From assembly GCA_015233155.1 (NCBI GenBank), contig JADFYG010000016.1, positions 1-64,000 on the forward strand: DNA of 64,000 nucleotides, read 5' to 3'. The position numbers and the translations under genes are program-made. Below the pieces are notes generated by a model. It ran no database searches, had not been told where the DNA came from, and saw only the letters and a program-made list of their open reading frames with translations. Shown here one piece after another: positions 1 to 64,000 of this stretch (position 1 is its first letter; each line of letters starts with the position of its first letter). This stretch comes from Candidatus Rifleibacteriota bacterium. GTDB taxonomy: Bacteria > Muiribacteriota > Ozemobacteria > Ozemobacterales > Ozemobacteraceae.

Positions 1-3000
1 TTCAGACAGGCGATACTTCGACCAAACTCGATTATGTTGCAACAAACTCTTTGACATTGAATGGAGCAACAATCAGAGATGCCACCGGAAACAACGCTGT
101 TCTCACCCTTGCGACTCCTGGCATGGCCGGGTCGCTGGGTGCTAACAAGGCGATTGTAATTTCAGCGCCGGCGATTCCACCGGCGGTCCTGAATGTGACT
201 TCGGCCAAAGCTAACGGCAATTATACGGTCGGTGAAAACATCGATATTACGGTTCAATTCAGCCAGACTGTTTGGGTGTCCGGCATTCCGAAGCTGACTC
301 TTGAGACCGGTACCATTGATTATAATGCCGACTATACGGGCGGCAGCGGCACGGCCACTCTTACCTTCAGATATACTGTACAGGCCGGTGATACTTCAAG
401 CGATCTCGATTATGCCACAGGTACGTCTCTGATCCTGAGCGGCGGCAACATCAGGGATATCGCCAGTAACGACGCAGTTCTGACCCTGCCTGCTCCTGGG
501 ACAGCCGGTTCTCTTGGTGCAAACAAGAATATTGTAATTGATACTACGGCCCCGACAACTCCCGGCTCTGTCATCGACGGCGTAGCTTGCGCTTCTACCA
601 CCAGTTCGCCAAATATCACCTGGACGGCAAGCACGGATACCGGCGGAAGCGGCATCACTCGTTATGAGGTCGCGATCGGCACTACGGCGGGCGGCAATCA
701 AACTCTGAACTGGACGAGCGTCGGCGTTGTTACGAATGCGACCATGACCGGTCTGGTCCTGACGAACGGCACAAAGTATTATGCCAGCGTTCGCGCGGTT
801 GACAATGCGAGTAATGTTTCAACGGTAGGCCAGGGCGACGGATGGTGGGTCGATACGACGGCGCCAACGCAACCGGGTTCGGTTGACGATGGCGTTGCTT
901 CGACTTCTACTACCAGTTCGCCCAATATCACCTGGACAGCGAGCACTGATGGAGCGAGCGGCATCAATCGCTATGATGTTGCTATTGGTACTACAGCGGG
1001 TGGCACTCAAATAAAATACTGGACAAGCGTCGGCAATGTAACGAACGCGACTATGACCGGTCTGGTATTAACGAATGGCACGAAGTATTATGCAAGCGTT
1101 CGCGCAGTTGACAACGCCAGCAACGCTTCCACGGTAGGCCAGGGCGACGGATGGTGGGTCGATACCACTGCGCCGAACGTGACGTTGTCGGCTCCCTCTC
1201 AGGACCCAGTCAACGGTGTCTTTACCGTGACGGTAACTTTCAACGAGGTCGTCACTGGCTTCGATGCCTCAGATATCATCGTGGGAAACGGCACCAAAGG
1301 CACTTTAGCAAATACGACACCTGGCATGATCTGGACGATTCCGATCACACCGGTTACTTCGGGAACCAACGTCACCGTGAATGTTGCCGCTAGTGCGGCA
1401 AATGACATTGCCGGCAACGGCAATACAGTGGCAACTCAGTTGACGCGCGGCTACACCGCCAGTGGCGGCAGTCCAAACCCTTGCAGCTTCAGCTACACTG
1501 GAGCAAACCAGACGTATATTGTTCCGGCCGGTTGTACTTCGATTTCAGTTAAGGCATGGGGCGCTGCCGGCGGCGCTGGCTCAGTATACTCTGGTGGAGG
1601 TGGTGGTTATGTGGATGGCGTCATATCGGTAACTCCAGGTGAAACTCTTATTGCCAGAGTCGGGGGTGGCGGTAGCGGCACTGGCTCTGGAGGCTTCCCT
1701 AATGGCGGAAGCGGGGCCAGTAATGGTGGTGCCGGAGGCGGTTCCAGTTCAATCTTGAGAAGTTCTACGGTTTTGATCGAGGCAGGCGGAGGAGGAGGAG
1801 GTTCAATAAATCAGTCCGGTTGGGGCGGAGGGACCGTAGGACCTGCGGGAAATGGCCCGGGAAATGGTATTGGGCAAAGCGCCGTTGCGAATACTGGAGC
1901 TGGTGGTGGCGGTTATTCGGGGGGTTCAAATGGTGGTAGTTATGGTATGAGTGGACACGGCGGCACCACATACTGTCCGGATGGTGGAAAGGAAATGGTT
2001 TTCTGGGGACCATCTTGCGCAAATAGTTCTGATCCCGATCATCCGGCGGGAATTGGTGATGCTGGCAGTACCAACGGAGGAAATGGATTTATCAAGATTT
2101 GGACCGGTGATATTATGCCTCCAAACATGGCGTTGTCGGGGCCTTCCACAACTGACGGTGGTTTTTGGTTAACTATAACTTTCAATGAGATAGTCACCGG
2201 CTTCACGGACACGGATGTCAATGTGGTAAACGGCACCAAAGACTCTTTGACAGTGTGGACACCTGGGAAGATGTGGCAGACTTATATCACCCCGACTTCC
2301 CCGGGCCTCGTAACCGTAAATATTCCCGCAGGTGCGGCTAAGGACTTAGCAAACAATGATAGCGTAGCAGCAACATTCACTTGTACCTACCAACCTCGGG
2401 TTACATTTGATTATCCGGGTAATGATGGCGATGACAATATACAGACATTCCATGTTCCATCGGGTTGCCATTCAATATTCGTAAAAATGTGGGGTGCAGG
2501 TGCCGGTGGTGGGTATGACTCATTTGGTGACCAGCCCTACGACCCGAACACTAACAGCAGCAGGCATTGTGGTGGCGGTGGTGGTTATGTTGAAGCTACT
2601 ATTGATGTGACTCCCGGCGAGGATTTGACTATAAAAGTAGGAGAAGGTGGCCATGATGCCGTCTATACTTATGACAATAACGGTGGCTATGGTGATTGTA
2701 ATGGTGGATGGCCTAATGGCGGAGACGGCTACTTTACGGGCGGTGATGAATATGATTCTGGTGGCGGCGGCGGCGGAACTTCGATCTGGAGAGGCGATAC
2801 GCTGTTGATTGCGGCGGGCGGCGGCGGCGGTGGAACGCCTGACGGCTGCGGCGCTGGAGGCGGAGATTCCTGGGGACAGGATTTTTGCGCTGATGAATAT
2901 GGAGAAGGCTCAGTAGATTCGACTTATGGCGGCGGCGGTGGCGGCTATTACGGCGGTCACTCCTGGAGTGGTGGTGCGCAAAGTGGGGCCGACGGTGGCT

Positions 3001-3218
3001 TCGACTCCGACGAGAATGGTGATAGTAACAAGCCGGCAAACTACGGTGATGATGATTATCCGGATTCGGACAATTTGTCTGATATAGATCTTGAGATCAA
3101 TGGTCATGATCGTCACGAGCGTGATCGGGGTGATCCGAATAACATCTCTGCGACAGGTGAGGGTGGCTTGTTCCTGAATGGAGGAAACGGTTTCGCCGTG
3201 ATCTATATAAATCCCTGA
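1..3218 (+). CDS. Giant modular surface/secreted protein, C-terminal part (N-terminus outside window)
   Basis: The frame is open from the first bases, so the N-terminus lies upstream and the TTG at 51 is internal. About 1,070 codons remain. They form an array of extracellular modules: two beta-sandwich repeats ending SLGANK-x-IVI (nt ~3-175 and 180-545); two nearly identical fibronectin-III-like repeats each closing with GQGDGWWVDTTAP (~546-855, ~860-1170); an Ig-like repeat with FNEVVTGFDASDI (~1175-1455); a glycine-rich domain (~1470-2105); a second Ig-like repeat with FNEIVTGFTDTD (~2110-2395); and a second glycine-rich domain (~2395-3215). No C-terminal anchor, LPXTG or membrane helix is visible. 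The role is inferred as adhesin or cell-surface structural protein. A terminator follows directly. The modular reading is secure, the function is not. Confidence 0.85.
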   Translation, partial: QTGDTSTKLDYVATNSLTLNGATIRDATGNNAVLTLATPGMAGSLGANKAIVISAPAIPPAVLNVTSAKANGNYTVGENIDITVQFSQTVWVSGIPKLTLETGTIDYNADYTGGSGTATLTFRYTVQAGDTSSDLDYATGTSLILSGGNIRDIASNDAVLTLPAPGTAGSLGANKNIVIDTTAPTTPGSVIDGVACASTTSSPNITWTASTDTGGSGITRYEVAIGTTAGGNQTLNWTSVGVVTNATMTGLVLTNGTKYYASVRAVDNASNVSTVGQGDGWWVDTTAPTQPGSVDDGVASTSTTSSPNITWTASTDGASGINRYDVAIGTTAGGTQIKYWTSVGNVTNATMTGLVLTNGTKYYASVRAVDNASNASTVGQGDGWWVDTTAPNVTLSAPSQDPVNGVFTVTVTFNEVVTGFDASDIIVGNGTKGTLANTTPGMIWTIPITPVTSGTNVTVNVAASAANDIAGNGNTVATQLTRGYTASGGSPNPCSFSYTGANQTYIVPAGCTSISVKAWGAAGGAGSVYSGGGGGYVDGVISVTPGETLIARVGGGGSGTGSGGFPNGGSGASNGGAGGGSSSILRSSTVLIEAGGGGGGSINQSGWGGGTVGPAGNGPGNGIGQSAVANTGAGGGGYSGGSNGGSYGMSGHGGTTYCPDGGKEMVFWGPSCANSSDPDHPAGIGDAGSTNGGNGFIKIWTGDIMPPNMALSGPSTTDGGFWLTITFNEIVTGFTDTDVNVVNGTKDSLTVWTPGKMWQTYITPTSPGLVTVNIPAGAAKDLANNDSVAATFTCTYQPRVTFDYPGNDGDDNIQTFHVPSGCHSIFVKMWGAGAGGGYDSFGDQPYDPNTNSSRHCGGGGGYVEATIDVTPGEDLTIKVGEGGHDAVYTYDNNGGYGDCNGGWPNGGDGYFTGGDEYDSGGGGGGTSIWRGDTLLIAAGGGGGGTPDGCGAGGGDSWGQDFCADEYGEGSVDSTYGGGGGGYYGGHSWSGGAQSGADGGFDSDENGDSNKPANYGDDDYPDSDNLSDIDLEINGHDRHERDRGDPNNISATGEGGLFLNGGNGFAVIYINP

Positions 3219-3245
3219 GCAAATGGCTATAGAATAATGATATGG

Positions 3246-3286
3246 TCAGCGCCCATTTATTTATAAGTGGGCGCTGATCTTTTTTG
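3246..3286 (+). terminator. Intrinsic terminator of the surface-protein gene
   Basis: A perfect 10-bp stem (TCAGCGCCCA at 3246-3255, TGGGCGCTGA at 3268-3277) with a 12-nt loop is followed by a run of six T. It lies 28 nt after the stop codon of the giant surface protein. Confidence 0.9.
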
Positions 3287-3409
3287 GGGGTAGTAGTAAA
3301 CTCTCATTTTGCTGAAAAATGTGTTTGCTTTATCACGGGTTATAGGCGTAAAAGCAGAGAGCAATGGCAAACACTAATCGAAACAATGACTACATTTTCA
3401 GCATTTCAA

Positions 3410-5995
3410 TCAACTAAGCGGTTTTCCGCATTTCGTACAATAGTATTCCCGCAGACTGTTCGCAGTTCCGCAGCTTTTGCAAACCGTGCTCTCGCCACCT
3501 TGGGGAGCGGTTGAGGGGGCGGACATCTTGATGGTCGGCCTTGTGGTGATACGTTGGGTAGTCGCCTCGCTTCTGTTTCCGCCACCGCTGCCGGTGACGC
3601 TTGCATCGCCACCGCCTGTATTTCCGCCTGGGGTCTGTAAACGGTTATCGCCTGAGGGTTGGCGTCCCGGAGTGGCAACTCTCTGAAATTGCTCATTATC
3701 GGGCCAGCGCTGGGCTCCGGCGGCAAGTAATTTCTCGGCTTCTTCCTTGCGTCCCGTTTGCATAAGAGACTGCGCATACCCGTATGCGTATTCCGACCTT
3801 TCGGGGTCATGTTTCATGGCGCGCTCAAAAATTCTCATGGATACTGCGTTATACAGGCTGCGACGGGTATAAATGCCAGCTAAATAGATCACCGTGTCCA
3901 GGTCTTCCGGAAACATGGAGACCTGTTTGTGAAGAAGATCTATCGCTGTTTTACTGTCGGAGTTCTGTCGTTTGACGTCGGCTATCAGAAAGGTAAGCAC
4001 ATCGCGACGCGATTCATCCACTTTGAACAGGTTCTGAATGCGTTCCATGGCCTCAGGCGAAGTTTCCCCAAGTTGAAAGAAGGCTTCTCCAAGGATGCGT
4101 GCAGCCACGGGATTTTTGGGGTCCTTGTTGATGACCTCCAGTGCTCGTTCCTTGGCGTTTTGATAACGCTTAGTGCGCAGACAGGCGTCGGCGAGAGAGA
4201 GAATCAGAGCGCGACGGTTGGGCATGGAGTCTCCGCTGGAGAGACGCGTTTCAATTATCGGGATGACGGCTTCATACTTCCCTCTGGCAAGAAGTTGCTC
4301 TATACGGCCTTCCTGGGTTGCTTTTGACAGGCCGCTCATCAATGATTTCAGCCAGAAGAATAATTTCCATCCGATGAAAAGGACGAGAAGAATAATGCCA
4401 TATTTGTACTTCTGAAAACGCAGTTGCCAGATCAATGAACCCAGATCGGGTTTGAACGTCGGATTCTTCCCGTATATTTTGAAGAGCGCTTCTCCGGCCT
4501 CTGCATATTTGTCCCGTTTCAGGGCGATGCTTCCCTGAAAATACGTCAGCTCGTCAGATGCCGTGGCCAGTTTCGCCAGTTTTTCACAGTAGCTGTCGGC
4601 ATCATCGAGCCGCTCCATGGACAGGCAGCATTCTATGAGACATGGATACACCTGAATAAGAGGGAAACTCTTCTCTTCCGCCATTTCCTTGAGAAGAGCG
4701 AATGCTTCATCATATTTGCCCTGTTCTATTAATTTCGATGCGCGGGAAAAATTCTTGCCGGCTTTTTCCATTTGCTCTTTGGCCCCGGCAGCAGCCGTTC
4801 TTACCCGTTCGATCGAGGCTTTAAGTTCTCCGTTTTCCGGGTCCAGGGTGAGGGCTTGTTCAAAATTGATGAGGGCTACATCGTAGGCCCGTCTGACCTC
4901 GTTTTCATGAGCGACTTTCAGGAGGGAAGCAAGTTTTTGACTATGATTGAGCTGTGCCTGTCGCTTGTCCAGCTCGACGCTCTTTATGTGGGCCTGCTTT
5001 TTTTCAAACTCTTCGAGTTTAATACTCAGGCTGGCGGCCCGATCTCGAAGAGCCGTGTTCTCATCGTCGATTCCGATGGCTCGATTCACGAACTCGAGCG
5101 CCTGATCGAATTTTCCCGCCCGCTCGGCCTCGTCGGCTTCCTTGAGAAAATCATTAGTTGAAAGCTTCTTTTGAGTGAGATTGACCAAATCGTCAATCTC
5201 TGTGTTCGATGTATCCGCTTGCTGTGCCTTTTTTAGCTTGTCAAGAGCGATCTTGTACTGACCCTTGTCGATGAGGGCGCGACACTCCTCTATTACTGAG
5301 CCTGCCACGGTCTTGGTTTCCTGGGGCAGTAGCTTGATAAGCCTTGCCAGTTCATCATTCGGCTGTTTGATCATGCCCGCCGCGTTTAAATATGCGCGGG
5401 CACGGCCTGGCTCTTTGCGCTCGATATATGCTCGCGCTACCCAGACAAGTGCGGCCTGAAGATTTTTGTCGTCGCCAGCCTCGATTCCTTCCTGGTTGGC
5501 GGTTTTAACTTTGTCGGCAATGGCTGTAATCTGGTCCCAGGAGGCGTCTTTGCCCCAGATATTGAAAAGCGACGCCACGATCGGAGTGTTTTTGGGATAT
5601 GTCAATACCGCTTTTTTCAGATTCTCAATCATGCCGGCGCGATTGTTGGCCTGTTTGCAGTCTTTTCCGAATTGAAGATATAGTTCTGAAAGTGCCTTTT
5701 GGCAGTCGGTTTCGTCCGGGGAAATGGCAATCGCCTTCTCGAACGCTTTGACCGCTCCGGTATTGTCGTTGAGCTTCCTGAGAGTCATTCCGAGGTAATA
5801 CCAACCCTCAGAACGTGTTCCGTCAAGATCTACGGCCTTCTGGAAGTTTGTGCGGGCGTCGGGAAAATGGAACAGACCGAAATGATCGCGACCGACCTTG
5901 AGGTAGTCATCGTAGGGTTCGGAATAGACTGGCGCGCAGCATGACAGCATGAGCAGAACGGCCAGCAGAGAGAGGACGCGTCTGATATATTTCAT
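3410..5995 (-). CDS. TPR-repeat membrane protein with C-terminal zinc ribbon
   Basis: I chose the ATG at 5995 because the next residues form an export signal (MKYIRRVLSLLAVLLMLSCC). The frame is open to 6166, but a promoter-like pair at 6070-6099 places the mRNA start near 6063. The protein has about 861 residues. In order it has a lipoprotein-like signal, many TPR-like helical pairs in the N-terminal half, and one hydrophobic helix (YGIILLVLFIGWKLFFWL) preceded by QKYK. Further TPRs follow the helix, then a Gly/Ser/Thr-rich linker and a terminal CxxC-x10-CxxC ribbon (CKSC ... CTKC). This predicts an exported TPR half and a cytoplasmic TPR plus zinc-ribbon half. It has no operon partner; secD is divergent. 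TPRs are protein-interaction scaffolds; the partner is unknown. Confidence 0.8.
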   Translation of the reverse strand: MKYIRRVLSLLAVLLMLSCCAPVYSEPYDDYLKVGRDHFGLFHFPDARTNFQKAVDLDGTRSEGWYYLGMTLRKLNDNTGAVKAFEKAIAISPDETDCQKALSELYLQFGKDCKQANNRAGMIENLKKAVLTYPKNTPIVASLFNIWGKDASWDQITAIADKVKTANQEGIEAGDDKNLQAALVWVARAYIERKEPGRARAYLNAAGMIKQPNDELARLIKLLPQETKTVAGSVIEECRALIDKGQYKIALDKLKKAQQADTSNTEIDDLVNLTQKKLSTNDFLKEADEAERAGKFDQALEFVNRAIGIDDENTALRDRAASLSIKLEEFEKKQAHIKSVELDKRQAQLNHSQKLASLLKVAHENEVRRAYDVALINFEQALTLDPENGELKASIERVRTAAAGAKEQMEKAGKNFSRASKLIEQGKYDEAFALLKEMAEEKSFPLIQVYPCLIECCLSMERLDDADSYCEKLAKLATASDELTYFQGSIALKRDKYAEAGEALFKIYGKNPTFKPDLGSLIWQLRFQKYKYGIILLVLFIGWKLFFWLKSLMSGLSKATQEGRIEQLLARGKYEAVIPIIETRLSSGDSMPNRRALILSLADACLRTKRYQNAKERALEVINKDPKNPVAARILGEAFFQLGETSPEAMERIQNLFKVDESRRDVLTFLIADVKRQNSDSKTAIDLLHKQVSMFPEDLDTVIYLAGIYTRRSLYNAVSMRIFERAMKHDPERSEYAYGYAQSLMQTGRKEEAEKLLAAGAQRWPDNEQFQRVATPGRQPSGDNRLQTPGGNTGGGDASVTGSGGGNRSEATTQRITTRPTIKMSAPSTAPQGGESTVCKSCGTANSLREYYCTKCGKPLS

Positions 5996-6069
5996 GGAGC
6001 CAGAGCGGTCACTGGCATTCGGGAATAGTCGAGGACCGCACAATAGATTAATACTGCTCATAGCGATGA

Positions 6070-6099
6070 TTTCTAGCATGAATAAGGGGAGGGGGTCAA
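6070..6099 (-). promoter_or_regulatory. Sigma70-type promoter for the TPR/zinc-ribbon gene
   Basis: On the minus strand TTGACC (6099-6094) and TAGAAA (6075-6070) are 18 nt apart. Predicted transcription start is near 6063, which supports translation from 5995. Confidence 0.5.
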
Positions 6100-6203
6100 C
6101 TATATCTTTATTTTTCCGTGAAAACTTCGCTGAAGTTGTACTCGATAAGAAGTGACGGAAACCCAAACTCCTGATAGATTAGTTGGGCAAGCCAAAAATT
6201 ACA

Positions 6204-6233
6204 TTGACTTGCTCACGTCGGTGCAAGTATAAT
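6204..6233 (+). promoter_or_regulatory. Sigma70-type promoter of secDF
   Basis: TTGACT (6204-6209) and TATAAT (6228-6233) are separated by 18 nt. The start codon of secD is 44 nt downstream. Confidence 0.75.
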
Positions 6234-6276
6234 CCACCTTCATGTTGAAGCACCATTATTCGGGGAGCTGCTGTCA

Positions 6277-7956
6277 ATGAAAAGTCAGTATCAGTTCAAG
6301 ATTGGCGTTATCGTTGTGATCTTTTTGTTCACGATCTTGTACACGTTTCCGTCCACCCCTTACTGGGAAAAGATGTTCGGCGCCCTCACAATCGACGAGC
6401 AGTCTGCTGTCCCTGAAAACAGGCTCCAGTTCAAGGACTCTGAAGACGGAAAAGCCGGAATCGTGGAATTCGCGGTCGACAAGGCTTCTGCCATATTTGG
6501 CGAGAAAAGCAATGTCCGGCCTGATGACATTCTCAATAGTGTCGCCGACACGGCACGTCGCCGTCTTGTAGACGCCGGCGAGGATGCTAGGGTTGTCAAC
6601 CCCGATTACACTAAGGGAACAGTATCCCTTCGCGTAAACGGTAAGAAGGGCGAAGAAGTTCGCGCTCTTCTTGGCAAGGTGCATCTGTTCGCCTCTATGC
6701 CCCTTGCTGTAGCCAGCGTATTTCCGAGGTCTCGTATCACTCTCGGCCTGGACTTGAAGGGCGGCATCGACCTGGTTTATCAGATCGATATCAATTCGGT
6801 TGCCAAGGAAGACAATCCGGCTGATGCGGTCACTCGCTCAGTTGAGATCATCCGCAATCGTATTGATATGTATGGCATTGCTGAGCCCAGCATCAAGGCG
6901 CAGGAAGGCCATCGTATCCGCATACAGCTTCCGGGTGTCAAAGATCCAGAGAATGTTAAGAAGCTCATTCAGTCGACAGCCATGTTGAAGTTTCATCTGG
7001 TGAAAGACCAGAATATGACTGCTACACAGCTTGAGCCGATCGACAGCACCTCGGAACTTGTTCTGTTCGAAGCCGGCAATCGTGACGCGCAAGGTCGTTG
7101 GTACAAATTGAAGCGCGAAGCCGAAGTCACTGGGCGTGATCTGAAGTATGCCCAGGTTTCATTCGATGAAATGGGCGCTCCGATCGTTCACCTTTCCTTC
7201 AATCCAGATGGTGCCGCAAAATTTGCGCAGGTTACCGGTCAGCACATAGGCGAGCAACTCGCCATTGTGTTGGATAACAAAGTTCACAGTGCTCCGACTA
7301 TTCAAAGCCGAATAACTGGCGGCCTTGCCCAGATTACCGGCCATTTTACACTTGAAGAAGCTCAGAACCTCGCGATCGTACTACGCGCTGGTGCCTTGCC
7401 GGCAAGTTTGATTCTTCTCGAAAGTCGTGTTGTCGGTCCAACGCTCGGCGAAGAGTCAATCAAAGCTGGAGCGCGTGCCGGTTTCGTCGGTGTTCTGGCT
7501 GTTGTTATCTTCATGATTTCGTATTACAAGTTCTGCGGTTTCCTGGCTGACCTTGCCGTTATGTTCAATACACTGATCGTCTTTTCTTTTCTCGTTGCCT
7601 TCGGCGGCACGTTGACACTGCCCGGCATCGCTGGCTTGATCCTTTCAGTCGGCATGGCGGTCGATACCAACATAATCATTTATGAGCGCATTCGTGATGA
7701 GCTGCGAACTGGAAAAACTGTTCGAGCAGCCATCGATGCCGGGTTTGACCGGGTTCTTGCCTGCATCATCGATTCTCACGTGACGGCGATCCTCACTGTT
7801 GCCGTGTTGTATACCTTCGGGTCCGGTCCGATCCGTGGGTTTGCAACGACATTGGGTATAGGTCTGCTCGCCAACCTTTTCACCGCCGTCGTGTGCGTAA
7901 AATTAGCCCTGGACTTGATCTTCTCTCGGTCCAAGGCAACGACACTCAGCGTCTGA
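6277..7956 (+). CDS. secD: Protein translocase subunit SecD
   Basis: SecD works with SecF in the inner membrane, using the proton-motive force to pull preproteins released by SecYEG into the periplasm. The 559-residue protein has an N-terminal membrane helix (~9-25). The LGLDLKGG motif at ~157-164 is the family D1 signature. A large periplasmic region follows, with repeated beta-alpha-beta (P1) character including IRNRIDMYGIAEPSI. The C-terminal block has five membrane helices with GMAVDTNIIIYERIRDE, the conserved RND-type TM4 motif. GGGGAGC lies 9 nt upstream of the ATG. A promoter precedes it and secF follows after 31 nt. The family call is certain; nothing is truncated. Confidence 0.97.
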   Translation: MKSQYQFKIGVIVVIFLFTILYTFPSTPYWEKMFGALTIDEQSAVPENRLQFKDSEDGKAGIVEFAVDKASAIFGEKSNVRPDDILNSVADTARRRLVDAGEDARVVNPDYTKGTVSLRVNGKKGEEVRALLGKVHLFASMPLAVASVFPRSRITLGLDLKGGIDLVYQIDINSVAKEDNPADAVTRSVEIIRNRIDMYGIAEPSIKAQEGHRIRIQLPGVKDPENVKKLIQSTAMLKFHLVKDQNMTATQLEPIDSTSELVLFEAGNRDAQGRWYKLKREAEVTGRDLKYAQVSFDEMGAPIVHLSFNPDGAAKFAQVTGQHIGEQLAIVLDNKVHSAPTIQSRITGGLAQITGHFTLEEAQNLAIVLRAGALPASLILLESRVVGPTLGEESIKAGARAGFVGVLAVVIFMISYYKFCGFLADLAVMFNTLIVFSFLVAFGGTLTLPGIAGLILSVGMAVDTNIIIYERIRDELRTGKTVRAAIDAGFDRVLACIIDSHVTAILTVAVLYTFGSGPIRGFATTLGIGLLANLFTAVVCVKLALDLIFSRSKATTLSV

Positions 7957-7987
7957 GTTTGCAACCAATCGCCAGAGGAAGATCACA

Positions 7988-8905
7988 ATGAAATTCGATT
8001 TCATGGGAAACCGTTTTATCGCCTTCGCCTTTTCGGGCTCGCTGACCATCGCATCTATACTCATCATGTTGCTGATGGGCTTTCACTACGGCATCGACTT
8101 CAAGGGCGGCAGCATCATACACGTTCGGTTTATTGATGCAATGTCAGAGCCGAAGATTCGCGATGCCTTCTCAAAGATGCCGAATCTGTATTTTACGCCT
8201 GACCAACTGATGATTCAGGCTGTAGCTGAAGGACAGGGCAAGGAGTTCATCATCCAGTATCCTGCCGCTCCCAAAGAAGACACAGACACCGCACGTGTTC
8301 ACGCGGACATCTTGAAGAGTCTCAAACAAAATGCCCCGTTCAAGGATGATTCGCTTGAAACCGCCAACGTAGGGCCGACTGTCGGTGCAGAAATGAAGAC
8401 ACAGGCAGTGATCGCCTCGATCATTTCCGTCTTCGGCATTCTTCTTTATCTTGCATGGCGCTTTGAGTTTCAGTCAGCTACAGGTGCCGTCATCTCCATT
8501 GTTCATGACCTGTTCATCGTTCTTGGCTTTGTCGCCCTTTCCGGACTCGAATTCGATATAACGGTCCTGGCCGCCATTCTCACGATGCTTGGTTACTCCG
8601 TTAACGATTCGATCGTTGTTCTGGATCGAATCCGGGAAAATCGTCGATTGATGCGGAGCAGCGATCTGTTTACCATCATCAATGATTCGATAAATCAGAC
8701 TCTGGGTCGAACCATAAACACATCAGTTGCGACCCTCCTGACTCTCTTCGCGTTGCTCTTTTTCGGTGGATCCTCCATTCACGGATTTGCTCTTACACTT
8801 ACCGTTGGTGTCTTTTTCGGAACCTACTCTTCAATTTTTATCGCCAGCCCGGTATTATTGCACATGACGCCTTCCAAGGCTGATCGCAAGGTGAAAAAGA
8901 GCTAA
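7988..8905 (+). CDS. secF: Protein translocase subunit SecF
   Basis: SecF is the partner of SecD. The 305-residue protein has an N-terminal helix, then the YGIDFKGGS signature at ~34-42. A short periplasmic domain is followed by five C-terminal helices with LGYSVNDSIVVLDRIREN, equivalent to the TM4 motif of SecD. It is separate from secD, as in E. coli, not fused as in Bacillus. GAGGAAGATCACA before the ATG supplies the ribosome-binding site. A strong terminator closes the transcription unit after the stop. Confidence 0.97.
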   Translation: MKFDFMGNRFIAFAFSGSLTIASILIMLLMGFHYGIDFKGGSIIHVRFIDAMSEPKIRDAFSKMPNLYFTPDQLMIQAVAEGQGKEFIIQYPAAPKEDTDTARVHADILKSLKQNAPFKDDSLETANVGPTVGAEMKTQAVIASIISVFGILLYLAWRFEFQSATGAVISIVHDLFIVLGFVALSGLEFDITVLAAILTMLGYSVNDSIVVLDRIRENRRLMRSSDLFTIINDSINQTLGRTINTSVATLLTLFALLFFGGSSIHGFALTLTVGVFFGTYSSIFIASPVLLHMTPSKADRKVKKS

Positions 8906-8936
8906 AAATACTTCTTTAAAAGTTTGTTGATTCATT

Positions 8937-8972
8937 GTAAGGGCGGCTTTCAAAGCCGCCCTTACATTTTTT
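8937..8972 (+). terminator. Intrinsic terminator of secDF
   Basis: A 13-bp stem (GTAAGGGCGGCTT at 8937-8949, AAGCCGCCCTTAC at 8953-8965) with a 3-nt loop is followed by ATTTTTTA. Confidence 0.93.
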
Positions 8973-9050
8973 AGACAATGTACAGAATCGCAATGAAATT
9001 TGTTTATGATTCGGTATTCATACACCTTTGTATAACAAGAGGTCGTGTAA

Positions 9051-9512
9051 ATGAGATCGGTTGTTCAGCGTGTCGAATCCTGTCTTTTGTCTGTCGAAGG
9101 CCGCGAAATTTCACGGATCGGACCAGGTTTAGTCTGCTATTTGGGCGTGGCTGCCGGAGACACCGATTCAGACCTTGCCTGGATGGTTAAGAAAGTCGCC
9201 GGACTGCGTATTTTTCATGATGAAGCAGGGAAGATGAATTTTTCCGTGCTTGATCTTGGTCTCGCTGTTCTTGTAGTGCCGCAGTTCACGCTGTTCGGCG
9301 ATGTCCGGCGCGGATATCGTCCGAGTTTCTCGGGAGCAGAAGCTCCGAAAGAAGCGCAGACCCTCTACGAACACTTCCTTGATTCTCTCAGAACCGCCGG
9401 AGTTAAGTCAGTTGCCGGGGGCGTATTCGGAGCTGACATGACAATCGATCAGAAAAACAGGGGGCCGGTGACGATCATACTCGATAGCCGCTCCGAAAAC
9501 ACCCGGCAGTAA
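9051..9512 (+). CDS. dtd: D-aminoacyl-tRNA deacylase
   Basis: The enzyme hydrolyses D-amino acids (and glycine mischarged on tRNA-Ala) from tRNA in the cytoplasm, acting as a chiral proofreader. The 153-residue length is normal. Family landmarks are the start MRSVVQRVESCLLSVEG, the PQFTLFGDVRRGYRPSF segment (SQFTL in most homologues, here with Pro for Ser) and NRGPVTIILDS, which contains the Gly-cisPro pair that enforces chiral selection (usually NDGPVT). AAGAGG lies 10 nt before the ATG. It stands alone after the secDF terminator. The Ser-to-Pro and Asp-to-Arg changes flank rather than replace the key Gly-Pro. Confidence 0.95.
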   Translation: MRSVVQRVESCLLSVEGREISRIGPGLVCYLGVAAGDTDSDLAWMVKKVAGLRIFHDEAGKMNFSVLDLGLAVLVVPQFTLFGDVRRGYRPSFSGAEAPKEAQTLYEHFLDSLRTAGVKSVAGGVFGADMTIDQKNRGPVTIILDSRSENTRQ

Positions 9513-9529
9513 TATCACGCAGTAATATT

Positions 9530-9565
9530 TCTGAGATCTCTCACATTCGTTCGAGATGACAAGCT
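9530..9565. repeat. Possible short dispersed intergenic repeat
   Basis: GAGATCTCTCACATTCG followed by TTCGAGATGACA resembles a class of short palindromic intergenic elements (GAGAT..TCACTTCGTTC..ATGACA) common in bacterial genomes. Only one copy is seen here, so the call rests on familiarity alone. The rest of 9513-9640 holds nothing recognisable. Confidence 0.25.
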
Positions 9566-9640
9566 ATCCCTAACTAAGCGCTTGTGGGTTTGAAATCCTC
9601 TCTTGGCACATCAAATAACTTTGCAGGTTTCCTGTTTTTT

Positions 9641-10087
9641 CTAATCGTTCTTCTGGAACAACTTTTTTGACAGCCGGCGAAGATAATCAACTTTTGGATA
9701 GCGTTTCAACTCGGGCTGATCACGCTTTTCACGTTTTTCGATCAGTGCCAGAGCACGATTGAATACTTCTTTGTCAAGCAACAGGCTGTATTTCGGACGA
9801 ATTTTGGCTACTTCCGCCAGTTCCTGTAATATTTCCTCGTCGAATTTTTCCAGGCCGTGCGAAAGAATGACCTGCATGAACATCTGGTTTTCTTTCGAAG
9901 GTTTTCGCGATTCCGGGCGTCTGCTCAAAACATATTTGAAGAGGACGAACACGAGAAAAATTGAAAGAAGGATGCTGAAACCGATAGCGATACTCGGTGT
10001 ATACCATGCTGGTTCAAAAAAATCCCGGACTACCCGCGCGAAATCGCTGAAGGATGCTACGACTCCCTCGTGCATGGTGGGCTCCAT
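9641..10087 (-). CDS. Small membrane-anchored helical protein, unknown function
   Basis: This 148-residue protein is last in the tatC-HEAT-HEAT operon; its ATG abuts the stop codon of the preceding HEAT gene. An N-terminal amphipathic stretch is followed by one membrane helix (~32-55, SIAIGFSILLSIFLVFVLF). Then comes a basic linker and a helical cytoplasmic domain (GLEKFDEEILQELAEVAKI, then LLLDKEVFNRALALIEKRE). That helical module resembles the region preceding the PilZ domain in some spirochaete-type c-di-GMP proteins, but no PilZ domain follows here. I do not recognise the family with certainty. The operon suggests a link to the HEAT scaffolds. Confidence 0.75.
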   Translation of the reverse strand: MEPTMHEGVVASFSDFARVVRDFFEPAWYTPSIAIGFSILLSIFLVFVLFKYVLSRRPESRKPSKENQMFMQVILSHGLEKFDEEILQELAEVAKIRPKYSLLLDKEVFNRALALIEKREKRDQPELKRYPKVDYLRRLSKKLFQKND

Positions 10088-12568
10088 TTATATGATCCTG
10101 TAGCTGAGCTCGGTTATCAGACGCTTTATGTCCGGTGATGGGTCCCGTCGTAACTGCGGAAGCAGCGGCTTGAGAATCTCCGGCTTTATTTTTGAAGCTG
10201 AGCGCATGGCATTGAACCGAATCATATCGTTTTTGTCGCGTAAAAACGGAATGATCATACTCAAATAGTCTTCCAGGTTTATTTCTCCGAGGACCCAGAG
10301 TCCGGTGGCTCTCATGTTGGCGTCCTTATGGACCAGCATCTTTTGAACGACCGGAATGACATTGACCTTTCCTATTTTCCATACTGCAAACGCAGCGTTT
10401 CCGCGAATTCGGTTATTTGAATCGTTCAGAAATGGAAGCAGTATGCGAACCGCTTCTTCGTCACCGATGCTTGAGATAGCTTCGATCGTATTGGCCCGGA
10501 CCCGTTCATCCGGGTCGTTTAGAAACTCGATCAGATTCCCGAGCAGAGCTTGATTTCCCATTACTCCAAGGGTTTTTACCACCGCCGCCCGCACTTTCTG
10601 CGAAGGGTCTTCCATTGCTGACAGCAGTGCCTGGTGGGTTTTTTCTCCGACCTGGAGGTTTTCCATTATCATGGCCGCCCGTAATCGGGAATCGACATCA
10701 AGGGAGCGAAGCTCGCCGATCAGGTGATCGACAAAACTCGCATCCAGTTTTAGAATCGCTGATCCTGCCAGCTTTCTGACCTGAGGAGGAAGGTTTTGAT
10801 AATTATCGAGGTATTTTTGTTGCGTGATTTTAGCGATTTCCTTCAGCGCATAACCTCGGATCTCTTCGGACGGATGATTGATCGCGCGGGCAAGAAGTGA
10901 AGGAAACCTTTCAGATGGAGCGGTATCGCGAAGGCTGAGAATAGCCTTCATGACAACCTTTGGCGATGGGTCAGTCAGTGCGTTTTCCAGAATTGCCGCG
11001 AGTTTCGGATGCCGTTTTTGCAACGCAAGTGTCAGTGCAATTTCGCGTACTTCAGGAGACGTATCGCGGGAGCGGTCATCGATAATCTGTGTGATGTCGG
11101 CTTGTCCCTCTCCGACAAGATTCAGGACAGTTGCGCGGACTTTGGGCAAAGGATCGACGAGCAGATCGGCAATATGTACTATCGGAGAGCGGCCGGTCAG
11201 ATACTTCCGGAGTAGTTCGCGCTCTTCGGAAGTCAACTCATCCATCAATTCGAGAAAACTTTTTATCACTTCGGGGTGGGGAAACTTAACGGCGGCTTTT
11301 ATCATTGCGTTTACCAATTGGCGATCGTGCCGCATCACTTCCTGAATAAACTCAAATCGGGAAAGGGGAGGGAATGCCGAAAGTGATTTGATGACATCAG
11401 CGGGGGCATCGGCCAGCAGACGTGGCAATGCCGGAAAAATAATATCGCGATTGGTACCGGCAAGTGCGAATAAGACCAGGCTCAGGCTGCCGAGTACGTC
11501 GTCCGATGGTTCGACCTGAATCATGGAAGAGAGCTCTTCCTGCCAGTGGGTTATCTGTTCACGCAGAAAGGGCTTGTTTTGTTCCGATGGGTCATCAAGG
11601 CGCTTCAGTGTCGTCGTGACGAGTTCGCACAGGTTATCTGAAACGAGCTGGCGGATTGGAGCATAAGAATCGCCGAGAAGAGAAAGAGCGGGCAGGAACA
11701 ATGTCGTATCTATTTTTCGGAAAACCTTGGCGATAAGCTCGTGGCGGACTTCTTTGCGGGGAACCATCGCCGCGAGTTTCAAAAGCTCTCCCTTGGCGTT
11801 GGTCCGTATGAAAAGGACCTCATCAAGGATTTTCAGCAGAGCTTTGCTCGGGTCCTTGCTCAATGCTTCCGCAACCGGGTCGATCAGTTCTTCTGTTGAG
11901 TAGTCCGTGAGTGCCTTGCGCAGCTTATTCTGGATGTTGGTTCCGCCGATGCCCGCCATTTGCAGCATGAAAGGAAGGAACTCAGGGCGGTGAAACCGAA
12001 TCATATTGTTGAACTGGAACTTTTTCACCTCATCGTCGGGGAGGGAAAAATTTTCCATTAATTGATCGAACACGCCCATTTCTTCACACAGGGAAACGAT
12101 CTCGAAATAGTAAGGCGACGAATGGTCCTCGGGTACCGCACGTAAGAGAGCGCCCGCAGCCTTTTCCCCGAAAATTCCCATGACTGTCTCGCGCACCTCG
12201 CGCCGAATGTTTGCATTATCATCTATGATCAGCGGAAGGATGCTGTCCAGGCTTGCCTGGGTTGGAACATGGATAAGTGCACGAAGGGAGGCAAGTCTGA
12301 TCTGAACGTCATCATGGGCGAGATATTGACGCAAAGCATCAAGACCGTCTTCGATGCCGCGCTTTCCGACTAGTTCGATCAGGGGAAGGACTTGTTCCGG
12401 GGGGGAGTCGTGGGATTCCCGCAGGGCAGCGAGAATGATTTCGTCGGTTTCGGGGTTATCATGTTCGGCGAGTTCGTTGAACGCTTTCTTGCGTTCCAGC
12501 ATTTGACCATTACGCAGGAGAACAATGAGTTCGGCCGGTGGGCGAGCTGCTTGGAAAGGCCACATCAT
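10088..12568 (-). CDS. HEAT-repeat protein (826 aa)
   Basis: A cytoplasmic all-helical scaffold without signal peptide or membrane helix. Repeats of 30-40 residues recur over the whole length, clearest toward the C-terminus, e.g. DPDERVRANTIEAISSIGDE, SNNRIRGNAAFAVWKIGK and DANMRATGLWVLGEI. The pattern D-x-VR-x-x-A-x-x-A-L-x-x-I is typical of HEAT/PBS-lyase-type repeats. The start ATG overlaps the stop of the upstream 819-residue HEAT gene by four bases (ATGA), so translation is coupled. The C-terminal third aligns with that neighbour repeat by repeat, indicating a tandem gene duplication. No catalytic domain is visible. A docking role for a membrane or secretion process is only inferred from the operon. 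Confidence 0.9.
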   Translation of the reverse strand: MMWPFQAARPPAELIVLLRNGQMLERKKAFNELAEHDNPETDEIILAALRESHDSPPEQVLPLIELVGKRGIEDGLDALRQYLAHDDVQIRLASLRALIHVPTQASLDSILPLIIDDNANIRREVRETVMGIFGEKAAGALLRAVPEDHSSPYYFEIVSLCEEMGVFDQLMENFSLPDDEVKKFQFNNMIRFHRPEFLPFMLQMAGIGGTNIQNKLRKALTDYSTEELIDPVAEALSKDPSKALLKILDEVLFIRTNAKGELLKLAAMVPRKEVRHELIAKVFRKIDTTLFLPALSLLGDSYAPIRQLVSDNLCELVTTTLKRLDDPSEQNKPFLREQITHWQEELSSMIQVEPSDDVLGSLSLVLFALAGTNRDIIFPALPRLLADAPADVIKSLSAFPPLSRFEFIQEVMRHDRQLVNAMIKAAVKFPHPEVIKSFLELMDELTSEERELLRKYLTGRSPIVHIADLLVDPLPKVRATVLNLVGEGQADITQIIDDRSRDTSPEVREIALTLALQKRHPKLAAILENALTDPSPKVVMKAILSLRDTAPSERFPSLLARAINHPSEEIRGYALKEIAKITQQKYLDNYQNLPPQVRKLAGSAILKLDASFVDHLIGELRSLDVDSRLRAAMIMENLQVGEKTHQALLSAMEDPSQKVRAAVVKTLGVMGNQALLGNLIEFLNDPDERVRANTIEAISSIGDEEAVRILLPFLNDSNNRIRGNAAFAVWKIGKVNVIPVVQKMLVHKDANMRATGLWVLGEINLEDYLSMIIPFLRDKNDMIRFNAMRSASKIKPEILKPLLPQLRRDPSPDIKRLITELSYRII

Positions 12569-15024
12569 GCTTCGGTTTTCCCCTTTCCCGCCGAGCTCAG
12601 GATGTCCATCACTATTTTCCTGACCGCCTCATCCGGGTCGAATCGCAGCGATCGAATATATGGCGCGATCATTAATGGATCGGCAAGTCTTCCCAGACTC
12701 TTAACGACGTTCGTTCGCACATCGGCATCCGGATCGCGCAGGCATTGTACCAATACCGGGATGAATCGCTGATCTCTGATTTCGCCGAGAGCAAAAGCGC
12801 CGGATGCGCGCATCCATTTGTCCGCGTGACGAAGCATCTCGATTACAGCGTCATTTATCTGGTAATAGCCTATACGCCAGAGGGTGATCAAAGTATTACC
12901 ACGGACTCGATTATTTTCGTCATGCAAGAGCGGAGTGATTGCGTTTGCATGCGAGAGATCGCCCACTCCAGCTAATGATTCAACGGCGTTTGCGCGCACC
13001 CGATCGTCCTGGTCCTTGAGGAATTGGACCAGCATGTTGGCTACTGAAGGGCCGCCGATTTTTCCCAGGCACATAATGACGATTGCGCGCACATGAGGAT
13101 CCGGGTCCTGGATGGCAACAATTAGGTTTGTTTTCACGTCTGGGGGTATGTGGTCGCACAACACTTCAAGTATTTTTGCTGCCAGTATCCGGATTTTTTG
13201 ATCGGCTGCGGAAAGATCTCGTGTCATGTCTTCCAGGAATAGCGGGTCCATTTTGATCAATGACTGCCCGATGGCAAGTCGTGTTTCCGCATTCATCTGT
13301 TCGAAGGAAGTCATGAACTTACGCCTTGTGATAAAGGCTATGGCAGCGTGCGCCATATCCTTTACCTTCTTTTCCCGATTTGCAACCAACTTCGTCAGAT
13401 TTCCGATGATCTTGGGATGATCGCGGTCGCGCAGGATGTTTATGGCGCTAAGAACCACGTTCTGATCTGTGTCCTTGAGAAATTCTATCAATGCTTCGGT
13501 TCCGGAGTCATTCTGGAAATGCTGGAGTTTCAACAGATTCAGGATCGTTATACGCACCGAAGAATCCGGATCGCGCATCTTTCCTATCAGGATCTGCAGG
13601 ACGTTTATGGATCCGGTTTCTCCAAGGATCTGGAGAATACGCGAACGAACCTGAGGGTCATTATGAAGAAGAACTTCCTCGACGAATCGCTTTAATTGTG
13701 GATTCATCATCAAAGCGATGATTTCCTCCTGGATCGCCTGAGGAACCCTCATGAAATATTCCAGAAGAAGACTGTTCAGGGTTTCGATGATGAAATTCTC
13801 GCTCGGATTACTGAGAAACGTAATAGCGGCATGTCCGGTTTCAACCGCCGGATAGCAGCATGCATTTATAAGAAGATCTTTCCGATCAGCGACTTCCAGG
13901 CCTTTGAGGTATGAAAACAGATAATGTTCCTGATATTTCAGAATTTTTGGAAAATTTCTTAGAATGGTTGTCTGATTAAAGCGGCCAATGCGCAGCAGGC
14001 ACTCGCAGATCAGCATACTGACCTGAAAGTAGTTGTCCGTCAGGCAATTTTCGAGAGGCTTTACAAAAAATGCGATACGATCGAGAATTGCGGGAGATTT
14101 TCGGACTTCGGGGGAGAGGGCTTCCAGCTCGTCGGAGAATCTCTTAACGATAGCAGTTATCGTATTTTGGACAATTGGCGGTATTACTTTTGCCCGATCA
14201 AGCAGATGGGGAAAGAGCAAAGGATATGAGTTCGAGTCGGACAGCTCTTCGACGAGTTGCAGTATTTTGAGGCGAAACCCTTCGCTTTTTCGTTCGAGGT
14301 TATCTAACAGTTTTTTGAAAAAGGCTTCTCCCTGCGTCTGCATGCACTTGAAAACGGGATGCCACAATGTCGGGTCGATGTTTGGAAGATTCTTCAGAGC
14401 CTGGTCCGTGAATGCGGGATCTCTTACTTTCTCGATATGCCTGGCGAATTCCATCTGGATGATCTTTTTTTCTTCACGCTTACTGTCAAGAACCTCTTCT
14501 TTCAGGATGTCGAAAAAGATCGGGTAAAGGCGAGGATTTTGGAGAAGAATTATTTCTTCCATGTGCATAAGCTTTTCTTTGGTGCTGTATTCGCCCCATT
14601 TTTTGAGCAGCTGATCGATGATTCCGGAATGTTCGACGGCGAACTGAAGGACGGTCCGAATGCCGGGATCATTCGTATTGCAAAGCATGTCCGCGACAGG
14701 ACGAAGTCGTTCTTCGGTTATGTGGCGAAGGATGTCTTTGAATCCTTCTCGGAGGAGATTGTCGGGATAAGCGAGCAGCTTGAGAATCTCGCGAAAATCC
14801 TCAACTCCGAGGGCCTCTGAAGCTTCGGCAAATATTTCAAGAATCTTTAGTCGGACTTCGGTGACTTTATTTTCCTCGAATTTCTCGACCAGAAACAGGA
14901 CGAGATTATTATTCAGGCTGGATTTGAACTCTTCTGAAGCCATTTGCGAAACCTTTTTGTCGGGGCTTTTAAGGCGCGCGAAGGCTTCGATCGGATCAGT
15001 TATTTTTCGGGTAAACCAGCCCAT
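12565..15024 (-). CDS. HEAT-repeat protein (819 aa), paralogue of the next gene
   Basis: The ATG overlaps the tatC stop by one base (TAATG). Only HEAT-like helical repeats are seen. The C-terminal half is the most regular (DQDDRVRANAVESLAGVGD, ENNRVRGNTLITLWRIG, DKWMRASGAFALGEIRD, DADVRTNVVKSLGRLAD) and matches the following gene closely, so the two arose by tandem duplication. The N-terminal ~400 residues are more divergent (LKSPDKKVSQMASEEF ...). No signal, transmembrane helix or enzyme motif is present. Coupling to tatC is unusual and suggests a function at the inner membrane, but nothing in the sequence proves it. Confidence 0.9.
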   Translation of the reverse strand: MGWFTRKITDPIEAFARLKSPDKKVSQMASEEFKSSLNNNLVLFLVEKFEENKVTEVRLKILEIFAEASEALGVEDFREILKLLAYPDNLLREGFKDILRHITEERLRPVADMLCNTNDPGIRTVLQFAVEHSGIIDQLLKKWGEYSTKEKLMHMEEIILLQNPRLYPIFFDILKEEVLDSKREEKKIIQMEFARHIEKVRDPAFTDQALKNLPNIDPTLWHPVFKCMQTQGEAFFKKLLDNLERKSEGFRLKILQLVEELSDSNSYPLLFPHLLDRAKVIPPIVQNTITAIVKRFSDELEALSPEVRKSPAILDRIAFFVKPLENCLTDNYFQVSMLICECLLRIGRFNQTTILRNFPKILKYQEHYLFSYLKGLEVADRKDLLINACCYPAVETGHAAITFLSNPSENFIIETLNSLLLEYFMRVPQAIQEEIIALMMNPQLKRFVEEVLLHNDPQVRSRILQILGETGSINVLQILIGKMRDPDSSVRITILNLLKLQHFQNDSGTEALIEFLKDTDQNVVLSAINILRDRDHPKIIGNLTKLVANREKKVKDMAHAAIAFITRRKFMTSFEQMNAETRLAIGQSLIKMDPLFLEDMTRDLSAADQKIRILAAKILEVLCDHIPPDVKTNLIVAIQDPDPHVRAIVIMCLGKIGGPSVANMLVQFLKDQDDRVRANAVESLAGVGDLSHANAITPLLHDENNRVRGNTLITLWRIGYYQINDAVIEMLRHADKWMRASGAFALGEIRDQRFIPVLVQCLRDPDADVRTNVVKSLGRLADPLMIAPYIRSLRFDPDEAVRKIVMDILSSAGKGKTEA

Positions 15025-15827
15025 TATGATCCCATTTCCTCCATATTCTGCTTATCGGTATCGGAAAGATCTTCGTTGTTGCGATGGCGACGGAAAAAGT
15101 CGGCCAGCATAATGCCTATTTCGAGTAATGCTATGAGAGGAAGTGAGACCAGTGTCTGGGAAATGACATCCGGTGGAGAAAAAATTGCGCCGAGAATGAA
15201 TGCTACAACTATGGCATGCCTGCGATGGGAACGCAGGATTTCGACCGGCATGATCCCAATGGCGTCAAGCAAAGCTATCAGAAGCGGTAACTGAAACATG
15301 ATTCCCATGGCTAACAAAAAAACGACTGTAAAGTCTACGTAAGCGCCGTAGGAAAAGACCGGAGTAAATGTATTTCCTAAATCGGTTAGAAAGAAGTTGA
15401 CGGCAATCGGCAAAATGACATAGTAGCAAAATGCCGTACCAGCGAAAAATGAAGCCATGATCGGAAAGACCAGGTTTTTTGTCCATCGTCGTTCCCTGGG
15501 GAGTAGGCCTGGTTCCACAAAGCGCCATAGCTGCCAGCCTATGACCGGGAGAGTCATTACAAGCGCGGCATAAAGGGCTATTTTCATGGTGGTCATAAAT
15601 CCTTCGGTCAGTGAAAGCGTCGCGAGCTTCATCGTAGGAGCGGCTTCTTTGAGAGGTCTGAGTACGATAACTATGAGAATGTCGGACTGCCAATATGCAA
15701 ACACAAAAGCGATAAGAAACGCGCCTATACATATCAATAATCTGTGCCGAATCTCGGCAAGATGGTCTGTGAGCGGGGCTTCAGTTGATTCTTCCTGGTG
15801 AGAGGAGATCTTCGATTTGTCTGAAAT
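15024..15827 (-). CDS. tatC: Sec-independent translocase TatC, probable ATT start
   Basis: TatC is the receptor for twin-arginine signal peptides in the inner membrane. Six hydrophobic segments and FVEPGLLPRERRW (family FxxPGL..E) identify it. The first conventional start (TTG 15737) would delete the conserved cytoplasmic N-terminus. In-frame codons upstream read APLTDHLAEIRHRLL, the canonical TatC HLxELRxRL motif. Between the in-frame TAG (15839-15837) and that motif there is no ATG, GTG or TTG. An ATT at 15827-15825 sits 7 nt after AGGA (15838-15835) and 47 nt after the predicted transcription start, so I take it as the initiation codon (267 aa). A sequencing error or an ATC start at 15809 are alternatives. 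No tatA/tatB is in the window. Confidence 0.9.
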   Translation of the reverse strand: MSDKSKISSHQEESTEAPLTDHLAEIRHRLLICIGAFLIAFVFAYWQSDILIVIVLRPLKEAAPTMKLATLSLTEGFMTTMKIALYAALVMTLPVIGWQLWRFVEPGLLPRERRWTKNLVFPIMASFFAGTAFCYYVILPIAVNFFLTDLGNTFTPVFSYGAYVDFTVVFLLAMGIMFQLPLLIALLDAIGIMPVEILRSHRRHAIVVAFILGAIFSPPDVISQTLVSLPLIALLEIGIMLADFFRRHRNNEDLSDTDKQNMEEMGS

Positions 15828-15838
15828 GGTATTTTCCT
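15825..15838 (-). promoter_or_regulatory. Ribosome-binding site deciding the ATT start of tatC
   Basis: On the minus strand AGGA (15838-15835) is followed by seven bases and ATT (15827-15825). An in-frame TAG just upstream excludes an earlier start. Confidence 0.55.
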
Positions 15839-15880
15839 ATTATATTGGGTGAGAGGATACAGAAGCGATGACCAAAGAAG

Positions 15881-15909
15881 ATTATAGTCTTGATCTTGAC
15901 ACGGGTCAA
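15881..15909 (-). promoter_or_regulatory. Sigma70-type promoter of the tatC-HEAT operon
   Basis: On the minus strand TTGACC (15909-15904) and TATAAT (15886-15881) are separated by exactly 17 nt. Transcription should start near 15874. Confidence 0.8.
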
Positions 15910-15963
15910 TCGGAATGAGATGAAAACAGGGGCATTTATTTGTCTGGTATCTGGAAAAAGTTC

Positions 15964-15993
15964 TTTACAGAAGTGGTGTCATTTTGCTAGGAT
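15964..15993 (+). promoter_or_regulatory. Probable promoter of the 79-aa membrane protein
   Basis: TTTACA (15964-15969) and TAGGAT (15988-15993) are 18 nt apart and lie 40 nt before the GTG start. The -10 box is weak. Confidence 0.45.
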
Positions 15994-16032
15994 GCATTCT
16001 ACCAAACTACAGGAAAGAGGGAGAACTCCGCC

Positions 16033-16272
16033 GTGTGGATTATTAAAAAACTCTTTTGGATTTTCACTCTGCCGTTTTTTGCCCTGTTCGGGGTATTGAT
16101 GTTCGCTTTCCCCGAAGAAATGAAGGAATTCAAGAAAGATCTCGTGGACATGATAGAGAATTCCTGGCTCCGCTGGATCGGTTTCGTCACCTTCGTTGCC
16201 GCCATGGTTCATCTGCTCAAATTCTTTGACGGGAAGCACACGTTGGTACGCTGGAGTTGCCCGGAGGACTGA
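16033..16272 (+). CDS. Small two-helix membrane protein, unknown function
   Basis: A 79-residue protein starting at GTG 16033, with GGGAG nine bases upstream. Helix 1 spans ~5-26 (LFWIFTLPFFALFGVLMFAF). A charged loop (PEEMKEFKKDLVDMIEN) precedes helix 2 at ~47-63 (WIGFVTFVAAMVHLLKFF). The plan of helix, short charged loop with a P-E pair, LRWIG and a second helix resembles the small DUF2065 (YjeT-type) membrane proteins. That resemblance is from memory only. It has its own promoter and a bidirectional terminator. No partner gene is evident. Confidence 0.7.
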   Translation: MWIIKKLFWIFTLPFFALFGVLMFAFPEEMKEFKKDLVDMIENSWLRWIGFVTFVAAMVHLLKFFDGKHTLVRWSCPED

Positions 16273-16315
16273 TCAGAGAGCGGTTTTTTTGTATCGCCCC
16301 GATTCTCGGGCGAAA

Positions 16316-16353
16316 GCAGAACAGGCGATCCATAATCGGATCGCCTGTTCTGC
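16316..16353. terminator. Bidirectional intrinsic terminator
   Basis: A 16-bp perfect stem (GCAGAACAGGCGATCC at 16316-16331, complement at 16338-16353) with loop ATAATC lies between two convergent genes. T-rich tracts flank it on both strands (TTTATC on the plus side, TTTCG on the minus side). Confidence 0.85.
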
Positions 16354-16367
16354 TTTATCAACATCTC

Positions 16368-17030
16368 TTATTCGAAACTGGAAACTCTCACCCGATAAGA
16401 TTTTACACCCGGTGGAGGATCATTGAAAGGGATTTCGAATAACGAAGTTTCATTCGGGAAAAGGCCACGTTCCTTGAGACTCAGCGAAGTGCTGGTTTTG
16501 CGAAGCTCGTTTTTCTGGTCGTCAAGAAGGGTTCCTGTAAGTTCGATCTTGCTTTTCAGGCTTCCGGAGATATTTTTTACCTCTCCCACAATGTATACCG
16601 TACCGAATTCCTGATAACTTTCCACGCGTATGAAGTTGAAAAGTGGTTGCAAGTCGCGCTCGATAACAGGATTGACCTTTTCCTCCCGGGCCCGGCCAAC
16701 GTAGTAGGTTTCGACACAGTAATCATACAAACCCCAGGCCTCAAGGTTCATCGGTTCCAGTCTGATGGCGGTTCGAAGGGCTTCCTTGGCTTCAGATAGC
16801 CTTCCTTCAGCCATATAAGCCTGTGCCTGTGTGATCAGGGTGCGCCCCTGTGTGCCCGATGTAACCAGGCCAGGAGCTCCCTTAACCGGGGCTCCGGATC
16901 GGAGCGTTGATGCCATCGCGGGCGGTGGGGTCTGAGCGGCGGGAGGATTCTGCCCTCCGACAGTCAGGGTCAATGATGCCAGAAGAAGTCCGGCAATAAT
17001 CCATGGGCGCGAGTGGCGAAACCAAGTCAT
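16368..17030 (-). CDS. Exported protein with TPR-like segment and FxLYD domain
   Basis: The 220-residue protein begins with a Sec-type signal (HSRPWIIAGLLLASLTLTVG). A Pro/Ala-rich spacer follows, then a single TPR-like pair (AQAYMAEGRLSEAKEALRTA). The C-terminal beta domain (VYIVGEVKNISGSLKSKIEL ... LLDDQKNEL ... PNETSLFEIPF) matches the FxLYD family of extracytoplasmic Ig-like folds. There, 'V-x-GEVxN-x-S' and 'P-x-E-x-x-x-F-x-I' are characteristic. The upstream regulator gene ends 68 nt before it on the same strand, so the two may be cotranscribed. Location should be periplasmic or cell envelope; partner unknown. Confidence 0.8.
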   Translation of the reverse strand: MTWFRHSRPWIIAGLLLASLTLTVGGQNPPAAQTPPPAMASTLRSGAPVKGAPGLVTSGTQGRTLITQAQAYMAEGRLSEAKEALRTAIRLEPMNLEAWGLYDYCVETYYVGRAREEKVNPVIERDLQPLFNFIRVESYQEFGTVYIVGEVKNISGSLKSKIELTGTLLDDQKNELRKTSTSLSLKERGLFPNETSLFEIPFNDPPPGVKSYRVRVSSFE

Positions 17031-17098
17031 CAGGAAGGATATCGACCATTCCGGATGGTTTCCGAAGATGGGCTTTTCTTTGACCTGGTCGCTGTTGG

Positions 17099-17836
17099 TC
17101 AGAGCCTTGGCGGAGCAAACGCCTGGATAACAAGTCTGAAAAAACGCTCGAATCCGAAGAGAATAATGCCCTCATGCAGCATGTGATATGCCGATAAACC
17201 TGCCTCATTTTCACGTTCACGCAGCATTTCCAGGAGAGAGGATGGGGTTACGGACATGTAGGTTATCCGCGGCTGGAGCGACGATGGTGCAAACGCGTGA
17301 AATGTGGGCTCCAGATCATGATCTTCAAATGAAGACTCATCAAGGATCAGGAATAGGTCGAGTGAGGGTGCCGGAGCGGGATCGGATTCCGGGACGCGAT
17401 CCACTGATGAGGGCTGGTTTAAAAAAGCCTGCGCATTCAGCAGAAGGGCGGCATGAAGATGATCGGACAGACGGTTCTCCAAAAATGCTTTTAGCTTGGA
17501 GACCAGCCATGCGACATGTGTTTCCGCTGCGAGGGCCTCGGATGTTTTTCTGGCAGCCCCAAGACCTAATATCGCAGATGTCTGCGGGTTTTCCGGGTTC
17601 AGGGCGCAAAGCTTCGCTTTCCCTTGGGGAACTATGCGAAGAATGCCCATTTCGCCAAGCTGGTGAACGCGATTGTATGCGGTTCCGTAGGGGATGTCCA
17701 GGCGGCGGGATAGTTGATGAATGGACAGCACGGTTCCCGGAGATTCGAGGAAGGCTTCCGATAAACGAATATATAAATCCATAGAGGCAGGATTATACCG
17801 TACCGACACAAAAGACCCAAGAACTTTGTAAATCAT
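17099..17836 (-). CDS. Winged-helix regulator with nucleotidyltransferase-like C-terminal region
   Basis: Residues ~19-80 form a winged helix: an ESPGTVLSIHQLSRRLDIPY helix pair followed by GTAYNRVHQLGEMGILRIV, i.e. recognition helix and wing. The remaining ~160 residues have the layout of a degenerate MNT-type nucleotidyltransferase often fused to such domains: a DLFLILDE strand and a late LHEGIILFGFERFF strand. The usual GS-x-A-x-G-x-x-S-D-x-D active site is not seen, so catalysis is unlikely. The start may be ATG 17836 or, equally plausible, the internal ATG 17782 (MDLYIRLSEAFLES); neither has a clear Shine-Dalgarno. The regulatory target is unknown; the exported FxLYD gene downstream is a candidate. 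Confidence 0.65.
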   Translation of the reverse strand: MIYKVLGSFVSVRYNPASMDLYIRLSEAFLESPGTVLSIHQLSRRLDIPYGTAYNRVHQLGEMGILRIVPQGKAKLCALNPENPQTSAILGLGAARKTSEALAAETHVAWLVSKLKAFLENRLSDHLHAALLLNAQAFLNQPSSVDRVPESDPAPAPSLDLFLILDESSFEDHDLEPTFHAFAPSSLQPRITYMSVTPSSLLEMLRERENEAGLSAYHMLHEGIILFGFERFFRLVIQAFAPPRL

Positions 17837-17941
17837 CGTTTATATTTTTTTTGTCGAGGCATAAAAGAAGCCGACGATTCCCGGCAGATGCCGGCCAGGC
17901 AAAGCTTTTCATACTGCTAGCATAGAAATTGCATATTACTA

Positions 17942-17970
17942 TTGACCGATTCAAATATAGGTGTTATAAT
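17942..17970 (+). promoter_or_regulatory. Promoter of rpoBC
   Basis: TTGACC (17942-17947) and a consensus TATAAT (17965-17970) are separated by 17 nt. The predicted start near 17977 leaves an untranslated leader of about 260 nt before rpoB. I see no ribosomal protein gene or clear attenuator in that leader. Confidence 0.85.
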
Positions 17971-18236
17971 GCCTCCTCATCGTATTTTTTTAGGTTCGTA
18001 TGTATGTACCGGTCGAATTAAATCGTCGGCGGGCGGCGGGAAAGCGGAATCGTTGAGCGTACAGGTCACAATAGATGGAGAGGGTGGTTCCTTTCCGTAA
18101 TCATCGGAAGACGTCCCGAAGGGGCTGGTCCTTTTCGCGGATTTTTCTTTTTCAGGGGATTTCTTGAACGTGTTTTCCGGCTGGCGCAGTGTGCTGACGG
18201 GAGATATCTAGTCAGATCTAAGGAGTGAGGCAGAAC

Positions 18237-21200
18237 ATGGTGATGATGCAACATCCTGGAACCGATCGACTCCTCATGGCGGACAAACGGGTCTTTCGGG
18301 ATATTCCGAACCTCATCGATATTCAGTTGAAGTCGTTCGAGTGGTTCCTGCAACCTCAAAAGAACTCTTCTGACAGGAAGAGGCAGGGTCTGCAAGAGGT
18401 CTTCCTGGAAGTTTTCCCTATTCAGGACTATGTTGGAAATCTGTGTCTTGATTTTATCGATTACAGCCTTGGCTTGGCTATGTGCAAGAATTGTCCGCAG
18501 ATCAAGCTGAATAAAAAGTGTCTGTTTGATGATTGTTCGTTCCCGGAAAAAGAGTGCGAGATAGCATTCATCGGGGATACCCCCTTCCGTGTAAAGCATA
18601 GTCCGGATCAATGCCGAAAACGTGATTTGACATATGCGATTCCGCTGAACATTCGTGTCCAGTTGATCATGCAGCAAACGGGAGAAGTGAAGGAACAGGA
18701 AATCTTCCTGGTCAATCTCCCATGCATGACCGAGCGCGGAACTTTCATTATCAACGGGGCTGAACGCGTCGTTGTCAGTCAGTTGCATCGGTCTCCGGGC
18801 GTGTATTTCTCCTTTAACCGCGCAAAGAAGCTTTATTCGGCAAAGATCGTCCCTTATCGCGGTGCCTGGATGGAGTTCGAACTCGATCTCATGAAAGATT
18901 CGATCTATGTTCGACTGGACCGGAAGCGCAAGATTCCAATAACCACATTCCTTCGTTCTGTCGGCTTTGCCACGGATGAAGATATTGCTGAGCTTTTCGA
19001 CCGCAACGAGAGCATTTTGTCTTCGATCAAGTTCGACAAGCAGGCTGTGAGCCGCAATGAGGCTCCGGACAAGATTCAGAAGGCGGTTACTGACTCTCTT
19101 AAGGTCATTTTCTCGAAGCTTCGACAGGGTGACCTCTTCGTTGAAGACAATGCCCGTACTCTCATCAGAAGCCTCTTTTTCGATCCGAAGAAGTATGATC
19201 TCGGTGATGTGGGCCGGTACAAGATCGATAAGAAGATGCGTCTTGTTGACCGTCTTTCCGGACAGACCATATTCAAGAAGATCGTTGATCCGGCTAACAA
19301 CGAAACTGTAATCGACGGGGATGAAGTGGTTCCCGAAGAAGTAGCCATAGATCTTGAAGAGCGCATGCTGCCTGCATACATCCGAATGGGTGAATCAAAG
19401 CAGGGTTATCGTATCATGTTCAATCCAGCCTTTACGACCGTTCGCCTGGCCGATGTCAGTAAAGGACTTGTTTTGCTTGCCGGACGTCAGGCTTATGAGA
19501 CGCTTGTTGTTCCTGAATCCGGAGAGGTTCTTCTCGAGAAAAATGCCGAGATCGGCGAAGATACAATCAAGAACATAAAAGCGCACGGGATTGAGTCCGT
19601 CAAGGTCGTTAAAGATCGTGTCTTGTGTTCAGAAGATATTCTTGGAGTCATTCGCTATCTTATAGATCTTTCCAACGGCATTGGGCGTGTGGATGACATC
19701 GACCATCTGTCGAATCGTCGTATCAGGCGCTGCGGTGAGTTGCTTCAGAATCAGTTCCGTATTTCTCTCTCCCGCATGGAGCGCGTGATCAAGGAACGCA
19801 TGACGATTCATGATCTCGATTCATATACGCCGCAACTGCTCATTAACACAAGGCCGGTATCGGCGGTTGTGGAAGAGTTCTTCGGTTCATCTCAGCTTTC
19901 TCAGTTCATGGATCAGACCAATCCTCTCGCTGAGTTGACACACAAGCGGCGTCTTTCAGCGCTCGGGCCGGGTGGTTTGAAGCGTGAGCGTGCCGGCTTC
20001 GAAGTTCGCGATGTGCATCCGACGCATGATGGCCGCATCTGTCCGATTGAAACGCCTGAAGGTCCAAACGCCGGTTTGATTGCTTCGATGGCCGTTTATG
20101 CCAAGGTTGATGAATTCGGATTTATTACGACTCCTCTTTGCAAAGTCGACAAGGTCACCGGTAAAATCGAAATCACTGATCTGCGTTATATGGATGCCTA
20201 TGATGAAGATCGTTACAAGGTATGTCAGCCAGACATCAGCATCAATGAAGATGGTGAAATCACTCAATCAATAGTTCCTGTAAAATACTTCCGTGAAGAC
20301 TATGAGTTCGAGTATGTCGATCGTCATGATGTAGAGTATGTGAAATTTTCACCGGTTCAAATGGTAAGCGTTGCTTCGGCTTTGATTCCATTCCTGGAAC
20401 ACGATGACGCCAACCGAGCCCTCATGGGAACAAACATGCAACGGCAGGCGGTTCCTCTGATCGTTACAGAGCCGACTCATGTCGGAACCGGTCTCGAACA
20501 GCGCGCTGCGCATGATTCGGGCGCCATGGTTCTCTGTCGCTCTGCCGGAACCGTCGAATACGTTGACGCCGCCGTTGTGAAGATAAAGCGCGCAAGCCGC
20601 CGCAAAGACGATGAAAAGATTCCTGTGACGGAACAGGCGTTTCGTAAAATTCAGGGACGCAAGATCATGGACACCTTGATCGATCCGCTGACAGGCGAAG
20701 TCATCATAGAAGCCGGCAGTCCTATCGAAATCGGTAAGCTTTCGCAGATCAAATCTCTCGGAAAAGATGAAGTTCGGCTACAGCAGGAATCAATAGACGT
20801 CTACCATCTTCAGAAATTCATGCGTTCCAACCAGGGAACATGCATCAATCAAAAGCCCATCGTAAAGAAGGGCGATAAGGTGAGACCCGGTTCAGTGCTT
20901 GCTGATGGCCCCGCGACTTCTCACGGAGAGTTGGCCCTCGGCCGCAATGTTCTGGTTGCTTTCATGCCTTGGGAAGGCTACAACTTCGAAGACGCCATTA
21001 TTCTTTCGGCGCGTATGGTCAAGGACGATGTTTTCACCTCGATTCATATTGAGGAGTATGAAATAGATGCACGCGACACCAAACTTGGTCCAGAGGAAAT
21101 CACTCGTGATATTCCGAACGTTGGCGAAGAGGCTCTGAAAAACCTCGACAACGAAGGCATCATAAGAATCGGCGCCGAAGTCGAATCAGGTGATATTCTT

Positions 21201-22343
21201 GTTGGAAAGGTGACACCGAAGGGCGAAACCGAGCTGACGGCAGAAGATAAGCTTTTGCGTGCCATCTTTGGTGAAAAAGCCCGCGAAGTTCGCAATACAT
21301 CTCTTACAGTCCCTCACGGCGAAAAGGGCAAGGTCGTTGATGTCATGGTGTTCTCCCGCGACAATGGGGATGAGCTTCAGTATGGTGTCAACAAGCTGGT
21401 TCGCGTATTTGTCGCTCAGAAGCGCAAAATCACGGTCGGCGACAAGATGGCCGGTCGTCATGGAAACAAGGGTGTTATCTCCAGAATCGTTCCTATCGAC
21501 GACATGCCTTATCTCGCCTCGGGCCGCCCGATCGACATCATTCTGAATCCGCTTGGTGTGCCTTCTCGTATGAACGTCGGACAGGTTCTTGAGACACACC
21601 TTGGTTGGGCAGCAGAAGTGCTCAATAAAAGATATGCCACTTCAATCTATAATGCAGGTCGCGAGAAGAAGAACGAGGATTATGTCGTTGATCTTCTCCG
21701 GCTCGCGAATGAAAAAGATGTGGATCACCTCGTCGACGAAGAGGGAAAAGCATGGCTGTTCGATGGGCGCACAGGTGAACGCTTCCATAAGAAAGTCATG
21801 GTTGGCATGATCTACATTCTAAAGCTGGCTCACTTGGTCGACGACAAGATGCATGCCCGTTCTACAGGGCCATACAGTCTTGTGACTCAGCAGCCCTTGG
21901 GTGGAAAAGCCCAGTTCGGCGGTCAGCGATTCGGAGAAATGGAAGTCTGGGCTCTTGAAGCTTACGGAGCGGCCCACGTTCTGCAAGAGTTGCTTACGGT
22001 CAAATCGGATGACGTCGAAGGTCGTGTTCAGGTCTACGAGACGATCATCAAGGGCAAGAACATCATGAAGCCGGGGATTCCGGAATCCTTCAAGGTCGTC
22101 ATTTCAGAACTTCAGAGCCTCGGACTTCAGGTCGACCTGAAGAAGGAAGCCAAGGAAGTAACTCTTCTTGAAGGTGGCGGCGGAGCGAGTTCAGATATCG
22201 ACGAAGCCTGGGATGAAGAGGTTACTGTCGATGAAGATGATCTCCTCAACGCTACTGGCGAGGAAGATGAAGATGAAGATGGTGCCGGAAAGAAGGATGA
22301 TGACGACGGCGACGACGACGGCGGAGATCAGGAAGAAGAGTAA
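18237..22343 (+). CDS. rpoB: RNA polymerase beta subunit RpoB, with Cys-rich insertion and acidic tail
   Basis: RpoB forms one pincer of the catalytic core. Landmarks include [23 protein letters not shown] and [15 protein letters not shown] place the start at ATG 18237 (GAGG six bases upstream) rather than GTG 18225. About 1,368 residues. Three oddities are visible. First, nt ~18483-18560 insert CKNC...C...C...C (five Cys within 25 residues) before [13 protein letters not shown], where other beta subunits run straight on. Second, an insertion with a repeat-like [14 protein letters not shown] lies at ~19500-19640 and a similar [16 protein letters not shown] at ~20630-20800. Third, the last ~50 residues are a Glu/Asp tail (EEDEDEDG...[10 protein letters not shown]). 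rpoC follows after 46 nt. Confidence 0.97.
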
Positions 22344-22389
22344 GCCGTTCGCTTGGAAGGTTGGACCGACTTAGGAGGGATAAAAAACC

Positions 22390-25300
22390 ATGTTGGAAAT
22401 GGATAAATTCGATGCCATTCAAATAAGCATCGCTTCCCCGGAAAAGATTCGTTCCTGGTCTTATGGTGAAGTAAAAAAGCCGGAAACCATCAATTATCGC
22501 ACTCACAAGCCAGAGCGCGATGGACTTTTCTGCGAACGCATTTTCGGGCCACAAAAGGATTGGGAATGCTTTTGCGGAAAGTATAAGAGCATTCGTTATC
22601 GTGGCATCATCTGCGAACGTTGCAATGTTGAAATCACCAAGTCAGCCGTTCGTCGCGAGCGCATGGGACATATTCAGCTCGTGACCTCGGTAGGGCATAT
22701 ATGGTATGCGAAGGGCAGTCCGAACTACGTTGCCCTTCTCCTGGATATCTCTGCGCGAGACCTGGAAAAGGTACTGTATTTCCAGAGCTATCTCGTTATA
22801 GATCCGGGCAATCTCCCGCTTTCCAAGAAGCAGCTCCTCCCGGAAGAAGGTCAGGGCGGAGAAATGGGCTATCGTGAGCTTCGCGAGAAATACGGTGACA
22901 TGTTCACCGCAAAAATGGGAGCCGAAGCTGTTAAAGAGCTTCTGGCCGAGATCGATCTCAAGAAGCTTGAAGGCGAACTCGCTATTCAGCTGAAAACAGC
23001 CACTGGAACGCGCCGGGCTCATTTGCTCAAGCGCATGGAGCTGGTGAAATGGTTTTCAGTGTCGATCAGCCGCCCTGAATGGATGATCCTGGATGTCATT
23101 CCTGTGATTCCCCCTGATCTGCGCCCCATGGTTCAACTCGACGGTGGTCGTTTTGCCACCAGCGATTTGAATGATTTGTACCGCCGGGTTATCAATCGCA
23201 ATAATCGCCTGAAGCGCCTTATCAAGCTGCAAGCCCCTGACATTATCATCAAGAATGAAAAGCGCATGTTGCAGGAAGCCGTGAATGCTCTCATCGATAA
23301 TGGCCGTCGCGGAAAACTGGTTACCGGTCCGAACAATCGGCCGTTGAAATCCTTGACCGACATGCTCAAGGGAAAACAAGGCCGGTTCCGTCAGAATCTT
23401 CTCGGAAAGCGCGTCGATTATTCCGGACGTTCGGTTATCGTCGTCGGTCCGACTCTGAAAATACACCAGGCTGGTTTGCCTAAAAAGATGGCCCTGGAGC
23501 TCTTCAAACCATTCGTCATGCAGCGTCTGGTGAAAGAAAACAAGGCCCATAATATCAAGAGCGCCAAAAAGATGATCGAACGCGAAAAGTTCGAAGTCTG
23601 GGACGTCCTGGAAGACGTCATACGGCACCACCCCATAATGCTGAACCGCGCTCCCACATTGCATCGCCTCGGCATACAGGCTTTCGAGCCGGTTTTGATC
23701 GAAGGCAAGGCCATTCAGATTCATCCGCTCGTTTGCGCTGCATACAATGCTGACTTCGACGGTGACCAGATGGCTGTGCATGTTCCTCTGTTGCTTGATG
23801 CCCAGATTGAAGCGCGCATGCTCATGCTTTCCAGCAACAATGTGTTGAAGCCGGCGGATGGACGCCCGATCATGACTCCGACCCAGGACATGACTATCGG
23901 TTTGTTTTATCTGACTGTCGACCACCGCGAACGTGATGATTATCCGACCCGCATATTACAGAAGGCCCCTGGTCAGCATTGGACGTCCGTTTTGCTTGAT
24001 CCGCGCCGGAAGTTCGATTTCCGTCTTGCCGCCGAAATTAAGAATGGCAAGGGAGAAGTCGAAATCGAGAAGCGGGCAACTATCGATTCCAAGGAACTTG
24101 TTGAAAAGATTGAGAAGCTCAAGCTTACTGAGCTTACGGTTTATGCTCCACCGATATTCTGGAATGTCGATGAAGCCATAAATGCCCATCAAACCGGCAA
24201 TTTCGATCTTCAATATCCTGTATACATTCATCGCGACGCTTTTACCGATGAAAAAATCACGCCTCACATGGGGCCCCGCGACAACGCCATTCCCGCAACT
24301 CTTTTCCTGCGAACGACCATCGGTCGCATTATTTTTAACTCCGCTCTTCCGAAGGCGGTTTCCTACAAGAATGTGCATGTCCGCAAGGAAACAGTCAGCT
24401 CTCTTATCAAGGAAATCTTCGGTTCATGCACATTGACGACGGTTGGTGAAACCCTCGATAATCTGAAGGAACTTGGCTTTCACTATGCCACTCTGTCCGG
24501 TCTGACTATCTCGATCGTTGACATGGTTATTCCGCCGAAGAAGAAGGAAATCATCGATCAGGCGACCAAGAAAGCCGACAAGGTCAAGGAGCGTTACGAA
24601 AAGGGCGAGATAAGCCGCGATGAGCGCAAGCAGGCCGAAGTAAACATCTGGACGAAGGCCACTGAAGACGTTTCCGATGATTTGCTTCAGGAGTTTGAAG
24701 ATAAAGCCAGGGATGGCGATTATAACCCGGTTTACATGATGGCATACTCAGGCGCACGCGGTAATATGCAACAGATTCGTCAGCTGGCAGCCATGCGCGG
24801 TCTGATGTCGAATCCGCGTGGAGACATCCTGGCCTTCCCGATTAAATCCAACTTCCGCGAAGGTCTGAATCAGTCGGAATACTTCATTTCGACATACGGC
24901 GCCAGAAAGGGATTGGTCGATACCGCTCTTCGAACCGCCGACTCCGGATATCTTACCCGCCGTCTCGTCGATGTCGCACAGGATGTCGTCATTACTATCG
25001 CTGACTGTCGCACTCCGAGCGGTGTCGAAGTTGCGCCGGTTCGCCAGAGCCGTACCTCGAATAATATTCTGGTTGACGATGTCGTTGTTCCTCTTCGCTA
25101 CCGTCTCGCGGGCCGCTATCTCGCGAAGTCTATAGTCCACCCGGTTACGGGGGAAATGTTGCACGTGCATATCGGTGAAGAGAAGATCGCTTTGACACCG
25201 GGGCTCTATTGCACTGACGACATTGCGGCAGAGATTGAAAACATTTGTGACTTCATGGTTCCGGTCGACAAGTTGCGTGAAGGCATGATCTGTGCCGAGC

Positions 25301-28300
25301 AGCTCATCGATCCGAAGACCAACCGTATCTATCTCCGGCCCGATAGGCCTCTGAACGGCTATATACTTCGCCGTATAGGCGAGTCAGGCATCAATGAAGT
25401 CAAGATTCGATGCGTATTGACGATTCGTTCTCCTCTTACCTGTCGTTCCCGCAGTGGTATTTGCCGAACCTGCTATGGAGCAGATCTTTCGACCAATAAA
25501 CCGGTCGATGTCGGTGAAGCCGTCGGCATTATTGCTGCTCAATCAATCGGTGAACCAGGCACACAGCTTACGATGCGCACCTTCCACTTGGGCGGCGTCG
25601 CTCTGGCTCAGCGCTCATTCATCAAGTCCCGCGGCGCTGGTATAGCCCGGTTCGATTCCCTCAGACTGGCGAAAGTTTCCGACCGCACGAAGTTCGAAAT
25701 CGGTTCCGGAACCGAAACATTCGACAAAACAGAATTCGGATCCAACATCCGGACCGTGGTTGTTGGCGGACATCTGATTATCGAGCAGAAAAACAAGAGA
25801 GATCGCCTGCATATTCCCGTCGGTGCTGAAATGAAGGTTGAGGACGGCAGCAGGGTCGGTCATGGCAAGGGAGTCGCGGAATACAATCCGAACAATATCG
25901 TTTCCGGATATACCGGCGAAGTCGTTTTCGACGGTATCGAACAGAAAGACGGAATGGTCGTTTCGGAAAAAGGCGTGATTCGTATTCTGACCCAGGAATT
26001 CGATCCGGTCAGCAAGGATTTCCATATTGAGGATTACAAGATTCCTCAGGGAGCCACGCTGAAGGTTGAAGACAACGAGATCATTCACGCGGGCAATCTG
26101 CTTGCTGAAATGTCGGCCGAGCAGCACGCCGCTATCGCCAGACTCGATGGTATCTGCAAATTCGAGAACATTCGTGTCAAGAACAAGCAGGTCATCAGCG
26201 ATAACGGTCTGGTCTTCATATTCCCCGACGAAACCCGCGACGGCAGCGATCGCCTCGAGTATCCTCTTCCGAAGAGTGTCAAGGAAGCCAAAGATTTGTC
26301 TCTCAAAGTCGGCGGCATGATCCTCAATGTCAAGAATGGCGATACGATTCAGGCGAAAGAGCGCCTGCTGTCAGTTATTTCCGAAATGGAAGGCTCTGTC
26401 AGTATCTCCGCCAACGGAACAGTTATTACTGTTGGTCGCGACGTCGTTGAAGAATACGAATTCAAGGGCGAGATGGCTGCGGCTATCGACAAAAATAATA
26501 AGACCTTGTCACTGCTTGCTCCAATAAGCGGCGTAGTTCGCGTCATCAACGAAAAGAGTGCCGCTAACAAGACCCTCGATCGCAAGCGTGTCATCGTTAA
26601 AAACGAAATCGAGTACCAGATCCCGCGTGGTGTCATCCTGCGCCCCAAAGAACACTGCAAAGTTCCGAATGGTGGAGACGCTGTCGAAGGCGGAGAGTTG
26701 ACGACCAAGCTTACGATGCAGGCCGAGATTGATGGGGTGATCGAGGTTCGCACAATCCGTTCAGAGCGTCGCGTTCAGTTGATCACCGATGATATCAGTT
26801 CCATCAAGGGTGCTGCCTTGTCGCGTGCCGCAATGAATAAGGATACGGGCGAGGTGGTTGCGTCTGCCGGCTCTGAAATCGATGAAGCTCTCTATGAAAT
26901 AATCAATGATGCGCGCGATGCGATTCGCGAGATTCATCTGACAACGGGTGACCCACAGGAAGAAATCCTTCTCAAGGGTGAAGATCAGACGATCGCTTAT
27001 CCGATTCCTCATGGAAGCACTATCCACGTGGAAGATGGGCAGAACGTCAAAGCCGGCGATCGTATTGCTTCCGACATCGATCCGATCATCAGCGAGATCA
27101 ACGGCAAGGTCAACTACATGAGCGGGTACAACAAGACTCTTGGTGAAGATATCATCGAGAAGATCCTGGTGTATTCCGGTATAGAGTTCAGTTACCCCGC
27201 GACTCTGAATCTCAAATTCCCGCGCACCGTAGTGAAGGATGGCGAGCTTACCATTGCTCCGATTCCTTTTGAAGATTATCAGCAACTCGATGAGGAAGAT
27301 GGTGGCGGAACCGGTATCCGGATTCGCCAGCGTGTGACCCGCGAGAAGAAATATCGTATTACCAAGGAAATGGCTTCTTCCGTGTCGGTCGTGGTGAAGG
27401 AAGGGCAGCCTGTTCGTGAGGGTCAGACTCTCGCTATCCTCGAAAGCCGGAATGCAGGCGTTGTTTTGCTTGAACGTAAGGTTTCCAAGGAAGGCAAGAC
27501 GCGTTCAACGGTCGAGAATATTATTATCCAGCCCGGTGAAGCCCATCAGATTCTCGACGGCGCTGAGCTGCGCATTGATGACGGTTCGTTGGTCAAGAAG
27601 GGAGAGATCCTGGCGAAATGGGGACTCTCGATGCGGAAGACCACCGACATCATTCAAGGTTTGCCGCGTGTCGCTGAGCTGTTTGAAGTCCGCCGTCCGA
27701 AGAAGGAAGCCATCATCTCTGAGGAAAGCGGTGTTGTGCGTATCAGTGGAAACTCGATTTCGATCATCGACCCGGAAACCAGCATTGAAAAGCCGGTTCG
27801 CGTGCAGTACGGGTCCAGCGGACTAGTAATTCACGATGGTGAAATGATCGAGGCGGGTGATGCCATCACGGATGGAAAGGTTTTCCCGAAGAAGCTGGTC
27901 AAGGTCGTCGGGTTGCCCTTCGCCCGCCGGTATCTGCTCGATGAAATCCAGCGCGTTTATCGCGATCAGGGAGTTTCCATCAACGACAAACATCTGGAGA
28001 TCATTGTTCGTCAGATGTTGCGCAAGGTCGTCATCAGTGATGCTGGCGATTCAGATCTGTTGCCCAACGAGACTGTTCATGTCAAGATGTTTGAAGCAGT
28101 TGTACATGATCTGGTTTCGACCAAGAAGACTCCGCCGGTTGGATATCCGATGATTCAGGGTATTACCAAGGCGTCGTTGACCACGGACAGCTGGATTTCC
28201 GCAGCATCGTTCCAGGAAACCACACGCATTCTGACCAAAGCCGCCATCAAGGCGAAGGTGGACGTGTTGAAGGGGTTGAAGGAAAATCTGATCATCGGTA

Positions 28301-28527
28301 AGCTGATTCCAGCTGGAACCGGCATCGGTATCGGGCACAAATTCACATTCCTCAATCTGCCTGCAGAGGTCGAGAAGAGTGAAACCGCTAATGACGATCT
28401 CTTCCTCGAACAGGAAAAAGATGCTGACCTGGACAAGCTTGAGAATGATCTGTTCCTTTCCAAGAAGGCGCCGGAGTCTGAAACCGTTGAGGATGAGGCG
28501 ACTGAGAAATCCAAATCAGATAGCTGA
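22390..28527 (+). CDS. rpoC: RNA polymerase beta' subunit RpoC with giant trigger-loop insertion
   Basis: A catalytic subunit of 2,045 residues; E. coli has 1,407. Start ATG 22390 follows AGGAGGG. The N-terminal zinc site (CFC ... CERC) is at ~58-75. The metal-binding NADFDGDQM is at 453-461 with all three Asp. The second zinc site is near [13 protein letters not shown], and [15 protein letters not shown] (trigger-loop start) ends near residue 1071. The conserved continuation ([16 protein letters not shown]) resumes only at ~1751. The ~680 residues between (nt ~25,603-27,640) are seven or so repeats of the form Y-x-I-P-x-G-x-x-L-x-V-x-(D/N)-G-x-x-V-x-x-G. They look like sandwich-barrel hybrid motifs and sit at the position of E. 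coli SI3. A UUCG-loop terminator follows. Confidence 0.97.
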
Positions 28528-28556
28528 TTTCTCTTATCTGAGCAAATAATCGTAAG

Positions 28557-28584
28557 CCGGGCACCTTCGGGTGCCCGGTTTTTT
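28557..28584 (+). terminator. Intrinsic terminator of rpoBC
   Basis: A 9-bp GC stem (CCGGGCACC / GGTGCCCGG) closed by a TTCG tetraloop is followed by TTTTTTG. Confidence 0.95.
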
Positions 28585-28681
28585 GTATCGTAGGACTCAA
28601 ATAGTCGCGCTATCGCAGGCACGAGCGGGCATAAGCGTGAACGTCAGCCAATATTTTTATAGGCATACTTTTACATTGAAT

Positions 28682-28730
28682 TTGACGCGTAGTGTGGCGT
28701 GATGTAATGTTGTAGATGTAATGATGTAGA
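28682..28730 (+). promoter_or_regulatory. Promoter/operator region of the RHH-PIN toxin-antitoxin pair
   Basis: TTGACG (28682-28687) with TGTAAT (28703-28708) gives a short 15-nt spacer. GATGTAATG occurs twice, at 28701-28709 and 28715-28723, 14 nt apart in register. Such direct repeats are the kind of site ribbon-helix-helix antitoxins use for autoregulation. The assignment is inference. Confidence 0.35.
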
Positions 28731-28741
28731 AGGGGGATATC

Positions 28742-28993
28742 GTGAATCGCACTCAAATTTCATTAACAGAAGAGCAACACCGCTTCCTGGTGGAGGTTTC
28801 TCACCAATCAGGCGAGTCGATCTCGGAAATTATCAGGAGGGCGGTGGATCGTCTGCGTGCGGAAAATGACGTCCCCAACCGAAAAGCACTCCGGCTCATT
28901 GGTGCGTTTGAAGCTGATAGACCCGACGTTTCCATTCGGCACGACGAGTTCTTATGGGGGGAACCATCGGATGACGAGAGGCAGAATTGCTGA
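28742..28993 (+). CDS. Ribbon-helix-helix antitoxin
   Basis: The 83-residue protein starts at GTG 28742, with AAGGGGG eight bases upstream. The first ~45 residues are a ribbon-helix-helix DNA-binding domain: strand NRTQISLTEEQHRFLVEVS, then SGESISEIIRRAVDRLRAE. The C-terminal tail (FEADRPDVSIRHDEFLWGE) should wrap the toxin. It overlaps the following PIN gene by one base (TGATG). Neutralisation of the PIN nuclease and autorepression through the upstream direct repeat are inferred from family and context. Confidence 0.85.
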   Translation: MNRTQISLTEEQHRFLVEVSHQSGESISEIIRRAVDRLRAENDVPNRKALRLIGAFEADRPDVSIRHDEFLWGEPSDDERQNC

Positions 28994-29439
28994 TGAGAGT
29001 TTTTTTCGATACGTCAGGCTTTTTTGCCATCCTCGTTCGCAATGATTGCATGCATGTCCGGGCGCGGGAAACGTTTGAGTATCTTGTAGAGCAAAAAGCG
29101 GCGTTGTTCACGACAAGCTATGTTCTTCTCGAAACAACGGCTCTCCTCCAGGCTAGAGTCGGATTGGAAGCTGCTCAACGGTTTCAGCATGAATTCGCCA
29201 CGATTTTAAAAATCCATTGGGTCGATGAAAGACTTCATGAAAAAGCCTTCCGTCGGCTGGAACTTCGAGGTCGGCGCGAGATCAGTCTGGTGGATTGTGC
29301 GAGTTTCGTATATATGGAAGACACTGGAATAGCACATGTGTTCGCCTATGATAATCACTTTTCGGACGAGGGGTTCGTGGTCTTTGGAACTGCGAAAGAT
29401 GTAAAGAGATGTCAATCTGACAAATTCCCCAAACCGTGA
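28993..29439 (+). CDS. PIN-domain ribonuclease toxin (VapC-like)
   Basis: I chose ATG 28993, which overlaps the antitoxin stop, over the upstream TTG. The 148-residue protein has the PIN acidic set: D6 (VFFDTSGFF), E47 (VLLETTAL), D101 (SLVDCASF) and D120 (AYDNHF). These coordinate Mg2+/Mn2+ for RNA cleavage; VapC targets are usually tRNA or 23S rRNA. The antitoxin is directly upstream. The gene sits just after the rpoBC terminator, at the start of an accessory stretch. The 250 bp after it (29440-29690) show no gene; there is only a T-rich run at 29447-29457. Confidence 0.88.
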   Translation: MRVFFDTSGFFAILVRNDCMHVRARETFEYLVEQKAALFTTSYVLLETTALLQARVGLEAAQRFQHEFATILKIHWVDERLHEKAFRRLELRGRREISLVDCASFVYMEDTGIAHVFAYDNHFSDEGFVVFGTAKDVKRCQSDKFPKP

Positions 29440-29690
29440 AATGAGGTTTTTTTTTTGACACGCATAAACGCTCATGCAAAAAGTGCTCACGTGGAAGCGT
29501 TTGGCAAGGGGAATTCATCGATCATGTTCAATTTTATTATTATGGACGGCGTCAATTTCTCGTAGTAGCATTCACCAATTTGCAATGCGAGCCAATGAGC
29601 AAGAATAAGTAAAATCATCGTTTTTGGGATGAGAGTCTGACCGATCTCTTGGCCAGATAATATACGAGGACTGGAAAAATAGGGGGAGAG

Positions 29691-31070
29691 ATGTTGTTCA
29701 AAAAATGGTCTTCGGGATTTTACATTTTGGCTTTGGCGCTTCTATTTATTGTAAAGCCGGGGTGGGGAACCCAAGGCGTTGAGAAAGCCCTTGATGAGGC
29801 GCTGAGGAGCCAAACGACAAGACCGGTCGAGGAAGTCACTCAAAAATTTCTGATAGCAGCTGATCAAATCACCAACCCCGAATACAAAGCCTCTATTCTG
29901 GCATTGCTGGCTGAATTTCTTATGAAAAAGCAGGAATGGGCCAGGGCAATTGAGGTTTTCAAGAAGATCCTTGCTGAGGGAGCGACTGCTGAAGAGGTCA
30001 CGGCCCATTACAGCATGGCGCAGGCTTATTTGATGCTTAATCAGCCGGAAATTGCAAAATCGATATGCGCGGAACTCATCGCCAACCATCCAAATAGCAG
30101 AATGGAAGAGCTCGCCAACTACATGAAAAGGGTTTCCCCCGAAAGCGTTCATGCAAGGCTGGCTGATTTCTTCGTGCAAACCCCTTCGGTGAGCCTTTCG
30201 ACAGCCCCGGTGAAGGCTGGCGGTATCGCCGTAGCAACTCGATCTGAGTATAGTAAATCATTTATAGAAGCTAATCTTCGAAAAAATAAACCGGCCGGAG
30301 GAAAACTTACGACAGCGTTAACAGCCACGGCAACCAATGAACTGAGGCAACCCGTGGATGAAGCTAAAATCGAAGAGATCCGAGTGGCAGTTAGTGGCAA
30401 AGGCTGGCGCAGTGGACTTACCGGACATATCAACTCCAAGGGAATGAGTCTCAGGTTGGACAATGACACCGATATCAGTGCGCAAAACAGTTTAGCCCTG
30501 AACGGAAACTGGAAGTTGTCCGAGAAAAATCAGCTTCGTTTGAATTACATCCGATTCGGGCATAACGGAAGCCTTACAAATGTGGCCACCTTCGACTCGA
30601 TTCTTTACAACCCTGGAGACTTGGTGCAGGTAAGAACCAGCTCTTTTGATGTCGGACTTTCCCGGCTTTTAAATGAATCGGAGCATGGTTCATGGAAGTT
30701 CCTTTACGGGATGAAATTCAGTAGCTCTTTCATGCGTCTGGCACAAAAACTGGACTCTGGAGCCGGGGAACTGACTCAAAATCTCAGCGTTCCGTATTTA
30801 GGAGTCGAGGGAAACGCTAAACTATCTGGTAATGTAGCCCTGAATGGGGCTGTGAAATACTTTTCGATAAATCAAAGCGGCGCGAGCGGTCGTCTGACTG
30901 ACTTTGACGTTGCTTTGTTGTTTGGGAGTGATTACGCCAAAGAGCCCGCTGAAACCGAATGGTATGGATCTTTGGGCTACCGTTTCTTTCTGCTCGGTGG
31001 CGGAGGCGATACTGATTCCGCTGAAATCCGCTATTCCGGGCCGACTTTCGGCCTGGAAAACCGGTTTTAG
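29691..31070 (+). CDS. Exported TPR protein with C-terminal outer-membrane-barrel-like region
   Basis: ATG 29691 has GGGGAGAG directly before it. The 459-residue protein begins with a signal peptide (FYILALALLFIVKPGWG). A TPR-like domain covers ~30-140 (QEWARAIEVFKKILAEGA, AHYSMAQAYLMLNQPEIAKS). From ~205 on there are alternating hydrophobic/polar strands and the chain ends GPTFGLENRF. That is typical of a beta-barrel last strand with C-terminal Phe recognised by the BAM complex. Its stop is eight bases before the papain-like/FGE lipoprotein gene, so the two are likely one operon. It may export or anchor that partner; this is inference. Confidence 0.75.
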   Translation: MLFKKWSSGFYILALALLFIVKPGWGTQGVEKALDEALRSQTTRPVEEVTQKFLIAADQITNPEYKASILALLAEFLMKKQEWARAIEVFKKILAEGATAEEVTAHYSMAQAYLMLNQPEIAKSICAELIANHPNSRMEELANYMKRVSPESVHARLADFFVQTPSVSLSTAPVKAGGIAVATRSEYSKSFIEANLRKNKPAGGKLTTALTATATNELRQPVDEAKIEEIRVAVSGKGWRSGLTGHINSKGMSLRLDNDTDISAQNSLALNGNWKLSEKNQLRLNYIRFGHNGSLTNVATFDSILYNPGDLVQVRTSSFDVGLSRLLNESEHGSWKFLYGMKFSSSFMRLAQKLDSGAGELTQNLSVPYLGVEGNAKLSGNVALNGAVKYFSINQSGASGRLTDFDVALLFGSDYAKEPAETEWYGSLGYRFFLLGGGGDTDSAEIRYSGPTFGLENRF

Positions 31071-31078
31071 GGGAATAT

Positions 31079-34648
<3,570 letters not shown>

Positions 34649-34659
34649 CCTTTCTTTGG

Positions 34660-34728
34660 GCACACGACTAGTTTTTCCCGATGAATGCATTTTCTCTTTG
34701 ATAACTGGTCGTGTGCTCCAGGTTTTTT
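34660..34728 (+). terminator. Long-loop hairpin, probable terminator of the FGE-peptidase gene
   Basis: GCACACGACTAGTT (34660-34673) pairs with AACTGGTCGTGTGC (34703-34716) with one G-U pair and a 29-nt loop; CCAGGTTTTTT follows. It starts 12 nt after the stop, i.e. 22 nt beyond the VR-like segment, where DGR targets often have a hairpin; either role is possible. Confidence 0.6.
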
Positions 34729-34849
34729 CTGATGGATGGTTTCAACTGGCATTCCTGATAGGTGACAAATCAGTTTTTTGAACTCGCCTTGATAGGAGTG
34801 CCGTAACCGGTCAAGCACTATCCTTGAATAACTCTGTGTTTTCGTTCAT

Positions 34850-34878
34850 TTGAGAAACTTGGAATTTCGATGTAAAAT
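34850..34878 (+). promoter_or_regulatory. Promoter of the PIN/antitoxin pair, predicting a leaderless mRNA
   Basis: TTGAGA (34850-34855) and TAAAAT (34873-34878) are 17 nt apart. The only good start codon, ATG 34885, lies seven bases after the -10 box, at the expected transcription start, and has no Shine-Dalgarno. Confidence 0.55.
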
Positions 34879-34884
34879 GGTTCC

Positions 34885-35355
34885 ATGAAGCAGAAAATAT
34901 ATGTTGAGACCACTATTCCAAGTTTCTTTTATGAAACTCGTCCTGAGCCAGATATGGTTGCCAGGCGGGAGTGGACAAATGTGTGGTGGAAAGAATATAG
35001 AGAGAAATATATTCTAGTTACGAGCATGGCGGTTGTTGATGAGCTTTCCAAAGGAAATTTCCCAAATAAAAACCAGTGCTTGGATTTCATAAAAGATATT
35101 CCGATTTTGCCAATCACAACTGAAATTACCGATATTGTTCAATTTTATATTCAACACAAAGCTATGCCAAAGGATGTTCTGGGCGATGCTCTTCACCTCG
35201 CTCTGGCGTCATTTTATAAGTGTGATTTTCTTCTGACATGGAATTGTAAGAATTTGGCAAACGCCAATAAATTTACTCAAATAAGGCGACTAAACGGTGT
35301 TTTGGGAATTTTTGTCCCAATTTTGACAACTCCGCTAGAACTGATAGGAGATTAA
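34885..35355 (+). CDS. PIN-like nuclease toxin
   Basis: The 156-residue protein begins MKQKIYVETTIPSFF, the signature of the PIN subfamily in which Glu (E8) replaces the first Asp. Other acidic positions are E53 (VVDELSKG) and D101 (VLGDALHLALAS). A LLTWNCKNLANANK segment, where the last Asp is often replaced by W-N, completes the site. It is followed three bases later by a small antitoxin-like gene, so toxin precedes partner, the reverse of classical vapBC. A+T content is higher than in the flanking housekeeping genes, consistent with acquisition. Confidence 0.8.
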   Translation: MKQKIYVETTIPSFFYETRPEPDMVARREWTNVWWKEYREKYILVTSMAVVDELSKGNFPNKNQCLDFIKDIPILPITTEITDIVQFYIQHKAMPKDVLGDALHLALASFYKCDFLLTWNCKNLANANKFTQIRRLNGVLGIFVPILTTPLELIGD

Positions 35356-35358
35356 AAA

Positions 35359-35541
35359 ATGGATGATCCGACCATTTCAAGAATAAGAATGATTCGAAAA
35401 GAGATTTCCAGCAGTTGTGAAAATGACCCTGAAAAATTTATTGAATATTATATAAAATTGCAGAAACAGTTTAATGGAAAGTTTTACGAAGATGAGATTT
35501 CCCATGAGAAAGAAAAAATAATCAAGAAAAAAGTGGCGTAA
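35359..35541 (+). CDS. Small antitoxin-like partner of the PIN gene
   Basis: A 60-residue protein starting three bases after the toxin stop, with GGAG ten bases before the ATG (inside the toxin gene). It is helical and charged: PTISRIRMIRKEISSSCEND followed by PEKFIEYYIKLQKQF. This is the pattern 'DP-x-V-x-x-IR-x-x-R-x-x-I' of short proteins that accompany this PIN subfamily. No DNA-binding domain is visible. Function as antitoxin is inferred from position. The 170 bp after it hold no gene I can support. Confidence 0.65.
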   Translation: MDDPTISRIRMIRKEISSSCENDPEKFIEYYIKLQKQFNGKFYEDEISHEKEKIIKKKVA

Positions 35542-35712
35542 TCGAATTTTTACAGCCCGTAAAGGAAAGAGAATTCCACGAGAATCTGAAACCGGGCGAA
35601 AGCAAAATGATCAAATGTTTCGGCGTCAGCTGCAAGTAAACAGCGCAGAAGATTCTCACGCATTCGACGGGATCGCAGAGTTTTAGATTCAGTTTTACCT
35701 AATTTTCATTTA

Positions 35713-36846
35713 TCATCCGACAATAAAATCCAGATAATTCTCACGGTTAATCATTTGCCACTCTGCTTCTGGATATGCGGTAATCCAATCCTTTGGTGGA
35801 CGCGGTTTAGCTTTTCCCCATTTCATCTCGTAACCATACAGTCCGCCATTACGCTCTTCAACCAGATCCACCTCTTTTTTCGTGTAGGTCCTCCAGAAAT
35901 AATTATTGGCTGATTCCCGAAGATACTCTTGCCTTTTCAGTCGCTCAATTAGCAGATAGTTTTCCCACAATTCGCCCACATCATTACGAAGCTCAATGGG
36001 ATTGAAGTTGTTGATCAATGCGTTTCGAACGCCATTATCGATGAAATAATAGCGGCTGTTCTTGATTATTTCGTTGCGCAGGTTGCGGCTGAAACCGCCC
36101 AATCTCTGAATGACGAAAGCCTTCTCCAGCAGATCAAGATAGTGATCAACCGTGTTCTTGCTCATCCCAAGACTGGTTCCCAGCTCGGTGTAAGAGACCT
36201 CCTTGCCTATTTGAAAGGCGATCAGCTGGAGAAGCCTGCCAATCTTGGCCGATTTCCTGATTCCTTCCATTTCCAGAATATCCTTGTATAGATATGAGGA
36301 GACGATCTCCTTAAGATACTGCTGTCGTTCGCTTTTATCTTGCATCAGCACGACTTCAGGGTAGGAACCGTAAATCAGACGGCTTTCCAGACGTGCTTCG
36401 GTCTGATGACGCTGTTCAGTGCAGCCAATTTCCAATTGGGACAGGGGATACTGAATCAGGGTGGTTTTTCTACCGGTCAGCGGCTCGCCGATGCTGCGTG
36501 CCAGGTCAAAGGATGATGATCCGGTGGCAATGATACGAATGCCGGGGACATTGTCCACGATCATCTTGAGATTGAGGCCAATGTTATGGACTTTCTGGGC
36601 TTCGTCTACTACCAGTAGCCGATTGTTGCCTACAAACTCCCCAAGTTTTTCAAGAGATTGACTGGAGAGATAACTTTGAACGGTGATATCTTCCCCGTTC
36701 ACCAGAAGATAGGGCTTGGTTTCTCCCTTCAGAAACTCCCGGATCAAAGTCGTTTTGCCGGTACGTCGGGCACCATAAACAACAATTACTTTTCCAGGTT
36801 TTACCATCGTTTTGAGATTATCGAGCTGTTTCTGTCTGATATACAT
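35713..36846 (-). CDS. AAA_14/DUF4143 ATPase
   Basis: I place the start at ATG 36846 (MYIRQKQLDNLKTMV) because GGAG lies nine bases upstream and a TATAAT at 36882-36877 puts the mRNA start near 36870. Earlier ATGs at 36861 and 36885 lack such support. About 377 residues. The N-terminal P-loop domain has Walker A GARRTGKTTL, Walker B LLVVDEAQ and sensor-like IIATGSSS. A winged-helix region follows (ELGTSLGMSKNTVDHYLDLL). The C-terminal DUF4143 nuclease-like fold has a VDLVEE ... YEMKWG strand pair. This abundant family is often mobile or toxin-like; the target is unknown. It faces the PIN module and is divergent from the ribosomal operon. Confidence 0.88.
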   Translation of the reverse strand: MYIRQKQLDNLKTMVKPGKVIVVYGARRTGKTTLIREFLKGETKPYLLVNGEDITVQSYLSSQSLEKLGEFVGNNRLLVVDEAQKVHNIGLNLKMIVDNVPGIRIIATGSSSFDLARSIGEPLTGRKTTLIQYPLSQLEIGCTEQRHQTEARLESRLIYGSYPEVVLMQDKSERQQYLKEIVSSYLYKDILEMEGIRKSAKIGRLLQLIAFQIGKEVSYTELGTSLGMSKNTVDHYLDLLEKAFVIQRLGGFSRNLRNEIIKNSRYYFIDNGVRNALINNFNPIELRNDVGELWENYLLIERLKRQEYLRESANNYFWRTYTKKEVDLVEERNGGLYGYEMKWGKAKPRPPKDWITAYPEAEWQMINRENYLDFIVG

Positions 36847-36876
36847 TATCGCAAACTCCGTCATTAAACTGACTGA

Positions 36877-36882
36877 ATTATA
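36877..36882 (-). promoter_or_regulatory. -10 element of the ATPase gene
   Basis: A consensus TATAAT on the minus strand without a good -35 at 16-18 nt. It falls inside the longest possible reading frame, arguing for the shorter start at 36846. Confidence 0.4.
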
Positions 36883-36995
36883 CATTTTTTCGAAACGAAT
36901 GCGCCAGGAAAATGCTAAAATAGAGATGAATTTGTGCGGGTAGCGAGGAAAGTCGCATCAGTGGCAGAATAAATGACTGAATTAAAAATTGTACA

Positions 36996-37024
36996 TTGAC
37001 AGGATACGCTTGCTGTGCTAATAT
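36996..37024 (+). promoter_or_regulatory. Promoter of the str-S10-spc-alpha superoperon
   Basis: A consensus TTGACA (36996-37001) and TAATAT (37019-37024) are 17 nt apart. The leader to rpsL is about 75 nt. Confidence 0.88.
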
Positions 37025-37106
37025 CCTAAGCTACCACTTACTTTATGGTGGAACAGTCGTTATTTATTTTCTAAGATGCAAAATTTTGGAAGGAAGGTGT
37101 TGTCAG

Positions 37107-37481
37107 GTGCCGACCATCAATCAACTCATTCGTAAGGCACGGCAGGGAGTTCGTTACAAATCTTCTTCGCCAGCCCTGGAAAACTGTCCCCAGAGACGCG
37201 GGGTTTGCACGGTTGTCAAGACGACCACCCCGAAGAAACCGAACTCAGCGTTGCGTAAGATCGCTCGTGTCCGGTTGACCAACAAGATCGAAGTTACTGC
37301 CTACATTCCCGGCGTGGGTCACAATCTCCAGGAACACTCCGTGGTCATGATTCGTGGCGGTCGCGTAAAAGATCTTCCCGGTGTTCGCTATCACATCATT
37401 CGCGGAACCCTGGATTGCGCTGGCGTCGCCAATCGGAAGCAGTCGCGCTCGAAATACGGCGCCAAGCGACCCAAGAAGTGA
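37107..37481 (+). CDS. rpsL: 30S ribosomal protein S12
   Basis: S12 lies at the decoding centre. The start is GTG 37107 (encoding [15 protein letters not shown]), with AGGAAGG nine bases upstream; the frame is open further 5' but S12 always begins here. It has 124 residues, normal length. [12 protein letters not shown] carries the lysine at which streptomycin-resistance mutations occur, and KDLPGVRYH contains the aspartate that is methylthiolated in many bacteria. First gene of the superoperon. Confidence 0.97.
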
Positions 37482-37501
37482 AATAAGGAGGATTATAGCC
37501 A

Positions 37502-37975
37502 ATGCCTCGTCGTGGTCACATCTCCAAGCGGGAAATAATTCCCGATTCAGTTTACAATTCTAAGCTGGTTACACGTTTCATGAATTGCCTTATGTATTCG
37601 GGCAAGAAGAGCATTGCGAGCCGCATTCTGTATAATGCGATCGAAAAGCTTTCCAAGCACAACAACAATGAGAATGGTCTTGAGCTTTTCAAGAAAGCCA
37701 TCGATATGGCCAAGCCCATCGTTGAAGTTCGCTCGAAGCGCATTGGTGGTGCCAACTACCAGGTGCCTATTGAAGTGAAGCCAGATCGTGCTATTGCTCT
37801 TGCGTTCCGATGGATACTTGGTTTCTCACGCTCGCGCAAAGAAAAATCCATGGCGGATCGTCTTTCGGCCGAGTTTGCGGAAATTTTGAAGAACACGGGC
37901 GCAACTATGAAGAAGCGTGACGAAGTGCATCGTATGGCTGAAGCCAACAAGGCTTTTGCTCATTACCGCGTCTGA
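37502..37975 (+). CDS. rpsG: 30S ribosomal protein S7
   Basis: S7 initiates assembly of the 30S head and touches E-site tRNA. It has 157 residues, starts MPRRGHISKREI and contains the helical core GGANYQVPIEVKPDRAIAL. AAGGAGG lies ten bases before the ATG. It is 20 nt after rpsL. Length and sequence are ordinary. Confidence 0.97.
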   Translation: MPRRGHISKREIIPDSVYNSKLVTRFMNCLMYSGKKSIASRILYNAIEKLSKHNNNENGLELFKKAIDMAKPIVEVRSKRIGGANYQVPIEVKPDRAIALAFRWILGFSRSRKEKSMADRLSAEFAEILKNTGATMKKRDEVHRMAEANKAFAHYRV

Positions 37976-38036
37976 CGTCTCTATTCTGACTGACTAATTA
38001 ACGAGAGGGGAACTAATCCCGTTTTGGGTAAGCATC

Positions 38037-40154
38037 ATGAAACCGCGTGAAGAACTTCAGAAGGTAAGAAACATCGGTATTATCGCCCACATCGACGCCG
38101 GAAAAACGACGACGACCGAGCGGATTCTTTTCTATACCGGCCGTAATTATAAGATGGGTGAAGTGCATGATGGTACTGCCACCATGGATTGGATGATCCA
38201 GGAACAGGAACGCGGTATTACCATTACCTCCGCCGCAACAAGATGTTCATGGGGCGGTTGTGATATCAACATCATAGACACACCCGGACATGTGGACTTT
38301 ACGGCCGAGGTAGAGCGCTCTCTGCGCGTACTTGATGGTGGCGTTGTTGTTTTTTGCGCCGTCGGGGGTGTGCAGCCTCAATCTGAAACCGTTTGGCGGC
38401 AGGCGAATAAATACGGTATACCCCGCATGGCCTTCATCAACAAGATGGATCGTGTCGGGGCTAACTTCGAGCGAGTGGTTACACAGATTAAGGAGCGTCT
38501 TGGCTCCAGACCTGTTCCAATCGTTCTCCCCATTGGTGCGGAAGAGCATTTTCAGGGATTTATCGATCTGGTCGAAATGAAAGCTCACATCTGGCCGGAA
38601 GGCCCCGGAAATGAAAAAGGCGTGAAATTCGAAATATTGCCTATTCCGGCTGAAATGCAGGCTGCGGCCCAGGAAGCGCGAAATCAGCTTCTTGAGGCGC
38701 TTTCCGCGTATAACGACGAGATTATCGAGAAATATCTTGATGATCAGGAAATTTCGAATGACATTGTTCGTTCTACGCTGCGCGAAGCTACCTTGAAGGG
38801 GAAAATCGTCCCGGTTCTCTGCGGTTCCGCGTTCAAAAACAAGGGAGTTCAGGCGATCCTGGATGGTGTCGTGGCTTATCTTCCCTCGCCAATAGATATT
38901 CCGCCTGCACGCGGTTTCGATTTGAAGACCGGCGATCCGATAGATATTCCGGCAGATCCGAAGGGGCCTTTTTGCGCAATTGTTTTCAAGATCGTAACAG
39001 ATCCTCATGTCGGAAAACTTGCCTACCTGCGTGTATACTCCGGAACTCTTGCTGCCGGATCCTCGGTTATGAATACCACTCGCGGGACCCGCGAACGTTT
39101 GGGACGTCTTCTTCAGATGCACGCAAACCAGCGCCAGGATCTGAAGGAAATTCATGCCGGAGATATTGTCGCTTCCGTCGGTCTCAAAAAGGTCGGCACT
39201 GGTGATACGCTTACTTCCGAAGACGGCCAGTTAGTTCTCGAAAAGATCAAGTTCCCGGAAACAGTAATTGCGGTTGCTATTGAGCCCAAGACCCAGGCTG
39301 ACATGGCTAAGCTTTCCATCACGCTCAATTCACTGATGGAAGAAGATCCTACGTTCAAAGTGAAGACGGACAGCGATACCGGCGAAACGATTATCGCCGG
39401 CATGGGAGAGCTTCATCTTGAGATCATTGTCGATCGCATCATTCGCGAGTTTGGGGTTCAAGCCAGTGTTGGGCGTCCGCAGGTGGCATACAAGGAAGGC
39501 ATTCGCAGACAGGCACGCGGAGAGGCTAAGCACGTGAAACAGTCGGGTGGACACGGCCAATACGGACATGTCGTTCTGACTGTAGAGCCCCTTCCACGCG
39601 GCGGTGGCTTCGAGTTCGTGAATTCTCTCGTCGGTGGTACGATCCCGAAGGAGTATGTGAAGTCCGTGGAGCAGGGCATTCGCGATGCTCTGAACGATGG
39701 CGCGCTTGCCGGTTATCCGGTTGTCGATGTGAAGGCTACCCTGCTTGATGGGTCCTATCACGAAGTCGATTCTTCGGATATAGCGTTCAAGATAGCAGGC
39801 TTCATGGCGGCTAAAGATGGTCTTTCAAAGGCGAGACCGGCTATCCTGGAGCCGATCATGAAGGTCGAAGTTGAGACTCCCGACCAATATATGGGTGACA
39901 TCATCGGGAACATTCAATCGCGTCGTGGAAAGGTGATGAACGTAGAAACTCGTGGTGACATGCGGGTTATCGACTGTACTGCTCCGCTTTCCGACATGTT
40001 TGGATATTCAACGCAAGTTAGGTCCTTGTCACAAGGACGAGCTTCGTATACAATGGAACTTCTACATTACGAGGAGCTCCCTGATAATTTGGCCGAAAAG
40101 GTTTTTGGTCGCAAAGGTTCCCGGGGTGGGATGCAGCAGTTAGCGGCGAACTGA
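38037..40154 (+). CDS. fusA: Elongation factor G
   Basis: This GTPase drives translocation of tRNA-mRNA on the ribosome. It has 705 residues with the G motifs [14 protein letters not shown] (G1), DTPGHVDF (G3) and NKMDR (G4), followed by domains II-V. No strong Shine-Dalgarno precedes the ATG; a GGGG...CCC hairpin in the 61-nt gap after rpsG may influence initiation. tuf, which follows fusA in most bacteria, is absent; rpsJ comes next after 55 nt. Confidence 0.97.
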
Positions 40155-40209
40155 CAGTTTTTTCGCCAGACGATTTTATGGAATTACGATCCGAAGGAGG
40201 ATTTTGTTC

Positions 40210-40521
40210 ATGGCAAAACAGAAGATGCGCATGTCCTTGAAGGCATTTGACCACCGCTTGCTCGACCAGTCGGTGGGGCGGATTGGCGACACGGTGAAGC
40301 GCACCGGTACGCGGATTTCCGGTCCCATTCCGATGCCGACCGAGATCCGTAAATACACGGTTCTGCGCTCTCCATTCGTAAACAAGGATTCGCGTGAGCA
40401 GTTTGAAATGCGGATTCACAAGCGGAATATTGATTTGTATAGCCCCTCCACCCAGACGGTTGATTCATTGATGAACATGGATCTCCCATCGGGTGTGAAT
40501 ATCGAAATCAAGATGCTCTGA
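40210..40521 (+). CDS. rpsJ: 30S ribosomal protein S10
   Basis: The start ATG 40210 ([15 protein letters not shown]) has GGAGGA eight bases upstream; an in-frame TTG two codons earlier is ignored. 103 residues, normal. It contains [20 protein letters not shown] and the long loop. S10 is the 30S head protein and the NusB/NusG-binding antitermination partner. It directly follows fusA, joining the str and S10 operons. Confidence 0.97.
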
Positions 40522-40543
40522 TCGAGGGAAGAAGGAGGAGAAC

Positions 40544-41167
40544 ATGGCCGTCAAGGCATTATTGGGAACTAAGGTGGGTATGACCCAGATTTTCACGGAT
40601 ACTGGCGACGTCGTCCCTGTGACCGTGATAAGCGCCGGACCCTGCACGATCATCCGCAAGGAAGATAAGGCTGTCCAGGTCGGTTATCGCGAGATTCGCA
40701 AGGAAGCGGTTGAGCGTCTGCTCAACAAGCCGTTGCGCATGATGTTCGAAAAGGCCGGCGTGAAGCCGTTCCGTTTCGTCCGATCTCTCCCGGCCGATGA
40801 TCTGGACAACGTCCAGGCTCAGACCGAGATCAATGTCACGATGTTCAAGACCGGCGACATGGTTGATGTGGTCGGTACAAGCAAGGGAAAGGGCTTCTCA
40901 GGAGCGATGGAACGCCATCATTTCAACGGACAGCCCAACACGCACGGTTGTTCTGACCGACAGCGCTGCACCGGATCCACCGGTTCCGGTACCGAAGCCA
41001 GCCGCACCTGGAAGGGCAAGCGTCTTCCGGGGCACATGGGCGATGTTCGCCGCACGGTCAAGGGTTTGAAGGTGGTCAAGGTCGACGAGCAGAAGAATCT
41101 TATCCTTGTTTCGGGTTCGATTCCTGGTGCCAATAAGGGCCTCGTGATCATTCGGGTCGCCAAGTGA
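40544..41167 (+). CDS. rplC: 50S ribosomal protein L3
   Basis: One of the first proteins to bind 23S rRNA; its loop reaches the peptidyl-transferase centre. 207 residues beginning MAVKALLGTKVGMTQIF, with the central finger FNGQPNTHGCSDRQR and GKRLPGHMGDVRRTVKGL. GAAGGAGGAG lies just before the start. Normal length and position. Confidence 0.97.
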   Translation: MAVKALLGTKVGMTQIFTDTGDVVPVTVISAGPCTIIRKEDKAVQVGYREIRKEAVERLLNKPLRMMFEKAGVKPFRFVRSLPADDLDNVQAQTEINVTMFKTGDMVDVVGTSKGKGFSGAMERHHFNGQPNTHGCSDRQRCTGSTGSGTEASRTWKGKRLPGHMGDVRRTVKGLKVVKVDEQKNLILVSGSIPGANKGLVIIRVAK

Positions 41168-41177
41168 GGAATCAGCA

Positions 41178-41834
41178 ATGCAACTGAAGAAATGGAACAT
41201 GAAAGGCAGTGAGTCCGGCAGCGTTAATGTCAGCGATGGCGTCTTCGCCCGCACCGCTGCAACTGCCGAGAAGGATTCGGATATTACTCCGGTTCATCCG
41301 CAGACAATCACTGATGTCGTGAAGTCTCAACTGAACAACGAGCGACAGGGAACTCTTTGCACCAAAACCCGGGCTGAAGTCCGCGGCGGTGGTAAGAAGC
41401 CCTGGCGGCAAAAGGGAACTGGTCGCGCACGTGCAGGCAGCACGCGTTCACCTCTCTGGCCTGGCGGCGGTGCAACATTTGGCCCCCGCCCCCGCATCTA
41501 CGATCATCGTCCTCCCAAGAAAGTGGTCGATCGCGCCTTGCAGGGAATTCTCACTGCTATGGCCGCTAATGATCGCATTCACGTGGTCGAGGGACTTGCC
41601 TTCGAAACCGGAAAGACCAAAGATGTTGTGGCATTCATGGAAACACACAAACTTGTCAAGGCTCTGTTTGTCGTTTCCGCCATCAGCGACAAGACTTCTC
41701 AGGCCGTCCGGAACCTCAAAAATGTTCGACTCGTGACCCCTCTCCAGGTGAACGCCGTTGATCTGCTGAAGTACAATACTTTGGCGATCAGCGACCAGGC
41801 ATTGAAAACCCTCGAGGAGGCCCTCAATAAATGA
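41178..41834 (+). CDS. rplD: 50S ribosomal protein L4
   Basis: 218 residues. The exit-tunnel loop GGGKKPWRQKGTGRARAGS and SPLWPGGGATFGPRPR are intact. In proteobacteria L4 represses its own operon by binding the S10 leader; no such leader structure is evident here. The N-terminus carries about ten extra residues (MQLKKWNMKG) compared with many homologues. It overlaps rplW by four bases. Confidence 0.97.
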   Translation: MQLKKWNMKGSESGSVNVSDGVFARTAATAEKDSDITPVHPQTITDVVKSQLNNERQGTLCTKTRAEVRGGGKKPWRQKGTGRARAGSTRSPLWPGGGATFGPRPRIYDHRPPKKVVDRALQGILTAMAANDRIHVVEGLAFETGKTKDVVAFMETHKLVKALFVVSAISDKTSQAVRNLKNVRLVTPLQVNAVDLLKYNTLAISDQALKTLEEALNK

Positions 41835-42121
41835 AGACTCATCAGGATGTTATTCTTCGTCCGATCGTCTCTGAAAAGAGCTACGACCGGATGGGAGAGA
41901 AGATTTATCAATTTCGCGTGGCCACGGATGCCAACAAGCATCAGATCAAGGATGCGGTCGAAGCTCTTTTTAAAGTGCATGTGATCAAGGTTGCCACCAT
42001 CAACGTTCGTCCCAAGCCCAAGAAGCGGGGCGTGCATCGCGGCTTTTCCTCTGCCTATAAGAAAGCGATCGTCACTCTTAATCAGAATGATTCGATTTCT
42101 TTCTTTGAAGGCATGAGCTGA
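41831..42121 (+). CDS. rplW: 50S ribosomal protein L23
   Basis: A tunnel-exit protein that docks SRP and trigger factor. 96 residues starting [19 protein letters not shown], with the RNA-binding loop [16 protein letters not shown]. The ATG overlaps the rplD stop (ATGA), so translation is coupled. Confidence 0.96.
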
Positions 42122-42149
42122 GCCAGATTCGCGAGACAGGAGAAGAATA

Positions 42150-42977
42150 ATGGGTATTAAGAGTTATCGGCCGATTACTCCCTCCCGACGGTTTATCGAG
42201 GGTTATACCTTCGAGGAAATCACTGTTCGGAAGCCGGAAAAATCCCTTATTGAAATTCTACACAAACCCGCGGGGCGCAACCATCATGGTCATGTCACGC
42301 AGCGCCACCGTGGTGGTGGACACAAACGCTTCTATCGCATCATTGACTTCAAGCGTTTCAAGGATGGCATCCCCGGGAAAGTCGCGACGATCGAGTATGA
42401 TCCCAATCGCACTGCCCGCATTGCCCTCATTCACTATCGCGACGGCGAGAAGCGGTATATCATTGCACCTGATGGAATCAGCGTTGGCATGATGATCGAG
42501 AACGGCAGCAAGGCTGACATCACTGTCGGCAACTGCCTTGCCCTCAGAGATATTCCAACGGGTTCGACCATTCATCACATTGAGATGAAGCCCGGCAAGG
42601 GTGCCCAGATGGTACGTTCAGCTGGCACCAAGGCTCAGCTGGCTGGCAAGGAAGGCCCCTACGCCCAGATCAATTTGCCATCCGGTGAAATGCGTCTGAT
42701 TCCACTCGATTGCCGAGCGGTTATCGGTCTTGTCGGCAATGGGGATCACATGAATCTTTCCATCGGCAAAGCTGGTCGGAATCGCTGGAAGGGATGGCGT
42801 CCATATGTTCGTGGCGCGGTCATGAATCCTTGCGACCATCCACATGGCGGCGGCGAAGGCAAGAACAGTCGCGGTCGTCCTCCGGTGTCATTGTGGGGCC
42901 AGCCCGCGAAGGGCTATAAAACCCGCAAGAAGAAGAATCCTTCTTCGAAGTTCATTATTTCACGCCGTAAGCGCTGA
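42150..42977 (+). CDS. rplB: 50S ribosomal protein L2
   Basis: 275 residues. It binds domain IV of 23S rRNA and is needed for subunit joining and peptidyl transfer. It contains [19 protein letters not shown] and the conserved [12 protein letters not shown] loop with its essential histidine, and ends in a basic tail. GGAGAAGAATA precedes the ATG. Normal. Confidence 0.97.
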
Positions 42978-42993
42978 GCAGGAGTTATAGACA

Positions 42994-43266
42994 ATGAGCA
43001 GAAAAGCCCCTTACGTTGAAGAACGGTTAATGAAGCGAATTGAAACCATGAACAAGGCTGGTGAGAAGCGCCAGATTCGTACATGGTCTCGAAGGTCTAC
43101 CGTTTATCCCGTCATGGTCGGTCACACGATCGCCGTCCACAATGGACGGAAGCACGTTCCGGTGTTTATCACCGAGAACATGGTTGGTCACAAGCTGGGC
43201 GAGTTCGCCCCCACACGGACCTTCCGCAGCCACGCCGCCAGCGAAAAATCCGCGGCGTTGAAGTAG
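42994..43266 (+). CDS. rpsS: 30S ribosomal protein S19
   Basis: 90 residues beginning [16 protein letters not shown], with the core [19 protein letters not shown] and [14 protein letters not shown]. It pairs with S13 in the 30S head and bridges to the 50S. It sits 16 nt after rplB; the extended rplV begins 10 nt after its stop. Confidence 0.96.
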
Positions 43267-43276
43267 GAGAAGAACC

Positions 43277-43912
43277 ATGTTGCGACTCGTCGGCGTGAAT
43301 ATTCCTGATGATGTTGATGTTTTCAGTGGTCTGCGCATGATAAAAGGGCTGGAGACCAAACACAGCCGCAATAACATTGAGCGCGTTCTTACCAAAGCCG
43401 GTCTTTACACCAAGAAAATGGAAAAGTCCGGTAAGTTTGTAAAAGAGTATCCTAAAGTCGGCTCCCTCACCTGGAAAGAAAAAGCCCGGTTGATCGAGTT
43501 GCTTGAAATGCCTCGCGCGGTTCTTACCGGCATTCGCATGAGTCCCCGCAAGCTTCGTCTGGTTGCCGATGTCGTTCGCGGCAAGCATGTCGATATGGCT
43601 CTCGGTCTGCTCAAGTTCATGCCCCAGGCCGCCGCTCCTGTTCTTCACAAGTTGCTGAAGTCTGCTATCGCCAATGCCGGGAACAACCATCAGCTCAAGG
43701 CTGACGATTTATATGTCGCCAAGATCATGGTTGATGGTGGACCCACAATGCGTCGCTTTATGGCCCGTGCCCGCGGACGTGCCTGTCGGATTCGCAAGCG
43801 GACTTCCCAGGCAGTAATCGTTCTCCGTGAAAAGTTTGTTGCTCCGAAGAAGGTCAAGGGAACGGCAGAAGCCGCCACCAGCGTTGCCAACCCCAAAGAG
43901 GGAGGAAAGTAA
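43277..43912 (+). CDS. rplV: 50S ribosomal protein L22 with N-terminal S13-like domain
   Basis: 211 residues where ~110 is normal. Residues ~78-190 are a standard L22 (MPRAVLTGIRMSPRKLRLVA, PTMRRFMARARGRACRIRKR). The first ~77 residues resemble the N-terminal H2TH domain of S13. MLRLVGVNIPDD aligns without gaps to [12 protein letters not shown] of the S13 in this window, with ten identities in the first 24 positions by hand count. SLTWKEKARLIELLE matches the S13 'LTEEE..LR..IE' helix. The long form is real: GGAGAAG sits six bases before ATG 43277 and only 10 nt separate it from rpsS. The internal ATG 43508 has no Shine-Dalgarno. L22 lines the exit tunnel; the domain would project from its N-terminus. 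Confidence 0.95.
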   Translation: MLRLVGVNIPDDVDVFSGLRMIKGLETKHSRNNIERVLTKAGLYTKKMEKSGKFVKEYPKVGSLTWKEKARLIELLEMPRAVLTGIRMSPRKLRLVADVVRGKHVDMALGLLKFMPQAAAPVLHKLLKSAIANAGNNHQLKADDLYVAKIMVDGGPTMRRFMARARGRACRIRKRTSQAVIVLREKFVAPKKVKGTAEAATSVANPKEGGK

Positions 43913-43915
43913 GTC

Positions 43916-44599
43916 ATGGGTCAGAAAGTTAATCCTATCGGCATTCGGCTTGGCATTACCCGCACCTGGGATTCTCGTTGGTTCGCCAAGCGTGGCGAGT
44001 ACGCCGCGTTCCTTCATGAAGATGTCAAGCTTCGTGAATACATCGACAAAAAACAGTTCCGCCGCGAGGGCATCAGTCGGATCGAGATCGAACGCAAGTC
44101 AAACACTAAGGTCAAAATCACCATTCATACGGCCAAGCCCGGTGTCATAATCGGTCGTGGTGGCGAGCGTGTAGACTTGCTGAAGAAAGATCTTGAAAAG
44201 ATGACCGGGAAGGTTGTTTTCCTCGCCATCCAGGAAATCAAGCATCCGGACATGGATGCCAAGCTGATCGCCGAAAGCGTTGCAATGCAGCTTGAGAAGC
44301 GCATTTCACATCGTCGCGCCATGAAGCAGACGATCGGGCGTGCTCTTCGCGCTGGAGCCGGTGGAATCAAGGTTACTTGTTCGGGCCGTCTCGGTGGCGC
44401 CGAAATCAGCCGTTGCGAGTGGCAGCGCGAGGGTCGCGTTCCTTTGCACACACTGCGTGCTGATATCGACTTCGCGAAGGAAACTGCCAATACCACCTTC
44501 GGGTGTGTCGGGATCAAAGTGTGGGTCTTCAAGGGTGAAAAGATCGGCAAGGCCGCTCTGACCGAAGAAGCTCCTGCAGCCCGCCAGAATACCTTCTGA
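43916..44599 (+). CDS. rpsC: 30S ribosomal protein S3
   Basis: 227 residues: [20 protein letters not shown], a KH domain with the [10 protein letters not shown] loop, and the C-terminal domain ([27 protein letters not shown]). It forms the mRNA entry channel helicase with S4 and S5. Three bases separate it from rplV. Normal length. Confidence 0.97.
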
Positions 44600-44624
44600 G
44601 AAAGGTTGAAAGGAGAAACGTGGT

Positions 44625-45035
44625 ATGATGATACCCGCAAGAACAAAATATCGTAAACAGCAGCGCGGTCGAATGCGCGGTCTGTCCAAGGGCGGGAAGT
44701 ACCTGGCCTTCGGCACATATGGTCTTCAGGCTATGGAGTGCTGTTGGATGACCGCTAATCAGATCGAGTCCGCCCGTAAGGTTATTACTCGTACAGTAAA
44801 ACGCCTTGGAAAAATGTGGATTAGAGTTTTTCCGGACAAGCCTGTTTCTAAGAAACCTCTTGAAACACGCATGGGAAAAGGAAAAGGTGCCCCTGAATTT
44901 TGGGTTGCCGTCGTAAAGCCTGGTCGTGTCCTGTTCGAGTTGGAAGGCGTTCCTGAAGACATTGCTATCGAGTCGCTTACCCAGGCTGGGTTCAAGCTCC
45001 CGATTCGTACGCAAGTCATCGGTGGACGGCAGTAG
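44625..45035 (+). CDS. rplP: 50S ribosomal protein L16
   Basis: 136 residues starting [19 protein letters not shown]; the first of the two ATGs has AAGGAG nine bases upstream. The core includes [19 protein letters not shown]. It helps place the A-site tRNA and is needed for late 50S assembly. Ordinary. Confidence 0.96.
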
Positions 45036-45054
45036 GGTGGAGGAATAAGATTCC

Positions 45055-45690
45055 ATGAAAAATCGTGAAAATTTTACTGAACTGAACGAGACGGAGTTGG
45101 AAGACAAGTACCGTCATTTCAAGGAAGAGTTGTTCAATCTGCGCTTTCAGGTAGTCACTGGCCAGTTGGCGAATCCCTCGCGAATTTCTCTTGTCAAGAA
45201 AAATATTGCCCGGGTTCGCACGCAGATCAATAAAATCCAGAAGGGTCGCGTTCGTGAGCAGCTCAAGGCTGAGTACACCACCATGATCACTTCTAAAGGC
45301 ATTGATCCGATGCGTGTACCTTTGAAAGATCGCCTGAGCATGCTTAAAGCGCAGCTTTCAACTAAAGCGCAGAAGGTTCGCCGCGAAATTCGCTCCGAGC
45401 TCGACGGCAAAATGAGCGAACTGCTTAAGTCCATTCGCCACCAGATTTCCGAGAAGTTGAAAAAAGATAATGGTGGCAAGGAAGAGACTGCATTACGTGC
45501 TGCATCCAAGCGGTTGCGTGATCCCAAGTTTCAGGTCAGGAAGAAGTTCCTTGACAAATTGTCTGGGATGGGATTAAATGAAGCCTCTCAAATCAAGTCT
45601 CTCAAGGATGCCAAGCGGGCCAAACTGAGCGACCTGGAAATGATTCGTACCCTTCAGCTCGAACTGACCTTCAGTCGGCTGCCGTTTTAA
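45055..45690 (+). CDS. rpmC: 50S ribosomal protein L29 with long C-terminal helical extension
   Basis: 211 residues, about three times the usual 60-70. Residues ~1-65 are a complete L29 (LNETELEDKYRHFKEELFNL, RFQVVTGQLANPSRI, KKNIARVRTQINK). The remaining ~145 residues are lysine/arginine- and glutamate-rich and predicted helical (LKAQLSTKAQKVRREIRSEL, MSELLKSIRHQISEKLKKD, LSGMGLNEASQIKSLKD, ending LELTFSRLPF). I recognise no domain there. L29 sits beside the tunnel exit next to L23, so the extension would lie near nascent chains, SRP or translocon. No frameshift or internal stop joins the parts. rpsQ follows after 16 nt. Confidence 0.93.
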   Translation: MKNRENFTELNETELEDKYRHFKEELFNLRFQVVTGQLANPSRISLVKKNIARVRTQINKIQKGRVREQLKAEYTTMITSKGIDPMRVPLKDRLSMLKAQLSTKAQKVRREIRSELDGKMSELLKSIRHQISEKLKKDNGGKEETALRAASKRLRDPKFQVRKKFLDKLSGMGLNEASQIKSLKDAKRAKLSDLEMIRTLQLELTFSRLPF

Positions 45691-45706
45691 GTAGCAGGAG
45701 AAGACC

Positions 45707-46024
45707 ATGGAAACGCAGAAAACTCATCGCCGCAGCCGTGTCGGTCGTGTTATTACCGACAATACGATGCAGACCATCAAGGTTCGCCTCGAGGGAATCG
45801 TACAACATCCCCGGTACAAGAAATATATCAAGCGCTTTACAACTTTCGTGGTACACGATCCGAATGAAGAGTGCCATGTCGGTGATAAGGTGCGTATTGA
45901 AGAGTGTCGGCCAGTCAGTAAAACCAAGCACTGGATCGTTCGCGAGGTTTTGGAACGCGGAAATGCCCAAGCCGTTGAAATGATCAAGGAGAAGAACGAT
46001 GATTCGTCAGGAATCAACTCTTAA
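45707..46024 (+). CDS. rpsQ: 30S ribosomal protein S17
   Basis: 105 residues with an OB-fold ([55 protein letters not shown]). The C-terminal ~20 residues run into the next gene: rplN starts 26 bases before the rpsQ stop, and the rplN ribosome-binding site AAGGAG lies inside rpsQ. Confidence 0.96.
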
Positions 46025-46367
46025 AGTAGCTGATAACACCGGAGCCAAGCGGCTGCTTTGTATTCGTGTCATGGGCGGCAGCAAGCGCACTTTCGGCGGA
46101 ATAGGCGATATCATCATTGCCTCTGTAAAGGATGCCATTCCTGACGGCACCGTGAAGAGGAAAGATGTGGTACGCGCTGTTATCGTGCGAACAAAAAAGG
46201 AAAACCGGCGCCCGGATGGAAGCTATATTCGGTTCGATGACAATGCAGCCGTTATCATCGCCCCGGACAACAACCCAAAGGGTACTCGCATTTTCGGGCC
46301 TGTTGCCAGGGAACTTCGTGAGATGCAGTTCATGAAGATCGTTTCCTTGGCTCCAGAAGTTCTGTGA
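45999..46367 (+). CDS. rplN: 50S ribosomal protein L14
   Basis: 122 residues beginning [19 protein letters not shown], with [20 protein letters not shown] and [19 protein letters not shown]. Part of intersubunit bridges B5/B8 and the docking site of RsfS. Starts inside rpsQ (26-bp overlap in another frame). Confidence 0.97.
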
Positions 46368-46383
46368 TCAAGGAGTCGGAACA

Positions 46384-46737
46384 ATGTTGAAGACAGTTAA
46401 GGCCCGTCGGGCCGTTGAAAAGCCCCATATCAAGAAAGATGACACGGTCATAGTCATCGCCGGTGACGACACGAAGAAAAAGGGTCGCGTCCTGCAGGTT
46501 CTTCGCTTGAAGGGCATGGTAGTGGTTGAGGGCGTTAACTATGTGAAGCGCCATCAAAAGCCCAGCAAGAAGATCGGCCGGGGCGGCATTGTCCAGAAGG
46601 AAGGGCCGATCGCGATTTCGCGTGTGGCTCTGTTCTGTGGAAAGTGCAACAGCAATACCCGGGCGAAGTTCGTTTCTCATGAGACTGAGGTTTCTCGCGT
46701 TTGCAAAGAATGCAATGAGCCTATCGGCCGCAAGTAA
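46384..46737 (+). CDS. rplX: 50S ribosomal protein L24
   Basis: 117 residues: a KOW domain ([20 protein letters not shown]), then a C-terminal CGKC...CKEC arrangement (CxxC-x18-CxxC) typical of zinc-ribbon L24 variants. An assembly initiator at the tunnel exit. 16 nt after rplN. Confidence 0.95.
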
Positions 46738-46771
46738 CCCCGATTTATATTAAGATTAAGGAGATTTCGGC

Positions 46772-47347
46772 ATGGCGAGTGGAAAACAAAAATCTCTTCC
46801 AAGGCTGAAAGAGAAGTACCAGAAGGAAGTCATCGGTAAGATGAAAGAAGTCTTTCATTATACTAATCCTATGGCTATCCCCAAGGTCTCAAAGGTTGTT
46901 CTCAATATGGGCGTGGGTGCTGCCACCCAGAACAGCAAACTTCTCGACAGCGCGGTTGCTGAGCTACAGATGATTTCGGGTCAGAAGCCCATCATCACCC
47001 GGGCTCGCAAATCCATTTCAAATTTCAAACTGCGTGAAGGCGTTGCTATCGGTACCACGGTTACCTTGCGTGGCGATCGGGCCTTTTATTTCCTGGACAA
47101 GCTGTTCAATATTGTTGTTCCACGTATCCGCGACTTCCGGGGCTTGTCTCCAAAATCGTTTGATGGACGCGGTAACTACAGTCTCGGGCTCCAGGAACAA
47201 CTGGTGTTCCCAGAGATCAAGTATGACAACGTAGATAAGGTGCAGGGCATGAATATCACTATCGTGACCACTGCCCGCACTGACGGTGAAGCCCGTGAGC
47301 TTCTCGCTTTCATGGGCATGCCGTTCCGCAAAGCCCAGCAAAAATAG
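46772..47347 (+). CDS. rplE: 50S ribosomal protein L5
   Basis: 191 residues with [38 protein letters not shown] and [18 protein letters not shown]. Binds 5S rRNA and contacts P-site tRNA and S13. A short N-terminal leader ([19 protein letters not shown]) is within family range. AAGGAG lies before the start. Confidence 0.97.
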
Positions 47348-47360
47348 GTAAGGAGTCGAT

Positions 47361-47546
47361 ATGGCCAAGACAGCTTTAATCCAGAAGTGGCTTCGTCCAC
47401 CCAAATTTTCTGTTCAGCGATATAATCGCTGTAATATCTGTGGCCGTCCTCGCGGCTACATGCGTGATTTCCAAATGTGTCGCATTTGTTTCCGGATGCT
47501 TGCTTCTCGTGGGCAAATACCCGGTGTGACCAAGTCGAGCTGGTAA
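47361..47546 (+). CDS. rpsN: 30S ribosomal protein S14, zinc-binding (type Z)
   Basis: 61 residues. The short zinc-binding form has all four cysteines in [11 protein letters not shown] and [12 protein letters not shown]. Starts [24 protein letters not shown] lies eight bases upstream. Position between rplE and rpsH is canonical. Confidence 0.96.
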
Positions 47547-47558
47547 GGAGAACCTAAT

Positions 47559-47957
47559 ATGTGTATGACTGATCCAATTGCTGACATGGTCACAAGAATC
47601 CGCAATGCTAATCAGGTTAGACATGAGAGCGTCGAGATGCCTTCATCCAAGATGAAGATCGAGATCGCCAAGATCCTGAAGCGTGAAGGATACATACGTG
47701 ATTTTCGTTATTACAAATTTCAGAACAAGTTTAACCTGAAGATATTCCTGAAGTTCGGTGAGAAACAGCTCCGGGTTGTCTCAGGACTCAAGCGCATCTC
47801 CAAGCCAGGCCGGCGTGTGTATTCCGGCAAGGATGAACTTCCCAAGGTTCTGGGAGGATTGGGCGTTGCTATTCTTACCACGTCTAAGGGAATCATGACC
47901 GACAAGGAAGCCAAGAAGGCTGGCGTCGGTGGTGAAATTCTCTGCCACGTGTGGTAG
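47559..47957 (+). CDS. rpsH: 30S ribosomal protein S8
   Basis: 132 residues: [32 protein letters not shown] and the C-terminal [20 protein letters not shown]. Binds the central domain of 16S rRNA and in E. coli represses the spc operon. A second ATG two codons in (47565) is the alternative start. Confidence 0.97.
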
Positions 47958-47978
47958 TCCGACAAGGAGAAGAAATCC

Positions 47979-48521
47979 ATGTCTCGCATCGGAAGAAAAC
48001 CAATAATTGTTCCTAAGGGCGTTGATGTCAATGTCAACGGCCATGTCGTTTCAGTCAAGGGTCCCCAGGGAACCATGAAATATGAGATGGCTCCTGAGGT
48101 AAAACTCACTCGGAGTGGTGATCACCTGACTTGTGATATCGGCGATTCTACGGAAAAGCGTGTTCGCAGCCTTTTCGGATTGGTACGTTCTCTTGTTGCA
48201 AATATGGTGACCGGCGTTTCTCAGGGCTGGCATCGGCAACTCGAAATCGTAGGGATCGGTTACAAGGCCAAGCAGGAAGGCGCCAAAGTCGTATTCAACG
48301 TTGGTTATTCGCACTCGGTTACATTCGAGGCTCCTAAGGGCGTTGCCCTCAAGGTTGAAGGCACGAATAAAGTAGTCGTGAGCGGCATTGACAAGCAGGC
48401 TGTCGGACAGGTTGCTGCTGACATTCGCGCAATCAAGCCACCGGAGCATTATAAAGGCACCGGTATCCGGTATGCGGGCGAAAAGGTTCGCATCAAGGAA
48501 GGTAAGAAGCTGGCTGCCTAA
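47979..48521 (+). CDS. rplF: 50S ribosomal protein L6
   Basis: 180 residues with two repeated L6 folds, starting MSRIGRKPIIVPKGVDVNV and containing GIGYKAKQEG and the signature KPPEHYKGTGIRYAGEKVR. AAGGAGAAG precedes the ATG. Normal. Confidence 0.97.
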   Translation: MSRIGRKPIIVPKGVDVNVNGHVVSVKGPQGTMKYEMAPEVKLTRSGDHLTCDIGDSTEKRVRSLFGLVRSLVANMVTGVSQGWHRQLEIVGIGYKAKQEGAKVVFNVGYSHSVTFEAPKGVALKVEGTNKVVVSGIDKQAVGQVAADIRAIKPPEHYKGTGIRYAGEKVRIKEGKKLAA

Positions 48522-48550
48522 TAAAGGCGACAGACTGACGGAGAACTGAC

Positions 48551-48919
48551 ATGAGCATTAGTAATGTAAAATCGAAACAGCGTGTTAAGCGGCATGATCG
48601 CAGTCGCTTTTACCTCTCTGGTTCCACTGAACGGCCTCGTTTGGCTGTTTATCGGAGCCACAATCACATCTACGCACAGATTATAGATGACGACAAAGGT
48701 GTTACCCTGGTTGCCGCTTCTTCCAACGAGAAAGAGATGCGCGAAGCCAAGGTCGACGGTGGAAACAAGGGCGGTGCCAAGATCGTAGGCACAGCGGTTG
48801 CCAAACGTGCTCTTGCAAAGGGCATCAGTCTGGTTGTATTCGACCGCGGCGGTTTTCGCTACCATGGCCGGATCAAAGAACTGGCCGACGGAGCCCGCGA
48901 GGGCGGGTTGAAATTTTAG
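48551..48919 (+). CDS. rplR: 50S ribosomal protein L18
   Basis: 122 residues: [39 protein letters not shown] and [20 protein letters not shown]. Binds 5S rRNA with L5. Canonical position. Confidence 0.97.
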
Positions 48920-48931
48920 GAGGAACGGACC

Positions 48932-49477
48932 ATGGCAGAACCACGGAGCGATAATCGGCGCGAAGGGCGTCGACGTGACAACCGCGAGCAGGTTGAAAGT
49001 GAATTCACTGAAAAGATAATCGCGGTGAATCGCGTAAGCAAAACCGTTAAGGGCGGCCGGCATTTCGGCTTCTCTGTCCTAGTGTGCGTAGGCGATGGCA
49101 AAGGTCGGATAGGCGTTGCGCTCGGCAAGGCCAAAGCCGTTCCGGATGCGGTTCGCAAGGGACTTGAAAAGGCCAAGAAGTCTTTGGTCACAATTCCGCT
49201 GCATAAAGCTACAATCACTCATCCTTTTATCGGAAAGTTTGGAGCAACTTCGGTCTTCGTGCAGCCGGCCAGCCCCGGAACCGGCGTTATCGCCGGCGGC
49301 GCTGTTCGAGCTATTTTCGAGGCCCTTGGTGTGAAGGACGTACTTTCGAAGCGCATCGGGTCAAACAACCCGGTTAACGTGGCAAAAGCCACGATGAATG
49401 CCCTTAAGCGAATGCGCAGTGTGGCCGATGTCGCGAAAACTCGTGGCGTCACCCCACAGCAAGTTCTGCAGGGTTAA
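48932..49477 (+). CDS. rpsE: 30S ribosomal protein S5
   Basis: 181 residues with an N-terminal basic leader (AEPRSDNRREGRRRDNREQ), slightly longer than usual. Then follow VNRVSKTVKGGRHFGFSVLV, the spectinomycin-site loop region and RTRGVTPQQ-like C-terminus. Part of the mRNA entry tunnel with S3 and S4. TAGGAGG lies just before the start. Confidence 0.97.
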   Translation: MAEPRSDNRREGRRRDNREQVESEFTEKIIAVNRVSKTVKGGRHFGFSVLVCVGDGKGRIGVALGKAKAVPDAVRKGLEKAKKSLVTIPLHKATITHPFIGKFGATSVFVQPASPGTGVIAGGAVRAIFEALGVKDVLSKRIGSNNPVNVAKATMNALKRMRSVADVAKTRGVTPQQVLQG

Positions 49478-49491
49478 CGGGAGACATGCCA

Positions 49492-49671
49492 ATGGAAGGC
49501 AAGAAAGTCACCATCAAGCTGATCAAGAGTCCGATCGGGGCCACGGTTCGTCAGAAAACGACGATCAGAACCCTCGGTTTTAGACACCTCCAGCAGGAGA
49601 TCGTTCATACTTCCACCCCCGCGATTCTCGGTATGATCGAGAAGGTTGGGCGTTGGCTGGAAGTCAAGTAA
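49492..49671 (+). CDS. rpmD: 50S ribosomal protein L30
   Basis: I chose ATG 49492 (MEGKKVTIKLIKSPIG) because GGGAG is eight bases upstream; ATG 49486 would leave only two. 59 residues with RQKTTIRTLGFRHLQQEIVH, the L30 signature. Stop is 13 nt before rplO. Confidence 0.94.
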   Translation: MEGKKVTIKLIKSPIGATVRQKTTIRTLGFRHLQQEIVHTSTPAILGMIEKVGRWLEVK

Positions 49672-49684
49672 GGAGTCGACCAAA

Positions 49685-50131
49685 ATGATGAATCTTGGAA
49701 ATTTAAAAAAGGCCACCGGTTCGACCCATCGCACCAAGCGCATTGGTCGCGGTAAGGGCTCCGGACATGGTAATCAGTCCACACGAGGCGGCAAGGGCCA
49801 GACGGCCCGCTCCGGCAAGCCTCATCCATATCTCGGGTTCGAAGGCGGCCAGATGCGTCTGGTTCGCATTATGCCCAAGCGTGGGTTCATTTCGCCTCAT
49901 CGCGTTGAATATACGCCCGTCAACCTGGCGGAGTTCGATATTTTTGACGCCAATACAGTGGTGACTCCTGAAGTAATGAAAGAAAAGGGACTCATCAAAT
50001 CACTTGGCAAGCTGGTAAAAGTTCTGGCCCGTGGGGAAATCTCCAAATCGCTTACCATCCGTGCACATCGTTTTTCCGAATCCGCCCAGGCGAAGATCGA
50101 GAAAGCCGGTGGCAAGGTGGAGGTGATCTAG
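49685..50131 (+). CDS. rplO: 50S ribosomal protein L15
   Basis: Start ATG 49685 (MMNLGNLKKATGSTHRTKR) with AAGGAG eight bases upstream; the frame is open further 5' into rpmD but L15 begins here. 148 residues with GRGKGSGHGNQSTRGGKGQ and GFEGGQMRLVRIMPKRGF. Its 3' end carries GGAGGTGAT, the ribosome-binding site for secY. Confidence 0.96.
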   Translation: MMNLGNLKKATGSTHRTKRIGRGKGSGHGNQSTRGGKGQTARSGKPHPYLGFEGGQMRLVRIMPKRGFISPHRVEYTPVNLAEFDIFDANTVVTPEVMKEKGLIKSLGKLVKVLARGEISKSLTIRAHRFSESAQAKIEKAGGKVEVI

Positions 50132-51439
50132 GTGTTTCAAAGTCTCGCCAACTCGATGAAGATTCCGGAGCTACGGAACAGGATCCTCTTCACTTTGGGG
50201 ATGATCGTGGTTTTCCGCATCGGCACCCATATTCCGACCCCTGGAGTGGATGCCAAGCTCCTGACCCAGAATCTCCCGAATTCTGAACTTTTCAGTTTTC
50301 TGAATATGTTCTCTGGCGGCGCTCTGCGCCGTTTTTCGGTATTTGCTCTGGGTATCGCTCCATACATTAATGCGTCGATCATCATGCAGCTGCTTGTTTA
50401 TGTCATTCCTTACCTCGAACACCTTGCCAAGGAAGAGGGTGAGGAAGGCCGCAAGATGATCAGTCAGTATACCCGATACGGAACCGTTCTGATAGGTGCT
50501 TTGCAGGCTTTCGGTATCAGCTTCATGCTTGAGCGGTATCAGGTCGTCTCCAACCCGGGATTTGCCTTTAAGATAATGGCAGTTATGACGCTCACGGCAG
50601 GAACGGCCTTCATCATGTGGTTGGGTGAGCAGATGACAGCTCGCGGTATCGGAAACGGGATTTCGATTCTGATTACGGCCGGAATTCTTGCCTCGCTTCC
50701 TGAGGCGATCGTTCATCAGGTCGCTCTTCTCTCCGGTAATGCCGGCGACGTTATCAAGACACTTTTCCTGATCATCATTATCGTAGCAGTGGTAATGGCT
50801 GTTGTTACGGTTCAGGATGGTGTTCGCAAGATCCCGGTTCAGTATGCGAAGCGGGTCGTTGGACGTCGGGTATACGGCGGGCAGAATACCTTCATCCCTT
50901 TGAGAGTGAATCAGGCGGGTGTCATACCGGTCATTTTTGCCTCGTCGATTCTCCTCTTTCCATCAATGGTAGCCAACTGGTTGCAGAGCCTTGATGCGCT
51001 TCAAGGGGTTGTTTCTAATCCTGTCATCTTTTTCCTGCTGAATATATTCAATTACAACAGCATATCGTATATATTCATATACGCTCTTCTGATCGTGTTT
51101 TTCACATACTTCTATACGGCCATTACTTTCAACGTCCAGGATCTCTCGGACAACATGAAAAAATATGGCGGTTTCATTCCTGGTATTCGTGCCGGGCGCC
51201 CCACCGTTGATTATCTCGAACGGACACTTTCACGTGTTACGTTGGCTGGTGGTGTGTTTCTTGCCATAGTGGCGGTTATTCCGAACTTTCTGATGAAGTT
51301 TATGAACGTGCAGTTCTATTTTGGTGGCACCGCCTTGTTGATCGTAGTCGGTGTAGCCATGGATACTATGCGTCAGCTTGAGTCGCACCTTGTGACCCGG
51401 CACTATGAAGGCTTCATGAAAAAGAAGGGTTTGCGGTGA
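50132..51439 (+). CDS. secY: Protein translocase channel SecY
   Basis: The central pore of the Sec translocon. Starts at GTG directly after the rplO stop; a GGAGGTGAT ribosome-binding site overlaps the end of rplO. 435 residues with ten membrane helices. It has the plug/TM2 region GALRRFSVFALGIAPYINAS, the cytoplasmic loops with KRVVGRRVYGGQ and GIRAGRPT, and VGVAMDTMRQLESHLVTRHY near the end. It overlaps adk by four bases (GTGA). Confidence 0.98.
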   Translation: MFQSLANSMKIPELRNRILFTLGMIVVFRIGTHIPTPGVDAKLLTQNLPNSELFSFLNMFSGGALRRFSVFALGIAPYINASIIMQLLVYVIPYLEHLAKEEGEEGRKMISQYTRYGTVLIGALQAFGISFMLERYQVVSNPGFAFKIMAVMTLTAGTAFIMWLGEQMTARGIGNGISILITAGILASLPEAIVHQVALLSGNAGDVIKTLFLIIIIVAVVMAVVTVQDGVRKIPVQYAKRVVGRRVYGGQNTFIPLRVNQAGVIPVIFASSILLFPSMVANWLQSLDALQGVVSNPVIFFLLNIFNYNSISYIFIYALLIVFFTYFYTAITFNVQDLSDNMKKYGGFIPGIRAGRPTVDYLERTLSRVTLAGGVFLAIVAVIPNFLMKFMNVQFYFGGTALLIVVGVAMDTMRQLESHLVTRHYEGFMKKKGLR

Positions 51440-52107
51440 GTAAGCGCGTTCCGAATCTTATTCTCCTGGGGCCTCCAGGGGCGGGCAAAGGCACACAGGC
51501 CAAAATGCTCGTTGATCGTTACCGGATTCCCCAGCTCTCAACCGGAGATATGTTGCGTGCAGCTATAGCCTCTGCGAGTGAGCTTGGGAAGACGGTTCAG
51601 TCATATGTGACCTCCGGAGGTCTTGTTCCCGATGAATTGGTTCTGTCTGTCCTGAGGGAGCGCATCGCTGCACCTGATTGCAGTGCAGGGTATATCCTTG
51701 ACGGATTCCCTCGAACTGTAGGCCAGGCCGAATCTCTAGAGAAATTGTTGATTGAGCGTGGTTCTCCGCTTGCCGCGGTTTTGTCGATTACCGTTCCTGA
51801 TCAGGAATTGATTGATCGCCTGACTGGCCGGCGGATTTGTACTAAATGTTCTTCGAGCTTTCATCTGCTGTTTTCGGCTCCGAAAGTTGCGGATGTTTGT
51901 GACCACTGTGGTGCTGCGCTTTATCAGCGTAAGGACGACAGTCGTGAAGTCATTACTAATCGCCTGAAAGTTTATCACGAGCAAACCGCGCCCCTGATCA
52001 AGTTCTACCAGGAGCGTAAACTTCTTCATACCGTTGAAGGAAGAGGTAAGATTGAGATGATTTTCGGCGCGGTTTGTGATATTATGGATGGTCTTACCAG
52101 ATCTTGA
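51436..52107 (+). CDS. adk: Adenylate kinase, zinc-lid type
   Basis: Catalyses ATP + AMP = 2 ADP. Starts at GTG overlapping the secY stop. 223 residues: P-loop LGPPGAGKGTQA, LSTGDMLRAAI, ILDGFPRTVGQAE, and a lid with four cysteines (CTKC ... CDHC) for a structural zinc. The lid DSREVITNRLKVYHEQTAPL is intact. map starts at a TTG overlapping its stop. Confidence 0.97.
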   Translation: MSKRVPNLILLGPPGAGKGTQAKMLVDRYRIPQLSTGDMLRAAIASASELGKTVQSYVTSGGLVPDELVLSVLRERIAAPDCSAGYILDGFPRTVGQAESLEKLLIERGSPLAAVLSITVPDQELIDRLTGRRICTKCSSSFHLLFSAPKVADVCDHCGAALYQRKDDSREVITNRLKVYHEQTAPLIKFYQERKLLHTVEGRGKIEMIFGAVCDIMDGLTRS

Positions 52108-52889
52108 TTCCGCTTAAAAGTCAACACGAAATTGAGATCATGCAGGTTAATGGGGGCATCTTATCAGATGTTCTCGAAGGGGTGAAACTGCTGGCCAAGC
52201 CCGGCGCTTCGACTCTTGAACTGGACCAGTTTGCTGAGGATGGCATTCGCAGAGCGGGCGCCGTTCCGGCTTTCAAGGGATATCGGGGATACAAGGCGAC
52301 TCTTTGTTGCAGTATAAACTCGGAGGTCGTTCATGGGATTCCCTCTTCTAAGCGAAAGCTTTTGGAAGGCGATATCATCAGTCTTGACATCGGTCTTAAA
52401 AAGGATGGTTTGTTCGCTGATATGGCGGTTACCATCCCGATTGGGCAGGTGAAGTCCGAGGTTCGAAACTTCCTGGATGTCGCGGAACAGTCTCTCTGGG
52501 CCGGGATCCGCCAGGTAGTGCCGGGCAATCGCCTGGGTGACATCTCTAATGCCGTTCAGCGGCAGGCGGAGAGGCACGGATACTCGGTTGTTCGCGATTA
52601 CGTCGGTCACGGCGTTGGACGCCAACTGCACGAAGAGCCGGTTCTACCCAACTTCGGACCCGCAAAAACGGGACCGCGGCTGGAGGTTGGAATGGTACTG
52701 GCGATCGAGCCGATGGTGAATATGGGTGGGTATGCGGTGCGGGTTCTGGACGATGGCTGGACGGTGGTAACAGTAGATGGTAGTCTCTCAGCCCACTTCG
52801 AGCATTCGGTCGCAGTTACCGAGCGGGGACCAATGGTTTTGACCAACCGCTCGGAGGTCACAAATAAGGGAGACGTTTTGCCGGCATGA
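52104..52889 (+). CDS. map: Type I methionine aminopeptidase
   Basis: Removes initiator Met from nascent chains. Starts at TTG overlapping the adk TGA. 261 residues. The five metal ligands are in place: [16 protein letters not shown] (two Asp), [12 protein letters not shown] (His), VLAIEPMVN (Glu) and [12 protein letters not shown] (Glu). The adk-map-infA order is a standard part of the spc-alpha cluster. It overlaps infA by four bases. Confidence 0.97.
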
Positions 52890-53104
52890 GCAAAGCTGAC
52901 ACGATTCAGGTGATGGGAAAGGTGTTGGAGCCTCTCCCAAATGCCATGTTCAAAGTTGAACTCGAGAACGGGCATGTGGTGTTGGCCCATATCTCCGGCA
53001 AGATGCGAATGCATTATATTCGCATTCTTCCAGGGGACAAGGTCACGGTTGAGCTGACCCCTTACGATCTGACGCGGGGTCGGATCGTTTATCGATTTAA
53101 GTAG
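52886..53104 (+). CDS. infA: Translation initiation factor IF-1
   Basis: 72 residues with an OB-fold that caps the A-site during initiation: [38 protein letters not shown] and [18 protein letters not shown]. The ATG overlaps the map stop (ATGA). Normal. Confidence 0.97.
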
Positions 53105-53144
53105 GTTTCGGCGTTTATACGCAGACACACATCAGGAGGGAGCC

Positions 53145-53258
53145 ATGAGGGTACGCGCATCAGTTAAGAAAATTTGTGAAAAATGCAAGGTTATCAAGCG
53201 GTGTGGTGTCATCCGCATTATCTGTGAAAATCCCCGGCACAAGCAGCGCCAGGGTTGA
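53145..53258 (+). CDS. rpmJ: 50S ribosomal protein L36
   Basis: 37 codons reading [16 protein letters not shown], then [21 protein letters not shown]. The zinc ligands C11, C14, C27 and H32 are present, so this is the zinc-binding form. AGGAGGG lies six bases before the ATG. Located between infA and rpsM as in most bacteria. Confidence 0.95.
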
Positions 53259-53285
53259 GTTTGATTTAAGACAGGAGAAAGAAGT

Positions 53286-53648
53286 ATGGCGCGCATAGCA
53301 GGTGTTGATCTGCCGCGGGACAAGCGGGTTGAAGCCGCTCTTCCTTACATTTACGGTATTGGTTTGACTCGTTCACGCGAAATTCTCACCAAGACCAAGA
53401 TCAATCCGGATACCCGGGTTAAGAATCTTACTGAAGATGAGATAAGTCTCATCAAGCAGACGATTGATCGTGATTATCGCGTCGAGGGTGACCTCCGCCG
53501 TGAAGTCGCCATGTCTATCAAAAGGTTGATGGATATTGGTTGTTATCGTGGGCTTCGCCACCGCAAGGGCCTTCCTGTTCGCGGCCAGCGCACGAAAACC
53601 AATGCTCGTACCCGTAAGGGTCCCCGAAAGGGTGCCGGGAAGAAGTAA
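53286..53648 (+). CDS. rpsM: 30S ribosomal protein S13
   Basis: 120 residues: [20 protein letters not shown], the H2TH motif around [16 protein letters not shown], and the basic tail [20 protein letters not shown]. Contacts P-site tRNA and forms bridges with L5. It is full length, so the S13-like domain fused to L22 is an additional copy, not a relocation. Confidence 0.97.
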
Positions 53649-53714
53649 GGGATAGAGTCAGGCAATCTTCGAGGTTGTTCCTGGCAAGAGAAATAAGCAG
53701 GAGTAAAGAGACAC

Positions 53715-54116
53715 ATGGCAAAAACAGGACCAAAGGCCAAAACCCGGACTAAACGACGGGAAAAGAAAGTCGTAAACAAAGGGCAGGCCCATGTTCAATC
53801 AACGTTCAATAACACTATCGTGACGATCACGGATCTGTCCGGAAATGTGTTGTGCTGGTCCAGCGCCGGAGCGAATAATTTCCACGGCTCCCGGAAGAGC
53901 ACACCGTATGCCGCTCAGGTTGCAGCTGAAGCTACCGGCCGCAAGGCTCAGGAATTCGGTATGCGTGAGATCGAAGTGTATGTTTCCGGCCCGGGTATGA
54001 GTCGCGAATCTGCTGTTCGGGCTTTGCAGACTTCAGGACTTTCTGTGGTCATGATAAAAGACGTGTCGGGTATTCCTCACAATGGATGCCGCCCGCCTAA
54101 GCGCCGCCGCGTCTAG
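53715..54116 (+). CDS. rpsK: 30S ribosomal protein S11
   Basis: 133 residues with a basic N-terminus ([19 protein letters not shown]). Then follow [34 protein letters not shown] and the C-terminal [15 protein letters not shown]. Lies at the platform near the E-site. 66 nt after rpsM, the longest gap in this part of the operon, with no visible hairpin. Confidence 0.97.
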
Positions 54117-54129
54117 GAGAAGAGAAAAA

Positions 54130-54762
54130 ATGGCGAGATATACCGGTTCTACCTGTCGTATTTGTCGGCGTGAAGGCGATGCTCTTTTTCTGAAGGGTAT
54201 GCGCTGTTATACAGACAAGTGCGCGGTTAAAAAACGCAATCAGATTCCTGGTCAGCATGGCTCCGGGCGTATGAATAAGAAGCATACTGGGTATGAAGTA
54301 CAGCTCCGCGCCAAGCAGCGCTGTCGCAAGCAGTATGGTTTGCTCGAACGCCAGTTCAAGCTTTACTATGAGAAAGCAAACCGCCAGGCCGGAAACACCG
54401 GAGTTAACCTTTTGCATTTGCTCGAGACTCGTCTTGACAATGTCGTCTATCGGATGGGCTTCGGTATTTCCCGTTCTCAGTCGCGCATGTGGGTTACTCA
54501 GGCGCATTTCGAAGTGAACGGAAAGCCCGTGAACATTCCCAGCTATGCTGTCAAAACAGGCGATGTTGTTTCCCTGAAAGAGAAAAGCTCACTCAGGAAG
54601 CCTCTGAAAGATCAGATGCAAGCCACTGCCAGCCGCGAAAAGGCGCCATGGCTTGATGTCGATCGTGAAAATCTCAAAGGGCGCTTCGTCAGTATGCCAG
54701 AACGTTCTCAGCTCGATCAGAAGATTCAGGAATCGCTAATCATCGAGTTCTATTCGCGGTAA
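54130..54762 (+). CDS. rpsD: 30S ribosomal protein S4, zinc-finger type
   Basis: Start ATG 54130 (MARYTGSTCRICRREGDAL), with AGGAGA nine bases upstream, overlapping the end of rpsK. 210 residues. Four cysteines (C9, C12, C26, C31) form the zinc site of C+ S4 proteins. The S4 RNA-binding domain contains LETRLDNVVYRMGFGISRSQ. Initiates 16S assembly. Confidence 0.97.
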   Translation: MARYTGSTCRICRREGDALFLKGMRCYTDKCAVKKRNQIPGQHGSGRMNKKHTGYEVQLRAKQRCRKQYGLLERQFKLYYEKANRQAGNTGVNLLHLLETRLDNVVYRMGFGISRSQSRMWVTQAHFEVNGKPVNIPSYAVKTGDVVSLKEKSSLRKPLKDQMQATASREKAPWLDVDRENLKGRFVSMPERSQLDQKIQESLIIEFYSR

Positions 54763-54784
54763 GCTTTAAGGAGGATGTTTCAAG

Positions 54785-55867
54785 GTGATTGAAATCAACA
54801 AACCCAAAGTTAAATATGCCTCCGATGCTGCTTCCGATGACGAAGTAGTTTTTGAGCGCCAGATTAAATTCGACCCCGTCGATATTACCTATGACATGGG
54901 CAAGGTTCCAAACCATGGAACCCTCACTATAGAACCTCTTGAAAAGGGTTACGGGACGACTTTGGGCAATGCGTTTCGACGCGTTTTGCTCGCATCTCTC
55001 CCCGGTTCTGCCGTTTGTGGTGTGAAGATCGATGGTGTTTTACACGAGTTTTGCAGTATTCCAGGCGTCGTTGAGGATGTCACGGAGATTATTCTTAATC
55101 TCAAGAAATTGGTTGTGAATGTCCACCAGGATCAGCCTTTGACGGTCAGACTCGAAGTAAGCGGTCCCTGTGAAGTGACTGCTTCAGATATCATACCGAA
55201 CAGCAGTTTGCATATTGTCGATAAGAATGTGCATATTGCACATGTTACCGGTGATATCAAGCTGGGAATGGACATCACCTTCAAGCGCGGTCGCGGGTAT
55301 CATCTCGCGGACGCACACAAGGAAGCCGGCCAGCAGATCGGTCTGATTCTTGTGGATTCGCAGTTCTCCCCTGTGACTAAAGTCATGTTCAATGTTGCTG
55401 ATGCCCGCGTTGGTCAGGACATCAATTTTGACAAGCTTACACTCCAGGTCTGGACCAACGGAAGCATGAAGGCAAGTGAAGCAATTGAACTGGCCGGAAA
55501 ATTCCTGCGTGCGCACATTGATCTGTTTTCCAATCTCGAAGAAGTTATTTCCGATGATTCCGAAGACAGTGATGTTGTACCGGCCAAAGAAGATCTGGTC
55601 ATGGTTTCTTCCCAGAAGAAGGAAACAGCTACCAAGAGTTATCACGACATTCTTATCAAGGATCTCGAGTTCTCTGTTCGTTCCAGAAATTGTCTCAAAA
55701 AGGCTGGAATCAACACGCTTGGCGATCTGATTGGCAAGAAGGCCGGTGATTTGCTCGAGATCAAGAATTTCGGCAAAAAATCGCTAAAAGAGATCCGGGA
55801 AAAGCTTGCACAGTTCAATCTTATTATGCCCGGAGATGAAAACGGTGGAGGTACCGAGGTAATATGA
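54785..55867 (+). CDS. rpoA: RNA polymerase alpha subunit
   Basis: Starts at GTG 54785, nine bases after AAGGAGG. 360 residues, about 30-45 longer than usual. The N-terminal domain (GYGTTLGNAFRRVLLASLPG) dimerises to seed polymerase assembly. An acidic linker (ISDDSEDSDVVPAKEDL) leads to the C-terminal domain (KDLEFSVRSRNCLKKAGI, LLEIKNFGKKSLKEI) that binds UP elements and activators. Extra length lies in the N-terminus and linker. It overlaps rplQ by four bases. Confidence 0.97.
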   Translation: MIEINKPKVKYASDAASDDEVVFERQIKFDPVDITYDMGKVPNHGTLTIEPLEKGYGTTLGNAFRRVLLASLPGSAVCGVKIDGVLHEFCSIPGVVEDVTEIILNLKKLVVNVHQDQPLTVRLEVSGPCEVTASDIIPNSSLHIVDKNVHIAHVTGDIKLGMDITFKRGRGYHLADAHKEAGQQIGLILVDSQFSPVTKVMFNVADARVGQDINFDKLTLQVWTNGSMKASEAIELAGKFLRAHIDLFSNLEEVISDDSEDSDVVPAKEDLVMVSSQKKETATKSYHDILIKDLEFSVRSRNCLKKAGINTLGDLIGKKAGDLLEIKNFGKKSLKEIREKLAQFNLIMPGDENGGGTEVI

Positions 55868-56415
55868 GACACCAGAAAACAGGGAGAAAGTTCGGCCGTG
55901 AGTCCCATCAGCGGGCGGCCTTGTTTCGCTCGTTGTGCACTTCCCTTGTAAAGTACGAGCGTATCACGACAACACTTCAGAAGGCAAAAGATATGCGTCG
56001 TTTCATCGAAGAGGCTGTATCGATTGCAATGACGCCTGATGCTGAGAAAAATCCACGGCTTGCCGGATATTTCCACGCTGTTGCCGATCGCGAGATTGTC
56101 GGTCGTCAAAACATCCTGAACTATTGTTCCAATCTCAAGAAGGACGTTCGCGAGAAATTGGAAAAGTATATGAAGGATCCCGATAAGAATGAAAAGCCGG
56201 AATTCGTTGTTGAGTATCTGGCTTCCAAGGGCGATCGGGCTAAGGGGCCACGGATCATGCGTGTGGAAGGTGTTATGAACAAGCTGATCAAGACCATCGC
56301 GCCGCGATTCAAGGATGCTAAGGGCGATGTGACAGGTGGCTACACACGCATCTACAAGCTCGGCTTTCGTCGCGGCGATTGCGCCGAGATGGCGATTATC
56401 GAGTTCTCACGCTAA
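55864..56415 (+). CDS. rplQ: 50S ribosomal protein L17 with internal insertion
   Basis: 183 residues versus ~120-130. The ends are standard (MRHQKTGRKFGRESHQRAAL and GGYTRIYKLGFRRGDCAEMA). Between the RRFIEEAVSIAM helix (~60) and NKLIKTIAPRF (~145) there are roughly 60 extra, mostly helical charged residues (VREKLEKYMKDPDKNEKPE). L17 lies at the bottom of the 50S near the tunnel exit. Last ribosomal gene of the superoperon. Confidence 0.95.
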   Translation: MRHQKTGRKFGRESHQRAALFRSLCTSLVKYERITTTLQKAKDMRRFIEEAVSIAMTPDAEKNPRLAGYFHAVADREIVGRQNILNYCSNLKKDVREKLEKYMKDPDKNEKPEFVVEYLASKGDRAKGPRIMRVEGVMNKLIKTIAPRFKDAKGDVTGGYTRIYKLGFRRGDCAEMAIIEFSR

Positions 56416-56447
56416 ACCAGGAGTTCCCGCAAGGACTTTCCCACGCC

Positions 56448-57275
56448 ATGATTCGGTTTGAAAAGGTTGCTTTTCGATACCCGGATCGAACGGAAAAGAA
56501 AGACCAGTCTCTGAGGGCAGCGTGCGAACGCACCTCAGAAGTGGAATTACCAGAAACATGTACCCCCTCGGTTTTCGAGGGGGTTTCTTTTTGCCTGAAA
56601 AAAGGGGAACTTGTCGGCCTGGCAGGCGGCAATGGGGCAGGAAAGTCGACAATTGCCCTGCTCGCAGCCGGATTGCGATTACCTACTGCCGGTTCAGTTA
56701 CTGTCGTCGAGGTGTCCACCGCCAGTCGCGATCCCGAAATTCAGCGACGCGTTGGTATTCTTTTTCAGTCTCCGGATCACCAGATCGTTGGCATTACGGT
56801 CGAAGAAGATCTGGCTTTTGGCCTTGAAAACCTGGGAATCTCGCGTGATGAGATGCACAGCCGGGTGCGTCATGTGGCGGAGGCCTTTGGCCTTGGCCAA
56901 TATCTGCGAGTCCCGGTAAAACATCTGTCTGGTGGTGTTATGCAGAGGCTTGCTATCGCAGGCGTCATGGTAATGGAGCCGGATTTTTTGATTCTTGATG
57001 AGCCGACTTCTCAGCTCGACCCGTGGGCTCGTCGTGAGGCCTGGAAGCAGATCGTTGAGCTTCAATCATCACACGGTCTGGGAATACTTGTCATTTCTCA
57101 GCAGCCGTTCGATCTTGAGAGGGTTCCGAGAATGCTCGTAGTCGCGAACGGGAGACTGGCTTTTGATGGAGCATCGGGCGATTTGTGGAAGCATCCCGAA
57201 GTCGGCGCGTGGGGCATTCGAGTGCCAGAATCCGCTCTCATGGCTGGTTTATTAACCACAGATAACCTCAGATAA
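56448..57275 (+). CDS. ecfA1: Energy-coupling factor transporter ATPase EcfA1
   Basis: ATPase of an ECF vitamin/metal importer. Start ATG 56448 (MIRFEKVAFRYPDR) gives 275 residues. Motifs: Walker A GNGAGKST, Q-loop FQSPDHQIVG, signature LSGGVMQRLAIAG, Walker B FLILDEPTSQLD. Between RYP and VFEGVSF about 30 extra residues are present where homologues have a few. That DNA contains a perfect terminator hairpin (56563-56592). The 3' end (LLTTDNLR) runs into an intergenic repeat (ATTAACCACAGAT), so the natural C-terminus may have been altered. It follows rplQ as in many Firmicutes-like operons, 32 nt downstream. Confidence 0.92.
   Translation: MIRFEKVAFRYPDRTEKKDQSLRAACERTSEVELPETCTPSVFEGVSFCLKKGELVGLAGGNGAGKSTIALLAAGLRLPTAGSVTVVEVSTASRDPEIQRRVGILFQSPDHQIVGITVEEDLAFGLENLGISRDEMHSRVRHVAEAFGLGQYLRVPVKHLSGGVMQRLAIAGVMVMEPDFLILDEPTSQLDPWARREAWKQIVELQSSHGLGILVISQQPFDLERVPRMLVVANGRLAFDGASGDLWKHPEVGAWGIRVPESALMAGLLTTDNLR
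56563..56592 (+). terminator. Intrinsic terminator inside ecfA1
   Basis: CCCCCTCG (56563-56570), loop GTTTT, CGAGGGGG (56576-56583), then TTTCTTTTT. It lies 148 nt after the rplQ stop and 115 nt inside ecfA1, so it could end ribosomal-operon transcription before the transporter genes. Confidence 0.8.
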
Positions 57276-57345
57276 AGACCGAAAGAGAATTAACCACAGA
57301 TGGACACGGATGAACACAGATAAAAACCGAAAATTAACCATACAG
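57251..57345. repeat. Intergenic 'AACCACAGAT' direct repeats
   Basis: TTAACCACAGAT occurs at ~57254 and again near 57291, with related CACGGATGAACACAGAT and AGATAAA-GACCGAAA / AGATAAAAACCGAAA blocks between and after. This class of tandem/dispersed repeat is familiar from intergenic regions of many environmental bacteria. The first unit overlaps the end of ecfA1. The rest of the 286-bp gap to ecfA2 holds only a GC-rich hairpin. Confidence 0.7.
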
Positions 57346-57376
57346 ATTCCTGCAAAATTGATTACGAAACAGGTGG

Positions 57377-57404
57377 GGCGGGACCGCCGGGCCCGCCGAG
57401 TTTT
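57377..57404 (+). terminator. Weak hairpin after ecfA1
   Basis: GGCGGG (57377-57382) and CCCGCC (57392-57397) with a 9-nt loop are followed by GAGTTTT. A possible terminator, not convincing. Confidence 0.3.
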
Positions 57405-57561
57405 ATGCAGTGTAATCAGCAATAGCGCTAGATTTTATATCTTACGGAATTTTGCAAGTTGCTCAACAGATAAGACTATTCCTGATTAATCAGGTAGGGA
57501 TACGGTGAACCGTTTTTGGGAAATAAAATTCAATGCGACTTTATATAACGAATAAGAATCA

Positions 57562-58617
57562 ATGGTTGATAATTTTTTAAAGATGGGAATCAGCTGTTCT
57601 ACTTCGTTTTCGACGTCTTTGGAGCGAAGGCTTGCTCTCCGTGATTTGAGCCTTGGGCGTCCGGAATTTCCGATTGCCGGGCGGCTTTCGGGATGTTTTA
57701 GACCGGGCAGAATAAATATGATTATTGGCCCGTCCGGGAGCGGAAAAACAACACTGTTGCTGACATTGGCCGGGCTCATCCAGCCTCTGGATGGCAAGAT
57801 TTTATGGGAAGAATCGGACATTGGACATGATGTCAGCATTGCTGACATAGACAGTGCTGACAAAAACAGTATTACTGGTACAAATAAAGTTTCGAGAATC
57901 GACGATATTTCGGGCAGTGACAACGTCGCCGGCATTGACAGTGCCAGGGACAATGGCAAAATTGCGTTTACAAACAAGCCCCGATTCGAAATACCATGGG
58001 AACCTGATCACCGCTGTGTTGGGCTTGCGTTTCAGAGCCCTGAAACCATGTTTTTTGCGCCTTCCGTCGGAGAAGAAGTCATGTTTGGTCTGCTGGAAAG
58101 CGGGTTGAATGCCCCTGATGCTGAGAATACCGGGCGGGCATGGCTTGAGTCATGGGGGTTGCATCCGCCTGAGTTCTGGCACAGAAACCCTTTTCACCTT
58201 TCCGGGGGTGAAAAACGGCGTGTTGCTCTTGCCTCGGCCACGGCATTCAGACCTGCTATGATGCTTCTTGACGAACCGACGGCAGGCCTCGATCTTCATG
58301 GGCAGGCTCATCTGTGTTCTCTTTTGGCGGAGATTTCCAAAAATCATCTAATTATTCTTGTTACGCATGATCCGGAGATGGTTATTCATCAGGCTGGAAC
58401 AATTCTTCTTATGAACAACGGTAATACGCGCTGGTTCGATAATGGAAGGCTTTTTCTGAAAGCCGCATTGGACAATACCGAGCTTTATCCGCTTCCAGAA
58501 TGGTATCAGGCGGCGCTTTTGCCTTACGGAGAAATTGCTGAACCACCCTGGCCTGTGGCGCAGGAGGTGCGTAACTTCATCTCTTCGGCGACCGATTCTA
58601 AAACAGTTCGTAAGTAA
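57562..58617 (+). CDS. ecfA2: Energy-coupling factor transporter ATPase EcfA2, with insertion
   Basis: Second ATPase of the ECF module, 351 residues (about 280 is usual). Walker A GPSGSGKTTLLL, Q-loop FQSPETMFF, signature LSGGEKRRVALAS, Walker B MMLLDEPTAGLD and H-loop VTHDPEM are all intact. Between DGKILWEESDIG and the Q-loop about 55 residues are inserted. They are Asp/Ser/Asn-rich and internally repetitive (IADIDSADKN, IDDISGSDN, AGIDSARDN), apparently expanded from a short unit. The start is uncertain; ATG 57562 has no strong Shine-Dalgarno. ecfT follows after 11 nt. Confidence 0.9.
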   Translation: MVDNFLKMGISCSTSFSTSLERRLALRDLSLGRPEFPIAGRLSGCFRPGRINMIIGPSGSGKTTLLLTLAGLIQPLDGKILWEESDIGHDVSIADIDSADKNSITGTNKVSRIDDISGSDNVAGIDSARDNGKIAFTNKPRFEIPWEPDHRCVGLAFQSPETMFFAPSVGEEVMFGLLESGLNAPDAENTGRAWLESWGLHPPEFWHRNPFHLSGGEKRRVALASATAFRPAMMLLDEPTAGLDLHGQAHLCSLLAEISKNHLIILVTHDPEMVIHQAGTILLMNNGNTRWFDNGRLFLKAALDNTELYPLPEWYQAALLPYGEIAEPPWPVAQEVRNFISSATDSKTVRK

Positions 58618-58628
58618 GAGGTTTTAAA

Positions 58629-59408
58629 ATGGCCGGTGGCACCTTTCTGGAATTTGTGCCGGGTGAGGGATGGGTTCACAAGCTCCATCCTGTTGCAAAA
58701 GGCATGGCAACATTTGTCGCGATTCTTCTTTTTTCACTGCATGGCTTCGGTCTAAAAGGCAACCTTACCGGATTAACCATTTTATTGTTGGGAATGTTCG
58801 TATCCGAATTACCCGTTCGTCGAATAATTGCGGCGTTAAAAAGCCTTTGGTTTCTGCTGGTTCTGGTAGTAGTTGTTCAGTCCTGTTCCGGGGCTCCGCA
58901 CGCTTTTTTATCAGCGCTGGATTCGCTGGCTCGAATGGTGGGAATATTCCTGTGTTCAGCAGTGTTTGTGACAATCTCGTCGCCATCGGAGTTGACGATT
59001 TTCTGGGAAGCCTGCTTCCGGCCGCTGCGTATTGTGCGTTTTCCCGTGCGTGAAGCTGCGTTGGTAATGGTCGTTGCCGTGCGTTTTCTGCCGGCGATTC
59101 TGGATGAAGTAGAGCGCATTCGCTTGGCACAGATGGCGAGAGGCGCCAGATTCGGAAAGAATGAGGGAGTCTGGCAGAGCGCAAAACGTGTCATGCCTCT
59201 GCTTATTCCAACACTGGTTTTATCTATTCAACGCGCCGAGATACTGGCTGTTGCCATGGAAGCCCGCTGTTATCGCCTGGACAGGCCGCATACCCGCTAT
59301 CTCGATCATAAGTATGGTTTGAATGAAGCTATCTTGTTTCTATTTCTTGCAGTATTAGCGGCTGTATCATTCAGCCATGGCTGGTTTGAAAAAACGAATC
59401 GTTTTTGA
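58629..59408 (+). CDS. ecfT: Energy-coupling factor transporter transmembrane protein EcfT
   Basis: Membrane scaffold linking the two ATPases to substrate-binding S components. 259 residues, five to six hydrophobic segments. The coupling-helix signatures are QMARGARFGK and AVAMEARCYR (Ala-Arg-Gly pattern). No S component is adjacent, so this is probably a group II ECF module shared by several S proteins encoded elsewhere. TAAGAGG precedes the ATG. The gap to the next gene (59409-59556) holds a repeat copy, not a gene. Confidence 0.94.
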   Translation: MAGGTFLEFVPGEGWVHKLHPVAKGMATFVAILLFSLHGFGLKGNLTGLTILLLGMFVSELPVRRIIAALKSLWFLLVLVVVVQSCSGAPHAFLSALDSLARMVGIFLCSAVFVTISSPSELTIFWEACFRPLRIVRFPVREAALVMVVAVRFLPAILDEVERIRLAQMARGARFGKNEGVWQSAKRVMPLLIPTLVLSIQRAEILAVAMEARCYRLDRPHTRYLDHKYGLNEAILFLFLAVLAAVSFSHGWFEKTNRF

Positions 59409-59462
59409 TCAGATCAATCGTAAAATTATGTGAGAGATCTCATAGTAATACAAGATTTCTCC

Positions 59463-59530
59463 CTTCGGTCCGAATTCAGATTTGACTCGCTGGGAAAAAT
59501 GTTGGAAGATGTCTGAGGTCGATGGAGAAG
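59463..59530 (+). repeat. 68-nt direct repeat, copy A
   Basis: Matches 60662-60729 with about seven mismatches by eye (e.g. shared GGGAAAAATGTTGGAAGATG). In one frame both copies read LR(S/P)EFRFD(S/T)LGKMLEDV then TGA. The two copies flank the VapBC-like pair and the RT fragment. Confidence 0.85.
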
Positions 59531-59556
59531 ATAAAATGGTCTGGTGAGGTGCGCAA

Positions 59557-59814
59557 ATGGCAACAAGATCAATTTTTGAAAAAAGAATTTTGAGGGAAAT
59601 TCATGACATTCCTGAATTTGCCCAGGAAAAACTTGAAAAACTCATTCGATTTTTCAAGGAAGAGTTTCTAGGCTCCAAAGCTCCCAGCGATGAAAGGACA
59701 AAAGAGCTACTTGCTTTGGCCGGTTCCTGGGAAGATGATCGACCGGCGGAAGAAATTATTCGTGAGATTTATTCTGCCAGAAGATCCAGAACGAAACCGG
59801 TAAGGTTCTCGTGA
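59557..59814 (+). CDS. Antitoxin-like protein of a PIN module
   Basis: 85 residues, beginning MATRSIFEKRILREIHDIPE. Helical N-terminus (QEKLEKLIRFFKEEFLG) and a C-terminal segment typical of antitoxins that bind PIN toxins (LALAGSWEDDRPAEEIIREI, cf. 'GSWxDxxxxxxIxxxI'). No DNA-binding motif is obvious. The TGA stop overlaps the GTG start of the toxin (GTGA), giving translational coupling. Confidence 0.75.
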   Translation: MATRSIFEKRILREIHDIPEFAQEKLEKLIRFFKEEFLGSKAPSDERTKELLALAGSWEDDRPAEEIIREIYSARRSRTKPVRFS

Positions 59815-60212
59815 TTTATATACTCGATACGAACATTTGTATTTATTTTTTCAAAGCAAACCCTCATGTGATGGCACAGATCGAAGAAATCGGATTGCCT
59901 TCTCTCGCTGTCACTAACTCAGTTTTGGCTGAACTATATTTCGGTGCCTTTCATTCAAAACGAGTTGAAAAAAATATTGAAACTATTGATAAATTCAAGA
60001 AACTTGTGAAGATCATTCCTGATAGCGATTCTTCGGCTAAAATTTTTGGCGAAGAAAAAGCCAAACTTCTCAAAACGGGGAAGCCTCTCGATGATTTTGA
60101 TATTCACATCGCATCGATTGCATTGGCGCATAAAAGCATCTTGGTAACCAACAATCAGGCCCATTTCAAGCGCATTTCCGGTCTTAAACTTGCAAACTGG
60201 CTTCAAGAATAG
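59811..60212 (+). CDS. vapC: PIN-domain ribonuclease toxin VapC
   Basis: 133 residues from GTG 59811: MIYILDTNICIYFFKANP with D6, then E41 (VLAELYFGA), D97 (PLDDFDIHIAS) and LVTNNQAHF. These are the acidic set of VapC metal-dependent RNases. The typical LLKTGKPLDDFDIHIA segment places it in the tRNA-fMet/SRL-cleaving type of VapC, although the target cannot be read from sequence. Upstream gene is its coupled antitoxin. The pair lies between two copies of a 68-nt repeat. Confidence 0.9.
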   Translation: MIYILDTNICIYFFKANPHVMAQIEEIGLPSLAVTNSVLAELYFGAFHSKRVEKNIETIDKFKKLVKIIPDSDSSAKIFGEEKAKLLKTGKPLDDFDIHIASIALAHKSILVTNNQAHFKRISGLKLANWLQE

Positions 60213-60325
60213 CTTTTATGTCCCGAGTCTTTTCCGATTCGTGATTGGTGGGAACTATGTCGTAATAAGGGAAAACCGGCTTGGCCGGTACAGCCTTTGT
60301 TAAAATCACCGGAAAAATAAACACC

Positions 60326-60646
60326 ATGAAGTTATTCGGCGGACTGTGGCTAAAAATATGTTCCGCAGAAAACCTTCATCGGGCAATGCTTCGCGCCGCT
60401 CAAGGTAAACGGGCACGTGGTCCCGTCGCCAGTTTCCTCGCCGATCCAGGGAATGAGCTCGATACCCTCAGGCAAGAGCTTTTAGCTTGTTGCTACCGCC
60501 CCGCTCCATTCATTCAGTTCGGCGTACTTGATCCGAAGCCGCGCATGATCAGTTGCGCATCTTTCCGCGACCGGGTCGTGCATCATGCAGTGTGTGATCT
60601 TATCGGGCCATTTCTTGAACGCTCCTTCATTGCAGATTCCTTTTAG
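60326..60646 (+). pseudogene. Truncated DGR-type reverse transcriptase (N-terminal fragment)
   Basis: About 106 codons reading MKLFGGLWLKICSAENLHRA ... GPVASFLADPGNELDTLRQE ... CYRPAPFIQFGVLDPKPRMI ... FRDRVVHHAVCDLIGPFLER ... SFIADSF, then TAG. This matches the N-terminal region (before the first catalytic motif) of diversity-generating-retroelement reverse transcriptases, whose landmarks are LWxxI.S.ENL, YRPGPY..F.I.EPKPR.I and FRDRVVHHALC. The usual continuation SYACRxGKGTHxA and the YxDD palm are missing. After the TAG, the 68-nt repeat and the template-like block follow. The protein cannot be active. Confidence 0.8.
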
Positions 60647-60661
60647 GCAAGCATTCGTTAT

Positions 60662-60729
60662 CTTCGCCCTGAATTCAGATTTGACACGCTGGGAAAAATG
60701 TTGGAAGATGTCTGAGGCCAATGGAGATG
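60662..60729 (+). repeat. 68-nt direct repeat, copy B
   Basis: Second copy of the element at 59463-59530, here directly between the RT fragment and the template-repeat-like block. Starts CTTCG and ends in ATGGAGATGAG. Confidence 0.85.
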
Positions 60730-60740
60730 AGGTGGGGTCG

Positions 60741-60860
60741 AACCGCGTCTACCGGGGTGGCAAGTGGAACAACAACGCGAACAACTGCCGCTCCGCCTAC
60801 CGCAACAGGAACAACCCCACGAACCGCAGGAACAACCTGGGCTTCCGCCTCCTGAGCACC
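60741..60860 (+). repeat. DGR template-repeat-like (TR) block
   Basis: A 120-bp block with twelve AAC codons in the frame of its relatives (e.g. WNNNANNCRSAYRNRNNP). DGR templates keep AAC because adenine mutagenesis at AAC gives most amino acids without stop codons. It aligns without gaps to the 3' end of the FGE-sulfatase gene (34523-34642) and shares its last 19-mer (60838-60856), the position of the initiation-of-mutagenic-homology site. It follows the RT fragment by 94 nt. No complete gene surrounds it. Confidence 0.75.
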
Positions 60861-60861
60861 T

Positions 60862-60980
60862 TTCACGCGTATGACATGCCGACACTGCGCTCCAGGATGA
60901 AAGGTCCCATCCATCAGGCCTGCGTTTCGCACTGCGAAACCGAATCCGATCAGAAACTCTGCTGCTGGTAAGCTCCGGCC
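60862..60980 (+). repeat. TR downstream flank with hairpin, copy 1
   Basis: Contains the hairpin GTTTCGC-ACT-GCGAAAC at 60924-60940 within a stretch related to 62133-62250 (shared 25-mer GTTTCGCA-x-TGCGAAACCGAATCCG with one mismatch, and GATGAAAGGT). Stem-loops beyond the 3' end of repeats are typical of DGRs, though normally at the variable copy. The rest of 60981-61060 shows nothing I can name. Confidence 0.6.
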
Positions 60981-61063
60981 CACGGCGGCAGGGTTTCATT
61001 TTCTCAATTTTCACTAACTTTCGCAATCAACAATGGATAATTACTGATTGCCGGAACCGTTTC

Positions 61064-61093
61064 TTGCTTCGTTCGAACGATACGGTATACAAT
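61064..61093 (+). promoter_or_regulatory. Possible promoter of the Rpn-family gene
   Basis: TTGCTT (61064-61069) and TACAAT (61088-61093), 18 nt apart, about 115 nt before the ATG. A GTTCGAAC palindrome lies in the spacer. Confidence 0.35.
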
Positions 61094-61207
61094 ATATGTG
61101 TATGGAAGACCACGACGAGAGTTACAAGACCTTTTGGGCATTGTATGGGTCACATCGTTGAATCGGTTCACTTTTACGAAACTAAATACTCGTAGGGGGG
61201 TATCGCG

Positions 61208-62113
61208 ATGAGTGGACGTAAGCTGGTCAGCTTCGACTGGGCGATGAAAAAATTGCTACGAAGCAAGGCTAACTTCGAGGTTCTCGAAGGTTTTTTGTCC
61301 GAGCTGCTCCGTGAGCCGATTACGATCATTGATATTCTCGAAGGTGAAGGGAACAAGGAAAGCCGCATAGATAAGACAAATCGCCTTGATCTCAAAACCA
61401 AGAACGCCAAGAATGAAATTATTATCATTGAAGTGCAGTATGAACGCGAGTTTGACTATTTCCAACGAATACTTTACTCAAGTTCGAAGACCCTGACTGA
61501 GCACCTTTCAGAGGGACAACCTTACTCAGACATCGTTAAGGTCATTTCTGTAAGCATTCTGTATTTCGATCTCGGTCATGGCGAAGACTATGTGTATCTG
61601 GGGCGAACAAGATTCAAGGGAATTCATCACAATGATGAGTTGAAACTTAGCCCAAATCAGCAGCAGCTCTTTACAAAGCAATTTCCCCATGAATTGTATC
61701 CGGAATATTATCTCATCAAAGTGAACAGTTTCGACGATGTGGCCCGCAACACTCTTGATGAATGGATCTACTTTTTGAAGAACGGTGAAATAAAGGATGG
61801 TTTTAAGGCTCAGGGCCTCAAGAGGGCAAAAGAGGTTTTCGATATCATGAAATTGCCCGACCAGGAGCGCCGTAAATACGATAGATATTCCGAAGATCTT
61901 CACTATCAGGCGAGCATGGTGGAGTCGTCATACGGAGTCGGCAAGATCGAAGGCCGAAAAGAAGGCCGGACAGAGGGGCGGGCGGAAGGTCGAACAGAAG
62001 GGCGGGCGGAAGTCGCGCGCAATATGCTGGCCGAGGGTTTGGAAACCAGCTTTATTGCCAAGATAACCGGGCTATCTCCAGATGAAATCGAGACCTTACG
62101 AAACAAATCGTAA
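61208..62113 (+). CDS. Rpn-family PD-(D/E)XK nuclease/putative transposase
   Basis: 301 residues, starting MSGRKLVSFDWAMKKLLRSK. The nuclease fold has ILEGEGNKESRIDKTNRLDL (acidic D) followed by NEIIIIEVQYEREFDYFQRI (E-x-Q), as in recombination-promoting nucleases. Then come helices with FKGIHHNDEL and YLIKVNSFDDVARNTLDEWI. Near the C-terminus is a repetitive GRKEGRTEGRAEGRTEGRAE stretch, and SFIAKITGLSPDEIETLR ends the chain. Rpn proteins act on DNA and move between genomes. A DUF4351-like fragment from a different copy lies downstream. The gene is intact; activity is unknown. Confidence 0.85.
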   Translation: MSGRKLVSFDWAMKKLLRSKANFEVLEGFLSELLREPITIIDILEGEGNKESRIDKTNRLDLKTKNAKNEIIIIEVQYEREFDYFQRILYSSSKTLTEHLSEGQPYSDIVKVISVSILYFDLGHGEDYVYLGRTRFKGIHHNDELKLSPNQQQLFTKQFPHELYPEYYLIKVNSFDDVARNTLDEWIYFLKNGEIKDGFKAQGLKRAKEVFDIMKLPDQERRKYDRYSEDLHYQASMVESSYGVGKIEGRKEGRTEGRAEGRTEGRAEVARNMLAEGLETSFIAKITGLSPDEIETLRNKS

Positions 62114-62132
62114 GCATGTGAGATTGGCTATC

Positions 62133-62250
62133 TAACTCGCTTCACGTGTCCCGTATGCCTGACTTGCACCTGATGAAAGGTTCCGCAGGCAAGTGTTTCG
62201 CATTGCGAAACCGAATCCGCCCCGAACCCCTCTGTCGGTAAGCCTTGTCC
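62133..62250 (+). repeat. TR downstream flank, diverged copy 2
   Basis: Resembles 60862-60980: TTCACG, GATGAAAGGT, hairpin GTTTCGC-ATT-GCGAAAC (62195-62211), CCGAATCCG, CTCTG...GGTAAGC. Boundaries are approximate and the alignment needs small gaps. Confidence 0.6.
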
Positions 62251-62458
62251 ACAGCGAGTGGTGACCCTGGTTCTTCGGCATATCGAACGCAAGTTCGGCC
62301 CACTGAATGAATCTGACCGTCAGCGTATTTCTGAAGCTGAGGAATCGACCCTGATCGAATGGGGTGAGTGCCTCATCATGGCCTCAGATCTCCACTCAAC
62401 GCAATCTTCAAACATTGACCTTGGGAAATTCACGGCCATGGACTTTCCCGCACCATGA
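62240..62458 (+). pseudogene. DUF4351-like C-terminal fragment of an Rpn-type protein
   Basis: An open frame (visible from GTG 62258, which has no ribosome-binding site) reads VLRHIERKFGPLNESDRQRI ... AEESTLIEWGECLIMASDLH. This matches the DUF4351 helix pattern 'L..QL..RFG.L......I..A....L..W...L..A..L' found at the end of many Rpn/PD-(D/E)XK transposase-like proteins. The body of that protein is missing; the intact Rpn gene upstream ends in its own stop. Its 3' end runs into a copy of the ecfA1 start region. Confidence 0.55.
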
Positions 62459-62472
62459 TTCGGTTTGAAAAG
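62440..62472 (+). repeat. Duplicated 5' end of ecfA1
   Basis: 33 bases match 56433-56465 with two differences (GGACTTTCCC ... CCATGATTCGGTTTGAAAAG). It carries the ecfA1 start codon and first six codons and then diverges. No downstream ABC gene follows. From here to 62622 I see no gene. Confidence 0.8.
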
Positions 62473-62622
62473 CTTAAATTTCAGATCATGGAAAAGCCAA
62501 AGTGCTTAGAAAATAATCAACTTCATCAAAGGATGTCATTGAAAAAATCCAGAAGCACCTTGGCTATGGGTTAGCACAATTCAAGCTCTCGCCGGGATCG
62601 GCCAACCAAACCGCAATGCTGA

Positions 62623-64000
62623 TCAGATCACGGGTCTGATTACACCCAGCTTTCCAAACAATTTAATTTTGAACATTGTCTTTTTATCCAGATGGTCTTT
62701 AGGACCGTAAATTTCATGAATCAGCCCGTTTTCATCTACGCTGACCTTATACTCGACAACGCCGTTCGCTATATCTTTCTCGATCTGTTTATGAGTTTCG
62801 ACTGCGAATGCGGCATCGTTAACCACAGCCACCGCCTCAGCATTAATATTTTGGCTGAGCGGATCCATGTTATAACTTCCGACGATCGTGATATGGTCAT
62901 CCACCACGAAAGTCTTGGAATGAAGCCTCTGTTTCGGGGACGGAGCCACCAGTATTCTCAGCGTCGGCATATCAGCAAGCATCTTGTGCCAGTCGTCATT
63001 CAAAAAAGCTTGCGGAAAGAGAGAATCCGTTGAAGCGCCGCTGTTGGAATGTAATATTATTTTTACTCCGCGTAACGATGCTTTCTTCAGACCCGCCCAT
63101 GCTTCAGGGGAAAGAACCACGTATGGATTCTGAATAATGATTTCGCTGCGGGCGGCGTCCACAAGCTTTAGCAGGACCGGGCCAATATCATTTCTGTCTC
63201 CTATAGCGGAGTTCTTATCAACTATTTTTACAGGTACTTTGGCGTCATCGGTAAACAACTGGAAATTGGAATATTCAGTGATCCCTTTATAGCTTGAAAT
63301 GTCGGTATTCAGTTCATCCAAAATCTTCAATTGCGGAGCCGACCACTTTGCTACTGACTCCGGAGCAATGATCCCTTGCCCCTTCATGTATCTGTCCATG
63401 AGCATATAGGCAATATCGATCCGGTCGCGATTGTTGTCCTTATTGACTGTTTCAGCCTTCACTACTGAGTCGGTCGATACCTTCCATTCACATTCAAAAG
63501 CTTCTTTCAGGCGCAAACAGGCGTTATTGCTTTCCATGAGAATATCAGTATCACGGTAGATACAACCATATTCACCCACCTGGCCAAAATAATCCGGTCC
63601 GATGTTGCGACCGCCGGTAATACAGATCTTTCCATCGATAATTATTATTTTCTTGTGATTATTAGCGAATAATCCCTCGAAACTTGAAAAGACATTGAGA
63701 ATACTTTTGGTGATCGAGTTGAATACTTTTATTTGAACATTTGGAAAACTGGCGAGTTCCTGAAAAAGATCAGGCATACCTTTCATGTAGCCGCTTCGAT
63801 AAATACGACCATCGATCATCAGACGAATTTTGACCCCTTCACGGGCTTTCTTGGCCAGGAATCCGAGAAAGGCCTGACCAAAGATATCTTTGTCAACTAT
63901 GAAATAGGTGCAGTCAATCGTTTCCTTGGCTCCCTCAAGCATTTTCCACCTGGTGTACCACGCCTGATCATTTTGAGGAAGATATCTTACACGTGTCATT
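62623..64000 (-). CDS. Phospholipase D-family synthase, probably N-terminally cut by window edge
   Basis: At least 458 residues; the ATG at 63999 is the last possible in the window and may be internal. Two HKD motifs are complete: HKKIIIIDGKICITGGRN and HSKTFVVDDHITIVGSYN. Each has H-x-K-x4-D followed by a Gly/Ser and Asn. The layout (DCTYFIVDKDIFGQAFLGFL, then the first HKD, then the second HKD, then SQNINAEAVAV) is that of cardiolipin/phosphatidyl synthases of the PLD superfamily, which transfer phosphatidyl groups at the membrane. The substrate cannot be settled; an envelope phospholipid role is likely. Confidence 0.85.
   Translation of the reverse strand, partial: MTRVRYLPQNDQAWYTRWKMLEGAKETIDCTYFIVDKDIFGQAFLGFLAKKAREGVKIRLMIDGRIYRSGYMKGMPDLFQELASFPNVQIKVFNSITKSILNVFSSFEGLFANNHKKIIIIDGKICITGGRNIGPDYFGQVGEYGCIYRDTDILMESNNACLRLKEAFECEWKVSTDSVVKAETVNKDNNRDRIDIAYMLMDRYMKGQGIIAPESVAKWSAPQLKILDELNTDISSYKGITEYSNFQLFTDDAKVPVKIVDKNSAIGDRNDIGPVLLKLVDAARSEIIIQNPYVVLSPEAWAGLKKASLRGVKIILHSNSGASTDSLFPQAFLNDDWHKMLADMPTLRILVAPSPKQRLHSKTFVVDDHITIVGSYNMDPLSQNINAEAVAVVNDAAFAVETHKQIEKDIANGVVEYKVSVDENGLIHEIYGPKDHLDKKTMFKIKLFGKLGVIRPVI

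Follow-up and report, generated by a model that had tools for sequence, protein, structure and literature searches.

The L22 gene of this locus raises the question of where the 77 residues that precede its L22 domain come from, and what they might do on the ribosome. The window (the whole stretch of 64,000 nucleotides that was analyzed) belongs to a draft genome of 185 contigs, 84% complete, which we compared with other genomes (G numbers) of its own family (f1) and of other families of the same phylum (f2–f8). An ORF check confirmed that rplV occupies positions 43277–43912 (+) and encodes 211 amino acids. Its neighbors, taken to be rpsS (S19; ORF 42994..43266, +) upstream and rpsC (S3), lie in an otherwise ordinary ribosomal-protein cluster, in which a Pfam scan covered L22, L29, L24, S13, and RpoA. 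The same S19–L22–S3 order was found by BLAST in the relatives G005, G009, and G028.

L22 proper comprises residues 78–211 (43508..43912, +), as delimited by a Pfam L22 match over residues 82–184 (E = 5.9e-36) and by a structural model in which the C-terminal tail is of low confidence. The protein exceeds the cut-offs of both L22 family models (PF00237, 123.2 bits versus 28; TIGR01044, 123.1 bits versus 73.65). Most L22 proteins of f1 (L005, L007–L023) carry long alanine-/lysine-rich C-terminal tails, many of which end in QGGK or AGGK, in some cases followed by a final E.

The N-terminal extension (residues 1–77; 43277..43507, +) is homologous to residues 1–60 of ribosomal protein S13, as indicated by profile and shuffle evidence, and is present in all 21 L22 proteins of the family. 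The first-pass annotation had recognized this resemblance from ten identities with the S13 of the same genome (M1, R3, G6, V7, P10, D12, V15, L19, I22, and G24), and these are exactly the set that an ungapped alignment of the first 26 residues yields. The gapless alignment claimed there holds for these 26 residues only; the full match of extension residues 1–76 to S13 residues 1–60 takes two insertions of about 4 and 12 residues (∼16 in total). Similarly, the stretch SLTWKEKARLIELLE does align with a 14-residue stretch of S13, which is presumably the third helix of S13 and not the second as had been proposed.

When the extension was aligned with its own S13, the score was 42.5, compared with a mean of −5.2 and a maximum of 28.5 for 2000 shuffles. 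An hhalign comparison of extension residues 1–76 with S13 residues 1–60 gave a score of 41.4 (probability 92.9), whereas 200 column shuffles of S13 averaged 11.8 (SD 2.25, maximum 19.9) and 200 shuffles of the extension reached at most 20.9. A profile built from the 21 f1 extensions was searched against all PDB chains, and all eight matches up to E = 10 were S13 proteins aligned from residue 1, although each match is individually insignificant (E = 0.36–1.3). Addition of the extension of G028, a genome of family f6 described below, gave a second profile (A2). Its PDB search returned 48 matches with E ≤ 10, of which 47 were to S13 and the best had E = 7.8e-4. In 381 genomes searched with A2, the 47 matches with E ≤ 0.01 consisted of 22 L22 fusions and 25 S13 genes, of which 7 overlap Pfam S13 matches and the remaining 18 were all confirmed separately. 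At the looser threshold of E = 1, 23 of the 45 rows from the 39 genomes of the phylum lay outside the L22 fusions; 16 of these were S13 and 7 were not.

Searches with single sequences gave a weaker signal. The best NCBIfam model for the extension of the window alone was uS13_bact (E = 0.027), a model matched by 6 of the 22 fusion members, and a query with all 211 residues of the protein gave no S13 hit up to E = 1. The Pfam S13 model matched none of the f1 extensions individually and only one of the 22 members, that of G028. In Pfam, weak and unrelated families ranked first for single extensions, most often Qn_am_d_aIII (14 of 22 members, best E = 0.0052). These weak single-sequence scores for f1, together with a weak Foldseek result (see below), are what could suggest that a short helical peptide resembles S13 by chance. 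The shuffles, the PDB and whole-genome searches, and the occurrence in a second family are all contrary to such a chance resemblance; we have rejected it and give it next to no chance. A profile search, in which the first-pass annotation had seen a possible refutation of its reading, thus found S13, and the profile, whole-genome, and relatives' evidence agree.

The extension is not a complete S13. The window protein gives no Pfam S13 hit, and G028 reaches 24.3 bits against a cut-off of 31; the part of S13 from about residue 61 on, its C-terminal half, is missing, with the alignment ending at S13 residue 60/61, where L22 follows. We are highly confident that the extension is an N-terminal piece of S13 (its H2TH piece) fused in frame with L22. 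A complete rpsM lies downstream of rplV, as had been annotated (53286..53648, +; Pfam S13 E = 2.7e-34), and the extension derives from the family of this protein. Because S13 itself is intact, the piece was duplicated and not moved, and a scenario in which S13 lost its own N terminus was rejected. Ranked by closeness to the extension among 43 S13 proteins, the genome's own S13 is 13th for the window and 14th for G028. Neither extension is thus especially close to its own S13, so that neither own S13 stands out as the donor.

AlphaFold2 predicts the 77 residues from the single sequence with a pLDDT of 86.9 and a pTM of 0.72. The model features two short strands and helices at residues 15–20, 25–28, 31–40, and 66–76, which is the order of elements in S13, plus a hairpin (residues 45–57) within a lysine-rich insertion (about residues 45–58; 43409..43450, +). 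This insertion, placed by alignment and model, is predicted to form a β-hairpin and precedes the last helix of the S13-like piece; it is longer in G004, G012, G014, G018, and G020 and absent from G028. In a model of the full-length protein (pLDDT 77.8), for which the alignment contained no other extensions, the last helix (43466..43507, +) spans residues 66–77 and ends two residues ahead of the first L22 strand, which starts at residue 80. In a Foldseek search with the 77-residue model, no match had an E value of 0.001 or below, and S13 was absent from the best 50 of 379 rows. The highest probabilities among these 50 rows (0.66 and 0.60) belonged to a topoisomerase subunit (1mx0), with TM scores of 0.52 and 0.56 normalized to query length and no aligned range given. 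We take this protein to be topoisomerase VI-B, which presumably carries an H2TH domain related to S13. As judged from the models, the extension probably assumes an S13-like H2TH fold.

In a rival reading, the extension would be absent from the mature protein, owing to a start at codon 78 or to cleavage. The first-pass annotation had placed a good Shine-Dalgarno sequence at the long start only. Indeed, an AGGAG (43265..43269, +) that overlaps the stop codon of rpsS precedes the long start of the window, and the same motif lies ahead of the long start in all 21 family members, three of which (G014, G018, and G020) start 7–9 residues farther upstream. Codon 78 is ATG in 15 of the 21 members, including the window, as a shorter protein would require, but it is ATC or ATT in the other six, and no AGGAG occurs within the 20 bases before it. 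For cleavage, eukaryotes offer a parallel: the fusions of ubiquitin to the ribosomal proteins S27a and L40 are cleaved. Excerpts of the literature describe such ubiquitin–ribosomal protein fusions as being made as precursors (PMC10296562).

Strong purifying selection on residues 1–77 argues against both routes to a shorter protein. The fusion was present in each of the 21 f1 genomes in which L22 was found, out of 24 examined. All 20 L22 matches from the 23 other f1 genomes aligned from residue 1 or 2; the genomes without an L22 match (G001, G006, and G019) are 64–79% complete. Compared with the window, the f1 members are 64–77% identical over the extension and 57–81% over 54 core residues. Over 210 pairs, the extension has a median pN/pS of 0.26 and the 54 core codons have one of 0.28, indicating that purifying selection is as strong on the extension as on L22. 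We consider an absent extension highly improbable. An assembly or frameshift artifact was likewise ruled out, since the same frame is kept in 21 family genomes. Judged from sequence comparison, selection has kept an S13 piece on the front end of L22 in one small bacterial group.

A search for the fusion in related genomes, suggested in the first-pass annotation, found it in the 21 f1 genomes and additionally in G028, the sole genome of f6. There, the Pfam S13 model struck the start of the L22 gene with E = 7.5e-4 in a search of 142 genomes. When the G028 protein was compared with 24,736 Pfam models up to E = 10, only two matched, L22 (E = 2.8e-37) and S13 (E = 4.5e-5). The G028 extension comprises 62 residues that align with S13 without gaps, at most 23 of the 62 being identical to any of 42 S13 proteins. 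It is more S13-like than that of f1 and shares its junction as well as S19 and S3 as neighbors: in both, the S13 match stops at residue 60–61 and is followed by a proline and a spacer of equal length leading into L22. A direct hhalign comparison of the f1 and G028 extensions yields no match (probability 0.3), and a BLAST match of the G028 protein to the f1 genome G002 reaches back to query residue 42, inside the G028 extension.

Across the phylum, with 39 genomes compared, the fusion thus occurs in 21 of the 24 f1 genomes (the other three have no L22 match) and in the sole f6 genome, whereas 14 genomes of six other families possess L22 without it. The A2 profile, which was used for the whole-genome searches in place of the f1-only profile, detected no fusion in the 342 of 381 genomes outside the phylum at E = 0.01. 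The sensitivity of this search is limited: at this threshold, A2 detects even genuine S13 genes in no more than 25 of the 381 genomes, so that diverged fusions could be missed. With the G028 protein as query against 386 genomes, none of the matches listed, which do not include second matches from six genomes, starts before query residue 23, and those with the lowest starts, in G136 and G357, run through stop codons. As the known fusion of G002 was matched only from residue 42, the sensitivity of this search is low. L22 proteins of f5 (L076, L077, and L085), f7 (L078–L080), and f8 (L081) possess N-terminal stretches of their own, about 26–43 residues from the likely start (about 43 in f5). These other N-terminal parts in the phylum are not S13-like and gave no A2 match. 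The differing stretches across families indicate that the N-terminal end of L22 is variable in this phylum.

In a quick tree (LG+G4) of concatenated cluster proteins from 19 genomes, f1 groups with f3, f7, and f8, and f6 groups with f2, f4, and f5 (SH-aLRT 96 and 99). Constraining f1 and f6 together was rejected (AU p = 0.004), and with it a single origin in an f1+f6 clade, although this result is weakened by the tested group having been chosen after the tree was seen and by the odd amino-acid composition of G028. Consequently, either two fusions occurred, or one old fusion was followed by three or more losses. The latter is favored by the shared junction, whereas the weak similarity between the f1 and G028 extensions favors two fusions. 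Two independent S13-to-L22 fusions in one small phylum would mean that a domain of the 30S head had been reused convergently on the solvent face of the 50S subunit, with the H2TH module serving as a useful clamp or landing pad near the nascent-chain exit; we regard this as a tentative idea and rather doubtful.

How might the S13-like domain function on L22? In the overall explanation that we favor on balance, the gene encodes a two-domain protein in which a duplicated S13 segment (residues 1–60) directly precedes L22 in the same reading frame. This chain would be made and kept whole and would enter the 50S subunit as part of L22. There, the S13-like domain would be docked on the solvent face next to the tunnel rim, near helices H2, H24, and H46 of 23S rRNA, and could serve as an additional structural clamp for rRNA or a neighboring protein, with S13's own contacts no longer being made. 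In excerpts of the relevant reports, L22, L23, L24, and L29 surround the peptide exit (PMC5071890), and the N-terminal extension of uL22 in Cutibacterium acnes anchors H2, H24, H46, and the tip of H19 of 23S rRNA (PMC10085706). By analogy with the C. acnes extension, the S13-like domain should sit solvent-side against those helices. The excess of Lys and Arg over Asp and Glu in all 21 f1 extensions and a conserved K-x-Y-P-(K/L)-V stretch that closes the f1 insertion fit an rRNA clamp. The extension of G028, on the other hand, is net acidic (8 Lys and Arg, 11 Asp and Glu), which argues against an RNA clamp shared by both families. In four genomes searched for a 23S rRNA gene, none was found. 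Docking of the extension as an rRNA clamp is a role toward which we lean only slightly.

The piece could instead be a regulatory or assembly mimic that binds an RNA site in competition with S13 and thereby couples 30S and 50S production. In favor of this, the piece has its origin in S13, and the cluster also contains an intact S13 gene, yet the C-terminal part of S13 is missing and the conserved insertion of f1 is unlike S13; such a mimic seems decidedly unlikely.

Two further proteins of the cluster show unusual features. L29 (45055–45690) possesses a C-terminal extension of ∼145 residues (45262–45687), which is present in the seven f1 genomes compared and is 48–60% identical to the window in four other f1 genomes; representatives of seven other families have at most 28 residues after the L29 match. 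Searches of PDB and NCBIfam gave no clear relative of this extension, the 10 weak PDB matches being YajQ (best E = 0.0084) and otherwise apolipoprotein E helices. L24 (46384–46737) ends with two CxxC pairs (CGKC and CKEC), a possible zinc ribbon, with only weak Pfam zinc-finger matches.

Instead of mainly clamping rRNA, the extension of L22 might recruit a tunnel-exit factor, that is, a chaperone, a targeting factor, or a modification factor. L22 borders the exit, and altered exit proteins of the chloroplast have been proposed to reflect the recruitment of biogenesis factors, as stated in excerpts of the same source (PMC5071890). Moreover, the ∼145-residue addition found in f1 is placed on L29, another rim protein. 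However, G028 possesses the L22 fusion without the L29 addition; factor recruitment is a candidate role that we think unlikely. A duplicated S13 segment on L22, docked on the 50S subunit as a clamp, continues to be our preferred reading.

The fusion is a conserved and testable change next to the peptide exit. Extensions of ribosomal proteins are common; here, the source of one is evident, namely a second ribosomal protein that belongs to the other subunit. This suggests that core ribosomal proteins can acquire domains when stretches of other proteins from their own gene cluster are copied onto them. The first-pass annotation had considered such a fusion undescribed, and among the matches listed in a search of the open-access literature (titles and abstract openings) we found neither an S13–L22 fusion nor a piece of one ribosomal protein placed on another across subunits.

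Long L22 extensions and one fusion of L22 with an unknown following part are already known. The N-terminal segment of uS13 (PF00416, TIGR03631) is the closest counterpart to the extension, since extension residues 1–76 align end to end with S13 residues 1–60 and the G028 extension aligns without gaps over 62 residues. Unlike uS13, the L22 extension contains nothing of S13 past residue 60, carries ∼16 inserted residues in f1, and is joined to a 50S protein. The terminal extensions of uL22 in C. acnes (PMC10085706) and in the spinach chloroplast (PMC5071890) are likewise added segments, at the N terminus in C. acnes, but they are not related to another ribosomal protein as far as excerpts of these reports describe them. 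The NCBIfam family NF008917 (“L22/unknown domain fusion protein”) also combines L22 with another segment, and its L22 part matches the window with E = 4.8e-25, although the 88 bits obtained fall short of the cut-off of 526. The match covers model positions 4–111 of 311, indicating that the extra part of NF008917 follows L22, whereas the one described here precedes it. Finally, ubiquitin fused to S27a and L40 in eukaryotes resembles the fusion in that a domain is joined in frame with a ribosomal protein, as given in excerpts of PMC10296562, but ubiquitin is not itself a ribosomal protein, whereas the domain joined to L22 derives from one.
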